This document shows, piece after piece, positions 1 through 64,000 of a stretch of DNA of 64,000 nucleotides (positions are counted from its first letter, which is position 1; the number at the start of each line of letters is the position of its first letter). Below the pieces are notes generated by a model that saw only the letters and a program-made list of their open reading frames with translations, was not told the origin of the DNA and searched no databases. The stretch lies in NCBI RefSeq assembly GCF_003205495.1, contig NZ_QJRX01000003.1:62001-126000 (forward strand). Reading direction: 5' to 3'. A program made the translations under genes and the position numbers. This DNA is from Aquipseudomonas alcaligenes (GTDB taxonomy: Bacteria; Pseudomonadota; Gammaproteobacteria; Pseudomonadales; Pseudomonadaceae).

Positions 1-1130
1 TCGTGCGCGGCGACAAGGACATCGCCTTCCTCAAGAAGCGCCATGAGCTGCTCAGCCGTCACCATGCCTTCGAAAGCATGGAGTACACCGAAGACAAGGC
101 CGCCATGGCCGAATGGATGCCGCTGATGATGCAGGGCCGCGATGCCAACGAGCGCATCGCCGCCACCCGCGCGCAGAACGGCACCGACGTCAACTTCGGC
201 GCGCTGACCAACCAGCTGCTGCAGTACCTGGCCAGCCAGGGCGGCATCAGCGTCAGCTACAACCAGAAGGTCGTCGGCCTCAAGCGCACCAGCCAGGGCT
301 GGAGCGTACAGGCCAAGAACACCAAGAACGGCGGGCAGCGCGAGATCCAGGCCAAGTTCGTCTTCCTTGGCGCCGGCGGCGGCGCCCTGCCGCTGCTGCA
401 GATGTCCGGCATCCCGGAAGGCAAGGGCTTCGGCGGCTTCCCGGTGAGCGGCCAGTGGCTGCGCTGCGACAACCCGGAAGTGGTCAAGCTGCACCAGGCC
501 AAGGTCTACAGCCAGGCCGAAGTCGGCGCGCCGCCGATGTCCGTGCCGCACCTGGACACCCGCGTGGTGGACGGCAAGACCTCGCTGCTGTTCGGCCCCT
601 ACGCCGGCTTCACCACCAAGTTCCTCAAGTACGGCTCGTTCCTCGACCTGCCGCTGTCGGTGCGCCCGAGCAACATCGGCCCGATGCTGGCGGTGGCCCG
701 CGACAACATGGACCTGACTCGCTACCTGATCAAGGAAGTGCTGCAGTCCCAGGAACAGCGCCTGGAGTCCCTGCGCAAGTTCTACCCGCAGGCCAAGGCC
801 GAGGACTGGAGCCTGGAAATCGCCGGCCAGCGCGTGCAGATCATCAAGAAGGACGCCAAGAAGGGCGGCATCCTGCAGTTCGGCACCGAACTGGTGGCGG
901 CCGAGGACGGCACCATCGCCGCCCTGCTGGGTGCCTCGCCGGGCGCCTCGGTGACCGTGTCGATCATGCTCAACCTGATCGAGCGCTGCTTCGCCGAGCA
1001 GGCCCGCAGCGAGGCCTGGGCCAGCAAGCTGCGGGAGATCTTCCCGGCGCGCGAGAAGGTGCTGGAAGAGGACGCCGCGCTGTACCGCGAAGTGGCCGCC
1101 GCCAGCGCCAAGGCCCTGCAGCTCGCCTGA
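1..1130 (+). CDS. mqo: malate:quinone oxidoreductase (C-terminal part)
   Basis: The open frame runs in from the left edge, so the start and the N-terminal FAD-binding GxGxxG region are missing; about 375 of roughly 500-540 residues remain. Mqo is a membrane-peripheral FAD enzyme that oxidises malate to oxaloacetate and passes electrons to quinone. Visible family signatures are the segment [14 protein letters not shown], the stretch [15 protein letters not shown], the motif [10 protein letters not shown] and the C-terminal [16 protein letters not shown], all typical of Mqo. The gene ends at a strong hairpin terminator and is followed by a convergent small gene. Identification is secure; only the truncation by the window is unusual. 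Confidence 0.95.
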
Positions 1131-1150
1131 GCCGCCGTGCCATGAAAAAA

Positions 1151-1171
1151 GCCGCCCACGGGCGGCTTTTT
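1151..1171 (+). terminator. bidirectional intrinsic terminator after mqo
   Basis: GCCGCC and GGCGGC arms with a 4-nt loop, A-run on the left (1145-1150) and T-run on the right (1167-1171). It lies between convergent genes, so it can serve both strands. Confidence 0.85.
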
Positions 1172-1185
1172 CGTTTTCGCCTGGC

Positions 1186-1419
1186 TCAGGCCGCCAGGGC
1201 CAGGCGCGTGCCTCTGTCACGCGGGGCTGCTGCCAGCCGGGCGTCCTGCGGCAGCGGCCGGCCCAGCCAGCTGGCCCGCAGCTCGCGGACTTCCACCCAG
1301 CCCGCCTCGCTCGGCGGGGTATGCGCTTCGCGCAGGGCGCGGCACTGGCCCTGTGCGTCCAGCAGGACGAAGTAGCGGCGCTTCGGGCGCGGGGTAAGCA
1401 GGGACCACAGACTCAGCAT
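1186..1419 (-). CDS. small conserved hypothetical protein (77 aa)
   Basis: The start at 1419 is chosen because AGGAGG lies 9 nt upstream of it; the frame stays open further upstream but without a comparable ribosome binding site. The protein begins MLSLWSLLTPRPKRRYFVLL and contains GWVEVRELRASWLGRPLP; no transmembrane segment or known domain is apparent. It is basic and reads convergently with mqo, sharing the terminator. I do not recognise a characterised family; it resembles small uncharacterised pseudomonad proteins. No function can be assigned. Confidence 0.6.
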   Translation of the reverse strand: MLSLWSLLTPRPKRRYFVLLDAQGQCRALREAHTPPSEAGWVEVRELRASWLGRPLPQDARLAAAPRDRGTRLALAA

Positions 1420-1582
1420 GGGGACAATCCTCCTGGTTGCCGGATCCTTATGCCAGGCGGCGGTGACAGGGCGATGACAGGAACCGCCGGGGCCTGGCAC
1501 GGGTCATACACGGCTGTCGGCAGGGCAGGGTGCTGGGTATACTGCCGGCCATTTTCCGCAGCCACCTTTCTGGAGATCGCCC

Positions 1583-2170
1583 ATGAAGAAATACCTGCTG
1601 TTCGGTCTGCTTGCCGCGCTTGGCGTCAGCCTGGTCGGCTGTGCCCACAGCCCGCAGCAACTGCGTCCGCAGCCGCGCCTGACCGCGCAGCTGGCACCGG
1701 TCGGCCAGGGCCAGCCGGTGGTGGTGCGGGTGGTCGACGGTCGCCAGTCGCCGGTGCTCGGCACCCGCGGCGGCCTCTACCCGGAGACCAGTGCCATCAG
1801 CGTGCAGGGCCAGGACATCCTGCCGCGCCTGCAGACCGAGGCCGAGGCGGCCGTGCGCCTGCTCGGCTTCACTCCCAGCCAGAATGCCTACAACGCGCCG
1901 CAGCTGACCCTGACCCTGGTCGACCTGAAATACCAGTCGCCCAAGGACAGCACCTACGTGACCGAGGCCAACATCAGTGCCAGCTTCCGCGCCGACGTGC
2001 AGAACAGCAGCCGGCGCTACAGCGGCCGCTATGGTGCCTCGCTGAACCAGCGCTTCGGCATGGCGCCGAACCAGGAGACCAACACCAAGCTGGTGGCCGA
2101 TGTGCTCAGCGATGCCCTGACCCGCACCTTCAAGGATCCGACCATCGGCCAGCTGCTCGGCCAGCCTTGA
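1583..2170 (+). CDS. yajG: YajG family lipoprotein
   Basis: A 195-residue protein with a classical lipoprotein signal: MKKYLLFGLLAALGVSLVGC, with the lipobox ending at Cys20, so it should be lipidated and anchored to the outer or inner membrane facing the periplasm. The body (VVVRVVDGRQSPVLGTRGG, ISVQGQDILPRL, and LTLTLVDLKY) matches the YajG family, whose biochemical role is not established. The start has a plausible Shine-Dalgarno sequence (GGAGA, 1571-1575). The gene is monocistronic, ending at a very long perfect inverted repeat terminator. Confidence 0.85.
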   Translation: MKKYLLFGLLAALGVSLVGCAHSPQQLRPQPRLTAQLAPVGQGQPVVVRVVDGRQSPVLGTRGGLYPETSAISVQGQDILPRLQTEAEAAVRLLGFTPSQNAYNAPQLTLTLVDLKYQSPKDSTYVTEANISASFRADVQNSSRRYSGRYGASLNQRFGMAPNQETNTKLVADVLSDALTRTFKDPTIGQLLGQP

Positions 2171-2175
2171 ATCAG

Positions 2176-2225
2176 GCCCAGACATGAAAAAGCCCGGCAT
2201 CTGCCGGGCTTTTTCATGTCTGGGC
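2176..2225. terminator. bidirectional terminator with 24-bp perfect arms
   Basis: Arms 2176-2199 and 2202-2225 are perfect reverse complements with a 2-nt centre. The core is AGCCCGGCA/TGCCGGGCT flanked by A5 and T5, so it terminates both yajG and the convergent 68-aa gene. Confidence 0.9.
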
Positions 2226-2226
2226 T

Positions 2227-2433
2227 TCAGGCCGCCTCGGCATACAGCTCCGGCAGGCTCAGGCCGGTGTGCTCGTCGATGTCCGGCAGGTCGTAGTGCT
2301 CGTGGCCGCCGAGGGAGCAGTAGATCAGCCAGTGATGGTCCTGCACGTTGATCGACAGTTCATCGACCACGGCCTCCACTTCGTCCAGCGAGTCGATCAG
2401 GTAGTCGTGGTCTACGGGTTGCGGGTTGAGCAT
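2227..2433 (-). CDS. small acidic conserved hypothetical protein (68 aa)
   Basis: The start at 2433 is preceded by GGAGGAACCGCC, a strong ribosome binding site. The product is acidic, rich in Asp, Glu and His (DSLDEVEAVVDELSINVQ, GGHEHYDLPDIDEHTG), with no signal peptide or membrane segment. The stop codon abuts the terminator shared with yajG. I do not recognise a functional family; the clear ribosome binding site and coding-like composition support it as real. Function unknown. Confidence 0.65.
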   Translation of the reverse strand: MLNPQPVDHDYLIDSLDEVEAVVDELSINVQDHHWLIYCSLGGHEHYDLPDIDEHTGLSLPELYAEAA

Positions 2434-2755
2434 GGCGGTTCCTCCGCTGTCATGGTGCGAAATCGGTCATGGCGTATGACTGATGGGTCACTGCGAGAGG
2501 ATCAAACTCTAGGCCAGGTATATGACGGTTTTCAGACGAATTGGTGATGACCATTCACGCTCGTCGGAAACGGAACTTATAAGCAGCCACTTTCCAGTAG
2601 ACTGCCGCCCGCCGCGACCCTGCTCGGCCCGTCCGGGCTGCCTGCTTTTGGTGCGCTGGTGGGCGCCGCCGAACGCTCTGCGTGGGGCCTTGCAGCCCGC
2701 CACGCCAGCTTCTGGTGCCGGCTTTTCCTGTTCATGGTGCATTCGAGGTGTTTTC

Positions 2756-3037
2756 GTGTCTCTGCAGTACCTCTGGAACCTGTTCTCCAACCACCCCGCC
2801 CAGGTGGTGAATGGCCTGGCCCTGTTCCTGGCCCTGGCCGGTGCCTGGCTGCTGCTGGCCACCCGGATCCGCGAGCAGCGCGCGGTGGCACGCCTGGCCG
2901 CCGCCAGCGACCTGGCCGACGACGCAGCCAGCTGGCTGGACGAGCCGACCCTGCGCATCAACCGTTTCTTCTTCCGCTTCGGCGGGGTCAGCCTGGCCGC
3001 GGCCCTGGCGCTGTCGTTCTACAGCACCGGCCTGTAG
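2756..3037 (+). CDS. small membrane protein, hypothetical (93 aa)
   Basis: The frame is open from 2522, but the upstream part is not protein-like. The GTG at 2756 is preceded by GAGGTG with good spacing and gives a sensible product starting VSLQYLWNLFSN. Two hydrophobic segments are visible, around residues 15-32 (VVNGLALFLALAGAWLLLA) and at the C-terminus (VSLAAALALSFYSTGL), separated by a charged stretch. The protein is therefore predicted to span the inner membrane twice. It ends at a bidirectional terminator shared with the convergent acyltransferase. No family recognised. Confidence 0.6.
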   Translation: MSLQYLWNLFSNHPAQVVNGLALFLALAGAWLLLATRIREQRAVARLAAASDLADDAASWLDEPTLRINRFFFRFGGVSLAAALALSFYSTGL

Positions 3038-3052
3038 GGCGACGCGGATAGC

Positions 3053-3080
3053 AAAAAGGCAGCCCTCGGGCTGCCTTTTT
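3053..3080. terminator. bidirectional intrinsic terminator
   Basis: 13-bp perfect arms (3053-3065 and 3068-3080) with A5 and T5 ends, between convergent genes. Confidence 0.9.
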
Positions 3081-3096
3081 CGTTAGCGCGCTGCCC

Positions 3097-4263
3097 TTAC
3101 AGGGCCAGGCCGGCCTTGATCCGGTACTGGTTGCGCACCGGCGTGGCGTACTGGCGGATCAGCCAGGGGCGCTGCTGCGCGGGGCAGGCGTCGAGGCGGC
3201 GCTGCCATTCGCCACGGGCCTTGGCCAGTTCCTCGGCGGCGAACAGCTGCTCGGCGTCCGGCACCGGCAGTTCGGCGTCGCGCTCGTCCCACTGGGCATA
3301 GGCCAGGTAGTGCACCGGGAACAGGCGATAGCCGCCGAGGATGTGTCGGTCCATCAGGGCGGCCAGCTGCTTGGCATCCTCGAAGCCCTCGCGCACCGGC
3401 GCGCCGAAATGCACGTGGACGCGGCCCTTGTAGCCGGTGATGCCGAGGGCGATGCTGGCGTCATCCTCGCCCGGCGCCTTCTCGTAGTCGCCGGTGCTGG
3501 CGCGGATCTGCAGCTCGCGGGCCTTGGCCTGGTCACAGGGATCGTACTCGTAGCTGATCGACACCGGGATCAGGTTGAGCGCCGCCAGGGCCTCGGCAAA
3601 CGGCTCGTCCTTGCGCGCCATGTGGAACATCTTGAGGATCGCCGAGTCGGTGCGGTCGTCGCCGTCCTTGGCCCGGCCCTCGGCCTGGGCGATCCAGATC
3701 GACTGGCCTTCCTCGCGGATCGAGTGGTTGATGTAGGCCGACAGCAGCTGGAAGGCCGCCAGCTTCTCGCGCCGCCCGGCGATGTTGCGGTGCACGATGA
3801 AGCTCTTGTTCAGGCGCATCAGGTCGCTGACGAAGGGGCGCTGCAGCAGGTTGTCGCCGATGGCGATGCGCGGCGTCGGCAGCCCGGCATGGAACACCGC
3901 GTAGTTGACGAAGGCCGGGTCCATCACGATGTCGCGGTGGTTGGCGAGGAACAGGTAGGGCGTGCCGGCCTTGAGCTGTTCCAGCCCGGAATAGCTGACG
4001 CCGTCGGTGGCGCGCTCCACGGTGCGGTCGATATAGGGCTCGATGCGCGCCTGCAGGGCGTCCACCGAAGCGATGCCGGCCGTCTCGCGTCGCAGCCGAT
4101 GGGCTATAAGAGGTTTGAGCAGCCAGCCCATTGGCCCGGCCAGGCGCGGGAAGCGGAAGCGGGTGAGGGTGCCGAGGAAGGTATCGTCGCTCAACAGGCG
4201 CGCCAGTACGGCGGGGACTTCGTGGTCGGCGTAGGGTCGGATGGAATCGAATTCGCCCATCAT
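3097..4263 (-). CDS. 1-acyl-sn-glycerol-3-phosphate acyltransferase family protein
   Basis: About 388 residues beginning MMGEFDSIRPYADHEVP. A TTG at 4332 would extend it, but the added residues look like untranslated sequence. The PlsC-type catalytic motif HX4D is present in the segment FLANHRDIVMDPAF; further family blocks are FIVHRN, WIAQAEGRAKDGDD and IPVSISYEYDPCD. Family members transfer an acyl chain to a lysophospholipid-type acceptor at the cytoplasmic membrane. The length is longer than PlsC proper (about 240 aa), so this is one of the larger uncharacterised pseudomonad acyltransferases rather than PlsC itself. Exact acceptor unknown. Confidence 0.8.
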   Translation of the reverse strand: MMGEFDSIRPYADHEVPAVLARLLSDDTFLGTLTRFRFPRLAGPMGWLLKPLIAHRLRRETAGIASVDALQARIEPYIDRTVERATDGVSYSGLEQLKAGTPYLFLANHRDIVMDPAFVNYAVFHAGLPTPRIAIGDNLLQRPFVSDLMRLNKSFIVHRNIAGRREKLAAFQLLSAYINHSIREEGQSIWIAQAEGRAKDGDDRTDSAILKMFHMARKDEPFAEALAALNLIPVSISYEYDPCDQAKARELQIRASTGDYEKAPGEDDASIALGITGYKGRVHVHFGAPVREGFEDAKQLAALMDRHILGGYRLFPVHYLAYAQWDERDAELPVPDAEQLFAAEELAKARGEWQRRLDACPAQQRPWLIRQYATPVRNQYRIKAGLAL

Positions 4264-4372
4264 GTTCTCGTTGTTCGGCTGCTCGGAACGCCCGCCAGGG
4301 GCGGCATGGCCCGCATGCAATGGGGCCAGCAATAGACCGGCGATTATACCGACAAGTCACACGGAGGCCGCG

Positions 4373-4555
4373 ATGCTGGAATCACAGATGTACCAGTGCC
4401 CCTATTGCTGGGAGCAGGCCGAGGCCGTGCTCGACCTCTCGGCCGGTGACCAGGAGTACGTCGAGGACTGCCCGGTGTGCTGCCGGCCGATCGTCTTCGA
4501 CCTGCGCACCGATGGCCAGGACTGGTCGCTGGACGTGCGCCGGGAGGACGACTGA
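4373..4555 (+). CDS. CPXCG motif-containing cysteine-rich protein (60 aa)
   Basis: A small protein starting MLESQMYQCPYCWEQ with paired cysteines CPYC and CPVCC, which should form a zinc knuckle. It matches the small CPXCG cysteine-rich family found widely in gammaproteobacteria, function unknown. ACGGAGG lies upstream of the ATG. Its stop overlaps the start of the next gene (ATGA), so the two are probably translationally coupled. Confidence 0.8.
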   Translation: MLESQMYQCPYCWEQAEAVLDLSAGDQEYVEDCPVCCRPIVFDLRTDGQDWSLDVRREDD

Positions 4556-4815
4556 TGCAGCGCGTCTACGAGCCGCAGGACCTGCTGGAGGCCGAGTTGC
4601 TGCTCGGCATGCTGGCCAGTGAGGGCGTGGAGGCGCACCTGGCCGGGCGCCATCTGCTCGGCGCGATGGGCGAGCTGCCGGCGCTCGGGCTGCTCGGCCT
4701 GCTGGTGGAGGACGATGATGCCGAGCGCGCGCGCCGCCTGATCGCCGCGTACAATGCCGCCGCGCCGCTGTCCGGCGAGGAGCCCGAGGGCTGCCCCGGC
4801 GTGCTGCTCTGCTGA
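4555..4815 (+). CDS. DUF2007-type putative signal-transducing protein (86 aa)
   Basis: The start codon overlaps the stop of the CPXCG gene by 4 nt. The sequence MQRVYEPQDLLEAELLLGML followed by EGVEAHLAG, LGLLVEDDDAERARRLIAAY is the pattern of the DUF2007 domain, a ferredoxin-like small fold that often occurs alone or beside CPXCG proteins. No catalytic residues are known. The C-terminal tail ends CPGVLLC. It forms a two-gene unit with its upstream neighbour; the following yedK-like gene lies 27 nt downstream and may be co-transcribed. Confidence 0.75.
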   Translation: MQRVYEPQDLLEAELLLGMLASEGVEAHLAGRHLLGAMGELPALGLLGLLVEDDDAERARRLIAAYNAAAPLSGEEPEGCPGVLLC

Positions 4816-4842
4816 TCCCTGCCGCCGGATGCCCGATACCTC

Positions 4843-5446
4843 ATGAGTGGACGCTACGCCCTGTTCCGCTGGCCCCAGGCCATCGCCAACCTGCCGGGTT
4901 TTCCCGCCGAACATCCGCAGCGCTGGAACCTGTCGCCCGGCGCCCAGGTGCTGTTCGTCCACCAGCAGGGCGCCGAGCTGCGCGCCGCCAGCGGCCGCTG
5001 GGGGCTGACGCCAGCCTGGCTGACCGATTTCGCCAAGGCGCCGGCGCATGCCCGCGCCGAGACCCTGGCCGAGCAGGCGATGTTCCGCGAGGCCTTCGCC
5101 CAGCGCCGCTGCCTGTTGCCGGCCAACGGCTTCTACGAGTGGCGTGGCCAGGCCAACCGCAAGCGTCCCTACTGGCTGAGCGGCGAGGGCCTGCTGTATT
5201 TCGCCGGGCTATGGGAAATCTACCCGGCGGGGGGCGCCAACTACCTCAGCGTGGCCATGGTGACCCGCGAGGCGGCCTACCTGCGCCGCCCGCTGCTGCT
5301 GGACCAGGCCGCCAGCCGTGTCTGGCTCGATGCGCAAGCCTCGGCCGAGCAGCTGCAGGCGCTGCTGGCGGCGGCTCAGCCGTCGCTGCGCGAACGGGCG
5401 CTGGCGACCCTGATCAACGATCCGGCCTTCGAGGGGCCGGAGTGCC

Positions 5447-5460
<14 letters not shown>
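4843..5460 (+). CDS. YedK/HMCES (SRAP) family protein with degenerate active site
   Basis: 205 residues with the overall SRAP pattern: MSGRYALF at the N-terminus, WNLSPGAQVL, RWGLTPAWL, ARAETLAEQAMFREAF and LLPANGFYEW. SRAP proteins such as E. coli YedK and human HMCES covalently trap abasic sites in single-stranded DNA through the N-terminal Cys2, helped by an Asn, a Glu and a His. Here residue 2 is Ser; the Asn of the NARxET motif is His69; the Glu of FYEW (Glu99) is kept; and the HDRMP-type motif reads YLRRP (146-150), so the His is gone. It is probably a paralogue that cannot crosslink by the known chemistry. Its 3' end overlaps the convergent LysR gene by 14 nt. Confidence 0.8.
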
Positions 5461-7571
<2,111 letters not shown>

Positions 7572-7581
7572 GGGCGCCGCG

Positions 7582-8439
7582 ATGAGCCTGGAAATCGTCT
7601 CCGGCAACAAGAGCTTCGGTGGCTGGCACAAGCGCTACCGGCACCGCTCGACTGCGCTGAACTGCGACATGCAGTTCGCCGTCTACCTGCCGCCACAGGC
7701 GGAGCAGGAGGGTGCCCGCCTGCCGGTGCTGTACTGGCTGAGCGGCCTGACCTGCACCGACGAGAATTTCATGCAGAAGGCCGGCGCCCAGCGCCTGGCC
7801 GCCGAGCTGGGGCTGGTGCTGGTGGCGCCGGACACCAGTCCGCGCGGCGCAGGGGTACCGGACGACCCGGAGGGCGCCTGGGACTTCGGCCTCGGTGCCG
7901 GCTTCTACCTCAATGCCACCCAGGAGCCCTGGGCGCGGCACTACCGTATGTACGACTACGTGGTGCAGGAGTTGCCGGCGCTGATCGAGGCGAACTTCCC
8001 GGTCGGCGACCGGCGTGGCGTCGCCGGCCATTCCATGGGCGGGCATGGCGCGCTGATCTGCGCGCTGAAGAATCCCGGACGCTATCGCTCGGTCTCCGCC
8101 TTCGCGCCCATCGCCAACCCGCTGGACTGTCCCTGGGGCGAGAAGGCCTTCTCCCGCTATCTGGGTGAGGATCGTTCGCGCTGGCGCGAATGGGACGCCT
8201 GCGCGCTGCTGGCCGAGGCGCCAGAGAAGCTGCCGATCCTGGTCGACCAGGGCGACCGCGACGACTTCCTCGCCGTCCAGCTCAAGCCCCAGGCCCTGCA
8301 GGCCGCCGCCAGGGCCGCCGGGCATCCGCTGACCCTGCGGATGCAGCCGGGCTACGACCACAGCTACTACTTCATCGCCAGCTTTATCGACGACCATCTG
8401 CGCCATCATGCGGCAGCGCTACTCTCTAGCGGCGGGTAG
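7582..8439 (+). CDS. fghA: S-formylglutathione hydrolase
   Basis: 285 residues. It hydrolyses S-formylglutathione to formate and glutathione, completing formaldehyde detoxification. The alpha/beta hydrolase nucleophile is Ser151 in [21 protein letters not shown] forms the oxyanion region and the catalytic His lies in [22 protein letters not shown] is a family signature. The gene follows frmA by 10 nt in the same operon. A standard esterase D family member with no anomalies. Confidence 0.96.
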
Positions 8440-8503
8440 TCGGCATTTGCAGTCGGGGCGCCGGTCTGACTAACCCGAGTGCCCTCAGCCAGAGGAGCCT
8501 GTC

Positions 8504-8971
8504 ATGCATCCCTTCGAAGCCAAGCAGCCTCAGCAGTTGGCCATGCACCTAGGCTATGCCGGCCTGATTCCTTTCGTCAGCGGCGCGCTGGGCATCTGGG
8601 TCACTCCGAGCAGCTGGCAGCCTTTCGTGATGAGCGCGCTGCTGGATTATGCGGCCGTGATCCTGGCCTTCATGGGGGCCATCCACTGGGGCCTGGCGAT
8701 GCGTGCCCAGGCCAACGACGAGCGTGCCAGGCTGCAGCTGGGCCTGTCGGTGATTCCGCCGTTGCTGGGCTGGGTTGCCGTAGCCAGCGGTATGCCCTTC
8801 GGACTGGCTCTGCCGATCTTCCTTTTCGCCTTCGTGCTGCTCTACTTCGCCGACCTGCGTGCGACCGCGCTGGGCCTGGCGCCGCAATGGTATCCGGCGC
8901 TGCGCCGGCCCCTGACCCTGGTGGTCAGCATCAGTCTGCTGCTGGCCTGGGCCAGCTTGCTGCGTGCATGA
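8504..8971 (+). CDS. DUF3429 domain-containing membrane protein
   Basis: 155 residues with about five hydrophobic segments (LGYAGLIPFVSGALGIWV, YAAVILAFMGAIHWGLAM, LSVIPPLLGWVAVASG, ALPIFLFAFVLLYFADL, LTLVVSISLLLAWASLL). The IHWGLAM segment and YFADL end are typical of DUF3429, an inner-membrane family of unknown function. GAGGAG lies upstream of the ATG. It stands alone between fghA and ispF on the same strand with 64 and 94 nt gaps. Confidence 0.8.
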   Translation: MHPFEAKQPQQLAMHLGYAGLIPFVSGALGIWVTPSSWQPFVMSALLDYAAVILAFMGAIHWGLAMRAQANDERARLQLGLSVIPPLLGWVAVASGMPFGLALPIFLFAFVLLYFADLRATALGLAPQWYPALRRPLTLVVSISLLLAWASLLRA

Positions 8972-9065
8972 GTGCTGCTGTGGCGCACTCTTTGGCGATC
9001 CATTGCGCGAGCACGGCGCCCGCCTGGGGTAGAATCGCGGCCGGACTTTTCAAGGCATTTCCATC

Positions 9066-9539
9066 ATGCGTATCGGTCACGGCTACGACGTTCATCGCTT
9101 TGGCGAGGGCGATTTCATCACCCTCGGCGGCGTGCGGATTCCCCACAGGTTCGGGCTGATCGCCCATTCCGACGGCGACGTGCTGCTGCATGCGCTCAGC
9201 GATGCGCTGCTCGGCGCCGCGGCCTTGGGCGATATCGGCAAGCACTTCCCCGATACCGACCCGAGCTTCAAGGGCGCCGACAGCCGTGCGCTGCTGCGCC
9301 ACGTGCTCGGCCTGATCCGTGCCAAGGGCTATGTGGTCGGCAACGTCGACGCCACCATAGTGGCCCAGGCGCCGAAGATGGCGCCGCATATCGAGAGCAT
9401 GCGCGCGCGCATCGCCGAGGACCTCGGCGTCGAGCTGGACGCGGTCAACGTCAAGGCCACCACCACCGAGAAGCTGGGTTTCACCGGCCGCGAGGAAGGG
9501 ATCGCGGTGCATGCCGTGGCCCTGCTGCTCAGGGCATGA
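9066..9539 (+). CDS. ispF: 2-C-methyl-D-erythritol 2,4-cyclodiphosphate synthase
   Basis: 157 residues. IspF converts CDP-methylerythritol 2-phosphate to the cyclodiphosphate with release of CMP in the non-mevalonate isoprenoid pathway. Zinc ligands Asp8 and His10 are in [12 protein letters not shown], the third His in the LIAHSDGD block, and [16 protein letters not shown] is the conserved C-terminal motif. Its stop overlaps the truD start by 4 nt. The upstream sequence carries a TAGAAT -10-like element near 9030. Confidence 0.97.
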
Positions 9540-10594
9540 ACGAAGCCGAACTGCTGGGCCCGCGCGCCCATGGCGAGGCCTGCGGCACGGCCGTGCTGAA
9601 GGCGGTGGCCGAGGACTTCCAGGTCGACGAGGTGCTCGACATCCCGCTGTCCGGCCAGGGTGAGCACCTCTGGCTATGGGTGGAGAAGCGCGGCCTCAAC
9701 ACCGAGGAGGCGGCCCGCCGCCTGGCCCGTGCCGCCGGCGTGTCGCAACGCCATATCAGCTACGCCGGGCTGAAGGATCGCCAGGCATTGACCCGCCAGT
9801 GGTTCAGTCTGCACCTGCCGGGCAAGGCCGATCCCGATCTGGGCGCCGCCACCGGCCCGGAACTGAGCATCCTCAGGAGCGCGCGCCACTCGCGCAAGCT
9901 GCAGCGCGGCGCCCACGCGGCCAACGGCTTCACCTTGCGCCTGACCGCGCTCGAGGCTGACCGCGCCGCGCTGGAGCAGCGCCTGCAGGCAATCCGGGCC
10001 GAAGGCGTACCCAACTACTTCGGCCTGCAGCGTTTCGGCCATGCCGGCGGCAATATCGTCGAGGCCCTGCACTTCGCCGCCGAGAGCGTGCTGCCGGAGC
10101 AGCGCAACCGCCGCTCGCGCCTGCTGTCGGCGGCACGCAGCCTGATCTTCAACCGCGTGCTGGCGGCGCGGGTCGCCGAGGGCAGCTGGAATCACGCGCA
10201 GGCCGGCGACCTGCTGGCCTTCACCGACAGCCGCAGCTTCTTCATGGCCGGCGAGGCGGAAACCCATGACCCGCGCCTGGCCGCACTGGACCTGCATCCG
10301 ACCGGTCCGCTGTGGGGCGAAGGTCCGTCGCCGGCGGCCGGCGCCACGCACCTGCTGGAGCAGCGCCTGGCCGGCGAGCAGGCGGCGCTGGCCGGCTGGC
10401 TGGGCATGGCGGGCATGGCGCACGAACGGCGCATCCTGCGCCTCCCCATCGCCGACCTGTCGTGGCATTATCCCGAGCCTGACGTACTGCAACTGGCTTT
10501 CGTTCTGCCGGCCGGCTGCTTCGCCACCGTGGTGGTGCGCGAACTGGTCGACCTGCTACCGGCGGAACAGACGGATACTCCATGCGAATTCTGA
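9536..10594 (+). CDS. truD: tRNA pseudouridine(13) synthase
   Basis: 352 residues; the ATG at 9536 overlaps the ispF stop (ATGA). TruD isomerises U13 in tRNA-Glu. The catalytic aspartate is Asp81 in [16 protein letters not shown], and the TRUD insertion domain block [15 protein letters not shown] is present. The gene overlaps the start of surE by 13 nt, consistent with one transcript from ispF through pcm. Confidence 0.96.
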
Positions 10595-11331
10595 TCTCCA
10601 ACGACGACGGGGTGATGGCACCCGGCATCGCCGCGCTGCACGACGCGTTGCACGACTACGCCGAGTGCGTGGTGATCGCCCCGAGCGAGGACAAGAGCGG
10701 TGCCAGCAGTGCGCTGACCCTCGACCGTCCGCTGCATCCGGCGACCCTGCCCAACGGCTTCATCGGCCTCAACGGCACGCCGACCGACTGCGTGCACCTG
10801 GGCCTCAACGCCCTGCTCGATCCGGTGCCGGACATGGTGGTGTCGGGCATCAACCTGGGCGCCAACCTGGGCGACGACGTGCTCTATTCCGGCACCGTCG
10901 CGGCGGCCCTGGAAGGGCGCTTCCTGAGCAAGCCGGCGTTCGCCTTCTCGCTGCTGTCGCGCCAGCCGACCAACCTGCCGACCGCCGCCTACTTCGCCCG
11001 CAAGCTGGTCGAGGCCCACGAGCGCCTCGCCCTGCCGCCACGCACCGTGCTCAACGTCAACGTGCCTAACCTGCCGCTGGAGCATATCCGTGGCGTGCAG
11101 CTGACCCGCCTCGGCCACCGCGCGCGCGCCGCCGCGCCGGTCAAGCAGGTCAATCCGCGTGGCAAGGAGGGCTACTGGATCTCGGTATCCGGCGATGCCG
11201 AGGACGGCGGGCCGGGTACCGACTTCCACGCAGTGATGCAGGGCTACGTGTCGATCACCCCGCTGCAGCTGGACCGGACCTTCCACGAGGCCTTCGATAG
11301 CCTTGGCGGCTGGCTGGAGGGGCTGCTGTGA
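10582..11331 (+). CDS. surE: 5'/3'-nucleotidase SurE
   Basis: 249 residues beginning [16 protein letters not shown], where Asp8 and Asp9 bind the catalytic metal. SurE hydrolyses nucleoside monophosphates and short polyphosphates and is linked to stationary-phase survival. Other signatures are [13 protein letters not shown] and [20 protein letters not shown]. It sits in the conserved surE-pcm-nlpD-rpoS order and overlaps both neighbours. Confidence 0.97.
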
Positions 11332-12005
11332 TGCGCGGCAACGATCACCTGCAGCGCCACGGCATCGGCATGACCTCGCAGCGCACCCGCGAGCGCCTGA
11401 TCGAGCGCCTGTACGAGGAGGGCTTGTCCAACCCTCATGTGCTCGAGGTGATCCGCCGCACGCCGCGCCACCTGTTCGTCGACGAGGCCCTGGCCCATCG
11501 CGCCTACGAGGACACCGCGCTGCCCATCGGCCACAACCAGACCATCTCCCAGCCCTATATTGTCGGGCGCATGACCGAGCTGCTGCTCGCCGGCGGCCCT
11601 CTGGACAAGGTGCTGGAGATCGGCACCGGTTCCGGCTACCAGACCGCCGTGCTGGCACAGCTGGTGGAGCGAGTGTTCTCGGTGGAGCGCATCCAGAGCC
11701 TGCAGGACCGCGCCAAGGAGCGCCTGGCCGAGCTCAAGCTGCGCAACGTGGTGTTTCGCTGGGGTGATGGCTGGGAAGGCTGGAACGCCCTCGGTCCGTA
11801 CCACGGCATCATGGTCACCGCCGCCGCTGCCGAGGTGCCGCAGGCGCTGCTGGACCAGCTGGCCATCGGCGGTCGCCTGGTGATTCCGGTGGGGGCGGGC
11901 GATGTGCAGGAACTGCTGCTGATCGTCCGCGAAGAGGACGGCTACTCCCGTCATGTGCTGGACCTGGTGCGCTTCGTGCCACTGCTCAACGGGCCCCTGG
12001 CCTGA
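11331..12005 (+). CDS. pcm: protein-L-isoaspartate O-methyltransferase
   Basis: The ATG at 11331 overlaps the surE stop and has GGAGGGG upstream (224 aa); an in-frame GTG at 11328 and an internal ATG at 11370 ([18 protein letters not shown], the length usual in P. aeruginosa) are alternatives. The enzyme methylates isoaspartyl residues with S-adenosylmethionine to initiate protein repair. The SAM-binding motif [16 protein letters not shown], the family block [13 protein letters not shown] and RWGDGWEGW are present. Co-transcribed with surE. Confidence 0.95.
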
Positions 12006-12028
12006 CCCTTCGCGCTACGGAAAGCCCA

Positions 12029-12967
12029 ATGCAGAATCCCTTCCTGTTATTTGCCAAGGGCGTCGCCATGGGCGCCGCCGATGTCGTGCCCGGCGTGTCC
12101 GGCGGCACGGTTGCCTTCATCAGCGGCATCTACGACGAGCTGCTGCGCTCCATCGCAAGCATTCCCGAGGCGGCCCTGCAGCTGCTGCGCGGGCGTGTGG
12201 TCAAGGCCTGGCAGATGGCCAACGCGACCTTCCTGCTGGTGCTGCTGAGCGGCATCCTGACCAGCGTGTTCAGCCTGGCACGTCTGATCACCTGGCTGCT
12301 GGAACATCACCCGATCCCGGTATGGTCGTTCTTCTTCGGCCTGATCCTGGTCTCCAGCCACCTGGTGGCGCGCGAGATCGGACGCTGGAACTGGACCCGC
12401 GTGCTCAGCTTCGTGCTCGGCGGCGCCTTCGCCTGGTGGATCACCGTGGCTTCGCCCATCCAGTGGGGGCATGACCCGTTGAGCCTGTTCCTGGCCGGAG
12501 CCATCGCCATCTGCGCGATGATCCTGCCGGGCATTTCCGGCAGCTTCCTGCTGGTGCTGATGGGCCTGTACAGCCTGGTGCTGGGCGCGGTGAAGAGCCT
12601 CGATATCGCCGTGCTGGCGGTGTTCGCCGCCGGCTGCCTGGTCGGCATTCTCAGTTTCGCCCGTCTGCTCAGCTGGCTGCTGGCGCGTTTTCGCGACCTC
12701 ACCCTGGCCTTCCTCACCGGCCTGATGCTGGGCTCGCTGAACAAGGTCTGGCCCTGGAAGCAGACCCTGACCTGGCGTGCCGACAGCCATGGCCAGCAGG
12801 TGCCGGTATTGCAGGAAAACCTCTGGCCGCTGCAGTTTGCCCAGCAGAGTGGCCAGGACGCCCAGTTGCTGGCAGCCATCCTGCTCGCCGTGGCCGGCGT
12901 GGTGCTGGTGCTCGGCCTGGAGTGGCTGGCCGGGCGCAAGCAACGGGCGGCTGGTGCCGGCGAATAA
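12029..12967 (+). CDS. DUF368 polyprenyl-phosphate transporter family membrane protein
   Basis: 312 residues with about eight to nine hydrophobic segments and the DUF368 signature ADVVPGVSGGTVAFISGIYD near the N-terminus, repeated in degenerate form as MILPGISGSFLLVLMGLY. Some DUF368 proteins are reported to flip undecaprenyl phosphate across the membrane; I infer the same possible role here without proof. It lies inside the pcm-nlpD interval, 23 nt after pcm, so the isoaspartyl repair genes and rpoS are separated by an envelope gene. Confidence 0.85.
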   Translation: MQNPFLLFAKGVAMGAADVVPGVSGGTVAFISGIYDELLRSIASIPEAALQLLRGRVVKAWQMANATFLLVLLSGILTSVFSLARLITWLLEHHPIPVWSFFFGLILVSSHLVAREIGRWNWTRVLSFVLGGAFAWWITVASPIQWGHDPLSLFLAGAIAICAMILPGISGSFLLVLMGLYSLVLGAVKSLDIAVLAVFAAGCLVGILSFARLLSWLLARFRDLTLAFLTGLMLGSLNKVWPWKQTLTWRADSHGQQVPVLQENLWPLQFAQQSGQDAQLLAAILLAVAGVVLVLGLEWLAGRKQRAAGAGE

Positions 12968-13019
12968 ATCCGGCACAATGCGCGCACCAATTCATGCAGC
13001 ACCGACACAGGAGCACGGG

Positions 13020-13880
13020 GTGAGTCTCACACAGCAGCGCAAGCGCCAGGCTCTGGCCGTTGCGGTTTTCGCCGCGTTACTGGCGGGCTGCAGCAGCAAG
13101 TCGTCGAACAGCGTACAGGTGGTGGATCGCACCCAGGGCAGTGCGCAGGCCACCCGCCCGCAGGCCACCAGCGGCCAGTACACGGTGCAGCGCGGCGATA
13201 CCCTGTACTCCATCGCCTTTCGCTTCGGCTGGGACTGGAAAGCCCTGGCTGCGCGCAACAATATCCCCGCGCCCTACGTGATCCGCCCAGGGCAGCGCAT
13301 CCGCTTCGACCTGCCCCAGCAGGGCGGTGCGCCGGTGGTCGCCCAGCCGAGCAGGCCTGCGGTGACCAGCGTGCCGCCGCCCGCCGCCCGCCCCCCGGTA
13401 CAGGCGCAGCCGCCGCTGCAGAATGCGCCGCCGCAGCCGGCGAGCCGGCCTCCGGTGGCCAGTGGCACTCCCGCCGCGGCCGGCAAGGTGCAGTCGGTGC
13501 CACGCTCGGCCAAGGGCTGGGCCTGGCCTGCCAATGGCGTACTGATCGGCAAATTCTCCTCAAACGGGAGTTTGAATAAAGGAATTGATATCGCCGGAGA
13601 ATTGGGCCAGCCTGTTTTGGCTGCGGCTGATGGTTCCGTTGTGTACGCCGGAAGTGGTTTACGGGGCTACGGTGAACTGGTGATCATCAAGCACAGCGAT
13701 GCCTACGTAAGCGCCTACGGACATAACCGCAGGCTGCTGGTGCGGGAGGGACAGCAGGTCAAAGTCGGACAGCATATCGCCGAGATGGGTTCCACGGGAA
13801 CCGACCGGGTGAAACTCCACTTCGAGATTCGCCGCCAGGGCAAACCTGTAGACCCCCTGCAATATCTGCCTCGTCGTTGA
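13020..13880 (+). CDS. nlpD: LysM/M23 domain lipoprotein NlpD
   Basis: 286 residues starting at GTG 13020, preceded by AGGAG. Signal peptide with lipobox LLAGC. A LysM domain follows (YTVQRGDTLYSIAFRFGWDW), then a Pro/Ala/Gln-rich linker, then a C-terminal LytM domain. As in E. coli NlpD the LytM zinc ligands are incomplete (NKGIDIAG replaces the His-containing motif), so it should activate an amidase such as AmiC at the septum rather than cut peptidoglycan. The stretch 13555-13650 inside the LytM region is strikingly AT-rich and carries a PsrA-type operator, consistent with the rpoS promoter lying within nlpD. Confidence 0.93.
   Translation: MSLTQQRKRQALAVAVFAALLAGCSSKSSNSVQVVDRTQGSAQATRPQATSGQYTVQRGDTLYSIAFRFGWDWKALAARNNIPAPYVIRPGQRIRFDLPQQGGAPVVAQPSRPAVTSVPPPAARPPVQAQPPLQNAPPQPASRPPVASGTPAAAGKVQSVPRSAKGWAWPANGVLIGKFSSNGSLNKGIDIAGELGQPVLAAADGSVVYAGSGLRGYGELVIIKHSDAYVSAYGHNRRLLVREGQQVKVGQHIAEMGSTGTDRVKLHFEIRRQGKPVDPLQYLPRR
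13561..13574 (+). promoter_or_regulatory. PsrA-type operator for rpoS within nlpD
   Basis: CAAAC-GGGA-GTTTG matches the palindromic PsrA recognition pattern (G/C)AAAC-N2-4-GTTT(G/C). It lies about 500 nt upstream of rpoS in the AT-rich part of nlpD. PsrA activates rpoS in pseudomonads, so this is the likely control site; a TTGATA element at 13585-13590 could be part of the promoter. Confidence 0.7.
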
Positions 13881-14076
13881 CTCTGTGCCAGCCTGTTCCA
13901 TGCGTGGCAGGAGCGGGCTTTGGTGTTGCCAGGGAGTCATCCAGCGATTCATCAGGTGCGCAATGATCGGCGGCAGGCCAGGGTTTCGACTGGTCTGGGG
14001 GGCCGGCTCTCCCTGATGTGGAACTGGAACGGGTGTCGCCAAGGCTTGTTGTCGAACTCAGCACAGGACAACAACA

Positions 14077-15081
14077 ATGGCACTCAGCAAAGAAGCGCCG
14101 GAGTTTGACCTCGATGACGAAGTGCTTCTCATGGAGCCCGGCATCGTTCTGGAAGACCTGACAGAGGAAGCCGAGCTGTCGCTCTCCAGCAGCAAATCCA
14201 AGACCGCGACCAGCAATCTCAAGCAGCACAAGTACATCGACTACACGCGGGCGCTCGACGCGACCCAGCTGTATCTCAACGAAATCGGATTTTCCCCGCT
14301 GCTCACCCCGCAGGAAGAGGTGCACTTCGCGCGTCTGGCGCAGAAGGGCGACCCTGCCGGGCGCAAGCGCATGATCGAGAGCAACCTGCGCCTGGTGGTG
14401 AAGATCGCCCGCCGCTACGTCAATCGTGGCCTGTCCCTGCTGGACCTGATCGAAGAGGGCAACCTCGGCCTGATCCGTGCGGTGGAGAAGTTCGATCCGG
14501 AGCGCGGTTTCCGTTTCTCCACCTACGCCACCTGGTGGATCCGCCAGACCATCGAGCGGGCGATCATGAACCAGACCCGCACGATCCGCCTGCCGATCCA
14601 TGTGGTGAAGGAGCTCAACGTCTATCTGCGCGCGGCCCGCGAGCTGACCCAGAAACTCGACCACGAACCCTCTGCCGAAGAGATCGCCAACCTGCTGGAG
14701 AAGCCGGTCGACGAGGTCAAGCGCATGCTCGGTCTCAACGAGCGGGTCACCTCGGTGGACGTTTCCCTCGGGCCGGACTCCGACAAGACCCTGCTCGACA
14801 CCCTGACCGATGATCGTCCGAGCGACCCCTGCGACCTGCTGCAGGACGATGACCTGTCGGAGAGTATCGATCAGTGGCTGTCCGAACTCACCGACAAGCA
14901 GCGCGAGGTGGTGGTGCGCCGCTTCGGCCTGCGTGGCCACGAGAGCTGCACCCTGGAGGAGGTCGGCCAGGAGATCGGCCTGACCCGCGAGCGGGTGCGG
15001 CAGATCCAGGTCGAGGCGCTCAAGCGGCTGCGGGAAATCCTGGAGAAGAACGGACTGTCCAGCGACGCCCTGTTCCAGTAG
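14077..15081 (+). CDS. rpoS: RNA polymerase sigma factor RpoS
   Basis: 334 residues. Stationary-phase and general stress sigma factor. Regions are visible in order: acidic N-terminus, region 1.2 [20 protein letters not shown], region 2 ([56 protein letters not shown]), region 3 and region 4 with the helix-turn-helix [19 protein letters not shown]. The 196-nt gap after nlpD holds no other gene. Transcription probably starts inside nlpD, where the PsrA site lies. A clear terminator follows the stop. Confidence 0.99.
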
Positions 15082-15100
15082 GCGTAGCCCTTCACCTGAA

Positions 15101-15124
15101 AGCCCGGCGCTGGCCGGGCTTTTT
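15101..15124 (+). terminator. intrinsic terminator of rpoS
   Basis: AGCCCGGC / GCCGGGCT arms (15101-15108, 15113-15120) with a GCTG loop and a following T-rich tract. Confidence 0.85.
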
Positions 15125-15136
15125 ATTGTCCGGCCA

Positions 15137-15154
15137 TGTAAGCGATCGCTTACA
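15137..15154 (+). promoter_or_regulatory. GacA upstream activating sequence of rsmZ
   Basis: TGTAAGCGATCGCTTACA is a perfect palindrome matching the GacA consensus TGTAAG-N6-CTTACA; the symmetry extends to 22 bp (15135-15156). It lies about 175-190 nt upstream of the inferred rsmZ start, the distance known for rsmZ promoters. Confidence 0.9.
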
Positions 15155-15293
15155 TGGCATGTAGGACATCTCAGGATATTTGCGCTGGCTGTGATCCATT
15201 CTTTGCGGTCTTAATATGGCAAGTATCTGATATTTAATAACTTATTCTTGTGGCTTGGGTCCGCGGGCGCGGCGCGGCGGCCGGGTGGCGGCC

Positions 15294-15321
15294 TTGTTCG
15301 GCCGCGGCGAGACGCTAATAT
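15294..15321 (+). promoter_or_regulatory. rsmZ core promoter
   Basis: -35-like TTGTTC at 15294-15299 and -10-like TAATAT at 15316-15321, separated by 16 bp, giving a start near 15328, exactly where the first GGA hairpin begins. Between this and the GacA site the DNA is first AT-rich, then a GC-rich run. Confidence 0.65.
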
Positions 15322-15327
15322 GAAGCT

Positions 15328-15461
15328 GTGCCTAGGGAGAAGGCACGGTCGCCAGGACGGTGATCGAGGAACCACTGCAGGATGCAGTTCATCAGGAAGA
15401 TGAAAGGATTCTCAGGGAGTAGGGAAGAAAGAGCGGGCGGTTAATCACCGCCCCTTTTTTT
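15328..15461 (+). ncRNA. rsmZ: RsmZ regulatory small RNA
   Basis: An RNA of about 130 nt between rpoS and fdxA, the genomic position of rsmZ in pseudomonads. It contains about eight GGA motifs, several displayed in hairpin loops: GTGCCT/AGGCAC (15328-15333, 15341-15346) with loop AGGGAGA; ACTGCA/TGCAGT (15374-15379, 15383-15388) with loop GGA; TTCATC/GATGAA (15388-15393, 15399-15404) with loop AGGAA. Such sites bind and sequester the translational repressors RsmA/RsmE. It ends with hairpin GGGCGG/CCGCCC and seven T (15455-15461). Expression should depend on GacS/GacA through the upstream palindrome. Confidence 0.92.
15435..15461 (+). terminator. rsmZ intrinsic terminator
   Basis: GGGCGG (15435-15440) pairs with CCGCCC (15448-15453) around TTAATCA, followed by T7. 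Confidence 0.9.
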
Positions 15462-15483
15462 GCCCGCAGGAAAGGCAGAAACG

Positions 15484-15509
15484 AAAAGGCCCGCAGATGC
15501 GGGCCTTTT
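15484..15509. terminator. fdxA terminator, bidirectional
   Basis: 12-bp perfect arms (15484-15495, 15498-15509) with A4/T4 ends, between rsmZ and the convergent fdxA stop. Confidence 0.85.
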
Positions 15510-15522
15510 GCGTGGCGGGCGC

Positions 15523-15846
15523 TTAGCGCTCGAGGTGCTGCAGCTTGTCCTTCACACCGTCCCACTCCTCGGCGTCCGGCAGCGCTTCCTTCTTCTCGGT
15601 GATGTTCGGCCAGACTTCCGCCAGGTCGGCGTTCAGTTCGATGAATTCCTGCATGTCCTCGGGCACCTCGTCCTCGGAGAAGATTGCCTGGGCCGGGCAC
15701 TCCGGCTCGCACAGGGCGCAGTCGATGCACTCGTCCGGGTGGATCACCAGGAAGTTCGGGCCTTCGTAGAAGCAGTCCACCGGGCAGACTTCCACGCAGT
15801 CGGTGTATTTGCACTTGATGCAGTTGTCGGTGACGACGAAGGTCAT
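15523..15846 (-). CDS. fdxA: 7Fe ferredoxin FdxA
   Basis: 107 residues starting [25 protein letters not shown] lies upstream of the ATG at 15846. Two cluster-binding regions are visible: [18 protein letters not shown] (3Fe-4S plus part of 4Fe-4S, with an acidic residue rather than a full CxxCxxC) and [13 protein letters not shown]. It is a small cytoplasmic electron carrier. The C-terminal acidic extension ([15 protein letters not shown]) is typical of the Azotobacter FdI-type proteins. Convergent with rsmZ. Confidence 0.96.
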
Positions 15847-15983
15847 GCTGATTGTCTCCTCGGGCGGCAGCCTGAGCCCCATCTGTGCGGGGCTTGCAGG
15901 TGCTCGATAATGGCCGCGGCTCAGGCTGTAAACCGGGCAGTCGTAAAAATGCGCGCGATTCTACCAGTTTGATCGGGCCGGCG

Positions 15984-18548
15984 TTAGATGCGCGTCTTCC
16001 ATGTATATAACAGTTCCAGGGCGCGGCGCGGGGTCAGATCATCGGGATTGATCTTGCCCAATTCCTCCAGCACCGGGTGCGGCAGGCTGGCGAACAGGTC
16101 GTTCTGCAGCGGAGCGGCCGGCTGGCCAGGCTCGCTGCGCGGCACCTCGTGCGGCAGGCTGGTGGTCTCCAGGCGCGCCAGGTGCTCGCGGGCGCGGGTG
16201 ATCACCGGGGCGGGCACGCCGGCCAGCTGCGCCACCGCCAGGCCATAGCTCTGGCTGGCCGGGCCGGGCAGCACGTGATGCAGGAAGACGATGCGCTCGT
16301 TGTGCTCGGTGGCGTTGAGGTGCACGTTGGCCACCACCGGCTCGCTTTCCGGCAGTACGGTCAGCTCGAAGTAATGGGTGGCGAACAGGGTCCAGGCGCG
16401 CAGCTTGGCCAGGTGTTCGGCGGCCGACCAGGCCAGCGACAGGCCATCGAAGGTGCTGGTGCCGCGGCCCACCTCGTCCATCAGTACCAGGCTGCGGTCG
16501 CTGGCGTTGTGCAGGATGTTGGCGGTCTCGCTCATCTCCACCATGAAGGTCGAGCGGCCGCCGGCCAGGTCATCGCTGGAGCCGATGCGGGTGAAGATGC
16601 GGTCCACCAGCGACAGCTCGCAGCGGGTTGCCGGCACGTAGCTACCGATGTGGGCGAGCAGCACGATCAGCGCGGTCTGGCGCATGTAGGTGGACTTACC
16701 GCCCATGTTCGGGCCGGTGATGATCAGCATGCGGGTGCTGTCGTCGAGGCTCAGGTCGTTGGCCACGAAGGGCGTGTCGAGCACCTGCTCGACCACCGGG
16801 TGACGGCCCTGGTCGATACGCAGGCAGGGCTCCTCGACGAAGCGTGGACGATTGAGGTCGAGGTTCAGCGCGCGCTCGGCCAGGTTGGCCAGCACGTCCA
16901 GCTCGGCCAGGGCGGCGGCGGTGTCCTGCAGCGGTGCCAGCTGGGCGATGAGCAGTTCCAGCAGCTCCTCGTACAGCTGCTTCTCACGGGCCAGGGCGCG
17001 GCTCTTGGCCGACAGCGCCTTGTCCTCGAAGGCCTTCAGTTCCGGGGTGATGAAGCGCTCGGCGCCTTTCAGGGTCTGCCGGCGGATGTAGTCGGCCGGC
17101 GCCGACTCGGCCTGCTTGCTGGGCAGTTCGATGAAGTAGCCATGCACCCGGTTGTAGCCGACCTTGAGGTTGGCCAGGCCGGTGCGCTCCTTCTCGCGCG
17201 CCTCCAGGTCCATCAGGTACTGGCCGGCGTTCTCGCTGATCGACTGCAGCTCGTCCAGCTCGGCGTCGTAGCCGGTCTTGAGCACCCCGCCGTCGCGGAT
17301 CACCGCCGGCGGGTTGTCGATGATCGCCCGTTGCAGCAGGTCGGCCAGCTCCGGGTAGGTGCGGATGTTCACTGCCAGCTCGGCCAGGTGCGGGGCGTCC
17401 AGCTCGGCCATCGCGCCTTGCAGCTGCGGCAGCGCGGCGAGGGCGTCGCGCAGGCGCGCCAGGTCACGTGGGCGGGCGTTGCGCAGGCCGATGCGGGCAA
17501 GGATGCGCTCGACGTCGCCGATGTCCTTGAGCTGCGGCTGCAGCAGCTCGAAGCGGTAGCGCTCCAGCAGGCAGGCGATGGCCTCCTGGCGCGCCTCCAG
17601 CACGCTGCGGTCGCGCAGCGGACGGTTCAGCCAGCGGGTCAGCAGGCGCGAGCCCATGGCGGTCTGGCAGCGGTCGACCACCGATTGCAGGGTGTTGTCG
17701 CGGCCGCCAGCGAGGTTGGTGTCCAGCTCCAGGTTGCGGCGGCTGGCGCCGTCGAGGATGACGGTGTCGTCCAGGCGTTCGTGGCGCAGGCTGCGCAGGT
17801 GCGGCAGGGCAGTGCGCTGGGTCTCCTTGGCATAGGCCAGCAGGCAGCCGGCGGCGCCGATGGCCAGAGTCAGGCCTTCGCAGCCGAAGCCCTTGAGGTC
17901 CTGCACGGCGAACTGCTGGCACAGGCTCTTGCGCGCGCTGTCCAGCTCGAAGTCCCAGGGCGCGCGGCGGCGCACGCCGCGGCGTTTCTCCAGCGGCAGG
18001 CCCTGGGGCCAGTCGTCGGGGATCAACAGCTCGGCCGGGGCCAGGCGCTCCAGCTCGGCCAGCAGGTTCTCCCAGCCTTTCAGTTCCTGCACGCTGAAGC
18101 GGCCGCTGGTGATGTCGAGCATGGCCAGGCCGAACAGCTTCTCGTCGCCCAGCACGGCGCCGACCAGGTTGTCGCGGCGCTCGTCGAGCAGCGCCTCGTC
18201 GCTGATGGTGCCCGGGGTGATGATGCGCACCACCTGGCGTTCCACCGGGCCCTTGCTGGTGGCCGGGTCACCGATCTGTTCGCAGATCGCCACCGATTCG
18301 CCGAACTTCACCAGACGTGCCAGGTAGCCCTCTGCCGAGTGGAAGGGGATGCCGGCCATGGGAATGGCCTGGCCGGCCGACTGGCCACGGGCGGTAAGGG
18401 TGATGTCGAGCAGGGCCGCGGCCTTCTTGGCATCCTCGTAGAACAGCTCGTAGAAGTCGCCCATGCGGTAGAACATCAGCATGTCCGGATGCTGGTTCTT
18501 CAGCTTCCAGTACTGCTGCATCATCGGTGTGTGTGCTGAAACATCCAT
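15984..18548 (-). CDS. mutS: DNA mismatch repair protein MutS
   Basis: 854 residues. MutS recognises mismatches and small loops and, with ATP, recruits MutL. The mismatch-reading Phe-x-Glu is in [15 protein letters not shown], the Walker A in [16 protein letters not shown], Walker B in [16 protein letters not shown], and the ATPase signature FATHYFELT. Length is that of the family. No good Shine-Dalgarno precedes the ATG at 18548, but alignment with other pseudomonad MutS proteins ([17 protein letters not shown] near the N-terminus) supports the start. Confidence 0.98.
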
Positions 18549-18906
18549 AAATCAATGACTTAGCTTAAGTTGTCTAATTGGGCGGGGCATCGCTGTCCAA
18601 GACTTTTGCCCCGAGCCGGCACTGTTGGCCGCAATCCTGGCCAGGGCGGGCCCTGTGCACCGTCGATAGTGCGCAGGCCGATCTACCGCGAGGCTGGCCA
18701 GTTGCCATGGCGAGCCTGCGCTGGGGCATCGCTGATCGACTGCGCGCGGAGGTCGTGCAGGGTAGCGTCTTTCACGCCAGCGCGCTCGCATGCCTTGTGG
18801 CGGTGTTGCCTCAGCAGCGCTTGAGAGCGACGGGAAGGCGTCTTTCACGCGCCTGGCATGGCAGCCTGTTGGGCTACAGGCGGTGTCCAACCGCGCCGCT
18901 GCCGTC
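18549..18906. other. intergenic region between mutS and nhaR-like gene
   Basis: 358 nt with no convincing gene on either strand. It must contain the mutS promoter. A 13-bp direct repeat GCGTCTTTCACGC occurs at 18765-18777 and 18838-18850. The remaining sequence is GC-rich and may be remnant DNA at the junction of the inserted dab block. Confidence 0.5.
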
Positions 18907-19791
18907 TCACTCCTTGCGATCGAAACGATTCAGCAGCTCATCCAGGATGCCCAGTCTGAACTGACGCTGCAGGGTCACGGCGAAGAACTGCTCGGCGATA
19001 TCCGGCACTTCGGCATACAGCTGCAGGGCGCCGCTGCGCAGCTCGTCCTGCACCACCACGGCCGGCAGCAGGGCCAGGTCGCCGGAGTCGCGCGCCAGCA
19101 GGCGCAGCATGGCCATGTCGTCGACCTCGGCACAGATGATCGGGTTCAGGCCATGGCTGTGGCAGTAGACCTCGAACTGGCTGCGTACATCGCTGCTGCG
19201 CCCCGGCACGATCAGGCGGGCCTGCTGCAGGTCGCGGCGCAGGTCGAAGGGCTGTGCGTCGGCACGTGGCGGGCCGATCAGGCACACCGCCTGGCGGTCG
19301 AGCAGGCGGCATTGCCAGGGGCGCAGGCTGTCGGCGCTGACCGCCCGGTTGGTCAGCACCACGTCCAGCTTGTGCAGGGCCAGGCGCTCCAGCAGCTCGT
19401 CCAGGCTGCCGGATTCGAGGGTGATGCGCAGGTCGTCGCGGCCGAGGAAGGGGCGCAGCAGGTTTTCCTGGAAGTTGCGCGACAGCGTGGCCACCGCGCC
19501 GATGCGCAGCGTCTGGCTGACCTGGCGGGTGCTCAGCAGGGTGGTTTGCAGTTCGTTGCCGAGGGCGAAGATGGTCTCGGCGTAGTCCAGCACCAGGCGT
19601 CCCGCCTCGGTCAGCTGCAGGCTGCGGCCGGCGCGGATGAACAGCGGGTGGCCGAGCTGTTCTTCGAGCACGCGGATCTGCGTGGACAGGGCCGACTGCG
19701 ACACGTGCAGCGCCTCGGCGGCGCGGGTCAGGTTGCCTTCCTTGGCCACGGCCCAGAAGTAGTGCAGGTGATGGAAATTCAGCCGGCGCAT
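18907..19791 (-). CDS. LysR family regulator, NhaR-type
   Basis: 294 residues with the start MRRLNFHHLHYFWAVAKEG and helix-turn-helix AAEALHVSQSALSTQIRVLE. The N-terminal half closely follows NhaR, the sodium-responsive activator in enterobacteria. However, no nhaA lies nearby: the gene is divergent from dabB-dabA with a 103-bp intergenic region, so it more likely controls inorganic carbon uptake here. The LysR substrate-binding domain is complete. Family assignment is firm, the target is inferred from orientation. Confidence 0.85.
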   Translation of the reverse strand: MRRLNFHHLHYFWAVAKEGNLTRAAEALHVSQSALSTQIRVLEEQLGHPLFIRAGRSLQLTEAGRLVLDYAETIFALGNELQTTLLSTRQVSQTLRIGAVATLSRNFQENLLRPFLGRDDLRITLESGSLDELLERLALHKLDVVLTNRAVSADSLRPWQCRLLDRQAVCLIGPPRADAQPFDLRRDLQQARLIVPGRSSDVRSQFEVYCHSHGLNPIICAEVDDMAMLRLLARDSGDLALLPAVVVQDELRSGALQLYAEVPDIAEQFFAVTLQRQFRLGILDELLNRFDRKE

Positions 19792-19795
19792 ATTT

Positions 19796-19814
19796 CGTTC
19801 TTCTAAAGTGAACG
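19796..19814. promoter_or_regulatory. possible LysR operator upstream of dabBA
   Basis: CGTTC-N9-GAACG dyad directly after the regulator start, in an AT-rich intergenic stretch (19796-19850). Geometry fits an autoregulatory LysR site. Not matched to a known binding motif. Confidence 0.4.
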
Positions 19815-19894
19815 AACAATTCTTATCTATCTATTTTTAATAGTTCAAGCGCTCCATGAGACTAGCGCCATCGCGCCCCCATGGAGATCGCCTC

Positions 19895-21412
19895 ATGTTC
19901 AGCCTGTCCTTCCCTCTGGCTCAGGGGATGCCCTGGCTCTTCGCCCTGGCGCTGTTGCTGGCAGCATGGCTGCGCGGGTTCTGGTGGCCCGCGCGCATCG
20001 CTGGCGGCCTGGGCCTGGCCCTGGTGCTGGGCGCCTGGCTGCAGGCGGCGCTGGACGGCCAGGACAACGACCGCCTGGGGCTGGCCATGCTCGGCCTGGT
20101 CGGCCTGCTGGCCTGGGTGATCATCGAGTACTCGTGGCGTTACCTGGAGGGCGAGCCCGGCCAGCGCCGCTACGTGCTGGCCCTGTTGGTCACCCTGGCC
20201 GCCGTGGCCACGGTGGTGACCAGCACCGACCTGATCCTGCTGGTGGGCGCCTGGATACTCTCCAGCCTGAGCCTGCACCAGTTGCTGACCTTCTACCGCG
20301 ACCGCCCTCAGGCGCTGGTGGTGGCGCACAAGAAATTCCTCGCCAGCCGCCTGGCCGATGTCGGCCTGATTCTCGCCGCGCTGCTGCTGATCCGCGCGAG
20401 TGGCGACAGCAATATCGCGATCATTCTGGAGAGCCTGAACACCCGCCTGCAGGCCAGCGGCCAGCTGGGCTGGGACCTGCAGCTGGCCGCGCTGCTGCTG
20501 GCCCTGGCGGTGATCCTCAAGTCGGCGCAGCTGCCGGTGCACGGCTGGCTGATCCAGGTGATGGAGGCGCCGACGCCGGTGTCGGCGCTGCTGCATGCCG
20601 GGCTGGTCAACCTCGGCGGCTTCCTGCTGCTGCGCTTCGCTCCGCTGTTCTCCGCCGCCGTGCCGGCGCAGAGCCTGCTGGTGGTGGTCGGCGGGCTGAC
20701 CGCGGTGATCGCCGCGCTGGTGATGATGACGCGCATCAGCATCAAGGTGCGCCTGGCCTGGTCGACCTGCGCGCAGATGGGCCTGATGCTGCTGGAATGC
20801 GGCCTGGGCCTGTATGAACTGGCGCTGGTGCACCTGCTCGCCCACTCGCTGTACAAGGCCCACGCCTTCCTCGCCGCTGGCGAGACCGTGGCCCAGGCAC
20901 GGCAGCACGCGCTGCAGCCCCAGGCGCCTGCGCCCGGTCTTGCTGGCCTGCTGCTGGCCCTGTTGCTGGCCGGTATGACTCTGGCACTACTGCAGGGGCT
21001 GTGGGTCTGGCTGCTGCCGTCCCAGGCGCTACCGCTGGTGGCTCTGGCCATTCTCGCCGTCGGCCTGGCGCCCTGGTGCCTGCACCGTGGCCAGGTGCTC
21101 TACGGGCTGGCGATGTTCGTCCTGCTGCTCGGCGCCTACCTGCTCTGGCACCAGGCCGCGGCCTGGATACTGCAGCAGCCGGGAAGCGCCGCATCCTGGC
21201 CGCTGAGCGCGCTGGCGCTGCTGCTGTTCCTCGGCCTCTACCTGCTGCAGGCGCTGATTCTCGCCCGCCCCCAGGGCGCCCTGGCGCGGCGCCTATATCC
21301 GCTGGCCTTCGCCGGCTTCTACCTGGATGAGCACTTCACCCGCCTCACCTTCCGCCTGTGGCCGGTCCGCGCGCCGCAGGTTTCGCCCCGCGCCACAGGA
21401 GATCGCCCATGA
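19895..21412 (+). CDS. dabB: DabB, proton-conducting subunit of inorganic carbon transporter
   Basis: 505 residues; ATG 19895 has GGAGA 8 nt upstream. A polytopic membrane protein of the NADH dehydrogenase subunit L/Mrp family (about 13 hydrophobic segments), with the proton-conducting core motif LKSAQLPVHGWLIQVMEAPT and HAGLVNLGG, followed by LLAHSLYKAHAFL. Next to a DUF2309 gene this is DabB, which couples cation flux to bicarbonate accumulation by DabA. The stop overlaps the dabA start by 4 nt (ATGA). It is not part of a Nuo or Mrp operon. Confidence 0.92.
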   Translation: MFSLSFPLAQGMPWLFALALLLAAWLRGFWWPARIAGGLGLALVLGAWLQAALDGQDNDRLGLAMLGLVGLLAWVIIEYSWRYLEGEPGQRRYVLALLVTLAAVATVVTSTDLILLVGAWILSSLSLHQLLTFYRDRPQALVVAHKKFLASRLADVGLILAALLLIRASGDSNIAIILESLNTRLQASGQLGWDLQLAALLLALAVILKSAQLPVHGWLIQVMEAPTPVSALLHAGLVNLGGFLLLRFAPLFSAAVPAQSLLVVVGGLTAVIAALVMMTRISIKVRLAWSTCAQMGLMLLECGLGLYELALVHLLAHSLYKAHAFLAAGETVAQARQHALQPQAPAPGLAGLLLALLLAGMTLALLQGLWVWLLPSQALPLVALAILAVGLAPWCLHRGQVLYGLAMFVLLLGAYLLWHQAAAWILQQPGSAASWPLSALALLLFLGLYLLQALILARPQGALARRLYPLAFAGFYLDEHFTRLTFRLWPVRAPQVSPRATGDRP

Positions 21413-23856
21413 CCGCGCACGAACACTTCCCCGGCCTCGACCGGGACGCCCTGCACGGCGCTGCCCGGCAGGCCTGTGAACGCATCGCGCCGACCTGGCC
21501 GCTGGATCGCATGATCGCCGTCAGCCCCCTGTGGGAGCGTCGCGACCTGCCCTGGCAGACCGTCGCCGCGCAGCTCTGGCAGCGCGCCGGCAGCCGCCTG
21601 AGCCTGGCCGCCGCGGACTACCGGCAAGCCTGGCAGGCCGGCCGCATCGGCGCGCGCCACCTGCAGCAGGCCCTGGCCGAGCAGGACCAGGCCTGGACAG
21701 TCGAGCAGTTGCTGACCGCCCTGGATGCCGAGCCGGAGCACACCAGCGGCCTGCCGCTGCTGGAAGACCTGGCCGACCCGGGCATCGCCCTGCCTGGCTG
21801 GCCGACACTGATCACCCAGCAGATCGGCCAGTGCTGCGCCGCCTGGTTCGACCACGAGCAGGCCGACTGGCGCCCGGATGCCGGCGTCGGGCTGTACCAG
21901 GCCTGGCGCAGCAGCATGCTGGCGGATCGCGGGCTCAGCGTGCTCAGTGCCTGTGCCGACCTGCACGGGCGCATCAGCGAACTGCCGCTGCAGCCGCAGG
22001 CGGCGCTGGAAGCGGCGGTGCAGCGCCTGGGCCTGGCCCGTGATGACTGGGAGCCCTGGTTCGACTGCCTGCTGCTGCGCAGCCTGGGCTGGGCCTCCTG
22101 GTGCGCCTACCGGCGCTGGCAGGCACGCCTGCAGGGCGGCGACGACCAGACCCTGGTGGAACTGCTGGCCATTCGCGCGGCCTGGGAATGGCTGGTGGAT
22201 GACCGCCAGCGCGATGCGCAGAGCCGCTGGCAGCGTTGGCGCACGGCCTGGCAGGCCGGCCTGCAGCAATCACCCTCGGCCACCTGGCAGGCCCTGCAGC
22301 TGTGGCAGCGGGCCGATGAGCTGGCCTGGCAGGAACAACTGCAGCGCCGGCTCGGCCAGGCGCCTGCGGCCACCCCGGCGCAGGTGCCGCTGGCCAAACT
22401 GTTCTTCTGCATCGATGTGCGTTCCGAGCCGCTGCGCCGGGCCCTGGAGCAGGTCTGCCCGGAACTCGAGACCGGCGGCTTCGCCGGCTTCTTCGGCCTG
22501 CCCATCGCCTACACGCCGCTGGGCACCTGCGCTACCCGCCCGCAGCTGCCGGGCCTGCTGGCGCCGCAGCTGCAGGTCAGCGACAGCAGCGGCGACGCCG
22601 CGCAGGACCGGCAACTCGCTCAGGTGCGCCAGCAGCGACTGGCGCGCCAGGGTCGCTGGCGCCTGTTCGAGCGCCTGCCGGCCTCCACCTTCAGCCTGGT
22701 CGAGAGCATCGGCCTGGGCTATGCCGGCACCCTGGTCGGGCGCACCAGCGGTTTGCTCGGCGGCACGCCGGAGGTCCACCGCAGCGCCTGGCGCGATGCC
22801 GAGTGGCAACGCCTGAGCCCGCAATTGCCGACCATGAGCCTGGCGCAGAAGGCCGAGCTGGCCACGCGCATCCTCCAGGCCATGGGCCTCAGCGGCCAAG
22901 TGCCGGAATTGCTGGTGCTGATCGGCCATGGCAGCCAGAGTGCCAACAACCCCCAGGCGGCTGGCCTCGATTGCGGCGCCTGCTGCGGGCAGAGCGGCGA
23001 GGTCAATGCGCGCCTGCTGGCCAGCCTGCTCAACGACGCTGAAGTGAGGGCCGAGCTGCGCAGCCGCGGGCATGAGCTGCCGGCGCACTGCCAGGTGCTG
23101 GCCGGCCTGCACAACACCAGCACCGACGAGGTGCGGATTTTCGGCCAGCAGAATCTGCCGGCCGCCCTGCAGCCCGCCTGGCAGCGCCTGCGCCAGGCCC
23201 TCGACCAGGCCACCGTGCGGGTGCGCCAGGAGCGTGCCGATGCGCTGGGCCTGGCGGCGGCGCGCGAGCAGCCGGGCAAGCTGCTCGACCTGCTGCGCCG
23301 GCGCGCCCGCGACTGGGCGCAGACCCGCCCCGAATGGGGCCTGGCCGGCAACGCCGCGTTCATCGCCGCGCCGCGTGCGCGCACCCGTGACGTCGACCTG
23401 CAGGGCCGCGCCTTCCTGCACGACTACGACTGGCGCCAGGACCGCGAGGGCAGAGTGCTGGAGCTGATCATGACCGCGCCCATGGTGGTGGCGCACTGGA
23501 TCAACCTGCAGTACTTCACCTCCACCACCGACAACCTGCGTTTCGGCAGTGGCAACAAGCTGCTGCACAACGTGGTGGGCGGCCATATCGGCGTGTTCGA
23601 GGGCAACGGCGGCGATTTGCGCATCGGCCTGGCCCGCCAGTCGCTGCACGACGGGCAGCAGTGGCTACACCGGCCGCTGCGCCTGCACGTGGTCATCGAA
23701 GCGCCGCAGGCGATGATCGACCGGGTGATCGAGGCCCACACGGTGGTCCGCGACCTGGTGCAGCACGGCTGGCTGCACCTGCTGCGCCTGGACGGCCAGC
23801 CGGCGCGCCTGGAGCGGCGCACCGCCAGCGGCTGGCAAGCCCTGCCGGACGCCTGA
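21409..23856 (+). CDS. dabA: DabA, carbonic-anhydrase-like subunit of inorganic carbon transporter (DUF2309)
   Basis: 815 residues. DabA is a cytoplasmic, membrane-associated zinc protein that hydrates CO2 vectorially. The four zinc-site residues are visible as Cys334 and Asp336 (FFCIDVRSEPLRRAL), His507 (LIGHGSQSANNP) and Cys522 (LDCGACCGQ). Their spacing (C-x-D, +173 to His, +15 to Cys) equals that described for Halothiobacillus DabA, so the site is intact. It is translationally coupled to dabB. In a heterotroph the system likely supplies bicarbonate for carboxylases at low CO2. Confidence 0.93.
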   Translation: MTAHEHFPGLDRDALHGAARQACERIAPTWPLDRMIAVSPLWERRDLPWQTVAAQLWQRAGSRLSLAAADYRQAWQAGRIGARHLQQALAEQDQAWTVEQLLTALDAEPEHTSGLPLLEDLADPGIALPGWPTLITQQIGQCCAAWFDHEQADWRPDAGVGLYQAWRSSMLADRGLSVLSACADLHGRISELPLQPQAALEAAVQRLGLARDDWEPWFDCLLLRSLGWASWCAYRRWQARLQGGDDQTLVELLAIRAAWEWLVDDRQRDAQSRWQRWRTAWQAGLQQSPSATWQALQLWQRADELAWQEQLQRRLGQAPAATPAQVPLAKLFFCIDVRSEPLRRALEQVCPELETGGFAGFFGLPIAYTPLGTCATRPQLPGLLAPQLQVSDSSGDAAQDRQLAQVRQQRLARQGRWRLFERLPASTFSLVESIGLGYAGTLVGRTSGLLGGTPEVHRSAWRDAEWQRLSPQLPTMSLAQKAELATRILQAMGLSGQVPELLVLIGHGSQSANNPQAAGLDCGACCGQSGEVNARLLASLLNDAEVRAELRSRGHELPAHCQVLAGLHNTSTDEVRIFGQQNLPAALQPAWQRLRQALDQATVRVRQERADALGLAAAREQPGKLLDLLRRRARDWAQTRPEWGLAGNAAFIAAPRARTRDVDLQGRAFLHDYDWRQDREGRVLELIMTAPMVVAHWINLQYFTSTTDNLRFGSGNKLLHNVVGGHIGVFEGNGGDLRIGLARQSLHDGQQWLHRPLRLHVVIEAPQAMIDRVIEAHTVVRDLVQHGWLHLLRLDGQPARLERRTASGWQALPDA

Positions 23857-23860
23857 AAAC

Positions 23861-23893
23861 GCCGAGGCCGCGTTCGGATGACGCGGCCTCGGC
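23861..23893. terminator. hairpin between convergent dabA and cysD
   Basis: 13-bp perfect arms (23861-23873, 23881-23893) and a 7-nt loop, without a T-run. Likely blocks convergent transcription; terminator call is tentative. Confidence 0.6.
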
Positions 23894-23916
23894 TGTGGCA
23901 ACAGGCGCTGGAGTGG

Positions 23917-24852
23917 CTAGAAGTAACCCTCGATTTTCTTCTTCTCCATCGAGCCTTCCTGGTCATGGTCGATGACCCGCCCCTGGCGCTCGGACGTGCG
24001 GGTCAGCAGCATCTCCTGGATGATCTCCGGCAGCGATTGCGCCTGCGACTCCACCGCACCGGTCAGCGGGTAGCAGCCGAGGGTGCGGAAACGTACCCAG
24101 CGCGTCTGGATGCCGGCGCGCTGCTCGGGCGTGAGGTGCTCCAGCAGCCGCTCGTCGTCCACGCAGATCAATGTGCCGTGCAGCTCCACCACCGGGCGCG
24201 GCGCCGCGCGGTAGAGGTCGACGATCTCGATGTTCTCCAGGTGGATGTACTGCCAGATATCCAGCTCGGTCCAGTTCGACAGCGGGAACACCCGCAGGCT
24301 TTCGCCGGCGTTGATCCGGGTGTTGTACAACTGCCACAGCTCGGGGCGCTGCTGCTTGGGGTCCCAGCGCTGGTGCGGATCGCGGAAGGAGCACACACGC
24401 TCCTTGGCCCGCGACTTTTCCTCGTCGCGCCGGGCGCCACCGAAGCAGGCGTCGAAACCGTACTGCGCCAGCGCCTGCTTGAGCGCCTCGGTCTTCATGA
24501 TGTCGGTGTACTTGGCCGAGCCCACGGAGAACGGCGTGATGTTCAGCCGCGCGCCGTCGGGGTTGATGTGCACGCGCATGTCCAGGCCCAGGCGCGCGGC
24601 CAGGCGGTCGCGGAACCGGCCCATCTCGTGGAATTCCCAGCCGGTGTCGACATGCAGCAGCGGAAACGGCAGCGGGCCGGGAAAGAACGCCTTGCGCGCC
24701 AGGTGCAGCAGCACGGTGGAGTCCTTGCCGATCGAATAGAACAGGCAGGGGTTGCGCATCACCGCCACCACCTCGCGCAGGATGTGGATGGCCTCGGCCT
24801 CGAGGGCACGCAGGTGGGTCAGACGGGAAACGCTGGGGGCGAAGGCATTCAT
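23917..24852 (-). CDS. CysD-like sulfate adenylyltransferase small subunit, orphan copy
   Basis: 311 residues; the ATG at 24852 overlaps the stop of the upstream gene (ATGA). It has the ATP-pyrophosphatase PP-loop [69 protein letters not shown] and the C-terminal [15 protein letters not shown], all as in CysD, which adenylates sulfate to APS together with the GTPase CysN. No cysN or cysC is adjacent. The sequence differs from the canonical pseudomonad CysD (as I recall it) in many positions, so it is probably a paralogue. It may use CysN encoded elsewhere or have another nucleotidyl-transfer role. Confidence 0.85.
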
Positions 24853-25706
24853 GGATTGCATTGCTCGCAGTGGCCGGCACTGGCCAGTTGGCTGACGGGG
24901 CGGCGTTCCTCGTGCTGGCAGGCCGGGCAGGCCCAGATGTGCGCCGCCGCCAGCGGCGTGCCCAGGCCACAGTCGGCACAGAGCAGGCCGGGCTCGCTGC
25001 GCACCACGGCAAAACCAGGGGCCGCGCAATGCGGACAGAGACTGGCCAGACGTTGCGCCAACTGCGTAGCCGCCTCACGGATCACTGCCTGGCGCAGGGG
25101 GTTGAGGTGGGCACGCATATCGGTTTCCAGCCAGACGCTCGGCTCGCGCGCCAGCAACCATTCCAGCTGCCCGAGCAACCAATCGCGCTGGCGAATGCCC
25201 TTGCGGAACCAGGCCTCGCCGGGGCGCCCGAGGATCAGCGCATGCTCGGGAAAGCGCGCACGCTGCATGAAGGCCTCGGCGGCCTGCAGGCTGTCGACCT
25301 CGGCCTGGGCGTAGTTGGTCGCCCCCGAGCCGGCCAGGGCGAACACCGGGTACTGCAGCTGGGCATCCCACAGGCAGAGGATCTCGTAGTCCCAGGGCAT
25401 CCAGCCCAGGTGCGGGTCGCGGGCGAAGCTGCCCTCGCTGCCCAGGCCGTAGCGCATTCCGCTCAGCGAGCAGGCCAGCCTGGCCTTGGCCAGCGCCGTG
25501 TCATGGGCGCTGCCGCTGCGCGGCACCTCGCGGCTGAAGGTGCCGAAGTGGTCGGTGTCGTAGCTGCTGACCGCTTCGATGGCGAAGCCCAGCGGTGCCA
25601 GCGCCTCGACCACCAGGCGGGTCTTGTCATGGCAGGTGAGGAAGGCGACACACCGCGCCAGGGACTGGGCGGCATGATGCCCATGGGGGGCAAGAGCGGC
25701 AGACAT
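24849..25706 (-). CDS. zinc-ribbon protein of unknown function (DUF6671-like) coupled to cysD
   Basis: 285 residues from the ATG at 25706 (AGGA upstream); a GTG at 25745 is an alternative. The N-terminal part ([53 protein letters not shown]) matches from memory the uncharacterised DUF6671 family. The C-terminus carries two cysteine pairs (CPHC, CADC) then CPAC and CEQC, giving two predicted zinc ribbons. Its stop overlaps the CysD-like start, so the two proteins are made together. No catalytic function known; the family name is a recollection, not a search result. Confidence 0.65.
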
Positions 25707-25756
25707 GGCGATGATTCCTGCTGAGGGAGACGCAGGCATTTTCACCAGCCGAAGCT

Positions 25757-25804
25757 ATAGTCAAAAATAGATTATCAATTACAAAACCATCGCTTATTGA
25801 CTAT
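25757..25804. promoter_or_regulatory. inverted repeat at LysR start, possible autoregulatory operator
   Basis: ATAGTCAA (25757-25764) and TTGACTAT (25797-25804) are perfect inverted repeats 32 bp apart in an AT-rich divergent intergenic region; the right arm overlaps the ATG of the LysR gene. Confidence 0.5.
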
Positions 25805-26726
25805 GAAAAGACCGCGCTTTCACACCCGCCAGACCACCTTTCGCCAACTGGAAACCTTCCTCGCCGTGGCCGAGCGCCTCAGCGTGACGGAGGCGGCGCG
25901 CGCCCTGCACCTGGCCCAGCCCTCGGTGTCGACGCAGATCACCAAGCTGGAGCAGGCCCTGGGCATGAACCTGTTCGAGCAGCTGGGCAAGCGCCTGCAC
26001 CTGACCGATGCCGGACGCGAGGTGCAGGCCGGGGCAAGGGAGATCTTCGATGCCCTCGATCATCTGGAGATGCGCCTGGCCCAGCTCAATGGCCTGACCG
26101 CCGGACAGCTGCGCCTCGGCGCGGTGACCACCGCCAAGTACCTGGTGCCGCGCCTGCTCGGCCCGTTCTGCCGGCAGTACCCGCAGGTCGAGGTGGAGCT
26201 GAACATCGCCAACCGCTCGGAAGTGATCCGCCGCCTGGAGGACAACCGCGACGACCTCTATGTATTCAGCCAGCCGCCGCGGCACCTGGACCTGGACGTG
26301 GTGCCCTTGGCCGACAACCCGCTGGTGGTGATCGCCCCGGCCGGGCATCGCCTCGCCGGCCAGTGCCTGCGCTGGGAGCAACTGGCGGCGGAACCCTTCC
26401 TCAGCCGCGAACCGGGCTCCGGCACGCGCCTGGCCATCGAGGAGCACTTCGCCCGCTTTGGCTGGAGCCTCAGGCCGCAGATGACCATCGAGAGCAACGA
26501 GGCGATCAAGGAGTCGGTCGCCGCCGGCCTGGGCATCGCCATCCTGTCGCGGCACACGCTGATCCACACCGCGCCGGGCAATCTGGTGGAGCTGGATGTG
26601 GAAGGCTTCCCCATTCCTAACCGCTGGTACCTGGTGCGCTGGCGCACCAAGAATCCATCGCCGGCCGCGCTGGCCTTCAGCCGTTTCGCCGAGATACCGC
26701 TGGAGACCCCGACGCTGCCGGCTTGA
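25803..26726 (+). CDS. LysR family regulator, CbbR-like
   Basis: 307 residues: helix-turn-helix TTFRQLETFLAVAERLSVTE, AARALHLAQPSVSTQITKLE, then a substrate-binding domain with GAVTTAKYLVPRLLGPF. This type resembles CbbR, the activator of Calvin cycle operons, but no RuBisCO genes are in the window. It is divergent from the zinc-ribbon/cysD pair, which it probably regulates, and lies on the opposite side of the dab genes, so inorganic carbon status could be a shared input. Domain assignment firm; the CbbR relationship moderate. Confidence 0.8.
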   Translation: MKRPRFHTRQTTFRQLETFLAVAERLSVTEAARALHLAQPSVSTQITKLEQALGMNLFEQLGKRLHLTDAGREVQAGAREIFDALDHLEMRLAQLNGLTAGQLRLGAVTTAKYLVPRLLGPFCRQYPQVEVELNIANRSEVIRRLEDNRDDLYVFSQPPRHLDLDVVPLADNPLVVIAPAGHRLAGQCLRWEQLAAEPFLSREPGSGTRLAIEEHFARFGWSLRPQMTIESNEAIKESVAAGLGIAILSRHTLIHTAPGNLVELDVEGFPIPNRWYLVRWRTKNPSPAALAFSRFAEIPLETPTLPA

Positions 26727-26731
26727 GCCTC

Positions 26732-27676
26732 TCAGTCCAGGCGCTGGCTGGCGCGACTCAGACGGTCGTGCACCGCGGCCCAGGCGTCCTGCAGCGGCGG
26801 TAGCTGGATATACAGGCGCTCCAGGCCCAACGCATCGAGCTGGTAGAGCGCGGCATACAGGCGTGCGGCATAGGCCTGCGGCTCATCGCCCAGGTCCAGG
26901 GCCGGCCCCTGGCTGGGCTGCGCGCGCCCACACCAGAGCCAGCCGCAGCGCGGCGAGGCAAGGGCCTCGGCAGGTGCCTTCACGAAGGCCAGGGTCGTGG
27001 TGCTGGGCGCGTAGTGGCGATGGTGCTGGCCGGGCGCGCGCACGGCGCCGGCCTTGCCTTCCAGCGGCTCGCCAAGCAACGCCTCCAGCCGATCCTGGCC
27101 GAGCATGCCGCGGCGCAGCAGGCGCGGGCTGTCGCCCGGCAACAGGCTGACGATGCTCGACTCGAGGCCCACCTGGCAGGGACCGCCGTCGAGAATCCAC
27201 AGGTCGCTGCCGGCGAACTGCTGCGCCACATGCTCGGCGCTGGTCGGGCTGATCGACATGTAGCGGTTGGCCGAGGGCGCCACCAGGCCTCCACCGAAGG
27301 CCGCGAGCAGCGCCTGCGCGCTCGGGTGCGCCGGCACGCGCAGGGCCACGCTGTCCTGGCCGGCGGTGACGCTGCGCGAGACTTCGTCACGGGCCGGCAG
27401 CACCAGGGTCAGCGGCCCCGGCCAGCAGGCGTCCATCAGCCGTCGCGCGGCCGGTGGAACCTCGGCGGCCCACTGGCCGACCTGCTCGGCGCTGGCCAGG
27501 TGCACGATCAGCGGGTTGCTGCTCGGCCGCCCCTTCAGGGCGAAGACCTGCTCCACCGCCGCCGGCTGGCAGGCATCGGCGGCCAGGCCGTAGACGGTTT
27601 CCGTGGGCATGGCGACGAGGCTGCCGCCGCGCAGGCGGGTGGCGCACTGTTGAATATCGGTGGTGATCAGGGGCAT
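26732..27676 (-). CDS. L-threonylcarbamoyladenylate synthase, Sua5 type
   Basis: 314 residues: an N-terminal YrdC domain (LVAMPTETVYGLAADA, FALKGRPSSNPLIVHL, WPGPLTLVLPA, VALRVPAHP, VAPSANRYMSISPT) and a C-terminal Sua5 domain after a linker (GQHHRHYAPSTTTLAFV). The enzyme condenses threonine, bicarbonate and ATP to threonylcarbamoyl-AMP for t6A37 in tRNA. The use of bicarbonate as substrate makes its position beside dabAB suggestive. Pseudomonads usually also have a short TsaC, so this may be a second copy. Convergent with the LysR gene, 5 nt apart. Confidence 0.9.
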   Translation of the reverse strand: MPLITTDIQQCATRLRGGSLVAMPTETVYGLAADACQPAAVEQVFALKGRPSSNPLIVHLASAEQVGQWAAEVPPAARRLMDACWPGPLTLVLPARDEVSRSVTAGQDSVALRVPAHPSAQALLAAFGGGLVAPSANRYMSISPTSAEHVAQQFAGSDLWILDGGPCQVGLESSIVSLLPGDSPRLLRRGMLGQDRLEALLGEPLEGKAGAVRAPGQHHRHYAPSTTTLAFVKAPAEALASPRCGWLWCGRAQPSQGPALDLGDEPQAYAARLYAALYQLDALGLERLYIQLPPLQDAWAAVHDRLSRASQRLD

Positions 27677-28142
27677 GGCGGGTTATGTGCGGGGCTGCTG
27701 TCAGTTGCTGCGACCATAGCGCCTGGCGGCTCGATCATCCATAGCGAGGTTCGGGTAGACACAGAGAAAGTAGCGGGCGCTGATTGATCTATGCCCCGGC
27801 GACAAGTGACAGAGCCTTGCGGGAGAAAACTGCCTGGGGTCGGTTGATGTTGCCCAGGTTCCGAGCGTTGTCGTACACACTCAGGCTTCGTCAGCTTCAA
27901 GGCTGGCAACTTATCATGCCGTTGCTCCTGGCTTCGGTAGCCTCTGGACTCCACCCCAAGTCTCATTGAGGGGCCTGGAATGGATTTCTGTTTAACGAAT
28001 CAAGTCCGGTCTCTTATTCTCGCTTTCATGAGTGGAGCTGCATCATTGGGCCTGAAAGGCCATTCATATCGATCTGCCCCGCTGCAATCGCCAGGCCGCC
28101 TGGTGTAGGGTAGCCAGCCTGCCCGAACCTCCCGGAGAGCAC
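27677..28142. other. 466-nt intergenic region upstream of pncC
   Basis: No gene recognised on either strand; composition is less GC-rich than the neighbours. Short open frames (for example 27784-27969) lack ribosome binding sites and familiar motifs. It should contain the promoters of pncC and the Sua5-type gene. Likely a junction scar of the dab block. Confidence 0.5.
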
Positions 28143-28643
28143 ATGGACTCCATCACGTCGTTGGCCGAGCAGCTGGGGGCTCGGCTCAAGGCCCTGAGCG
28201 CCCAGGTCAGCACCGCCGAGTCCTGTACCGGCGGCGGCATCGCCGAGGCCATCACCCGCATCGCGGGTAGCTCGGCCTGGTTCGAGGCCGGCTACGTCAC
28301 CTATTCCAATGCCCAGAAGACTGCCCAGCTCGGCGTGCCCGCGCAGCTGTTCCCGCGTGTCGGTGCGGTCAGTCGCGAAGTGGTGGAGGCCATGGTCGCC
28401 GGTGCCCGACGCCACAGCGGCGCGCGCTTCGCCGTGGCGGTCAGCGGCATCGCCGGCCCCGACGGCGGCTCGGCGGAAAAGCCGGTGGGCACGGTGTGGC
28501 TGGCCTGGGCCGACGGCGAGCGCAGCTTCGCCGAGCGCTGCCAGTTCGCCGGGGACCGCGAGGCGGTGCGCCGGCAGACGGTCGAACGGGCGCTGCAGGG
28601 CTTGCTCCGACTGGCGGCAGGAGAAAATCCGGTTCAGGGGTAG
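28143..28643 (+). CDS. pncC: nicotinamide-nucleotide amidohydrolase PncC (CinA C-terminal type)
   Basis: 166 residues. It deamidates nicotinamide mononucleotide to nicotinate mononucleotide in NAD recycling. Signatures are VSTAESCTGGGIAEAITR with the catalytic Ser and Cys, SSAWFEAGYVTYSNAQK, and AVSGIAGPDGGSAEKPVGTVW. It is the stand-alone C-terminal domain without the CinA N-terminal MoCF-like part. Ribosome binding site GGAGAG precedes. It lies directly upstream of recA, as in other pseudomonads. Confidence 0.92.
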   Translation: MDSITSLAEQLGARLKALSAQVSTAESCTGGGIAEAITRIAGSSAWFEAGYVTYSNAQKTAQLGVPAQLFPRVGAVSREVVEAMVAGARRHSGARFAVAVSGIAGPDGGSAEKPVGTVWLAWADGERSFAERCQFAGDREAVRRQTVERALQGLLRLAAGENPVQG

Positions 28644-28652
28644 GCGAGCGAT

Positions 28653-28686
28653 TTGCCTTATGGAATACTACTGTCTACTTATACAG
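28653..28686 (+). promoter_or_regulatory. recA promoter with LexA box
   Basis: The SOS box CTGT-CTACTTAT-ACAG is at 28671-28686, an exact CTGT-N8-ACAG match. A -35-like TTGCCT (28653-28658) lies 17 bp before a weak -10-like TACTTA (28676-28681), so LexA would cover the -10 region. Start codon 28731 follows 45 nt downstream. Confidence 0.85.
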
Positions 28687-28730
28687 TTGTTGGCGAGCGT
28701 ACGGCTCCCTTTGATCACGTGAGGATGGAA

Positions 28731-29780
28731 ATGGACGAGAACAAGAAGCGCGCGTTGGCGGCCGCCCTGGGCCAGATCGAGAAGCAGTTCGGCAAGGGTG
28801 CCGTGATGCGCATGGGCGACCACGAGCGCCAGGCCATCCCGGCCATCTCCACCGGCTCCCTCGGCCTCGACATCGCGCTCGGCATCGGCGGCCTGCCCAA
28901 GGGCCGGATCGTCGAGATCTACGGTCCGGAATCCTCGGGCAAGACCACCCTGACCCTGTCGGTCATCGCCGAAGCCCAGAAAGCGGGCGCCACCTGCGCC
29001 TTCGTCGACGCCGAGCACGCGCTGGACCCGGACTACGCCGGCAAGCTGGGCGTCAACGTCGACGACCTGCTGGTGTCGCAGCCGGACACCGGCGAGCAGG
29101 CCCTGGAGATCACCGACATGCTGGTGCGCTCCAATGCGGTGGATGTGATCATCGTCGACTCCGTGGCCGCGCTGGTGCCCAAGGCCGAGATCGAGGGCGA
29201 GATGGGGGATTCCCACGTCGGCCTGCAGGCCCGCCTGATGAGCCAGGCGCTGCGCAAGATCACCGGCAACATCAAGAACGCCAACTGCCTGGTCATCTTC
29301 ATCAACCAGATCCGCATGAAGATCGGCGTGATGTTCGGCAACCCGGAAACCACCACCGGTGGCAACGCCCTCAAGTTCTACGCCTCGGTGCGCCTGGACA
29401 TCCGTCGCACCGGCGCGGTGAAGGAAGGCGACGAGGTGGTCGGCAGCGAAACCCGCGTCAAGGTGGTGAAGAACAAGGTGGCCCCGCCGTTCCGCCAGGC
29501 CGAGTTCCAGATCATGTACGGCAAGGGCATCTACCGCACCGGCGAGATCATCGACCTGGGCGTGCAGCTGGGTCTGGTCGAGAAGTCCGGCGCCTGGTAC
29601 AGCTACCAGGGCAACAAGATCGGCCAGGGCAAGGCCAACGCCGCCAAGTACCTGGAAGACAACCCGGAAGTGGGTGGCGCCATCGAGAAGATCATCCGCG
29701 ACAAGCTGCTGGTGGATTCCGCTGCGGCGCGCGGTGCGGTCGAGGAAGACGCCGACGAGATGGCCGATCTGGACGTCTGA
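28731..29780 (+). CDS. recA: recombinase RecA
   Basis: 349 residues from [20 protein letters not shown]; an in-frame ATG two codons upstream is less likely. RecA coats single-stranded DNA, drives strand exchange and triggers LexA cleavage. Walker [11 protein letters not shown], Walker [13 protein letters not shown] and the loop [20 protein letters not shown] are intact. The upstream SOS box indicates LexA control. recX follows 10 nt downstream. Confidence 0.99.
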
Positions 29781-29790
29781 GTCGACGGCC

Positions 29791-30255
29791 ATGGGCGCTG
29801 TGCTGGATACGCCGGTCGCCGTGCGCCGCGCCGCCATGGACCTGCTGGCCAGGCGTGAGCATGGCCGGGTCGAACTGACCCGCAAGCTGCGCCAGCGCGG
29901 CGCGCCGGATGAGCTGATCGCGGCCGCCCTCGAGCGTCTGGCCGAGGAGGGCCTGTTGTCCGAGGCGCGCTACCTGGAGTCCTTCGTGGCCAGCCGTGCA
30001 CGGGCCGGTTACGGGCCCATGCGCATTCGCGAGGAACTGGCCCAGCGCGGCCTGCCCAGACCGGCCATCGAGCAGGCGCTGAGCGAGGCCGAGGTGGATT
30101 GGGGCGAGCAGCTGCGCGAACTGTGGCAGCGCAAGTTCGCCGGCCAGTTGCCGCAGGACATGCGCGAGAAGGCCAAGCAGGCGCGTTTTCTCGGCTACCG
30201 CGGTTTTTCCCAGGAGCAGATAGGTCGTCTGCTGCGCGGCGCCAGCCTGGATTGA
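29791..30255 (+). CDS. recX: recombination regulatory protein RecX
   Basis: 154 residues; ATG 29791 chosen because it begins the conserved sequence ([20 protein letters not shown]). RecX consists of three-helix repeats and caps RecA filaments, limiting recombination. Recognisable blocks: [57 protein letters not shown]. It lies 10 nt after recA and is presumably co-induced by SOS. A terminator follows. Confidence 0.93.
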
Positions 30256-30265
30256 TTTCCCCTTA

Positions 30266-30301
30266 GAGCCCGAAGCGTCCCCTCTTCGGGCTCCGTTTTT
30301 T
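30266..30301 (+). terminator. intrinsic terminator of recA-recX
   Basis: GAGCCCGAAG / CTTCGGGCTC arms (30266-30275, 30284-30293) followed by CG and T6. Confidence 0.85.
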
Positions 30302-30326
30302 CAGCGTCTGTGCCAGGTCGTGCCGG

Positions 30327-31406
30327 CTAGGCGTTCTGCGCCCAGTTCTGCGGCAGGTTGATGAAGTCCACCAACTCACGCAGGCGACCGTGGTCGCGGG
30401 CGTTGAAGCGGAAGGCCAGGCGCGTCAGTTCGCACAGCTCCGGCTCGTCGCTCTCCGCCTCGCAGTAGGGTTGCTGCAGGTAGCCGCCGTCCAGGCAGAG
30501 GTCGGCGAATTCCTTGTTGAGGGTTGCCAGCGCGGCCTGGTTGAGCGGGTGGTTCATGCGTACCACGAAGCTGTCCTTGAGCCAGCGCGAGGAGTGGAAG
30601 TTGCGATAGAAGCGGGCGATCTCCTGGCCGGCCTCTTCGGCACTGTGCACCAGACGCACCAGCTGCAGGTCGCTGGGCAGTATGTAGCGGCGTTCCTGCA
30701 GCTGCATGCGCAGGAAGTCCTGGAAGTGCTCCCAGTAGCTGCTACCCGGTTCGTCCAGCAGCACGATGGGCACCAGTGGACTCTTGCCGGTCTGGATCAG
30801 GGTCATCACCTCCAGCGCCTCGTCCAGGGTGCCGAAACCGCCGGGGCAGAGCACCAGGGCATCGGCTTCCTTGACGAAGAACAGCTTGCGCAGGAAGAAG
30901 AAGTGGAACGACAGCAGGTGGGCACTGCCGTTGACCACGTCGTTGGCGCCCTGCTCAAAGGGCAGGGTGATGTTGAAGCCCAGGCTGTTTTCCAGGCCGG
31001 CGCCTTCGTGGGCGGCAGCCATGATGCCGCCGCCGGCGCCGGTGATCACCATCAGGTCGAGGCGGGCCAGGGTCTGGCCCAGTTCGCGGGCCAGGCGGTA
31101 GGTCGGATGGTCGGCGGGCGTGCGCGCCGAGCCGAATACCGTGACCTTGCGCCGGCGCTTGAACTGTTCGAGGGTGCTGAAGGCCAGCTCCATCTCGCGC
31201 AGGGTCTGCAACATGATCTTGGCGTCCCAGCGGTTGCGGTCGGCCTGGGCCATGCGGATCACGGTGGTGAGCATTTCGCGGTACAGCGGCAGGTTGGGGC
31301 TGGCAGGCGGGACGACCAGGGCGGTGAGTTGCTCGATGTGGCTGCTGAGGTCGACTCCGCTGGTCTGGAAGTGCCGGGACAGGTAATCGTCCGGTTCGTA
31401 AGGCAT
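30327..31406 (-). CDS. LOG family protein (TIGR00730-like), long form
   Basis: 359 residues from MPYEPDDYLSRHFQTSGVD; GAAGGAGAAG precedes the ATG. The Rossmann-like LOG domain occupies the middle: VTVFGSARTPADHPTYRLA, MVITGAGGGIMAAAHEGAG, LCPGGFGTLDEALEVMTLIQ (the PGGxGTxxE motif of cytokinin-type nucleoside 5'-monophosphate phosphoribohydrolases). It is about 150 residues longer than minimal LOG proteins, with N- and C-terminal extensions. In bacteria such proteins may cleave damaged or unusual nucleotides; substrate unknown. Separated by a terminator from the MBL gene upstream. Confidence 0.85.
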   Translation of the reverse strand: MPYEPDDYLSRHFQTSGVDLSSHIEQLTALVVPPASPNLPLYREMLTTVIRMAQADRNRWDAKIMLQTLREMELAFSTLEQFKRRRKVTVFGSARTPADHPTYRLARELGQTLARLDLMVITGAGGGIMAAAHEGAGLENSLGFNITLPFEQGANDVVNGSAHLLSFHFFFLRKLFFVKEADALVLCPGGFGTLDEALEVMTLIQTGKSPLVPIVLLDEPGSSYWEHFQDFLRMQLQERRYILPSDLQLVRLVHSAEEAGQEIARFYRNFHSSRWLKDSFVVRMNHPLNQAALATLNKEFADLCLDGGYLQQPYCEAESDEPELCELTRLAFRFNARDHGRLRELVDFINLPQNWAQNA

Positions 31407-31503
31407 AGACTTCTCCTTCTTCTGATGCAGGTCCGGTCGCGGCCACGTCCTGTGGCGCCAGACCCTGTCTGAGAGTATGGCCCGGACCATGACGTTATGA
31501 CGG

Positions 31504-31547
31504 ACAAAAGACGCCCCGGGTTGCAGGGCAACCCAGGGGCTTTTGTA
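31504..31547 (-). terminator. terminator of the MBL-fold gene
   Basis: Imperfect hairpin: ACAAAAG/TTTTGT outer arms, GCCCC/GGGGC and GGTT/AACC inner arms, with a T-run on the minus strand. It lies just downstream of the 31582 stop. Confidence 0.65.
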
Positions 31548-31581
31548 ACCGGATGACTCGGGGCTCAGGCGCCGTGCGGCG

Positions 31582-32985
31582 TCACAGGGCGATCTGCTCG
31601 CCCGGTTCGGGGATGTTGGCGATCCAGTTCAGGCGCTGGCGCAGGGCCTGTTGCAGGGTCTGCATCTTCTCCAGCTCGCCATGTACCAGGTACAGCTCGG
31701 GGCGGTGCTCGAAGTGGGCGACCCAGTCCAGCAGCTGCGATTGCCCGGCATGCGCCGAGAAGCCGCCGAGGGTGTGAACCTGGGCCCTCACGGCGATGCG
31801 CTGGTGCAGCAGCTTCACCGTGCTGGCGCCGTCGACGATGGCGCGGCCGAGGGTGCCACGGGCCTGGAAGCCGGGGAACACCAGGTGGCATTCGCTGCGC
31901 CAGAGGTTGTGCTTGAAGTGATGGACGATGCGTCCGCCGGTGCACATGCCGCTGCCGGCGATGATGACGGCACCGCTCTTGACCCGGTTGATCGCCATCG
32001 ACTCTTCCGGCGACTCGGTGCAGCGCAGCACCGGCAGCCAGTCCTCGACGCGCCTGACCCCCTTGGCCTGCAGGGCGGCGCGATCGACCGGGTTGAACTG
32101 CTCGTGGAAGCGCGAGTAGATGGCGTTGGCGCGGATCGCCATGGGGCTGTCGAGGAACACCGCCTGCTGTGGCAGGCGTCCCTCCTGATAGAAACGGCCC
32201 AGGTAGTAGATCAGGTCCTGGGTGCGACCGACGGCGAAGGAGGGAATCAGCACATTACCGCCGTCGCGATGGGCCTGCTGCAGGATGCCGGCCAGCTCGT
32301 CGAGGGTGTCCTCGCTGCGGCGGTGGTCGCGGTCGCCGTAGGTGGACTCGAGCAGCACCACGTCGGCGCGGTCGAGGATGGCCGGGTCGTGCATCAGTGG
32401 CGAACAGGTGTTGCCGAGGTCGCCGGAGAACACCAGGCGGCGCTGCAGATGGTGGTCCTGCACCTCCACCTCGACGATGGCCGAGCCGAGGATGTGGCCG
32501 GCATCGTGGTAGGTCACCTGCACGCCCTTGGCCACTTCGGTGGCCCGGCCATAGGGCAGAGGGCGGCGCAGCTGCAGGGCCCGCTCGGTATCGCGGGTGG
32601 TGTAGAGCGGCTCGATCGCCGCCTTGCCCAGGCGTGCGCGCCATTTGTTCTCCCACTCGGCGTCCTTCTCCTGCAGGTGCGCGGCGTCCAGCAGCATCAG
32701 TTCCATCAGCGCGCAGGAGGCTTCGGTGGCGAAGATCGGCCCGCGGTAGCCGTCCTTCACCAGCTTGGGTAGCAGGCCGGTGTGGTCCAGGTGGGCGTGG
32801 GAAACCACCACCGCGTCCAGCGTCAGCGGGTCGAAGGGGAAGGGCTGGCGGTTGCCTTCCTCATCCTCGCGGCGCCCCTGACGCAGGCCGCATTCGAGCA
32901 GCACCCGCGCGCCGTCGCGGCTTTCGATCAGGTAGCGGGAGCCGGTGACTTGCTGGATGGCGCCGAGAAAGCTGAGCAGAGCCAT
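31582..32985 (-). CDS. MBL-fold beta-CASP RNase-like hydrolase
   Basis: 467 residues, start MALLSFLGAIQQVTGSRYL with AAGGA upstream. Metallo-beta-lactamase motifs: SHAHLDHTGLLPKL (HxHxDH), a downstream His/Asp pair, then a beta-CASP domain with LIPSFAVGRTQDLIYYL and IIAGSGMCTGGRIVHHF, and a late FSAHAGQSQLLDW. This is the architecture of RNA-processing nucleases of the CPSF73/YsmA group; natural substrate in pseudomonads is not established. It diverges from the phosphoketolase-like gene. Confidence 0.88.
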   Translation of the reverse strand: MALLSFLGAIQQVTGSRYLIESRDGARVLLECGLRQGRREDEEGNRQPFPFDPLTLDAVVVSHAHLDHTGLLPKLVKDGYRGPIFATEASCALMELMLLDAAHLQEKDAEWENKWRARLGKAAIEPLYTTRDTERALQLRRPLPYGRATEVAKGVQVTYHDAGHILGSAIVEVEVQDHHLQRRLVFSGDLGNTCSPLMHDPAILDRADVVLLESTYGDRDHRRSEDTLDELAGILQQAHRDGGNVLIPSFAVGRTQDLIYYLGRFYQEGRLPQQAVFLDSPMAIRANAIYSRFHEQFNPVDRAALQAKGVRRVEDWLPVLRCTESPEESMAINRVKSGAVIIAGSGMCTGGRIVHHFKHNLWRSECHLVFPGFQARGTLGRAIVDGASTVKLLHQRIAVRAQVHTLGGFSAHAGQSQLLDWVAHFEHRPELYLVHGELEKMQTLQQALRQRLNWIANIPEPGEQIAL

Positions 32986-33110
32986 GGAGAGTCCTTCTTC
33001 ACGATGATGGCTGGCAGGTTGCACCCTGGCGCGTCAGCGCGTCTTGATGCAGGTCAGCACTCGGGCACGGTGGCCTGCCTAGACTGGCAGCAGACACGAG
33101 GAGCCGAGCC

Positions 33111-35507
33111 ATGTCCCAGCTATTGCCCAGCCTGCAGGAACTCAACGCTCACGCCCAGGCCGAGCCCGCCTTCGCCCTCTGGCAGCAGGGGCGGGGACCC
33201 GTTCAGCATAGTCCGGAAACCCGCGCGGCGGTCTTCCGCTTGGCCCACCAGCTGGTCCAGGCCGGCCTGCAGCCCAGTCTGGAGGCGGTCTACCGACGCC
33301 TGCGCGCGCTCGACCTGCTGACCTGCGCCGGCCTCTGGCTGGTGGTGCACATGACCTATGCGCAGCGGGTGCGCCTGGATGGCGCGGCGCTGGCGGCAGA
33401 GGACTTCAAGCCGGTGCCCGAGGGGCATACCGGCGGCGCCCTGAACATGGTGCCGGCCTATGCCGGATACCTGGCGCTCAACGCCCTGAGCGGGCGTACC
33501 CGCGCCTGGCTGATGGGGCAGGGCCACTGCGTGGCGGCCATCGAGGCGCTCAACCTGCTGAGCGCCAACCAGCACGCCGAGCAGGCGCAGCGCTACGGCC
33601 GCGACGAGGCCGGCATGAGCCGCTTGGTCGCCGACTTCTACGGCTACGCCCAGGCCGCCGACGGCAGCGTCGCGGTGCCGCTCGGCAGCCATGTCAACCC
33701 GCACACCGCCGGCGGCATCACCGAGGGGGGCTACCTCGGCTTCGCCGAGCTGATGTATGCGCACATGCCGCAGCCCGGTGAAACCCTGGTGGCTTTCCTC
33801 TCCGACGGTGCCGCCGAGGAGCAGCGCGGCAGCGACTGGATGCCCCGCTGGTGGCGTGCCGAGGACTGCGGTGCGGCCCTGCCGGTGATGATCGCCAACG
33901 GCCGGCGCATCGAACAGCGCACCGAGCTGGGCACCCTGGAGGGGTTGCAAGGTTTTCGCCAGCACCTGCGCCTGTGCGGCTTCGATCCGCTGCTGTTCGA
34001 CGGTCGCGACCCGGCCGCCTTCGTCTGCGCCCTGTGGGAAATGGAGCAGCGCCTGAGCCATCGGGTGCAGGAGCTGCGCAACGGGGTGCTCGACTATCCG
34101 CTGCCGATGCCCTACGGCATCGCCGAGACGGTGAAGGGCTTCGGCTTTCCCGGCGCCGGCAGCAACGCCGCGCACAACCTGCCGCTGGCGGCCTGTCCGC
34201 GGCTCGACGAAGACGCCCGCGGCCAGTTCAACCAGGCCGCCGCCGCGCTCTGGGTGGCGCCGGACGAACTGTTCGCCGCCGCCGACCTGCTGCGCCAGGG
34301 CGAGCGGCCGCTGGAGCGCGATACCGCCCTGGCCTGCCGCCACCCCGAGCTGCCGCGTCTGCCGCCGCTCGCCTACCGCGCGGCGCCGGCCTCGCCGATG
34401 GCCGCCTTGGATGGTTTCTTCGTCGACCTGGTGGCGGCCAACCCCGAGCTGCGGCCGCGGGTGGGCAACCCCGACGAGCTGGCCAGCAATCGCCTCGGCG
34501 GTGTGCTCAAGGCGCTGCGCCATCGGGTCAGCCAGCCGGAGAGCGAGCTGGAATCGGTGCATGGCGCGGTGATCACCGCGCTCAACGAGGAGGCGGTGGT
34601 GTCCGCCTGCCTGGCCAACCAGGGGGGGCTGAACCTGGTGGCCAGCTACGAGGCGTTCTGCGTGAAGATGCTCGGTGCGGTCCGCCAGAGCCTGATCTTC
34701 GCCCGCTTGCAGAAGGAGGCCGGGCGACCGGCCGGCTGGCTCGGTTGGCCGCTGGTGGCCACCTCGCACACCTGGGAGAACGGCAAGAACCAGCAGTCGC
34801 ACCAGGACACCGGCTTCTGCGAGGCGCTGCTGGGCGAGATGAGCGACATGGTGCGGGTGCTGTTCCCCGCCGATCACAATGCCCTGCTGGCCCTGCTGCC
34901 CGGCATCTACCGGGCGCGCGGCCAGCTGGCCTGCCTGGTCGTGCCCAAGCGCGAGCGGCCCTGTGAGATGAGCCCGGCGCAGGCCGAGCAGCTGGCGCGC
35001 GACGGCGCCCTGGAGCTGGACCGCCATGAGGGCGAGGACCCGCTGCTGCTGATCGCCACCGGCAGCTACCAGCTGGCCGAGCTGCGCCGCGCCGCCGTTC
35101 GTCTGAGCGAGGCGGGGCGCGCCTGGCGTCTGATTTACTTGCAGGAACCGGGGCGCTTCCGTGCGCCGCGCGATACCTGGGAAGCACAGGTGGTGGCGCC
35201 GCAGTCGCTGGTGGAAACGCTGTTCCCGGCCGGCTGCAAGCGTCTGTTGCTGACCCACATGCGTGGCGAGGTGGCGCGGGGGCACCTGTGGCCGATCCTG
35301 GCCCAGGCCGAGCGCTGCGCCGTGCTGGGCTATCGCAACCGCGGCGGCACCCTGGACGAGGCGGGCATGCTGTTCGCCAATGCCTGTAGCTGGGCGCACG
35401 TGTTGCGTGCGGCGAGCCGCCTGCTGGGGCTGCCACCGTCAGCCCTGCTGCGTGGCGAGGAGCTGGCCGCGGTGGAGGGCAGGGGCGACCCGCATTGCCT
35501 GCGCTGA
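33111..35507 (+). CDS. phosphoketolase-like thiamine diphosphate enzyme (annotated elsewhere as xylulose 5-phosphate 3-epimerase)
   Basis: 798 residues with an Xfp-like layout. Visible: GHTGGALNMVPAYAGYLALN, GQGHCVAAIEALNLL, GSHVNPHTAGGITEGGYLGF, FLSDGAAEEQRGSDW, GFPGAGSNAAHN and NQQSHQDTGF (compare the SHQDPG motif of phosphoketolases). The usual GDGEAETGP thiamine-binding block is altered to SDGAAEEQRG and the glycine pattern at GPGHG-type motifs is changed. Phosphoketolases cleave xylulose 5-phosphate or fructose 6-phosphate; this divergent group may catalyse something else, hence the epimerase label used for pseudomonad homologues. Start 33111 has GAGGAGC nearby. Confidence 0.8.
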   Translation: MSQLLPSLQELNAHAQAEPAFALWQQGRGPVQHSPETRAAVFRLAHQLVQAGLQPSLEAVYRRLRALDLLTCAGLWLVVHMTYAQRVRLDGAALAAEDFKPVPEGHTGGALNMVPAYAGYLALNALSGRTRAWLMGQGHCVAAIEALNLLSANQHAEQAQRYGRDEAGMSRLVADFYGYAQAADGSVAVPLGSHVNPHTAGGITEGGYLGFAELMYAHMPQPGETLVAFLSDGAAEEQRGSDWMPRWWRAEDCGAALPVMIANGRRIEQRTELGTLEGLQGFRQHLRLCGFDPLLFDGRDPAAFVCALWEMEQRLSHRVQELRNGVLDYPLPMPYGIAETVKGFGFPGAGSNAAHNLPLAACPRLDEDARGQFNQAAAALWVAPDELFAAADLLRQGERPLERDTALACRHPELPRLPPLAYRAAPASPMAALDGFFVDLVAANPELRPRVGNPDELASNRLGGVLKALRHRVSQPESELESVHGAVITALNEEAVVSACLANQGGLNLVASYEAFCVKMLGAVRQSLIFARLQKEAGRPAGWLGWPLVATSHTWENGKNQQSHQDTGFCEALLGEMSDMVRVLFPADHNALLALLPGIYRARGQLACLVVPKRERPCEMSPAQAEQLARDGALELDRHEGEDPLLLIATGSYQLAELRRAAVRLSEAGRAWRLIYLQEPGRFRAPRDTWEAQVVAPQSLVETLFPAGCKRLLLTHMRGEVARGHLWPILAQAERCAVLGYRNRGGTLDEAGMLFANACSWAHVLRAASRLLGLPPSALLRGEELAAVEGRGDPHCLR

Positions 35508-35531
35508 GGGTCATGGACGGGAGGGGCAGGT

Positions 35532-35726
35532 ATGCCCAAGTTGACGCTGGAGCTGGACCTGGAGCTGTATCGCCTGCTGGTGCAGGCCGCACGGAGCAAC
35601 GGCCTGAGCCTGGAGGATGAATGCCTGCGGCGCCTCGAGGGTGGCGTGCGTCGCTCGCGCTACATGGAGGCGCTGCTCGCCGAGTTGCGTGCCGACGACG
35701 AACAGCGCCGCACCGGCGAGAGCTGA
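35532..35726 (+). CDS. ribbon-helix-helix (Arc-like) small protein
   Basis: 64 residues, MPKLTLELDLELYRLLVQAA then RSNGLSLEDECLRRLE: one beta strand followed by two helices, the Arc/MetJ pattern that binds DNA as a dimer. GGGAGGGGCAGGT provides the ribosome binding site. It lies 24 nt after the phosphoketolase-like gene on the same strand and is possibly co-transcribed. There is no toxin gene next to it, so it is not evidently an antitoxin. Confidence 0.75.
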   Translation: MPKLTLELDLELYRLLVQAARSNGLSLEDECLRRLEGGVRRSRYMEALLAELRADDEQRRTGES

Positions 35727-35729
35727 GCG

Positions 35730-36131
35730 CTACTGCAGGCCGCAGTCGGCCTTGGCGAAGCGCTCGTCGGCCACCGGCTGGTTGCCCGGATATTCGCTGA
35801 ACTGGTAGCGCAGCACGGCGCCCCGGCTGAGCAGCTGGCGGTAGCCGGGGTTGCCGCAGACGCTGGCGGCCAGCTGGTCGCGCACGCTGGCCGGGTTGGC
35901 GCGCATCTGCGCGGCATGGGCCGCGCGCACGCTGAGCTGGTTGATCAGCATGCCGCCCTCCACCGTGTAGCCCTGGTCGAGGATGTCGGCATTGATCGCC
36001 CGTGGCGTGCCGACATTGCTCTGCTTGGCCACTTCCTCGAGCATCAGGTTCAGCTCGTACTCGCCCAGCGAGGCGGCCTGGGTGGCGGGCAGGAACAGGG
36101 CGAGAGCGAGCAGGGTGACGAGACGCGGCAT
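35730..36131 (-). CDS. secreted PA3611-like protein (quorum-sensing-regulated virulence factor family)
   Basis: 133 residues with a signal peptide (MPRLVTLLALALFLPATQAA). The mature part LGEYELNLMLEEVAKQSN, GTPRAINADILDQGYTVEG, then SVRAAHAAQMRA and CGNPGYRQLL matches P. aeruginosa PA3611, the founder of Pfam QSregVF, whose structure is known but whose role is not. Cysteines may form a disulfide in the periplasm. Convergent with the RHH gene (3-nt gap). Confidence 0.8.
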   Translation of the reverse strand: MPRLVTLLALALFLPATQAASLGEYELNLMLEEVAKQSNVGTPRAINADILDQGYTVEGGMLINQLSVRAAHAAQMRANPASVRDQLAASVCGNPGYRQLLSRGAVLRYQFSEYPGNQPVADERFAKADCGLQ

Positions 36132-36254
36132 GAGGATCTCCAGAAGGTGCGGTGCGGCCTTCGACCGCTTGGCGTCGGTCGGGTTCGCCGGTGTTCCATC
36201 TTACCCGGTGGCGGAGGCAAGGGTAGACTGCGCGCCTTTTACCCGGAGTCCGTC

Positions 36255-36968
36255 ATGAGCCATGCCGTCGCCCGCCTGCGTGCCGAGCGCCTGGCGCGCA
36301 GCCTCAAGCCCTTCGTGTCGCGGGGCTCGCGCTCCGAGCGCTGCCCGGACTGCCGGGTGATCCCCGCCTACTGCCTGTGTGCCTGGCGTCCGCGGGTCGA
36401 GGCGCGGGCGGCGATGTGCCTGCTGATGTACGACGTGGAGGCGCTCAAGCCGAGCAATACCGGCTGGCTGATCGCCGATCTGGTGGCCGACACCCACGCC
36501 TTCGGCTGGCAGCGCACCGCGGTCGACCCACACCTGCTGGCATTGCTGGACGACCCGCAGTACGCCCCCTGCGTGGTGTTCCCCGGTGAATACGCCGAGC
36601 CCGAACGGGTGATCGAGGAACTACCGCCCCTGGCGCCGGGCCAGCGTCCGCTGTTCATCCTGCTCGACGCCACCTGGACCGAGGCGCGCAAGATGTTCCG
36701 CAAGAGTCCCTACCTGAACCGCTTCCCGGTGCTCAGCCTGAAGCCCGAGCAGCTGTCGCGCTATCGCCTGCGCCGCTCCAAGCGCGACGAGCACCTGTGC
36801 ACCGCCGAAGTGGCGGCGCTGTGCCTGGAGCTGGCCGGCGAGCGCCGTGTCGCCGGAGCCCTGGATGCCTGGCTGGACCTGTTCACCGAGCGCTATCTGG
36901 GTGCCAAGCACCGTCGCGTGCTGGACGAGCAGAGCCCGGCGCACCAGGCGCTCAAGCCTTTCCTCTGA
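36255..36968 (+). CDS. tapT: tRNA-uridine aminocarboxypropyltransferase (DTW domain)
   Basis: 237 residues from MSHAVARLRAERLARSLKPF. The catalytic DTW motif variant is ILLDATWTEARKMFRKSPYL; CPDCRVIPAYCLC is the N-terminal zinc-binding cysteine cluster. Family members (YfiP/TapT) transfer the 3-amino-3-carboxypropyl group of S-adenosylmethionine to U47 of certain tRNAs (acp3U47). Further family block: RLRRSKRDEHLCTAEV. The start is supported by GGAG upstream. Confidence 0.88.
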   Translation: MSHAVARLRAERLARSLKPFVSRGSRSERCPDCRVIPAYCLCAWRPRVEARAAMCLLMYDVEALKPSNTGWLIADLVADTHAFGWQRTAVDPHLLALLDDPQYAPCVVFPGEYAEPERVIEELPPLAPGQRPLFILLDATWTEARKMFRKSPYLNRFPVLSLKPEQLSRYRLRRSKRDEHLCTAEVAALCLELAGERRVAGALDAWLDLFTERYLGAKHRRVLDEQSPAHQALKPFL

Positions 36969-37005
36969 GACCTCTGCGCCGCGCTCTATTCGGCGGCGCA
37001 GGCGC

Positions 37006-37887
37006 TCAGGCCTTCTTCGGCCAGAGTTGGGCGAGCAGCATGCCGGCGAACATCAGCGCACAGCCGAAGTAGCCCTTGAGCGCCAGGGCCTCGCCCAGCA
37101 GCAGGGCGCCGGCGATGGCGGCGAACACCGCCTCCAGCGACAGGATGATGGCGGCATGCGAGGCGATCGCATGCTTCTGCGCCACCACCTGCAGGGTGAA
37201 GCCGACGGCCACGCCGAACAGGCCGCCATAGAGGATGGCCGGGCCGGCGGCGAGGATGGCCTCCAGGCGGATTTCCTCCAGCACCAGCGCCAGCAGCAGG
37301 CTGATCAGCGCGCAGGTGGCGAACTGCAGCAGGGCCAGGCGCAGCGGGTCGTGGCGGCTGGCGAAGAAGCTCACCAGCAGTACGTGCACGCCCCAGACGA
37401 AGGCACCGGCCAGCTGCAGCCAGTCGCCGGAGGCGACCTGGAAGCCCTCGCCGACACTGAGCAGGAACATGCCCACCACCGCCAGGCCGGCGCCCAGCCA
37501 GGTGCCCATGCCGGTGCGCTGGCCGATGACCAGGCCGAGCAGCGGGACTACGATGACATACAGGCCGGTGATGAAGCCGGAGTTGGTCACGCTGGTGAAC
37601 AGCAGGCCGACCTGTTGCAGGTTGATCCCCAGCGCCAGCGCCAGGCCCATGGTCAGACCGCCGAGCAGCAGGCCGCGGTTGACTGGCTCGCGCTTCTGTC
37701 CCTGCTCGCGACGGCCCAGCCAGAGCACCAGCGGCAACAGGGCCAGGCAGGCCAGGGTGAAGCGCAGGCCGGTGTAGAGGAAGGGGCCGATGGCGTCCAT
37801 GCCCAGGCGCTGGGCGACGAAGGCGGAGCCCCAGATCATCGCGGTCAGCAGCATCAACAGGTCGGCGCGCAGGGCTTGGCTTCGCAT
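37006..37887 (-). CDS. DMT-superfamily EamA transporter
   Basis: 293 residues, ten hydrophobic segments and two EamA repeats. The first repeat begins MRSQALRADLLMLLTAMIWG with the SAFVAQRL motif; the second covers the LQLAGAFVWGVHVLLVSFFA region and ends in a KxA tail (QLWPKKA). Such transporters export amino acids or other small metabolites; substrate is not deducible. The start at 37887 has GAGCGAGAT upstream. Divergent from erdR. Confidence 0.88.
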   Translation of the reverse strand: MRSQALRADLLMLLTAMIWGSAFVAQRLGMDAIGPFLYTGLRFTLACLALLPLVLWLGRREQGQKREPVNRGLLLGGLTMGLALALGINLQQVGLLFTSVTNSGFITGLYVIVVPLLGLVIGQRTGMGTWLGAGLAVVGMFLLSVGEGFQVASGDWLQLAGAFVWGVHVLLVSFFASRHDPLRLALLQFATCALISLLLALVLEEIRLEAILAAGPAILYGGLFGVAVGFTLQVVAQKHAIASHAAIILSLEAVFAAIAGALLLGEALALKGYFGCALMFAGMLLAQLWPKKA

Positions 37888-38011
37888 GGCGGATCTCGCT
37901 CGGAAAAACTGGCGACTTTGCCGCAAAGCGCGGAACTTGACCACCCCGTCATGGCTCGGCATGCTTGGCGCCGCTTGCTGATCCGGCCCACAACAACAAC
38001 GGGGAACGCCC

Positions 38012-38665
38012 ATGGCCGCATACGAGATTCTCATCGCCGACGACCACCCGTTGTTCCGCAGCGCCCTGCACCAGGCGCTGACCCTGGGCCTGGGGCCGGA
38101 CGTGCGCCTGGTGGAAGCGGCCAGCATCGCCGAGCTGGAGGCCCGCCTGGCCGAGAAGGCCGACTGGGACCTGGTCCTGCTCGACCTCAACATGCCTGGC
38201 GCCTATGGCTTTTCCGGCCTGGTGCTGCTGCGCGGGCAGTATCCGCAGATCCCCGTGGTGATGATTTCCGCCCAGGAGGAGGCCGCCGTGGTGGCGCGTG
38301 CCCGTGAGTTCGGCGCCAGCGGCTTCATTCCCAAGTCCAGCCCGCTGGAAACCCTCCAGCAGGCCGTGCGCCAGGTGCTCGATGGCGAGGTCTGGTGGCC
38401 GCCGCAGGCCTTCGAAGCGGTCAGCGTGTCGGCCGAGGCCAAGGCCGCCAGCGCCGGCCTGGCCAGCCTGACGCCGCAGCAGTTCCGCGTCCTGACCATG
38501 GTCTGCGAGGGCCTGCTGAACAAGCAGATCGCCTTCGAGCTGAGTGTCTCGGAGGCCACCATCAAGGCCCATGTCACCGCCATCTTCCGCAAGCTCGGCG
38601 TGCGCACCCGCACCCAGGCGGCGCTGCTGCTGCAGCAGATGGAGTCGGTGCCGGCCCAGCAGTAG
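38012..38665 (+). CDS. erdR: NarL/LuxR-type response regulator ErdR
   Basis: 217 residues: receiver domain (ILIADDHPLFRSALHQAL, phosphorylation Asp in LVLLDLNMPGAYG, VVMISAQEE, conserved Lys in GFIPKSS) and a C-terminal LuxR-type helix-turn-helix (LTPQQFRVLTMVCEGL, NKQIAFELSVSEATIKAH). It is the homologue of ErdR, next to dgkA as in P. aeruginosa, where the regulator controls ethanol and acetate metabolism genes. The cognate kinase is not in this window. Confidence 0.88.
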   Translation: MAAYEILIADDHPLFRSALHQALTLGLGPDVRLVEAASIAELEARLAEKADWDLVLLDLNMPGAYGFSGLVLLRGQYPQIPVVMISAQEEAAVVARAREFGASGFIPKSSPLETLQQAVRQVLDGEVWWPPQAFEAVSVSAEAKAASAGLASLTPQQFRVLTMVCEGLLNKQIAFELSVSEATIKAHVTAIFRKLGVRTRTQAALLLQQMESVPAQQ

Positions 38666-38726
38666 GCCCCTTGTGGGCCGCTCGCCGCTACAATGCGCGG
38701 CGAGTCATTCACGGATTGCCTTCCCC

Positions 38727-39092
38727 ATGTCGCCATTCAAGGGCCAGACCGGCCTGAAACGTATCCTCAATGCCGCCGGCTATTCGCTGGACGGCCTGCG
38801 CGCCGCCTTCACCGGCGAAGCTGCCTTCCGCCAGCTGGTGCTGCTCAACGCGGTGCTGATTCCGCTGGCCTTCTGGCTCGACGTCAGTCCGGTGGAGCGC
38901 GCGCTGATGGTGGCGGCGGGCTTGCTGTCGCTGATCGTCGAGTTGCTCAACTCGGCGGTGGAGGCGGCCATCGACCGCATCTCCCTGGAGCGCCACCCGC
39001 TGTCGAAGAACGCCAAGGACATGGGCAGTGCCGCCCAGCTGACCTCACTGGTGCTGATCGCCCTGGTCTGGTCGATCATCCTGCTCGGCTGA
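38727..39092 (+). CDS. dgkA: diacylglycerol kinase
   Basis: 121 residues with three membrane segments; start MSPFKGQTGLKRILNAAGYS. It phosphorylates diacylglycerol to phosphatidic acid in the inner membrane, recycling the lipid by-product of membrane-derived oligosaccharide synthesis. The signature LLSLIVELLNSAVEAAIDRI (E-x2-N-x2-E) and LSKNAKDMGSAAQ are intact. Converges with the DUF58 gene 11 nt away. Confidence 0.95.
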   Translation: MSPFKGQTGLKRILNAAGYSLDGLRAAFTGEAAFRQLVLLNAVLIPLAFWLDVSPVERALMVAAGLLSLIVELLNSAVEAAIDRISLERHPLSKNAKDMGSAAQLTSLVLIALVWSIILLG

Positions 39093-39103
39093 GCGACCCG
39101 CGC

Positions 39104-40435
39104 CTACAGCACCCCGGCCTTCTTCCAGGCCAGGTAGCGGCTGACCAGCTCCGGCCCCAGCTCCTTCGGCCGCGCATCCAGCACCGGCACGCCGTGGGCC
39201 AGCAGGCGCTCGTGCAGGCCGGCGCGCGCATTCAGGTAATCGACCGTGCCGCAGTAGGCCAGGGCCTGCTCGTAGTCCTGCACCTGGCTGTGACGCAGGC
39301 GATCGAGCACTTCCTCGCGCAGGCTGGCGACCAGCACCCGGTGCTGGCGGCCCAGGCGCCTGACCGCGCCGAGCAGCTCCTCGTCGTCCTCGTCGCGCAG
39401 GTTGGTCACCAGCACCACCAGGGCGCGACGGCGCTGGCGGGCGAGCAGGGCGTTGATCGCCGCCGCGTAGTCGGCCGGCCGGCGGGTGCTGTCGAGGGCA
39501 TACACGGCGTTGAGCAGGGTGCCGATGTGGGCCTGGCCCTTGAGCGGCGGCACGTACTGGTCCTGGTTGCCGGCGAAGGTCGCCAGGCCCACCGCGTCGC
39601 CCTGGCGCAGGGCCACGTAGCTGAGCAGCAGGCAGGCGTTGAGGGCGTGGTCGAAGTGCGCCAGCTCGTCGTCCTGGCTGCGCATGCGGCGGCCGCAGTC
39701 GAGCAGGAAGACGATCTGCTGGTCGCGCTCGTCCTGGTACTCGCGGGCGATCGGCGTGCGCTTGCGCGCGGTGGCCTTCCAGTCGATCTGGCGCAGCGTG
39801 TCGCCGTCGCGGAACTCGCGCAGCTGGTGGAACTCCAGGCCCAGGCCGCGGCGCTGGCGCTGGCGTACGCCGAGCTGGCTGAGCCAGTCGTCCACCGCCA
39901 TCAGCTGGGCACCGTAGAGGCGGGCGAAGTCGGGGTAGACACGGGTCTCGCTGGCCTGCTCGACGAAGCGCCGTGCCTGCCACAGGCGCAGCGGGCTGGG
40001 CAGCAGCAGTTCGCAGCGGGGGAATCGGAAGTGGCCGCGCCTGAGCGGGCGCACCCGGTAGCCGAACTCGGTCTGCTCGCCCGGATGCAGCGCCACCGAC
40101 TGGGGCAGGAACTCGAAGTCCATGTGCTCCGGCAGATGGTCGAAGGCCTGTATGACCAGCGGCTGGCGATAGTCGTGGTGCAGGGTCAGGCGCACCTCGC
40201 TCCAGCGCCCTAGCGGCAGGTTGCCGGGCAGCTGGCGCTGCAGGCGCGGGGTGGGCTGCCGGCGCAGCCACAGGGCGTCCAGACCAGCGAGCAGCAGCAG
40301 GGCCAGCAGCAGGCCCCACCACAGCGGCTGCAGGGTCTGCGGCAGCCTGATGCCGAGCAGCGGCAGGCTGCCGAGAGCGATGGCCAGAACCAGCAGGCCG
40401 CCGAGCAGGCCGAGGAGCAGGCGGGATGGTTTCAT
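39104..40435 (-). CDS. DUF58 domain-containing protein, last gene of the MoxR operon
   Basis: 443 residues: N-terminal pair of hydrophobic segments (MKPSRLLLGLLGGLLVLAIA and LLLALLLLAG), then a beta-rich part and the DUF58/VWA-like core (EFHQLREFRDGDTLRQIDWK, RKRTPIAREYQDERDQQIVF, FLLDCGRRMRSQDDELAHFD). In MoxR systems the DUF58 protein is a proposed client or partner of the ATPase. It starts 13 nt after moxR. Function unknown. Confidence 0.87.
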   Translation of the reverse strand: MKPSRLLLGLLGGLLVLAIALGSLPLLGIRLPQTLQPLWWGLLLALLLLAGLDALWLRRQPTPRLQRQLPGNLPLGRWSEVRLTLHHDYRQPLVIQAFDHLPEHMDFEFLPQSVALHPGEQTEFGYRVRPLRRGHFRFPRCELLLPSPLRLWQARRFVEQASETRVYPDFARLYGAQLMAVDDWLSQLGVRQRQRRGLGLEFHQLREFRDGDTLRQIDWKATARKRTPIAREYQDERDQQIVFLLDCGRRMRSQDDELAHFDHALNACLLLSYVALRQGDAVGLATFAGNQDQYVPPLKGQAHIGTLLNAVYALDSTRRPADYAAAINALLARQRRRALVVLVTNLRDEDDEELLGAVRRLGRQHRVLVASLREEVLDRLRHSQVQDYEQALAYCGTVDYLNARAGLHERLLAHGVPVLDARPKELGPELVSRYLAWKKAGVL

Positions 40436-40448
40436 GCGCGGGCGATCG

Positions 40449-41485
<1,037 letters not shown>

Positions 41486-41489
<4 letters not shown>

Positions 41490-42724
41490 AGGGCATTCCT
41501 GAGGGTTTGCAGGTTGGCGACCTGGCGGGTGAAGTCGGCGGCGGACAGCCGCTGCGCCGGCAGCGGGCGCATGGCCTGGCTGATGGCGGCGGTGGGTAAG
41601 CGGGTGAGGCGGCCGAGCACCTGCCACTGCTCGGCCACCGGCAGGCGTTCGAAGCCGGGGTGGCGATGGCGGGCGCGGCGCTGGATGTCGCGTTGCAGGT
41701 TGGCCAGCAGGTGCTGCTGGCCGGCACGCCGCAGGAGGAAGTCGGCGCCGGCGCGCAGGTGCTCCTCCAGCTGCCGGCGCGCCGGCGCGGGTTGCCCCTG
41801 CAGCGGGCCGTGGCGCAGGCCGACATGCCACAGCAGCAGGCCGATGAGCAGGGCCAGCGCCGCCAGCGCGGCGGGATAGTGCTTGAGCAGCAGGCTGAAC
41901 AGGTCGTCGCGCTGGGCGTTGTAGATCAGGGTCACGACGCTGTCCTGGGTCAGGTACCAGAGCAGCCAGGCATTGTCGTGGTCGCCGATCCTGTCGTTCT
42001 GCCACAGCCAGGCGTCGGTCAGCACGGTGACCAGCCCCTTGCCGTGCTCGAGCTGCAGCATGTGGGTGGCGTCGCCGCTGTTGGCCCAGGCGTAGGCGCG
42101 GTTCTCGGCATCGAACAGGTGGTACTCGGTGTCGAATTCGACGTAGGCCGGCGCTTCCTCGTTCTCCAGATAGATCTTGGTCAGCTCCGGATAGCGGTCC
42201 TCTTCCGTGTCTTGCGCAGCCGTCGCCTCGGCGCCGGACTCAGGTGTGGGCTCGGCCGCTTCCTCATTCTCGGCAGCGGATTCCTGGTCGTCTTCCTCGT
42301 CCAGCTCGTAGGTGCTGAACTGCTGCACGCCAAGGGCGTCCAGCAGCAGGTCGCCGCTGCGCTCCTCTTCCTCGTCCCACAGCTCCTCGGCGACGAACAC
42401 CAGATGGCCGCCCCGGGCGGTCCAGTCCAGCACCTGCTCGGCCTGGCGCGGCGTCATGTTGCGGCGCGGTGCCAGCAGCATGAGGGTGTGTCCGGCGGGC
42501 GGTAGGTCGCGCAGCACCTCCAGACCCTCGGCACGCGTGGCGGCTATCTTCTGCTGGCGCAGGAACAGCTCGGCGGCCAGGTAGTCGTTGGCGCGCGCCT
42601 CGGGCGAGGGACCGTGCTTGATGGTTTCCTCGTAGGGCTGCAGGCGCGCCAGGGCATGCAGGCCGAGCCAGACCAGGGCGATCAGCAGCACGCCGCCGAG
42701 GGCGAGTTTCAGCGGCCGGCTCAT
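41486..42724 (-). CDS. DUF4350 domain-containing membrane protein
   Basis: 412 residues. Membrane segments at the N-terminus (LKLALGGVLLIALVWLGL) and near residue 280-300 (PAALAALALLIGLLLWHVGL) enclose a periplasmic-type DUF4350 domain (YLAAELFLRQQKIAATR, GHTLMLLAPRRNMTPRQAE, GGHLVFVAEELW). A low-complexity acidic insertion lies in the middle (EEDDQESAAENEEAAEPTPE, continuing with more Glu/Ala/Asp). It overlaps both operon neighbours by 4 nt. Confidence 0.87.
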
Positions 42725-44304
42725 GCCCGTGCCCCCGGGGCGAACAGGCGCCGCCAGCCGTCGGCGAGGGCGCGGCCGAGGTTGGCCGGCGGCAGGCGGT
42801 GGCCGTAGGCGAGGTTCTGCCAGTGGCGGGTCAGCACCAGGCTGAAGCGTTGCAGGTCCTCGCGCTGCAGGGTCTCGACCAGGCGCAGTACCTCGCCCTC
42901 GGTGTGCGAGCCCTTCAGCGGCAGACGGAAGTCATGCAGCAGGCGGCTGAGCAGGGCGCGGTAGAGCAGGCCGAGGGCTTCGCGCGGCTGCTCTGCCCAG
43001 AGCCGCTCGGCCTCGCCGGCGACGTCCGCGGGCAGGCTCTCCGGAGCCAGCTCCAGGCCGAACAGCTGGCTCGGCATCTCGCGCGCGGGGCGCTGCGGCA
43101 GGCCCAGGCGTGCGGCGAAGGTGCTCAGCCATTCGCGGTAGCGCCACAGCAGCAGGGCGACCAGCAGGGCCAGGGCGGCCCACAGCAGCACCTCAAAGAA
43201 CAGCGCCAGCAGGTCGAGGCTGCCCCAGAACTTGCCGAGCTCGAACAGCTTCTCGATCAGCTCGATCAGGTTCTCGATCTCCTCCTCGCTCGGCTCCTCG
43301 GCGCTGTCGTCGCCGAAACGCCAACCCCGCACCACCTCGCGGTTTTCGAAGGGCGGTGCATCGAGCAGCTGGGTGATGCCGTCGCGCGCTTCCTGGCTGG
43401 TCAGCGGCTGCAGCAGCAGGCGAGCGGCATCCGGGCCCATGGGATCGTCGAAGGGTACCGGGCAGCTGGCGCTCGGCTTGGCCGCCAGGGCCTCGCCGCT
43501 CGGCAGCAGGGCCAGGCTGGCGCAGCAGACCAGCAGCAGGGCATAGGCGCTGCCGGTGAGACGCTGGCGCAGGCGGCGGAAAGTCAGCTCGATGTCCCAG
43601 GCTTCCAGCTCGGTGCGGCGATTCAGGTAGAGGGTGAAGCCGCAGGCCACGTAGATCGGTTCCCAGAACACCAGGACCAGAGCGTAGAGCAGGTTGGACA
43701 GGTGCTCCAGCCATAGCCACTCGCCGCTGCTGGCGTCGAGCAGCATCTGCCAGCTCCAGTCGATCTGTACCTGCTGCGGGATCAGCAGGTAGAGCAGGGT
43801 GATCAGGCCCAGCGACAGCAGGGCCTCCAGATGAACGCCGAGCACGGTCAGCCAGGTGGCGCCACCGGCGTAGCGTTGCCCCAGAACCACCAGGCGCTTG
43901 CTGCGTGCCTCGCCGGCCAGGCCTTCCAGCTGCAGCACCGGCAGGTCGAAGCTGCGTGTCGGGCTCAGGCGGCGCCAGGTCAGGCTGGCGATCAGTTGCG
44001 GTCTGAGCAGGCGCGGCAGGGCCCGGAAGGCCTCCTTGAGGGTCGGTGTGTCGCCGAACAGGGCGCGCGACAGGATGTGCAGCGGCAGGCGCTCCCAGGC
44101 CGGCTTGAGCCACCAGAACAGCAGCACGGCGACGGTCGGGTACTGCCAGAGCAGGGCGCTGAGCAGGACGAACAGCGGCAAGGTGAGCAGCGCCCAGCTG
44201 GCCATCAGCAGGCCCAGGTGGCGGCGCGCCAGCAGCACGCCGAGGTCGATGGCTTCCCAGGCGCTGCGCGGGCGGATGGCGACGCTGGCGTCAGTCAGGC
44301 GCAT
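42721..44304 (-). CDS. DUF4129 domain-containing membrane protein
   Basis: 527 residues with several hydrophobic segments in the first 250 residues (LGLLMASWALLTLPLFVL, YALLLVCCASLALLPSG) and two further on (DLLALFFEVLLWAALALLVA). The C-terminal DUF4129 domain reads WAEQPREALGLLYRALLSRL, RLPLKGSHTEGEVLRLVETL. Such proteins accompany MoxR and DUF58. It overlaps the upstream SpoIIM-like gene by 14 nt and DUF4350 by 4 nt. Confidence 0.85.
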   Translation of the reverse strand: MRLTDASVAIRPRSAWEAIDLGVLLARRHLGLLMASWALLTLPLFVLLSALLWQYPTVAVLLFWWLKPAWERLPLHILSRALFGDTPTLKEAFRALPRLLRPQLIASLTWRRLSPTRSFDLPVLQLEGLAGEARSKRLVVLGQRYAGGATWLTVLGVHLEALLSLGLITLLYLLIPQQVQIDWSWQMLLDASSGEWLWLEHLSNLLYALVLVFWEPIYVACGFTLYLNRRTELEAWDIELTFRRLRQRLTGSAYALLLVCCASLALLPSGEALAAKPSASCPVPFDDPMGPDAARLLLQPLTSQEARDGITQLLDAPPFENREVVRGWRFGDDSAEEPSEEEIENLIELIEKLFELGKFWGSLDLLALFFEVLLWAALALLVALLLWRYREWLSTFAARLGLPQRPAREMPSQLFGLELAPESLPADVAGEAERLWAEQPREALGLLYRALLSRLLHDFRLPLKGSHTEGEVLRLVETLQREDLQRFSLVLTRHWQNLAYGHRLPPANLGRALADGWRRLFAPGARA

Positions 44305-45271
44305 GGCGGGTGCGTCCGGCGAGCAGGAAATAGGCGATCACCAGCAGCCACAGGCCGGCCCCGACCCAGTACTTGGTCAGCGGGCTGGCGTAGGTCATGG
44401 ACGACCAGTAGGCCTCGACGAAGGCGGCGATCAGGAGGAACAGGATGACCCCGGCGACCAGTTGGATGGCCTGGCCGGCCGCCTGGCGCAGGGCTTCGCC
44501 ACGGCGCAGGCGGCCGGGGGCGAGCAGCGCCCAGCCGAGCTTGAGCCCGGCGGCGCCGGCCAGGGCGATGGCGGTCAGCTCGAAGGCACCGTGGCCGATG
44601 ACGAAGGACCAGAAGGTCTCGCTGTAGCCGATGCGCGTCAGGTGGCCGGCGATGGCGCCGATCACCAGGCCGTTGTAGAGCAGGAAGAACAGGCTGCCGA
44701 GGCCGAACAGCAGGCCACTGGCGAAGGTCTGAAAGGCGATGCCGATGTTGTTCATGATGTAGAAGCCGAACATCATCCAGTCGTCGCCGGAGTCGCGTTC
44801 GGCGAAGCGGCCGATGCGCCGCGCGCCCGGGTCGTACATCTCCTCCATCTGGCCGACCTGCTCGGCCGGCATCAGGCTGTAGATCACTTCGGGGAACTGC
44901 CAGGTGAGCAGGCCCATGCCGAGCAGGCTGCCGAAGAACAGCAGGCAGCCGGCCAGCACGGCGCGCCATTCGCGGCGCACCAGCTGCGGGAAGCCGGCGA
45001 TGACGAAGCCGATGACCTGTGCGCCCAGGTGGCTGCGGTGGCGATAGAACTGCTGGTGACCGCGCTTGGCCAGTTGCTGCAGGCGGTCGATCAGGTGGCT
45101 GCTGTAGCCGCGCTCCTCGGCCAGGGCCAGGTGTTGGCAGAGGTGGCGGTAGTCGATGGCGAAGCTCTCGCAGTCGCGCCGCTCGGCCTTGCCGCGTTCC
45201 AGTGCCTGCAGGCGTTGCTCGAAGGCCTGCCAGTCGGCTGCGTGGCGTTGCTCGAAAAGATGCTGCTTCAT
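44291..45271 (-). CDS. stage II sporulation protein M-like membrane protein
   Basis: 326 residues with five to six membrane segments (VLAGCLLFFGSLLGMGLLTW, FGLGSLFFLLYNGLVIGA, FWSFVIGHGAFELTAIALAG) and a soluble N-terminus. The GHGAFELTAI block and IMNNIGIAFQTFASGLLFG are typical of the SpoIIM family. This is not sporulation: the family is common with RDD and MoxR in non-sporulating bacteria. The start overlaps the RDD stop (ATGA). Confidence 0.87.
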   Translation of the reverse strand: MKQHLFEQRHAADWQAFEQRLQALERGKAERRDCESFAIDYRHLCQHLALAEERGYSSHLIDRLQQLAKRGHQQFYRHRSHLGAQVIGFVIAGFPQLVRREWRAVLAGCLLFFGSLLGMGLLTWQFPEVIYSLMPAEQVGQMEEMYDPGARRIGRFAERDSGDDWMMFGFYIMNNIGIAFQTFASGLLFGLGSLFFLLYNGLVIGAIAGHLTRIGYSETFWSFVIGHGAFELTAIALAGAAGLKLGWALLAPGRLRRGEALRQAAGQAIQLVAGVILFLLIAAFVEAYWSSMTYASPLTKYWVGAGLWLLVIAYFLLAGRTRHAPD

Positions 45272-45996
45272 GCCGACCCCAACAGGCTGCGGGCGATGCC
45301 GTTGAGGCGCGCCTCGGCGTGTTCCGGCAGGCTGTCCAGTGGCTCGGCGAGGATCGCCGCCAGCTCGGTGCGGCGCGCGGTGGAGAGACTGGTGCGGCGT
45401 TCGGCGAAGTCCAGCACGGCGCGTTGCTCGGCCAGGCTGAGCGGGAAGGGCGCGCGCTCGGCCTCCGCCTCGGGCGGCTGCGGCTGTTTCGGTTCCTCGT
45501 CGCGATACACCACCAGGGTGCCGGCGGCCAGGTCGCCGAGGCGTTTGAACTGGCTGTGGCTCAGGCAGCTTATCGCGCCCAGGCAGTAGGCGAACGGCAG
45601 CATGTCCACCGCGCGCAGCAGGTTACGGGTCAGCGAGGCAGCCCAGCCCACCGGGGTGCCGTCGTCATGCACCACGTGCAGGCCCATGGCCTTCTTGCCG
45701 GGGGTGCGGCCCTGGTACAGCACTTCGAACAGCACCGGGTACCACCAGTTGACCAGGAAGTAGAGGATGGTGCCCAGGCCAGCGCCGAACTGACCGAGCA
45801 GGCCGAGTAGCACGAAGGCCGCCAGCAGGATGGCGCCACGGATCAACAGGTCGATGCCGAAGGCCAGCGCGCGCGGCATCAGGCCGGCGGGACGGAGGAT
45901 CAGATCGATGCCCTCGGGCGTCTCAACCAGCAGGCGGGTATCCAGCAGGGGCAGGCCTGGGGCAGCGGACTGGGCGGTGGCGGGCGTGAACGGCAT
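45268..45996 (-). CDS. RDD family membrane protein, first gene of the MoxR operon
   Basis: 242 residues, RDD domain with two to three hydrophobic segments: LIRGAILLAAFVLLGLLGQF, LYFLVNWWYPVLFEVLYQG and RTPGKKAMGLHVVHDDGTP, with the family's Arg/Asp pattern in ALAFGIDLLIRG. RDD proteins are small inner-membrane proteins of mostly unknown role. It opens the run RDD-SpoIIM-DUF4129-DUF4350-MoxR-DUF58, so the operon promoter must lie between 45997 and 46091. Confidence 0.88.
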   Translation of the reverse strand: MPFTPATAQSAAPGLPLLDTRLLVETPEGIDLILRPAGLMPRALAFGIDLLIRGAILLAAFVLLGLLGQFGAGLGTILYFLVNWWYPVLFEVLYQGRTPGKKAMGLHVVHDDGTPVGWAASLTRNLLRAVDMLPFAYCLGAISCLSHSQFKRLGDLAAGTLVVYRDEEPKQPQPPEAEAERAPFPLSLAEQRAVLDFAERRTSLSTARRTELAAILAEPLDSLPEHAEARLNGIARSLLGSA

Positions 45997-46055
45997 CGGG
46001 GTACTGCATCGAAGAAAGGCCTGATGCTAGCCAGCAGCAGGGTGCCAAGGCAATC

Positions 46056-46075
46056 GGGCCGCCGCGCGGCGGCCC
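46056..46075 (-). terminator. GC-rich hairpin downstream of BPSS1780-like gene
   Basis: A perfect 20-bp palindrome (GGGCCGCCGC and its complement) lies after the 46092 stop. It has no T-run on the minus strand, so it is at best a weak terminator. Confidence 0.4.
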
Positions 46076-46091
46076 GAACTTCCGGGTGAAA

Positions 46092-46853
46092 TCAGTTGGC
46101 CGGCGGCAGTACGCCGAAGATGGTGCGGTACAGCACGCCCATGCTGATGATGAACAGCGGCATGCTCCAGATCAGGCCGATGCCCAGCGGAATCATGCTC
46201 AGCGCCATGATCAGGCCGAGCACCAGGAACAGGCCGAAGACCTTGAACCAGTGCTGGCTGATGGCCTTGCGCGAGGTTTCCAGGGCCTGCCAGGGTGACA
46301 GGCCGCGCTCGATCACCAGCGGCATCGCCAGCATGTAGGCCACGCCTAGGTAGATGCCGGGCAGCAGCAGGAGCAGCGAGCCGATGTAGATCAGGACGGT
46401 CATCACCACGGCGGTAATCAGCAGTGGCACGAACAGGCCGAGGCCGCTGAACACCTCGTTGAAACTGACAGGCTGGTTGGCGGCGCGACGGATACCGACC
46501 ATGTTGACCCCTGCCAGGAAGGGGTAGGTCAGGGCCGAGGCCAGTACCGAGATCACGAACTGGCCGACCAGGATGGCGCTGAGGCTGGCCTCGCTGAGCA
46601 GGCCGATGGCGCCAAAGAGGGCGCCCAGCACGCTGGTGGCGACGAACATGACCACATAGAAGATGACCAGGCCACCGAAGATGATGCCCTTGGTGCCTTT
46701 GACCAGGCGCCAGGACTCGCCGATGACGTCGCCGATGCGGAAGTCATAGCCACGGTTGAGGGCTTCGGCAATGGTCGGGGTCTGGCTGCTGGAGACTTCC
46801 TGCAGGTTGCTGACCGGTGCCGCGTAGGGGTTGGGTGCGGTGGAATCGTGCAT
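46092..46853 (-). CDS. multi-pass membrane protein, BPSS1780/DUF975-like
   Basis: 253 residues: a soluble N-terminus (MHDSTAPNPYAAPVSNLQEV), then about six hydrophobic segments (IIFGGLVIFYVVMFVATSVL, LVGQFVISVLASALTYPFLA, LLLLLPGIYLGVAYMLAMPL, VFGLFLVLGLIMALSMIPLG). The segment ERGLSPWQALETSRKAISQH is typical of this family. GGACAG precedes the ATG. Upstream of the RDD operon on the same strand, though separated by 95 nt and a hairpin. Function unknown. Confidence 0.75.
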   Translation of the reverse strand: MHDSTAPNPYAAPVSNLQEVSSSQTPTIAEALNRGYDFRIGDVIGESWRLVKGTKGIIFGGLVIFYVVMFVATSVLGALFGAIGLLSEASLSAILVGQFVISVLASALTYPFLAGVNMVGIRRAANQPVSFNEVFSGLGLFVPLLITAVVMTVLIYIGSLLLLLPGIYLGVAYMLAMPLVIERGLSPWQALETSRKAISQHWFKVFGLFLVLGLIMALSMIPLGIGLIWSMPLFIISMGVLYRTIFGVLPPAN

Positions 46854-47016
46854 GGCGTGACTGTCCTTGTGGTTGGTTTTCCTGATCGGGCCATCCTATC
46901 GGTTGAGGCATGCCGGCTACAAGGCAGGCAGCGTGAGAGACATCATGCTTTGCTTGCCGCGGCCCGTGCGGCTTGCAGTGATAGACTGGCTGCGTTGCCA
47001 CCCATGAGGAACCATC

Positions 47017-48450
47017 TTGTCTGCGAGTATCTTCTGGTACGACTACGAAACCACCGGCATCAACCCACGCTGCGATCGCCCATTGCAGGTGGCCGGCATC
47101 CGTACCGACGAGCAACTGAACGAGATCGGGGCGCCGCTCAACCTCTACTGTCGTCCGTCCGACGACATCCTGCCGCACCCGGCGGCCTGTCGCATCACCG
47201 GCATCACGCCGCAGGTGCTCGAGGAAAAGGGGCTGGTGGAGGCCGAGTTCATGGCCCGGGTGCATGCCGAACTGGCCCTGCCCGGCACCTGTGGCGCCGG
47301 CTACAACAGCCTGCGCTTCGATGACGAGGTGACCCGCTACAGCCTGTACCGCAACTTCTACGACCCCTATGCCCGCGAGTGGCAGGGCGGCAACAGTCGC
47401 TGGGATTTGATCGATCTGGTTCGTGCGGCCTATGCCCTGCGTCCCGAGGGCATCGAATGGCCGCGGGACGCGGATGGACGGGTTTCGCTCAAGCTAGAGG
47501 GGCTGACCCTGGCCAACGGCATCGAGCATGGCCAGGCCCACGATGCGCTGTCCGACGTGCGCGCCACCATCAGCCTGGCGCGCCTGCTGCGCGCGCGCCA
47601 GCCGCGCCTGTACGACTTTCTCTACCAGCTGCGCAGCAAGGCGCGGGTGGCCGAGCAGATCCGCCTGCTGCAGCCGTTGCTGCATGTGTCCGGGCGCTTC
47701 GCCGGTGATCGTCATTACCTGGCCGTGGTCCTGCCGCTGGCCTGGCACCCGAGCAACCGCAATGCCCTGATCGTCTGTGACCTGCAGGCCGAGCCGCAGC
47801 CGTTGCTGGAGTTGGACGGCGAAACCCTGCGCCGCCTTCTCTACACCCGCCGTGACGAGTTGGCCGAGGGCGAGCTGCCGGTACCGCTCAAGCTGCTGCA
47901 TATCAACCGCTGCCCGGTGGTGGCGCCGCTGAAGGTGCTGCGGGAGCAAGACCGCGAGCGGCTGCAGCTGGACCTGGACCTGTGCGAGCGGAGGGCTTCC
48001 TTACTGCGCGACAACCAGCCGCTCTGGCAGGCCAAGCTGGCGGACATCTATGCCGCCGAGGAGTACGCCGGGCTGGACGATCCCGAGCAGCAGCTGTACT
48101 CGGGATTTCTCGGCGAGCGTGACCGCCGTCTGTGCGAGCAGGTGCGGCAGGCCTCGGTCGAGCAATTGGCGCGGGATAACTGGGCATTCAGCGATATGCG
48201 CCTGCCCGAATTACTGTTTCGCTACCGCGCGCGCAACTTCCCGGGTTCGTTGAACGGCGCCGAGCAGCAGCGCTGGCAGGAATTCTGTCGGATGCGCTTG
48301 GAACAGGCGGAAATGGGCGCGCCCAATACCCTGAACAACTTCATGAGCGCCCTGGCGCTGGAGTGGCAGCAGGCGGATGAGGCGCAGCAGGCGGTATTGC
48401 GGGCCTGGCAGGAGCACATGGAGCGTTTGCGGGCGAGTTATTGCGGGTAA
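47017..48450 (+). CDS. sbcB: exodeoxyribonuclease I
   Basis: 477 residues with a TTG start at 47017, supported by GAGGA 7 nt upstream and by the first residues SASIFWYDYETTGINPRCD matching the family. ExoI degrades single-stranded DNA 3' to 5' in recombination and mismatch repair. DEDD exonuclease residues are visible in WYDYETTG (Asp, Glu), AGYNSLRFDDEVTRY and HDALSDVRATISLA. It precedes mvaT convergently, the gene order of P. aeruginosa PA4316-PA4315. Confidence 0.95.
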   Translation: MSASIFWYDYETTGINPRCDRPLQVAGIRTDEQLNEIGAPLNLYCRPSDDILPHPAACRITGITPQVLEEKGLVEAEFMARVHAELALPGTCGAGYNSLRFDDEVTRYSLYRNFYDPYAREWQGGNSRWDLIDLVRAAYALRPEGIEWPRDADGRVSLKLEGLTLANGIEHGQAHDALSDVRATISLARLLRARQPRLYDFLYQLRSKARVAEQIRLLQPLLHVSGRFAGDRHYLAVVLPLAWHPSNRNALIVCDLQAEPQPLLELDGETLRRLLYTRRDELAEGELPVPLKLLHINRCPVVAPLKVLREQDRERLQLDLDLCERRASLLRDNQPLWQAKLADIYAAEEYAGLDDPEQQLYSGFLGERDRRLCEQVRQASVEQLARDNWAFSDMRLPELLFRYRARNFPGSLNGAEQQRWQEFCRMRLEQAEMGAPNTLNNFMSALALEWQQADEAQQAVLRAWQEHMERLRASYCG

Positions 48451-48462
48451 CTGCAAGATAAT

Positions 48463-48490
48463 AAAAAAGCCGGCATCCGCCGGCTTTTTT
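48463..48490. terminator. bidirectional terminator between sbcB and mvaT
   Basis: 11-bp perfect arms with A6 and T6 (48463-48473, 48480-48490) and loop CATCCG. Confidence 0.9.
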
Positions 48491-48504
48491 CAAACTACGG
48501 GTGA

Positions 48505-48882
48505 TTAACCCAGCAGGGTGGCCCAGCTTTCCACGGTGGCGGCGCCCCACTTGGCTTTCCACTCTTTCAGGGTCTTGTGATTGCCGCCCTTGGTTTCAAT
48601 CACTTCGCCGGTGTTGGGGTTCTTGTATTGCTTGACCTTGCGTGCGCGCTTGCCGCTGGCCGGCTTGGCCGCGCGGGCGGTCTTGCCGCTCTTGGCGCCT
48701 TCCGGATCGAGCAGGGCGATGATGTCGCGCAGGGATTTCTGATATTCGCCCATCAGGGTGCGCAGTTTGCCTTCGAACTCCAGTTCTTTTTTCAGCTTGT
48801 CGTCCTGCGACAGGTTCTTCAGGCGCTCTTGCAGTTCCTTGATGGCTTCTTCGGTGGCGCGGTATTCATTGATCAGGGACAT
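48505..48882 (-). CDS. mvaT: H-NS-like xenogeneic silencer MvaT
   Basis: 125 residues: N-terminal coiled coil for oligomerisation (SLINEYRATEEAIKELQERL, ELEFEGKLRTLMGEYQKSL), a basic Lys/Ala-rich linker (KTARAAKPASGKRARKVKQY), and the DNA-binding domain with GEVIETKGGNHKTLKEWKAK. MvaT binds AT-rich DNA and silences foreign and virulence genes. Its promoter elements are given below. It sits beside sbcB and divergent from purU as in P. aeruginosa. Confidence 0.96.
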   Translation of the reverse strand: MSLINEYRATEEAIKELQERLKNLSQDDKLKKELEFEGKLRTLMGEYQKSLRDIIALLDPEGAKSGKTARAAKPASGKRARKVKQYKNPNTGEVIETKGGNHKTLKEWKAKWGAATVESWATLLG

Positions 48883-48892
48883 GGGGTTCTAC

Positions 48893-48952
48893 CTTGAGTG
48901 GACCGGTTGCAGTTGTAATGTGGACTAATAATAGGCAGGCGCTTCACTCAAG
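48893..48952. repeat. inverted repeat flanking the mvaT promoter
   Basis: CTTGAGTG (48893-48900) and CACTCAAG (48945-48952), 44 bp apart. One arm overlaps the -35 region, the other the 5' leader just before the mvaT start codon. Confidence 0.45.
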
Positions 48953-48956
48953 TAAA
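48928..48956 (-). promoter_or_regulatory. mvaT promoter
   Basis: On the minus strand a -35-like TTTACT (48951-48956) and -10-like TATTAT (48928-48933) are separated by 17 bp, giving a start near 48920 and a leader of about 38 nt. The promoter lies inside an inverted repeat (CTTGAGTG 48893-48900, CACTCAAG 48945-48952). Confidence 0.55.
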
Positions 48957-49187
48957 TAACATCGAAAACTTTTGCCTGAATATCGAGACTGTATTGCCGT
49001 GTCATAACTCCATCGACCATGTTAGATGGGCCTTCATTGCGCTTGTGTGTAATGAATGTGTTCGGCCAAGTTTGCTCTGCGCAAGTTGTGGCGCAATCCA
49101 CTGGTGCCGCCGGCACACCGGGATTACTGAAGTTTTCCCCAGCTGTGGCTAGAATGGCGCCCTTCGCGAAGTTTCTGGAGTTTCTTC

Positions 49188-50039
49188 ATGCGCACTTTTC
49201 GTCTGGTGATCGCCTGCCCGGACCGCGTCGGCATTGTCGCCAAGGTCAGCAGTTTCCTGGCCACCTATAACGGTTGGATCACCGAAGCCAGTCATCACTC
49301 CGATGATCAGAGCGGCTGGTTCTTCATGCGCCACGAGATTCGCGCCGATTCCCTGCCCTTCGATCTGGACGGTTTCCGCCAGGCCTTCGCCCCCATCGCC
49401 CGCGAGTTTGCCATGGAGTGGCGCATCACCGATTCGGCGCAGCGCAAGCGCGTGGTGCTGATGGCCAGCCGCGAGTCCCATTGCCTGGCCGACCTGCTGC
49501 ACCGCTGGCACAGCGACGAGCTGGACTGCGAGATCCCCTGCGTGATCTCCAACCACAACGACCTGCGCAGCATGGTCGAATGGCATGGCATTCCCTTCCA
49601 CCATGTCCCGGTCGATCCGCAGGACAAGGCGTCGGCCTTCGCCGAGGTGGCCAGGCTGGTGGCGGAGTGCCAGGCCGATGCGGTGGTGCTGGCGCGCTAC
49701 ATGCAGATCCTGCCGCCGCAGCTGTGCCGCGAGTATGCGGGGCGGGTGATCAACATCCACCACAGCTTTCTGCCGTCCTTCGTCGGCGCCAAGCCCTATC
49801 ACCAGGCTTCCCTGCGTGGCGTCAAGCTGATCGGCGCGACCTGTCACTACGTCACCGAGGAGCTGGATGCCGGCCCCATCATCGAACAGGACGTGGTGCG
49901 CGTCAGCCACCGCGACAGCGTCGAGGACATGGTGCGCCTCGGCAAGGATGTGGAGAAGATGGCGCTGGCCCGCGGCCTGCGCTATCACTTGGAAGACCGC
50001 GTACTGGTGCACGACAACAAGACGGTGGTGTTTGACTGA
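49188..50039 (+). CDS. purU: formyltetrahydrofolate deformylase
   Basis: 283 residues. PurU hydrolyses 10-formyl-THF to THF and formate, balancing one-carbon pools. N-terminal ACT domain (FRLVIACPDRVGIVAKVSSF) and C-terminal formyltransferase-fold domain with INIHHSFLPSFVGAKPYHQA (catalytic His) and VTEELDAGPIIEQDVVRVSH (catalytic Asp). Together with frmA-fghA elsewhere in the window it also produces formate. No anomalies. Confidence 0.96.
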   Translation: MRTFRLVIACPDRVGIVAKVSSFLATYNGWITEASHHSDDQSGWFFMRHEIRADSLPFDLDGFRQAFAPIAREFAMEWRITDSAQRKRVVLMASRESHCLADLLHRWHSDELDCEIPCVISNHNDLRSMVEWHGIPFHHVPVDPQDKASAFAEVARLVAECQADAVVLARYMQILPPQLCREYAGRVINIHHSFLPSFVGAKPYHQASLRGVKLIGATCHYVTEELDAGPIIEQDVVRVSHRDSVEDMVRLGKDVEKMALARGLRYHLEDRVLVHDNKTVVFD

Positions 50040-50064
50040 CCGTCGCGCGCGGTGGGAGGACGAT

Positions 50065-50493
50065 ATGCTCAGATCGATCAAGGTGCGCGACTACATGGCC
50101 ACGCACCTGTTGACGTTCAAGGCCGACACCGATCTCTACCGCGCCATCGGCGTGCTGCTGGAACATCGTATTTCCAGCGCACCGGTGGTCGATGAGCAGG
50201 GCCGGCTGATCGGCCTGCTGGCCGAGGCCGACTGCCTGCGCGGCATCCTGTCCGGGGCCTACTTCGAGCAGACCGGCGGTCTGGTCGGCTCCTGCATGAA
50301 TCCGCGGGTGGAAACGGTTTCTCCCGACTGCAGCGTGATCGAGGTGGCCGAGCGATTCCTGCATGGCGGGCACCGCCACCTGCCGGTGGTGGAGGAGGGG
50401 CGGCTGCTCGGGCAGATCAGCTGTCACGACGTGCTGCTGGCGGTCAAGGAATTCGCCCAGCATGACGCCGGTCAGCCGGTGAGCGAGAGATGA
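50065..50493 (+). CDS. CBS domain protein
   Basis: 142 residues from MLRSIKVRDYMATHLLTFKA with GGGAGGA upstream. Two CBS motifs: SAPVVDEQGRLIGLLAEADC and HRHLPVVEEGRLLGQISCHD. A stand-alone CBS pair usually binds an adenine nucleotide and regulates a partner; none is apparent. It lies 25 nt after purU on the same strand. Downstream small gene starts 1 nt after its stop. Confidence 0.88.
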   Translation: MLRSIKVRDYMATHLLTFKADTDLYRAIGVLLEHRISSAPVVDEQGRLIGLLAEADCLRGILSGAYFEQTGGLVGSCMNPRVETVSPDCSVIEVAERFLHGGHRHLPVVEEGRLLGQISCHDVLLAVKEFAQHDAGQPVSER

Positions 50494-50494
50494 A

Positions 50495-50668
50495 ATGAAG
50501 CAGCCCGGAACCGCGACACCGCCCCCCACCCTGGGCGAGGGTTGTGTGCGGCGCTATGACCCGCAGGCGTTGAGCGAGGAGGACGGCACCGAGTTTCCCG
50601 GTGCCGCCGAGCTGTGGCGCCAGTTGCAGGCGCCGCAGGAGCCGCCGGCGGACGACGAGTCCGCCTGA
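50495..50668 (+). CDS. small hypothetical protein (57 aa)
   Basis: Begins MKQPGTATPPPTLGEG, one nucleotide after the CBS gene stop; preceded by GAGCGAGAG, and ends before the convergent chemoreceptor stop (3-nt gap). The product is Pro- and Glu-rich, acidic at the end (PPADDESA), with VRRYDPQALSEEDGTEFP in the middle and no membrane segment. Tight packing after the CBS gene argues for co-expression. Family not recognised; function unknown. Confidence 0.55.
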   Translation: MKQPGTATPPPTLGEGCVRRYDPQALSEEDGTEFPGAAELWRQLQAPQEPPADDESA

Positions 50669-50671
50669 GCT

Positions 50672-52549
50672 TCAGATACGGAAGCTGTCGACCAGGTGCT
50701 TGAGGCGGGTGGCCTGCTGCTCCAGGTCGCCACAGGCGCGCAGGGTGGCCTGCAGGTTCTCCACGCCTTCCTGGTTGAGGGTGTTGATCTCGGTGATATC
50801 CATGTTCAGCGAGTCGACCACCGCGGTCTGCTCCTCGGTGGCGGTGGCGACCGACTGGTTCATGCCGTCGATCTCGCCAATGCGCTGGGTCACACTGCCC
50901 AGGCGTTCACCGGCCTGGTTGGCGATCTCCACGCTCTGCTCGCTGTAGCGTTGGCTCTCGGTCATGGTGGACACCGACTCGCGGGCATCCACCTGCAGCT
51001 CCTCGATCATCTTCTGGATTTCCTGCGCCGACTCCTGGGTGCGGTGCGCCAGGTTGCGTACCTCGTCGGCCACCACGGCGAAGCCACGGCCTGCCTCGCC
51101 GGCCCGGGCGGCCTCGATGGCGGCGTTCAGCGCCAGCAGGTTGGTCTGCTCGGAGATGCTCTTGATCACCTCGAGGATCTGGCCGATGTTCACCGTCTTG
51201 CTGTTCAGCGTCTCGATGTTGCGGCAGGAGGCGCTGATCTTCTCCGATAGTTCGTTCATCGCGGCGATGGTCTTCTGCAGCACCTGGCTGCCGTCCTCGG
51301 CCAGGTGACGAGCGTCGGAGGCCTGGTGCGAGGCGTCGGCGGCGTTGCGCGCGATCTCCTGGGCAGCGGCGCCCAGTTCGTTGATGGCGGCCGCCACGCT
51401 GTTGGTGCGGCTGGCCTGTTCGTCGGAGTTGGCCATCGACGAGTTGGAGGCGTTGACCACCAGCTTGGCCACCTCGTTGAGCTGCTGGGTGGCCGAGGAG
51501 ACCTCGCGGATCGAGCCGTGGATGCGTTCGACGAACTGGTTGAAGGAGGTCGCCAGCTCGCCGAACTCGTCGCGGCTCTGCACGCTCAGGCGCTTGGTCA
51601 GGTCACCCTCGCCCTGAGCGATGTCGCGCATGGCCTTGCCCATCAGCAGCAGCGGCTGCATCAGCACGCGGATCAGCATGCCCAGCAGGAACATGATGAT
51701 GACCACGGCGATGATGGTGGCGATGATGGCCGAGGCGCGGAACTCGCTGAGGGTGGCGTAGGCCTTGTCCTTGTCGATGGACAGACCGACGTACCAGTCG
51801 ACCGAGGGCAGGCCCTTGACCGGGGTGAAGGTGAGGATGCGCTCGACGCCATCGAGCTCCGCTTCGGTCACGCCGGCGCTGACGGTCGGCGTGTTCTGCG
51901 GGTAGACCTCCTTGAGGCTCTTCATCACCAGATTCTTGTCCGGATGGACCAGGATCTTGCCGTCTGCGCTGAGCAGGAAGGCGTAGCCGATGCCGTCGAA
52001 ATCCAGCGAGTTGATGATCTGCACCAGGGTGTCCAGGCTGAGGTCGCCGCCGACCACGCCGCTGCTGCCGGCCGGGGTGGCGATGGTGATGATCAGCTTG
52101 CTGGTGGCGGCATCCACGTAGGGCTCGGTCAGGGTCGAGCCACCGGCGCTCATGGCGTCCTTGTACCAGGGGCGGGTGCGCGGATCGTAGCCTTCCGGCA
52201 TCTGCTCGTCCGGGCGCATGGTGAAGGAGCCGTCGGCCGAGCCCAGGTAGGTGAAGGCGAAGGTCGAGGTCAGCACCTTGCTTTCCAGGGTCTTGACCAG
52301 CGAATCGGGAGTGCTGGTTTCGTCGATCGACTGGGCCACGTTCTCCACCAGCAGGATGCGCCCGGACAACCAGTTCTGGATGTTGCTGGCGGTGATCTGG
52401 CCCAGACTCTCCAGCTCATGCTCCAGATCACTGCGAATGGCATTGCGTTGCAGGTAATCGTTGTACAGGGTGAACAGGGAGAAGGCTGCTATCACCACCA
52501 GCGAGGCGGCGAGCAGGATCTTGTGGCTGAACTTCAGGTTCTGGGTCAT
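50672..52549 (-). CDS. methyl-accepting chemotaxis protein with dCache domain, amino-acid type
   Basis: 625 residues from [20 protein letters not shown]. Membrane segment near residues 10-30, a periplasmic dCache_1 domain, second segment ([20 protein letters not shown]), HAMP and a cytoplasmic signalling domain with the MCP hairpin [19 protein letters not shown]. In the sensor, [12 protein letters not shown] followed by EPYVDA matches the amino-acid-binding dCache pattern of PctA-type receptors, so amino acids are the likely ligands (inferred). Ends NxxDSFRI without a CheR-binding pentapeptide. Confidence 0.88.
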
Positions 52550-52677
52550 GGTGGCTTGCGTCCGGTAAGGTCTGGCAGCAGTCTTGTAGGTGGCCGTACG
52601 ACGCTGCGCCGGCCTTATGGGTAACACCATCTATAACGACATAATTGCAGTAAAGCTTTAGCCCGAGGGATGGCAAG

Positions 52678-54171
52678 ATGCCTGTAACCGATACTTTTGT
52701 ACTGGGGGCCGATCCGCAGGGGCAGCCCGTGAGCCAGGCCCTGCGCCTGACCAATCGCCACGGCCTGGTAGCCGGTGCCACCGGGACGGGCAAGACGGTG
52801 ACCCTGCAGCGCCTCGCCGAGCTGTTCAGCGACGCCGGGGTGGCCGTCTTCGCCGCCGACATCAAGGGCGACCTTTGTGGCCTGGGCGCCGCCGGCAATC
52901 CGCAGGGCAAGGTGGCCGAGCGCATCGCCAGCATGCCCTGGCTGAATCACAGACCCCAGGCCTATCCGGTGACCCTGTGGGACGTGGCCGGCAAGAGCGG
53001 CCATCCGCTGCGCACCACCCTGAGCGAGATGGGGCCGTTGCTGCTGAGCAATCTGCTGGAGTTGACCGACAGCCAGCAGGCCGCGCTCTACGCCGCCTTC
53101 CAGGTGGCCGACCGCGAGGGCCTGTTGCTGCTCGACCTGAAGGATCTCAAGGCGCTGCTCAATCACCTCAAGGACAATCCCGAGCTGCTTGGCGAGGATC
53201 GTGCGCTGTTCGCCGGCGCCTCCTCCCAGGCCCTGCTGCGTCGCCTGGCGACCCTGGAGCAGCAGGGCGCCGAGGCGCTGTTTGGCGAGCCGGCGCTGCA
53301 GCTGGAGGATATCCTGCGGCCCGATGCGGATGGCCGCGGGCGTATTCACCTGCTCGATTCCAGCCGCCTGGTGCACGAGGCGCCCAAGGTCTATGCGACC
53401 TTCCTGCTGTGGTTGCTGGCCGAGCTGTTCGAGCAGCTGCCCGAGCGTGGCGATGCCGACAAACCGGTACTGGCGCTGTTCTTCGACGAGGCCCACCTGC
53501 TCTTTGCCGACACCCCCAAGGCCCTGCAGGAGCGTCTGGAGCAGGTGGTGCGGCTGATCCGCTCCAAGGGCGTGGGGGTCTATTTCGTCACCCAGTCACC
53601 CAGCGATCTGCCGGATGAGGTGCTGGCCCAGCTCGGCCTGCGTATCCAGCATGGCCTGCGCGCATTCACCGCCAAGGAGCAGAAGTCCCTGCGCGCGGTA
53701 GCCGATGGCTTCCGCCCCAATCCGGCGTTCGACAGCCTGAGCGTGCTCACCGAACTGGGCATCGGCGAGGCGCTGGTCGGCACGCTGGAAGAGAAGGGCA
53801 CGCCGGCCATGGTCCAGCGCGTGGCCATCGCCCCACCACAGTCGCGCATCGGGCCGCTGAACGAGGCGGAGCGGGCGGCGCTGTTGCGCGGCTCGCCCCA
53901 GGCCGGCCGCTACGACAAGGCGGTGGACCGCGAGTCGGCCTACGAGATGCTCATGGCGCGCGCGGCCGAGGTGCCTGCGGAGACGGCGCCGGTCGGCAAG
54001 GGCGCGGCGCCGGCGGAGCAAGGCGGGCTGGGCGGCATGGCCGGTGAACTGCTTGGCAGCCTGGCCAGCCAGGTGATGAAGACGGCCGTGCGCCAGGCCG
54101 CCAACCAGATCGGTCGGCAGCTGGTGCGTGGTCTGATGGGCTCCCTGCTGGGCGGCAGCCGGCGCCGTTGA
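52678..54171 (+). CDS. HerA-like C-terminal ATPase domain protein (DUF853)
   Basis: 497 residues. Walker A GATGTGKTVTLQ at residues 33-44, an ADIKGDLCGLG motif, Walker B LALFFDEAHLLFADT and an arginine-finger region LIRSKGVGVYFVTQSPSDLP. The family is a stand-alone HerA/FtsK-type DNA or protein pump ATPase, often annotated YjgR-like, of undefined role; no nuclease gene (NurA) is beside it. Ribosome binding site GAGGGA. C-terminus is basic with GSLLGGSRRR. Confidence 0.87.
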   Translation: MPVTDTFVLGADPQGQPVSQALRLTNRHGLVAGATGTGKTVTLQRLAELFSDAGVAVFAADIKGDLCGLGAAGNPQGKVAERIASMPWLNHRPQAYPVTLWDVAGKSGHPLRTTLSEMGPLLLSNLLELTDSQQAALYAAFQVADREGLLLLDLKDLKALLNHLKDNPELLGEDRALFAGASSQALLRRLATLEQQGAEALFGEPALQLEDILRPDADGRGRIHLLDSSRLVHEAPKVYATFLLWLLAELFEQLPERGDADKPVLALFFDEAHLLFADTPKALQERLEQVVRLIRSKGVGVYFVTQSPSDLPDEVLAQLGLRIQHGLRAFTAKEQKSLRAVADGFRPNPAFDSLSVLTELGIGEALVGTLEEKGTPAMVQRVAIAPPQSRIGPLNEAERAALLRGSPQAGRYDKAVDRESAYEMLMARAAEVPAETAPVGKGAAPAEQGGLGGMAGELLGSLASQVMKTAVRQAANQIGRQLVRGLMGSLLGGSRRR

Positions 54172-54180
54172 GGCGCCGGA

Positions 54181-54375
54181 TCACTCGGCCTCGCGGGCCT
54201 GTTCGATCTTTTGCAGCTCCTGCTGGAACGCCTGGTCCAGCAGGCTGGGGCGCTTGCGCCAGGGTTTGCGTTCGGGGTCGGGCTGGGCCGCGTAGGTGAC
54301 TACCTCGCCGCCGTAAACATCCTTGTAACGTTGCGCCTGACGCTCCAGTTCGGCGCGCAGTTCGTCTTTCGTCAC
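54181..54375 (-). CDS. small conserved hypothetical protein (64 aa)
   Basis: Begins MTKDELRAELERQAQRYKDV and ends LQKIEQAREAE, highly charged and mostly helical, with a basic middle (PDPERKPWRKRPSLLDQAFQ). Converges with the HerA-like gene (9-nt gap). No known domain or catalytic motif is seen; the composition is that of small pseudomonad proteins of unknown function. Confidence 0.65.
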   Translation of the reverse strand: MTKDELRAELERQAQRYKDVYGGEVVTYAAQPDPERKPWRKRPSLLDQAFQQELQKIEQAREAE

Positions 54376-54425
54376 ATGTTCACCAGAATGATTGATCGAC
54401 CGCGAACTGCGGTCTGTCCTGCGCC

Positions 54426-54439
54426 CAGTATTAATACTG
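54426..54439. repeat. palindrome upstream of rubredoxin gene
   Basis: Perfect 14-bp palindrome CAGTATTAATACTG in the AT-rich region between 54376 and 54633. May be an operator; no motif match claimed. Confidence 0.45.
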
Positions 54440-54474
54440 ATTGTTAAGAGCTGTTTTAAGCCAAACGATTATAG

Positions 54475-54489
54475 CGATAGGTTCTATCG
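54475..54489. repeat. second dyad upstream of rubredoxin gene
   Basis: CGATAG-GTT-CTATCG, 6-bp arms with 3-nt centre. Together with the first palindrome it lies about 150-200 nt before the rubredoxin start. Confidence 0.45.
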
Positions 54490-54633
54490 TTTCCATCATA
54501 TTCGCTGCAGTGCAGGCACCGTGCCGCAGAGCACTTTGGGGAAGTTGATCGGGGCGTCAGCTCGCTGGATTCGCTATTCGCTTCCGTTGCTTGTACAACT
54601 TTCTATGCTCAGTGACGGGGGCGGAATGTGACT

Positions 54634-54798
54634 ATGAAGAAATGGCAGTGCGTGATCTGTGGCTTCATCTATGACGAGGCTCTCGGCTGGCCCGATGAAG
54701 GCATAGCGCCGGGCACCCGCTGGGAGGATGTGCCGGCCGACTGGCTGTGCCCCGACTGCGGCGCCGCCAAGGCTGACTTCGAGATGATCGAGCTGTGA
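54634..54798 (+). CDS. rubA: rubredoxin
   Basis: 54 residues. Two Cys-x2-Cys iron-binding knuckles: [15 protein letters not shown] and [14 protein letters not shown]; the aromatic core [13 protein letters not shown] is typical. Rubredoxin is a one-electron carrier, for alkane hydroxylase or oxidative stress systems. The stop abuts the opposite-strand esterase stop. No rubredoxin reductase is directly adjacent. Confidence 0.95.
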
Positions 54799-55704
54799 TC
54801 ACGAACCTTTGGCGAACTGCTTGACGAATTCCCAGGCGGTCTGACTGGCAGAGAAATGACCGCCGAACAGGCGGCGGTTGCGCCGACTGTCGCCACCTGG
54901 CCAGACATGCTCGCCGCCGGGAATCAGCAGTAGCTGCAGGGGGGCCTGCTCGCACTGCCAGCGACTCAATATCGAGCCGTCAGCCCGCAGTTCCTGCCTG
55001 GGGCTCGCGCAGCCGCGGATATCCGCGATCATCTGCAGGGTCTCTGGCACCGAGCGGTGCGCTACTCCGGCAATGGCATCCTCACCCATGCCGCCCTGGA
55101 ATGGGACGTTGCGATCTCTTTCTCCATGGATGTGCAGCACCGGGATGTTCTCGATTCCGGGGCAACGGTTCACGGCCATGGTCCCGGCGACCGGGACTAT
55201 GGCGGCGATCTGGCTGGGCATTTCGCAGGCTAGTCGGTAGGCCAGCATGGCTCCGTTGGACATGCCCGTCACATAGACCCGGCGTCTATCCAATGCCGTT
55301 TTCCGGGCAATGTCCGCCAGCATGGCGCGAATGAACGCGACATCGTCGATCCCGCGATCGCTGGCAGGGCCGCAGCAGTTACCGGCATTCCAGGTGCGGC
55401 GGTTCTTCAGCAGACGGGCCCTCGTGCCGTTGGGGTAAGCCGCCATGAAGCCATTGGCGCTGGCGACCCGGTTCATGCCGGTGGTGTGCTCGGCCTCGTC
55501 AGCATTGCCCAGGCCACCATGCAGCACCACCATGAGTGGCAGGGGCTGCGTTGCACTGTGTGGCGGGACGAACAGCCTGTAGCTGCGCTCCTCACCGCCA
55601 GCTGCTATGGCGTGCTGGGAGCTGCGCTCGGTAGTGTCGGCATAGGTATGCAGGCAGAGGACGAGTCCGCCAAGCAGGCAGCGTGCAGACCGCGCCGCGT
55701 GCAT
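54799..55704 (-). CDS. secreted PHB-depolymerase/feruloyl-esterase-like alpha/beta hydrolase
   Basis: 301 residues with an N-terminal signal sequence (RCLLGGLVLCLHTYA). Alpha/beta hydrolase fold: oxyanion LMVVLHGGLGNADEAE, nucleophile VTGMSNGAMLAYRLAC, and late LLIPGGEHVWPGG with the catalytic His. This places it in the LpqC/PHB depolymerase family of exported esterases. Substrate not identifiable. It overlaps the ferredoxin reductase stop by 1 nt and is probably co-transcribed with it. Confidence 0.85.
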   Translation of the reverse strand: MHAARSARCLLGGLVLCLHTYADTTERSSQHAIAAGGEERSYRLFVPPHSATQPLPLMVVLHGGLGNADEAEHTTGMNRVASANGFMAAYPNGTRARLLKNRRTWNAGNCCGPASDRGIDDVAFIRAMLADIARKTALDRRRVYVTGMSNGAMLAYRLACEMPSQIAAIVPVAGTMAVNRCPGIENIPVLHIHGERDRNVPFQGGMGEDAIAGVAHRSVPETLQMIADIRGCASPRQELRADGSILSRWQCEQAPLQLLLIPGGEHVWPGGDSRRNRRLFGGHFSASQTAWEFVKQFAKGS

Positions 55705-56963
55705 CAGCCTTGTGCAGCCGGCAGCAGTTCCTTGAGCGGCCTGCCGTCGTCCGCCAGTTGCTCGGCAGTCACGGCAATGCCCTCGGCTACCAGGCGCTTG
55801 GCGGCGATGAAGTCCTGCGGGCGGTTCACCGTGTCGGCGGCCAGCACCCTGTCGCCCTTGAGGTAGAAGGCGCTGAAGCTGTCGCTGGCCGGGTCGCCGC
55901 GCAGCACCAGGCGTTCGAAGCCTTCGGACAGGCCGACCATCTTCAGCTTCAGCTCGTACTGGTCGGACCAGAACCAGGGCACCGAGGCATAGGTCTTGGC
56001 CTTGCCGGCCATGTTGGCGGCGGCCACCCGCGACTGCTCCAGGGCATTGGGCACCGACTCCAGGCGCAGGCGGCGGCCGAGCAGGGCGTTGGGATGGTTG
56101 GTGCAGTCGCCGGCGGCATAGATGTGCGGGTCGCTGGTCTGCGCGTGCTCGTCGACCAGGATGCCGTTGTCCACCGCAAGGCCAGCCTCGGCGGCCAGCT
56201 CGGTATTGGGAATCAGGCCGATGCCGACCACCACCAGGTCGGTCTCCAGGCGGCTGCCATCGGCGCAGAGCAGCGCCGTCACCGCATCGCCCGTCACCTC
56301 CAGGTCGGCCACCTGCACGTTGGTGCGGATATCCACGCCGGCCTCGCGGTGCTTGCGTTCGTAGTAGGCCGACAGTTCGGCGGCGGTGACCCGCTGCAAC
56401 ACCCGCGGCAGCGCCTCCAGCACGGTGACCTGCAGCCCCTGTTGCACGGCCGAGGCCGCCACTTCCAGGCCGATGTAGCCGCCGCCGACTATGGCCAGGC
56501 GCTTGCCTGGCGCCAGCTGCACGCGGATCAGCTCGACATCGTCGAGGGTGCGCAGGTAGTGGAAGTTGCCACAGCGCTCGGCCGCTGCCGCATTCGGCAC
56601 GGCCAGCGGGCGCGGGCGGCCGCCGGTGGCGATGGCCAGCCTGTCGTAGCTCAGCTGCGCGCCATCGGCCAACTCCAGGCGCCGGTTGGCGCGGTCGATG
56701 CGCTGCACCCGCACGCCAGCCATGAACTCCACTTTGGCCCGCTCATAGGCGGCCAGCGGGCGGATCGCCAGGCTGCTCTTCTCCACGCTGCCGGCCAGGT
56801 AGGCCTTGGACAGTGGCGGGCGGTGGTAGGGCAGGTGCGCTTCCTCGCCGAGCAGCAGGATGCGCCCCTCCCAGCCCTCGTTGCGCAGGGCGATGGCCAG
56901 TTCGCCGCCGGCATGGCCGGCGCCGATGATGATGGCAGTGGAGGGGGCGGCAGCGTCAGTCAT
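55704..56963 (-). CDS. FAD-dependent ferredoxin reductase (putidaredoxin reductase type)
   Basis: 419 residues from MTDAAAPSTAIIIGAGHAGG. FAD-binding GAGHAGGELA, LPYHRPPLSKAYL, NAD-binding IVGGGYIGLEVAASAV, second FAD motif DPHIYAAGDCTNHPN and RLRLESVPNALEQSRVAAAN. This pattern is that of putidaredoxin/ferredoxin reductases that feed ferredoxins of P450 or dioxygenase systems, not of the shorter pseudomonad rubredoxin reductase RubB, although rubA is close. No ferredoxin or P450 gene is nearby. Confidence 0.85.
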   Translation of the reverse strand: MTDAAAPSTAIIIGAGHAGGELAIALRNEGWEGRILLLGEEAHLPYHRPPLSKAYLAGSVEKSSLAIRPLAAYERAKVEFMAGVRVQRIDRANRRLELADGAQLSYDRLAIATGGRPRPLAVPNAAAAERCGNFHYLRTLDDVELIRVQLAPGKRLAIVGGGYIGLEVAASAVQQGLQVTVLEALPRVLQRVTAAELSAYYERKHREAGVDIRTNVQVADLEVTGDAVTALLCADGSRLETDLVVVGIGLIPNTELAAEAGLAVDNGILVDEHAQTSDPHIYAAGDCTNHPNALLGRRLRLESVPNALEQSRVAAANMAGKAKTYASVPWFWSDQYELKLKMVGLSEGFERLVLRGDPASDSFSAFYLKGDRVLAADTVNRPQDFIAAKRLVAEGIAVTAEQLADDGRPLKELLPAAQG

Positions 56964-57056
56964 GGCAGGCTCTCGGCGGGTGAAGATGCCGCCTAGTGTA
57001 TGCATCCGCGCCGGCCAAGTCCCGGCCGAAGATGCCAATCGCCATGCTGCGGGCGT

Positions 57057-58415
57057 TCAGCGCAGCAGATGCACCGCCAGGCCGATCAGGGCGCAGCCCA
57101 GCAGCACCTCGATCACCCCGCGTTTGAAGCGGAACAGGGCCACGGCCGCGGCCAGGGCGATCAGCGCCGAAGGCCAGTCGAAACTGCCGGAAAAGCCCTG
57201 TGGCCAGAGCACGTGGTAGCCGAAGAACAGTGCCAGGTTGAGGATCACGCCCACCACGGCGGCGGTGATGGCGGTCAGCGGCGCGGTGAACTTCAGTTCG
57301 TTGTGAGTCGACTCCACCAGGGGCCCGCCGACCAGGATGAACAGGAAGGACGGCAGGAAGGTGAACCAGGTGACCAGGCAGGCGGCCAGGGCGCCGCTGG
57401 CGAAGGCCGACTCGACGCCGAACACCGGCTGTACATAGGCGCCGACGAAGCCGACGAAGGCCACCACCATGATCAGCGGTCCCGGCGTGGTCTCGCCCAG
57501 GGCCAGGCCGTCGATCATCTGGGTCGGCGTCAGCCAGCCGTAGTGGCCGACCGCGCCCTGGTAGACGTAGGGCAGTACCGCGTAGGCGCCGCCGAAGGTC
57601 AGCAGGGCCGCCTTGGTGAAGAACCAGCCCATCTGCGTCAGGGTGCCGTCCCAGCCGAACAGCGCAGTCAGCAGGCCCATGGGCAGCAGCCACAGCGCGG
57701 CACCTATGGCCAGCAGCAGGACCAGGCGCGACCAGCGGAAGCGCGCATGTGGCGGTGGCGGCGTGTGGTCGTCGATCAGTGCCGGGCCGTAGGACTTGTC
57801 GCTGCTGGCGTGGCCGCCGCCCAGGCTGAAGCGTTGCGGGGCGAGGCGTCCACCGAAGTAGCCGATCACCGCGGCTCCCAGCACGATCAGCGGGAAGGGC
57901 AGTTCGAGGGCGAAGATGGCGACGAAGGAGGCGCCGGCAATGGCCCACAGCCAGTTGTTCTTCAGCGCCCGCGAGCCGATGCGGTGGGCTGCCTGCAGGA
58001 CGATGGCGGTCACCGCCGGCTTGATGCCGTAGAAGATGCCGGCCACCAGCGGCACGTCGCCGAAGGCGATGTACAGCCAGGACAGGACGATCAGGATGAA
58101 CAGCGAGGGCAGCACGAACAGCGCCCCGGCGATCACCCCGCCCCAGCTGCGATGCAGCAGCCAGCCGATGTAGGTGGCCAGTTGCTGGGCTTCCGGGCCG
58201 GGCAGCAGCATGCAGTAGTTGAGGGCATGCAGGAAGCGCCGTTCGGAGATCCAGCGGCGCCGCTCCACCAGCTCCTGGTGCATGATCGCGATCTGCCCGG
58301 CCGGGCCGCCGAAGCTGACGAAGCCGAGCTTGAGCCAGAACAGCAGGGCTTCGAGAAAACCGACGGTTTTCTGTGCCGGGCTGTGCTCCGTCAGGGGCAG
58401 GGGCGTCTCATTCAT
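57057..58415 (-). CDS. chrA: chromate transporter family protein (two CHR domains)
   Basis: 452 residues from MNETPLPLTEHSPAQKTVGF; GAGGAAG lies upstream, so the longer frame is not used. Two homologous CHR halves: FWLKLGFVSFGGPAGQIAIM, GPEAQQLATYIGWLLH in the first; FTKAALLTFGGAYAVLPYVY, GLALGETTPGPLIMVVAFVG in the second. About ten membrane segments. Family members export chromate; environmental chromate resistance is possible but not proven. Isolated on the minus strand. Confidence 0.9.
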   Translation of the reverse strand: MNETPLPLTEHSPAQKTVGFLEALLFWLKLGFVSFGGPAGQIAIMHQELVERRRWISERRFLHALNYCMLLPGPEAQQLATYIGWLLHRSWGGVIAGALFVLPSLFILIVLSWLYIAFGDVPLVAGIFYGIKPAVTAIVLQAAHRIGSRALKNNWLWAIAGASFVAIFALELPFPLIVLGAAVIGYFGGRLAPQRFSLGGGHASSDKSYGPALIDDHTPPPPHARFRWSRLVLLLAIGAALWLLPMGLLTALFGWDGTLTQMGWFFTKAALLTFGGAYAVLPYVYQGAVGHYGWLTPTQMIDGLALGETTPGPLIMVVAFVGFVGAYVQPVFGVESAFASGALAACLVTWFTFLPSFLFILVGGPLVESTHNELKFTAPLTAITAAVVGVILNLALFFGYHVLWPQGFSGSFDWPSALIALAAAVALFRFKRGVIEVLLGCALIGLAVHLLR

Positions 58416-58599
58416 CGCTGCGGCTTCCTCTATCATCGGTGTGTTGCTGGGGCAGTTTCCTAACACATTCTCGTTTCAGGCCGACAGCATGACTCATGCA
58501 AAGCCGGACATAAGCCGGCGAGGATAACCCGCTGCGGTTGACCATGCCGGGGCTTTTCTATATTGGGAATACAGAGCGTCAGCCGAATGTGGGGCATCC

Positions 58600-60186
58600 A
58601 TGGACAACGATAGGCAGGCCGAGGCACGCAGCATGCGTGGCTGGCAGCAGCTGGCCCTGCTGCCGTTGACGCGCGCCTTCGTGGCATTGGTCTGCCTGTC
58701 GCTGGTGGCCATCGATGGCTGGCTGATCTGGAAGGCTCGCCAGGTGCAGCTGCGCGATGCCGAGATCGAGACGTCCAACCTGGCCTCGGCCCTCGCCCGC
58801 CAGGCCAGCGACACCCTGAAGAAGGCCGATACCGTGCTGTTCGGCCTGGTCGAGCGCTTGCAGGTGGAAGGCACCTCGCCGGAGCACCTGCAACGCCTGC
58901 AGCGCCTGATGCGCCGGCACGTCTACGAGCAGGCCGAGCTGCACGGCCTGTTCGCCTACGACCGCGACGGCAACTGGCTGGTCAACTCCTTCGGCGAGAT
59001 TCCGCCGGGAGCCAACAATGCCGACCGCGAATACTTCATCTACCACCGCGATTTCCCCGACGACCACGGTCCGCATGTCGGCCGGCCGATCCGCAGCCGC
59101 ACCACCGGCGACTGGATCATTCCGCTTTCACGCCGCCTGGAGGATGCCCAGGGGCGTTTCGCCGGAGTGGTCCTGGCGACCATCTCGATCGACTACCTGC
59201 GCCAGTTCTACGGCACCTTCGATGTCCGCGAGAACGGCTCGATCAACCTGGTGCTGAACGATGGCACCATCGTGCTGCGCGTGCCCTTCAGCGAGAGCAC
59301 CATAGGCACCAGCATCGCCCGTGGGCAGATCTTCACCCGTCTGCTGCCGCAGAGCCCGGCCGGCAGTGCCATGCTGCCCTCGCTGCTGGACGGCGTGGAG
59401 CGGCAGTTCAGCTACCGGCAGATCCAGGACTACCCGCTGGTGGTGGTCGCCGCCATGTCCAAGGACGACATACTCGCCGACTGGCGCGCCGACAGCGTGC
59501 GCCAGCTGGTGGTGGTGTGCCTGCTGTCCGGGTTGCTCGGGCTGTTCGGCTACTACCTGGTGCGCCTGATTCAGCGCGGCCAGCGCACCGAAATCGAGTT
59601 GCTGGCCACCCGCGATGCGCTGCGGGCCTTCAACCAGCGCCTGGAGAAGCAGGCCCTGGAGGACGAGCTGACGCGCCTGGCCAACCGCCGGCGCTTCATC
59701 CGTGCCCTCGATGACGAGTTCGCCCGCGCGGCGCGTAGCCAGCGGCCGCTGGCGCTGATTCTTTTCGATGTCGACTACTTCAAGCAGTACAACGACATCT
59801 ACGGCCACTCGGCCGGCGACGAATGCCTGCGCCTGGTCGCCGAGGCGATTCGTGCCGGGCAGAAACGCCCGGCCGACCTGGCCGCCCGCTACGGTGGCGA
59901 GGAGTTCTGCCTGCTGCTGCCGGAGACCGATGCCCAGGGCGCCGTGCGGGTGGCCGAGCAGGTGCGCGCGCTGGTGGAGAAGCTGGCCTTGCCGCATGCC
60001 GGCTCGCCCTGGCTGCGCCTGAGCCTGAGCGCCGGCGTGCATGTCTGCCTGCCGCAACCGGGAGCGGCGGACGAGGGGCCGCAGGCCTTGATCCAGGGCG
60101 CCGACAAGGCGCTCTACGCGGCCAAGGCCGCCGGCCGCGATCGCGTGCTGCTGTACGGCGAACAGGTCGAGCAGCTGGTCGGTTAA
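58600..60186 (+). CDS. diguanylate cyclase with periplasmic dCache sensor
   Basis: 528 residues: membrane segment near residues 25-45, a dCache-type sensor (ANNADREYFIYHRDFPDDHG, RRLEDAQGRFAGVVLATISI), second segment (LVVVCLLSGLLGLFGYYLVR), then a GGDEF domain. The active-site motif is intact as GGEEF in LAARYGGEEFCLLLPE, and the allosteric I-site RxxD (RPAD) lies five residues before it. It should make c-di-GMP in response to a periplasmic ligand. Its TAA stop overlaps that of the convergent racemase. Confidence 0.92.
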   Translation: MDNDRQAEARSMRGWQQLALLPLTRAFVALVCLSLVAIDGWLIWKARQVQLRDAEIETSNLASALARQASDTLKKADTVLFGLVERLQVEGTSPEHLQRLQRLMRRHVYEQAELHGLFAYDRDGNWLVNSFGEIPPGANNADREYFIYHRDFPDDHGPHVGRPIRSRTTGDWIIPLSRRLEDAQGRFAGVVLATISIDYLRQFYGTFDVRENGSINLVLNDGTIVLRVPFSESTIGTSIARGQIFTRLLPQSPAGSAMLPSLLDGVERQFSYRQIQDYPLVVVAAMSKDDILADWRADSVRQLVVVCLLSGLLGLFGYYLVRLIQRGQRTEIELLATRDALRAFNQRLEKQALEDELTRLANRRRFIRALDDEFARAARSQRPLALILFDVDYFKQYNDIYGHSAGDECLRLVAEAIRAGQKRPADLAARYGGEEFCLLLPETDAQGAVRVAEQVRALVEKLALPHAGSPWLRLSLSAGVHVCLPQPGAADEGPQALIQGADKALYAAKAAGRDRVLLYGEQVEQLVG

Positions 60187-60878
60187 TCCAGCAGGGCGTG
60201 CTCGGCCGCCGCGCGGGCGTGCAGGGCCGTGGTGTCGAACAGCGGCACGCTGGCGTCATGCGGCCCCAGCAGCAGGCCGATCTCGGTACAGCCGAGGATC
60301 ACCGCCTCGGCGCCACGTTCCACCAGCCGCGCTATCACCTGCCGGTAGGCCTGGCGTGACGCCTCATGCACGCTGCCCAGGCACAGCTCCTCGTAGATCA
60401 CCCGGTGCACTATGGCGCGGTCGGCCTCGACCGGTACCAGCACCTCGATGCCGTGCCGGCGCTCCAGGCGTTCGCGGTAGAGCGGCTGCTCCATGGTGAA
60501 CCGCGTGCCGAGCAGGCCGACCCGGTGCAGACCGGCACTGCGGATGGCCGCCGCGGTCGGGTCGGCGATGTGCAGCAGGGGAATGTCCACGGCCGCCTCG
60601 ATGGCCTCGTCCACCTTGTGCATGGTGTTGGTACAGAGCACCAGGAAGTCCGCCCCGGCCCGTTGCAGCGCGCGGGCGGCCTCGGCCAGCAGGACGCCGG
60701 CGGCGTCCCAGTCGCCGCTGCGCTGCAGCCGTTCGACCTGTGCGAAGTCGACGCTGAACAGCACCAGCCGCGCCGAGTGCAGACCGCCCAGGCGCTCGCG
60801 CACCGCCTCGTTGATCTGCCGGTAATAGGGCAGGGTGGACTCCCAGCTCATGCCGCCGAGCAGGCCTATGGTCTTCAT
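60183..60878 (-). CDS. aspartate/glutamate racemase family protein
   Basis: 231 residues starting MKTIGLLGGMSWESTLPYYR, GGAGGAACGCGC upstream. The two catalytic Cys are in LCTNTMHKVDEA and LGCTEIGLLLGPHDAS. Family members interconvert L- and D-aspartate or glutamate (cofactor-free). Which amino acid is used cannot be told. Shares overlapping TTAA stop codons with the diguanylate cyclase. Confidence 0.9.
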   Translation of the reverse strand: MKTIGLLGGMSWESTLPYYRQINEAVRERLGGLHSARLVLFSVDFAQVERLQRSGDWDAAGVLLAEAARALQRAGADFLVLCTNTMHKVDEAIEAAVDIPLLHIADPTAAAIRSAGLHRVGLLGTRFTMEQPLYRERLERRHGIEVLVPVEADRAIVHRVIYEELCLGSVHEASRQAYRQVIARLVERGAEAVILGCTEIGLLLGPHDASVPLFDTTALHARAAAEHALLD

Positions 60879-61041
60879 GCGCGTTCCTCCGCTGTTCTGG
60901 CCCCATGCTGCGGCAGGCGCGTCCGGCCGGGCAGCTACAGTTGCCGGCGAATCGCGCGTGCGGCTGTACGGCCGTCGCCGGGGGCAGCGCGCGCGCGGCG
61001 CTTGAGGAATAATGCCGGGCTTTCCCTGCCACGGTTCCGCC

Positions 61042-61926
61042 ATGTCCTCGCGCGCCCTGCACGTTCGCCCCAGCTTCCTGCACCTGCCGCCCGGCGACTG
61101 GGCCACGGTGCTCGACTGCCTGTGCGCGCGCTTCCCGCAGATATCCCGCGAGACCTGGCTGCAGCGCATGGCCCGCGGCCTGGTGCTGGACGCCGAGAAT
61201 CGCCCGCTGGACCCCGCCACGCCCTACCGCGAGGCGCTGCGGGTGCAGTACTTCCGCGAGATCGAGAACGAACGGCAGATCCCCTTCCAGGCGCGCATCC
61301 TGTTCCAGGACGAGCACCTGCTGGTGGCCGACAAGCCGCACTTTCTGCCGGTGATGCCGGCCGGCGACTACGCCGAGGAAACCCTGCTCACCCGCCTGGT
61401 GCGCGAGACCGGCAATCCGCACCTGGCGCCGCTGCACCGCATCGACCGGCACACCGCCGGGCTGGTGCTGTTCTCCACCACGCCGGCCAGCCGCGGCGCC
61501 TACCAGGCGCTGTTCCGCGAGCGGCGCATCGACAAGGCCTACCAGGCCATCGCCCCGGCGTTGCCGCACCATGAGTTCCCGCTGCGCCGGCACAGCCGCC
61601 TGGAGAAGGGCGAGCCGTTCTTCCGCATGCGCGAGGTGGCGGGCGAGCCGAACAGCGAGACCTTGCTGGAAGTGCTGGAGCGCCACGGCGAGCTGTGGCG
61701 CTACCGGCTCTGGCCGATCAGCGGCAAGCAGCACCAGCTGCGCGTGCACATGGCGGCACTGGGCGCGCCCATCCTCAACGACAGCTTCTACCCGCAGCTG
61801 ACCGACGAGAAGGGCGTGGACGACTTCAGCCGCCCGCTCAAGCTGCTGGCCCAGAGCCTGGCCTTCAGCGACCCGCTGAGCGGCGCTGTGCGCCACTTCG
61901 AGAGCGGCCTGGCGCTGGACTGGTAG
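61042..61926 (+). CDS. RluA-type pseudouridine synthase
   Basis: 294 residues from MSSRALHVRPSFLHLPPGDW; an in-frame ATG at 61012 with GAGGA nearby is an alternative. Catalytic Asp in LAPLHRIDRHTAGLVLFSTT, with LVADKPHFLPVMPAGDYAEE, KAYQAIAPALP and LWPISGKQHQLRVHMAALGA. An N-terminal S4-like region is reduced. It isomerises uridine in rRNA or tRNA; target unknown. Convergent with the AraC gene. Confidence 0.9.
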   Translation: MSSRALHVRPSFLHLPPGDWATVLDCLCARFPQISRETWLQRMARGLVLDAENRPLDPATPYREALRVQYFREIENERQIPFQARILFQDEHLLVADKPHFLPVMPAGDYAEETLLTRLVRETGNPHLAPLHRIDRHTAGLVLFSTTPASRGAYQALFRERRIDKAYQAIAPALPHHEFPLRRHSRLEKGEPFFRMREVAGEPNSETLLEVLERHGELWRYRLWPISGKQHQLRVHMAALGAPILNDSFYPQLTDEKGVDDFSRPLKLLAQSLAFSDPLSGAVRHFESGLALDW

Positions 61927-62841
61927 TCAGCCGGCCGCGCGCAGGCGCGCCAGGTCGCGCACCGGCGGCGCGCCGAACAGGCGGCTGTATTCGCGGCTGA
62001 ACTGCGACGGGCTCTCGTAGCCGACCCGGTAGCCGGCGCTCGATACATCCAGGTTCTCGCACAGCATCAGGCGCCGCGCCTCCTGCAGGCGCAGCTGCTT
62101 CTGGTACTGCAGCGGGCTCATGGCGGTCAGCGCCTTGAAGCGGTGGTGCAGGGTGGAACTGCTGAGGTTGGCCACCCTGGCCAGCTCCTCGATGCGCAGG
62201 GGCTGCTGGTAGTGGCGGTTGAGCCATTCGATGGCGCGGTTGACCCGGTGCGCCTGGCTGTCGGCCGTGGCGATATCGCGCAGCAGCTGGCCCTGCGGGC
62301 TGCACAGCAGGCGGTAGAGAATCTCGCGGCGGATCAGCGGGGCGAGCATGGCGATGTCGCGCGGCGCCTCCAGCAGGCGCAGCAGGCGCAGCACGGCATC
62401 CAGCAACGGCGCGTCCAGCCGGTCGACATGCAGGCCGCGACCACTGCCGCGGCTGGGTACGCCGATGGGACCGGCGCTGGCGATCAGCTCGCCCAGTTCG
62501 GCCGGATCGATGTCCAGGCGCAGGCTCAGGTAGGGCTCGTCGGCCGTGGCCAGGGTGACTTCGCCGGTGACCGGCAGGGTCACCGAGGCCACCAGGTAGT
62601 GCAGCGGGTCGTAGCAGTAGCGCTCGTTCTCCAGGCGCACCACCTTCTGGCCCTGGGCCATGATGCACAGGGCCGGGCGGTACAGGGTGTGGGTGATCGG
62701 CGAGGGCGTGCTGGCGCGATACAGCACCAGGCTGGCGATGGCGGTGTCGTGGGCGCCGTCCGCCTCGGCGAAACGGGCGATCAGTTCGGCCAGCTGCAGG
62801 CGCTGGCTGTGCAGGTCGGGCTCGGTGATGGCGTCTGGCAT
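61927..62841 (-). CDS. AraC family regulator with AraC_N domain
   Basis: 304 residues. N-terminal ligand-type domain (ALCIMAQGQKVVRLENERYC, YDPLHYLVASVTLPVTGEVT) and C-terminal two helix-turn-helix motifs (IEELARVANLSSSTLHHRFK, AMSPLQYQKQLRLQEARRLM). Similar to pseudomonad AraC regulators of alcohol or aromatic aldehyde metabolism. GGGAGGA precedes the ATG. It lies near an SDR gene, a possible target, although on the other side of the binding-protein gene. Confidence 0.9.
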   Translation of the reverse strand: MPDAITEPDLHSQRLQLAELIARFAEADGAHDTAIASLVLYRASTPSPITHTLYRPALCIMAQGQKVVRLENERYCYDPLHYLVASVTLPVTGEVTLATADEPYLSLRLDIDPAELGELIASAGPIGVPSRGSGRGLHVDRLDAPLLDAVLRLLRLLEAPRDIAMLAPLIRREILYRLLCSPQGQLLRDIATADSQAHRVNRAIEWLNRHYQQPLRIEELARVANLSSSTLHHRFKALTAMSPLQYQKQLRLQEARRLMLCENLDVSSAGYRVGYESPSQFSREYSRLFGAPPVRDLARLRAAG

Positions 62842-62959
62842 GCGGCGGTCCTCCCGGGTTGCCCGCAGCTTAGCGCGCAGGCCCGGGGAAATCCCGCTGG
62901 CTGGGCAAGCTCGGCAGGATTGGGCAAGTGGCCGGCAGTATCGTGCAGATCGCAGGGGC

Positions 62960-63724
62960 TCAGTGGGCGAAGCGCGCGTGGAGCTGCCGGTAGCGGCCAT
63001 CGCGGTTCAGCTGCGCCAGGGCCGCGCGCCAGCGTTCCACCTCGGCCGCCGGGGTGTCCAGCGAGAGGGCGATGTAGCCCTGGTCCTGGCCCAGCGACAC
63101 GGCGCTGGGCACCACCTCGGCGGTGCCCACGTCGGCCTCCGCCAGCTTGCTCTGCAGGTCGCTGTCGGCCGAGGCCACCAGCAGCACGCGGCCGGCGGCG
63201 AGCATGCGGAAACAGCCGGCATAGGAGTTGGCGCGCTGCAGCCGGGTGAAGCCTTGCTCGCCCAGCAGGCTGTCGTGGGAGCTGCCGTTGAGCACGCAGA
63301 CCGGCAGGCTGGCGGCGTCGGCCAGGCTGCGGATGCCGGTCGGGCGCACGCTCAGTTCGTACAGGTAGTCGGTCTCGCGCAGGGTCGGCCCGACCCAGTG
63401 CACCAGGTGCTCGCGCTCCGCGGTGCGGCTGAGGTTGAACAGCACCACATGGGCGCGCGACTGCACCAGAACCAGGCCGCGCGCCAGCGGCACCTCGACT
63501 ATGGTCTGCGGCTGGCCCAGCTCGCCGAGCAGGGCCCGCACCAGTTCGACGTAGAAGGCGCGCTTGCCGCCGTGCGGGTGGCCGCGCAGCTGGCCGTCGA
63601 CGCTGCTGGCCTTGTTGCCCAGGCTGTGGGTGTAGACCTGCCAGTCGGCGGCGGAAGCCGGCAGCGCGGCGAGCAGCAGGGCGAGCAGCGAAGGTCTCAA
63701 GGGCGATCTCGGCGGATGGGGCAT
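62960..63724 (-). CDS. periplasmic solute-binding family 3 type protein
   Basis: 254 residues from MPHPPRSPLRPSLLALLLAA; signal peptide cleaved near ASAAD. Binding-protein fold: AFYVELVRALLGELGQPQTI, VPLARGLVLVQSRAHVVLFN, PTGIRSLADAASLPVCVLNG and GYIALSLDTPAAEVERWRAA. Such pseudomonad proteins occur without ABC partners and may feed a sensor. Substrate unknown. No permease adjacent. Confidence 0.8.
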   Translation of the reverse strand: MPHPPRSPLRPSLLALLLAALPASAADWQVYTHSLGNKASSVDGQLRGHPHGGKRAFYVELVRALLGELGQPQTIVEVPLARGLVLVQSRAHVVLFNLSRTAEREHLVHWVGPTLRETDYLYELSVRPTGIRSLADAASLPVCVLNGSSHDSLLGEQGFTRLQRANSYAGCFRMLAAGRVLLVASADSDLQSKLAEADVGTAEVVPSAVSLGQDQGYIALSLDTPAAEVERWRAALAQLNRDGRYRQLHARFAH

Positions 63725-63894
63725 GACGGCAGATTGCAATGTCCGGGCCGTCAGCGCAACTGCGCAGTCCCGAGAGTCATCGGCAGGATCAGGCAAGCGT
63801 CGGGCAGTATCCGGCTAACGGCCTTCCCGTTCCCGGGCGCAGTCTCTGCCCTGTCCGGCGCCACTGCCAGTGCGCCCCCGTCGAGGAGTCGTCC

Positions 63895-64000
63895 ATGTCC
63901 CGTATCGCAGAGAAAGTCATAGTCATTACCGGTGCCAGCAGCGGCATCGGCGAAGCCACCGCCCGCCTGCTGGCCCTGAAGGGCGCCCGCCTGGTGCTCG
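63895..64000 (+). CDS. short-chain dehydrogenase/reductase (N-terminal part)
   Basis: Cut by the right edge; the first 35 residues show [20 protein letters not shown], with the TGxxxGIG NAD(P)-binding motif. GAGGAG lies upstream. Only the family can be stated. Confidence 0.85.

Follow-up and report, generated by a model that had tools for sequence, protein, structure and literature searches.

The window analysed here is a stretch of 64,000 nucleotides from the genome of Aquipseudomonas alcaligenes. It contains an insertion of 9.5 kb (18546–28077, no strand assigned) between mutS (15984–18548, minus strand) and pncC (28143–28643, plus strand), the latter followed by recA; these three genes were named by reading, without a family search. 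The three closest relatives used for comparison (P. alcaligenes NBRC 14159, P. alcaligenes RU38D, and Pseudomonas sp. GOM6) have a gap of ~80 bp between mutS and pncC, and blastn of both flanks showed homology of the window to L165, L166, and L167 up to 18545 and again from 28078 onwards. The first-pass annotation had proposed an inserted block at this position with long non-coding flanks. The empty sites show the insertion directly, and the block is not in place in all close relatives; its gene content and order are as annotated. The non-coding flanks measure 358 bp (mutS to the LysR gene) and 466 bp (Sua5 gene to pncC), and the right flank occurs only once in the genome. No repeats framing the block stood out among the 20 of at least 60 direct families and the 25 of 258 inverted pairs listed, and no integrase was recognised by eye among the open reading frames of the window. 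mutS lies near pncC in 8/10 DUF6671-bearing pseudomonad genomes, within the flank covered, and in 9/24 same-genus pncC loci; for the others, coverage was limited to the 1.5 kb beside pncC.

Nine further pseudomonads carry the same cassette of ~8.8 kb at different genomic sites, and the grouping of dab with the zinc-ribbon and cysD genes recurs elsewhere. The gene set comprises an NhaR-like LysR regulator, dabB-dabA, an optional cysD, the protein previously described as a zinc ribbon (Pfam DUF6671), a CbbR-like LysR regulator, and Sua5. The conserved core, common to genomes with the cassette at other sites, spans 18931–27692 (no strand assigned). In blastn against eight loci (L013, L022, L023, L024, L026, L027, L029, and L030), conservation begins at 18904–18935 and stops at 27615–27692, with gaps where genes are missing. 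A broken cassette (L025) has only 23915–27677 in common with the window, and L028 was compared at the protein level only, outside the pncC and blastn comparisons.

Genes and regulators of the cassette

In the DabAB family, energy-coupled hydration of CO2 yields bicarbonate that is trapped in the cytoplasm, and by analogy the pair in the insertion would make and trap bicarbonate in the same way. The insertion carries this inorganic-carbon uptake system, as had been proposed: dabB (19895–21412, plus strand; Proton_antipo_M; NF006029, 563.7 bits, cut-off 380), whose start was picked by an upstream GGAG, adjoins dabA (21409–23856, plus strand; PF10070, 849.3 bits, cut-off 25), and the two genes overlap in an ATGA. 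The sole PDB match of DabA is DabA2 (9rd0). Four residues, Cys334, Asp336, His507, and Cys522, had been listed as zinc residues. They are kept at a constant offset of 17 from C351, D353, H524, and C539, the DabA2 residues named in the literature (PMC13144422), as judged from the numbering and not from a residue-level alignment. The positions are right; however, the zinc ligands of the solved DAB2 are the two Cys and the His, and the Asp works on the water bound to the zinc (PMC13144422), so that Asp336 is an active-site residue and not a zinc ligand. The DabA and DabB families, the active-site residues, and the dabB-dabA overlap are shared with DAB1/DAB2 and MpsAB. In contrast to those systems, the DabAB genes of the window lie in a RuBisCO-less pseudomonad, in a moving cassette that also includes Sua5, DUF6671, two LysR regulators, and optionally CysD. 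A beta-carbonic anhydrase (beta-CA) is already present in the source genome, and a cell with its own beta-CA may not need DabAB for bicarbonate.

The NhaR-like LysR gene (18907–19791, minus strand; HTH_1 and LysR_substrate) has NhaR as its best NCBIfam match, at 145.3 bits and below the cut-off of 219; elsewhere, NhaR scores reach 232.1 bits in the SbtA-linked L109 and 218.3 bits in L032. The best match of the CbbR/CmpR-like gene (25797 or 25803–26726, plus strand) is CbbR, at 244.5 bits against a cut-off of 450. RuBisCO was absent from all 12 pseudomonad genomes tested, and PF00016 had no match in the source genome. Because it scores below the CbbR cut-off and the genome lacks RuBisCO, the CbbR-like gene hardly serves the Calvin cycle. 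LysR genes of both types recur beside DUF6671 in other loci.

A 10-mer, AAAAATAGAT, occurs twice in the window against 0.01 copies expected, once in the nhaR/dabB divergent region (19829–19838, minus strand) and once in the DUF6671/cbbR divergent region (25763–25772, plus strand), and it is kept in relatives. Part of it may be a promoter hexamer. Its presence in both divergent promoters and nowhere else in the window makes a common regulator of the two operons probable. Each LysR gene faces an operon, and through this cis-element DabAB and DUF6671(-CysD) would probably be switched together, perhaps by low CO2 or high pH/Na+. A module sensing carbon or sulfur status had been suggested earlier; a carbon-status regulator is plausible, but sulfur sensing has little support, with CysD a close paralogue of the cell's own CysD that is missing from 3/10 cassettes (L013, L026, and L027).

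The last gene of the cassette encodes Sua5, threonylcarbamoyl-AMP synthase (26732–27676, minus strand; TIGR00057, 160.1 bits, cut-off 123.2; PF01300 and PF03481, Sua5_C), and is one of three PF01300 genes in the genome. Human YRDC has Km values for bicarbonate of 13 mM in TC-AMP formation and 31 mM in t6A formation (PMC5951830). In our reading, Sua5 is a bicarbonate consumer (t6A tRNA modification) kept together with the supply.

The DUF6671 protein and its predicted fold

The DUF6671 gene (24849–25745, minus strand; PF20376, 144.1 bits, cut-off 23.8), whose real start is perhaps at 25706, encodes a protein of about 280 residues on which our literature searches found no paper. In the predicted model (pLDDT 85.9), an ITPase-like domain is followed by two likely Cys4 sites, and each of the eight Cys is conserved in 57/58 sequences. 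The model aligned in VIA with the HAM1 protein TM0159, RdgB, and YjjX with Z scores of 12.8, 11.7, and 11.5 and rmsd values of 3.7, 3.4, and 3.3 over 138, 132, and 133 residues, respectively, an alignment that hardly bears on the C-terminal Cys4 part. L025 and L042 were left out of the fold alignment. The best Foldseek E-value was only 0.0085. In sequence comparison, there was no Pfam or NCBIfam match to an ITPase at E 0.001, the PDB sequence search returned chance-level matches only, and hhalign against single sequences gave probabilities of 0.24% for YjjX and 2.6% for RdgB, which are not usable although the RdgB alignment paired the expected stretch.

The likeness to ITPase/HAM1/YjjX covers the predicted fold of residues 28–243 and a conserved Lys at two places, the first loop and the helix that precedes the acidic strand. 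Lys41, Lys87, and an SEGSF stretch are conserved at about the places where ITPases keep their catalytic motifs. DUF6671 differs in its added C-terminal Cys4 sites and a conserved stretch of its own, ETDMRAHxNPxR. From the modeled nucleotide pocket together with the likely Cys4 sites, we infer that the protein binds or hydrolyses a nucleotide, and that its role is to report on metabolism that depends on bicarbonate, or to act in it, and not to transport anything.

Linkage of DUF6671 to bicarbonate transporters

A gene for DabA, SbtA, BicA, a CmpA-like protein, or beta-CA was present in the fetched stretch of 38/92 DUF6671 loci and in 1/40 control stretches from the same genomes (Fisher 9e-7); this and the other p-values are too good because the families were chosen after the neighbours had been seen, several queries came from counted loci, and related loci are not independent. 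The signal is strong in the proteobacteria, where 26/38 DUF6671 loci have such a gene against 0/22 controls, and the remaining 12/38 proteobacterial loci have none in the fetched stretch. Linkage in the cyanobacteria alone was not significant (12/54 against 1/18, p 0.10), and the cyanobacterial stretches read showed no constant DUF6671 neighbour in most genomes. L017 and L018 (same regions as L023 and L028), L020 (second copy in G073), and L011 (match below the cut-off, internal stops) were dropped before counting, and L038, a 3.3-kb contig labelled Singulisphaera but Comamonadaceae-like, was counted with the Comamonadaceae loci.

The labels were checked at several loci. Six loci matched Sbt_1 and L117 matched Pro_CA; BicA in L118 scored 864.7 bits, just below the cut-off of 880. 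The CmpA proteins of L041 and L124 are closer to the solved bicarbonate-binding CmpA than to NrtA (602 vs 413 and 639 vs 451 bits). Of the seven CmpA loci, three (L232, L234, and L243; 47–64% identity, ~5.3 kb away) may hold nitrate transporters. Across pseudomonads, Burkholderiales, and the cyanobacterial phylum, DUF6671 lies beside several unrelated bicarbonate uptake systems and a carbonic anhydrase. On the starred branches of the DUF6671 tree, from which the partial or interrupted L025, L038, L042, and L120 were left out, the label changes at least twice for DabA, seven times for SbtA, twice for CmpA, and twice for BicA. Within 15 kb, a second cluster in G073 holds an SbtA-PII fusion, Sua5, DUF6671, TerC, an NhaR-like LysR gene, and cysD accompanied by a cysN-like gene.

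The cyanobacterial low-CO2 regulon is under CmpR/CcmR LysR control, and it resembles the DUF6671 loci in joining a bicarbonate transporter, a CbbR/CmpR-type LysR regulator, and a cytosolic partner, here SbtB. SbtB acts on SbtA, BicA, and CmpC, the same transporter set that DUF6671 accompanies (PMC13249358). However, DUF6671 is not a PII protein; it has an ITPase-like predicted fold and likely Cys4 sites and also occurs with DabAB. SbtC (2026, cyanobacterial CCM) has likewise been discovered recently as the partner to a bicarbonate transporter, but it is described as a small protein (PMC13360264), which sets it apart from DUF6671.

Role of the cassette

We favour a reading of the block as a mobile cassette that supplies heterotrophic bacteria with bicarbonate, with DUF6671 as an inorganic-carbon component in its own right. 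The latter role is suggested by its recurrence next to unrelated bicarbonate transporters. More specifically, but tentatively, DUF6671 could be a transporter-independent regulator or enzyme that binds a nucleotide and couples the inorganic-carbon state to DabAB, SbtA, BicA, or CmpABCD, SbtB-like and also in heterotrophs that lack RuBisCO.

DUF6671 could instead be a house-cleaning nucleotide pyrophosphatase of the ITPase/YjjX type that shares an alkaline or low-CO2 stress induction with its transporter neighbours and has no role in carbon. The modeled fold, for which ITPase/HAM1/YjjX head the searches, and the placement of the conserved Lys and SEGSF residues agree with this. TerC, which is linked to alkaline pH or metals, also recurs (7/92 loci). 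Such a role would leave the specific neighbours, several unrelated bicarbonate transporters, unexplained; moreover, the protein has two added likely Cys4 sites and, unlike house-cleaning enzymes, is rare and patchy (7/249 genus members). We regard this reading as rather unlikely.

The sulfur side of the cassette is carried by the cysD paralogue (23917–24861, minus strand; NF009214, 477.6 bits, cut-off 413), which may start at 24861 or at 24852; a start at 24852 would overlap the stop of the DUF6671 gene, with a possible ATGA coupling. It matches the CysD equivalog of ATP sulfurylase (CysDN) over its whole length, with 1zun as the best PDB relative. CysD and DUF6671 might form or recycle an adenylated compound or thiolate a target, with DabAB as a passenger; the gene overlap with its possible coupling, the conservation of CysD (84–99% identity in six other cassettes, 90% in the broken L025), and the cysD and cysN-like genes of the G073 cluster would fit. 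However, in contrast to CysDN, there is no cysN in the block, whereas both further cysD copies in this genome (70% and 64% identical to it) are followed by a cysN-like gene, as read by eye. The absence of CysD from those three cassettes, and of any match at the non-pseudomonad DUF6671 loci surveyed, makes a sulfur module improbable. CysD is an optional accessory, and its optional presence makes the sulfur link weak. In correction of the first-pass annotation, the protein of focus is not CysD but DUF6671, which accompanies DabAB, SbtA, CmpA, and BicA in other lineages. Literature searches on orphan CysD and on SbtA with DabA or LysR turned up nothing on the grouping among the papers listed.

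It is quite improbable that the neighbours of DUF6671 were fixed once or twice by chance and then carried along by lineage inheritance. The DabA label needs only two changes on the tree, and many hits are close relatives of the window, with L022–L042 coming from a search seeded with its protein. Nevertheless, an evenly drawn survey of the family still showed linkage in 10/18 loci (the G277 centre as L034, and L098–L114; 9/17 without the centre), DabA accompanies DUF6671 in two opposite gene arrangements, and several transporter families recur against 1/40 controls. Delivery of zinc to, or assembly of, a transporter or carbonic anhydrase through the strongly conserved Cys4 sites would suit DabA and beta-CA, which are zinc enzymes, but is very improbable, as SbtA, BicA, and CmpA, which are not known to be zinc proteins, are also common neighbours and the nucleotide-like domain would be left unexplained.

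Bicarbonate supply has received little study in bacteria without CO2 fixation, although biosynthesis needs bicarbonate. The linkage of DUF6671 suggests an unrecognised part of cellular bicarbonate management. If DUF6671 is a common regulator or bicarbonate-linked enzyme, it would give access to the ways in which bicarbonate is sensed or spent by cells, and it might be of use in engineering CO2-concentrating systems. In that case, the cassette of the pseudomonads would amount to a portable low-CO2 kit that combines the supply (DabAB) with one of its key consumers (Sua5, t6A), and the pairing with Sua5 raises the question of whether t6A in tRNA limits growth at air-level CO2.

Gene content and insertion of the cassette

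The gene list given for this 9.5-kb block by the first-pass annotation was confirmed by open reading frames and family searches, with mutS, pncC, and recA named by eye. The order from left to right is mutS(−), an NhaR-like LysR gene(−), dabB-dabA(+), cysD(−), a DUF6671 gene(−), a CbbR-like LysR gene(+), Sua5(−), pncC, and recA. An ATGA overlap joins dabB and dabA. The DUF6671 and cysD genes likewise overlap and form a single unit, which is transcribed from right to left and is convergent with dabB-dabA. The DAB2 active-site residues are kept in the DabA of the window, according to the residue positions described for DabA2 (PMC13144422), and DabA2 was the sole match in the PDB search. The genome has three cysD genes in total; the second one (contig C11, 2825–5640) is accompanied by a cysN-like gene and adjoins apparent glycan- or sulfotransferase-like genes. 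Elsewhere in the window, the small RNA RsmZ (15327–15461; Rfam, 86.5 bits) lies between a sigma-factor gene reading as rpoS and a ferredoxin gene.

The block between mutS and pncC had been proposed to be an insertion, and empty sites were found in P. alcaligenes NBRC 14159 (L165), P. alcaligenes RU38D (L166), and Pseudomonas sp. GOM6 (L167). The mutS-pncC gap in these genomes is ~80 bp, and their blastn homology to the window stops at 18545 and restarts at 28078. All three carry the cassette at other positions (L030, L022, and L024, respectively). Among the 10 DUF6671-bearing pseudomonad genomes searched for pncC, 8 have mutS beside it within the fetched flank.

A core from ~18931 (3′ end of nhaR) to ~27692 (start of Sua5) is conserved in blastn comparisons with eight loci (L013, L022, L023, L024, L026, L027, L029, and L030); L025 is a partial DNA match to the core, and L028 matches at the protein level. 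The cassette flanks were compared over 8 kb per side (blastn, E 1e-20). Those of the window match no other cassette's flanks, one side is common to L022 and L026, flanking sequence is held in common by L013, L023, and L028, and L022 and L029 have 741 aligned bases in common. The differing flanks at the cassette sites argue that the block moved as one unit. No framing repeat that explains the movement was present among the best 20 of at least 60 direct families and 25 of 258 inverted pairs, and no integrase was recognised by eye among the window's open reading frames. The right flank of the block is single copy in a search of the genome.

Variation among cassettes and a shared promoter element

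Ten intact cassettes, including that of the window, were compared. Every one contains Sua5, DUF6671, dabAB, and nhaR; nine contain the CbbR-like gene (missing from L013), and seven contain cysD (missing from L013, L026, and L027). The P. guguanensis locus (L025) retains Sua5-CbbR-DUF6671-cysD without dabAB, and its DUF6671 frame (10001–10891 of the locus) has an internal stop; the sole DabA found in that genome is located away from the cassette.

The sequence AAAAATAGAT was found by cross-species alignment in both divergent intergenic regions of the cassette. It occurs twice in the 64-kb window (19829–19838, minus strand; 25763–25772, plus strand), where 0.01 occurrences are expected, and among the examined loci with GC >55% it is confined to these two intergenic regions of cassettes. 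Both copies are present in 8/10 cassettes, with variants instead in L013 and L029. The shared element suggests that both operons are probably served by one regulator, and part of it could be a promoter hexamer. By eye, the LysR/dabB intergenic regions of five Burkholderiales loci (L100, L102, L103, L106, and L107) have a different AT-rich element in common, about CAATGTATTTTACAGAA.

Three PF01300 genes are present in this genome, and also in each of the other cassette genomes tested except G014, the source of L013. G014 has two, the Sua5 of the block and one of a longer class, and lacks the short class (~195 aa) present in the others. Going by size only, the longer class would be YciO and the short class TsaC; in that case, G014 may have no TC-AMP synthase other than the Sua5 of its cassette. 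The human enzyme requires millimolar bicarbonate (PMC5951830); therefore, the placement of Sua5 with a bicarbonate supply would be sensible.

Predicted structure and neighbours of DUF6671

The AlphaFold2 model of DUF6671, built with 20 sequences, has a pLDDT of 85.9 and a pTM of 0.78. Residues 28–243 match the ITPase/HAM1 fold, with VIA Z values of 12.8 (TM0159), 11.7 (RdgB), and 11.5 (YjjX), and of 10.8 to HcgB, a guanylyl-pyridinol enzyme. The top two Foldseek matches were VC0702 (probability 0.99, E only 0.0085), which we take to be a YjjX orthologue, and YjjX (1.00, 0.010). Lys41, Asp65, Arg76, Lys87, Ser103, Glu104, Glu121, Lys182, Glu207, Asp209, Arg211, and Arg218 are invariant in 58 sequences, and eight Cys residues are each conserved in 57/58. 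This conservation fits an enzymatic active site or a retained ligand-binding site, together with two Cys4 sites, which the residue pattern suggests would bind metal.

DUF6671 is rare: it occurs in 2/57 relatives and 7/249 genus members (this genome included in both, and one of the 7 below the cut-off), in 17/299 genomes of the family of Limnohabitans, and in 52/292 of the cyanobacterial phylum. We surveyed 92 DUF6671 loci, including the window, as unequal stretches of 3–21 kb (tblastn, E 1e-10). DabA, SbtA, BicA, CmpA, or beta-carbonic anhydrase is encoded in 38 of them: 11/13 pseudomonad loci (DabA 10, SbtA 1), 15/25 from Burkholderiales plus L038 (SbtA 9, DabA 6), and 12/54 from the cyanobacterial phylum (CmpA 7, of which L232, L234, and L243 are CmpA or NrtA; SbtA 2; BicA 2; beta-carbonic anhydrase 1). 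L039 additionally carries BicA. Forty 15-kb control stretches at arbitrary coordinates of the same genomes gave one match, a BicA. The Fisher values are 9e-7 for all loci (38/92 vs 1/40) and 4e-8 for proteobacteria (26/38 vs 0/22), with the transporter families chosen after the neighbours were read, some query proteins drawn from counted loci, related loci treated as independent, and one locus set biased to the window's relatives. Linkage in cyanobacteria alone is not significant (12/54 vs 1/18, 0.10). The family survey by itself gave 10/18 loci (L034, L098–L114), or 9/17 minus its centre, G277.

In Burkholderiales, dabB-dabA-DUF6671 are co-directional and DabA is 46–48% identical to that of the window, whereas the pseudomonad DUF6671 is convergent with dabB-dabA. 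On a DUF6671 tree (88 rows, quick method), which does not separate gains from losses, the starred branches force at least 2 (DabA), 7 (SbtA), 2 (CmpA), and 2 (BicA) label changes.

A ~15-kb cluster in genome G073 (L019:1980–16330) encodes Sua5, DUF6671, TerC, an NhaR-like LysR, and an SbtA that carries a fused PII domain. It also contains cysD, accompanied by a cysN-like gene, and, by eye, IlvD- and PyrC-like genes. It is the same idea as the cassette, built around another transporter. A second copy, with Sua5 split, is on contig C2 (L020). Seven loci (L019, L028, and L031–L035) carry a TerC-family gene no farther than ~7 kb from DUF6671, a possible sign of alkaline pH or metal stress. Isocitrate dehydrogenase, which releases CO2, adjoins DUF6671 in five loci (L111, L113, L114, L117, and L119; labels confirmed by family search in L113 only, plus the carbonic anhydrase in L117) and is outside the 38/92 count. 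Three of the five have a CbbR-like LysR, and one (L117) has beta-carbonic anhydrase.

A possible role in bicarbonate economy

RuBisCO is missing in all 12 pseudomonads tested and present in 6/29 of all genomes tested; this genome has one beta-carbonic anhydrase. No paper on DUF6671, PF20376, or IPR046612, presumably its InterPro number, was found in the open literature, where the majority of subscription journals are lacking. DabAB itself is already known; as far as this search goes, the cassette and the link between DUF6671 and bicarbonate are undescribed.

The nearest functional model for DUF6671, but no relative, is SbtB, an adenylate reader that binds SbtA, BicA, and CmpC (PMC13249358). 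Low CO2 would induce the cassette via both LysR proteins, and DabAB would supply more bicarbonate, to be spent by Sua5 and general carboxylases. DUF6671 would bind or hydrolyse a nucleotide and may thus be a sensor or an enzyme in this bicarbonate economy.
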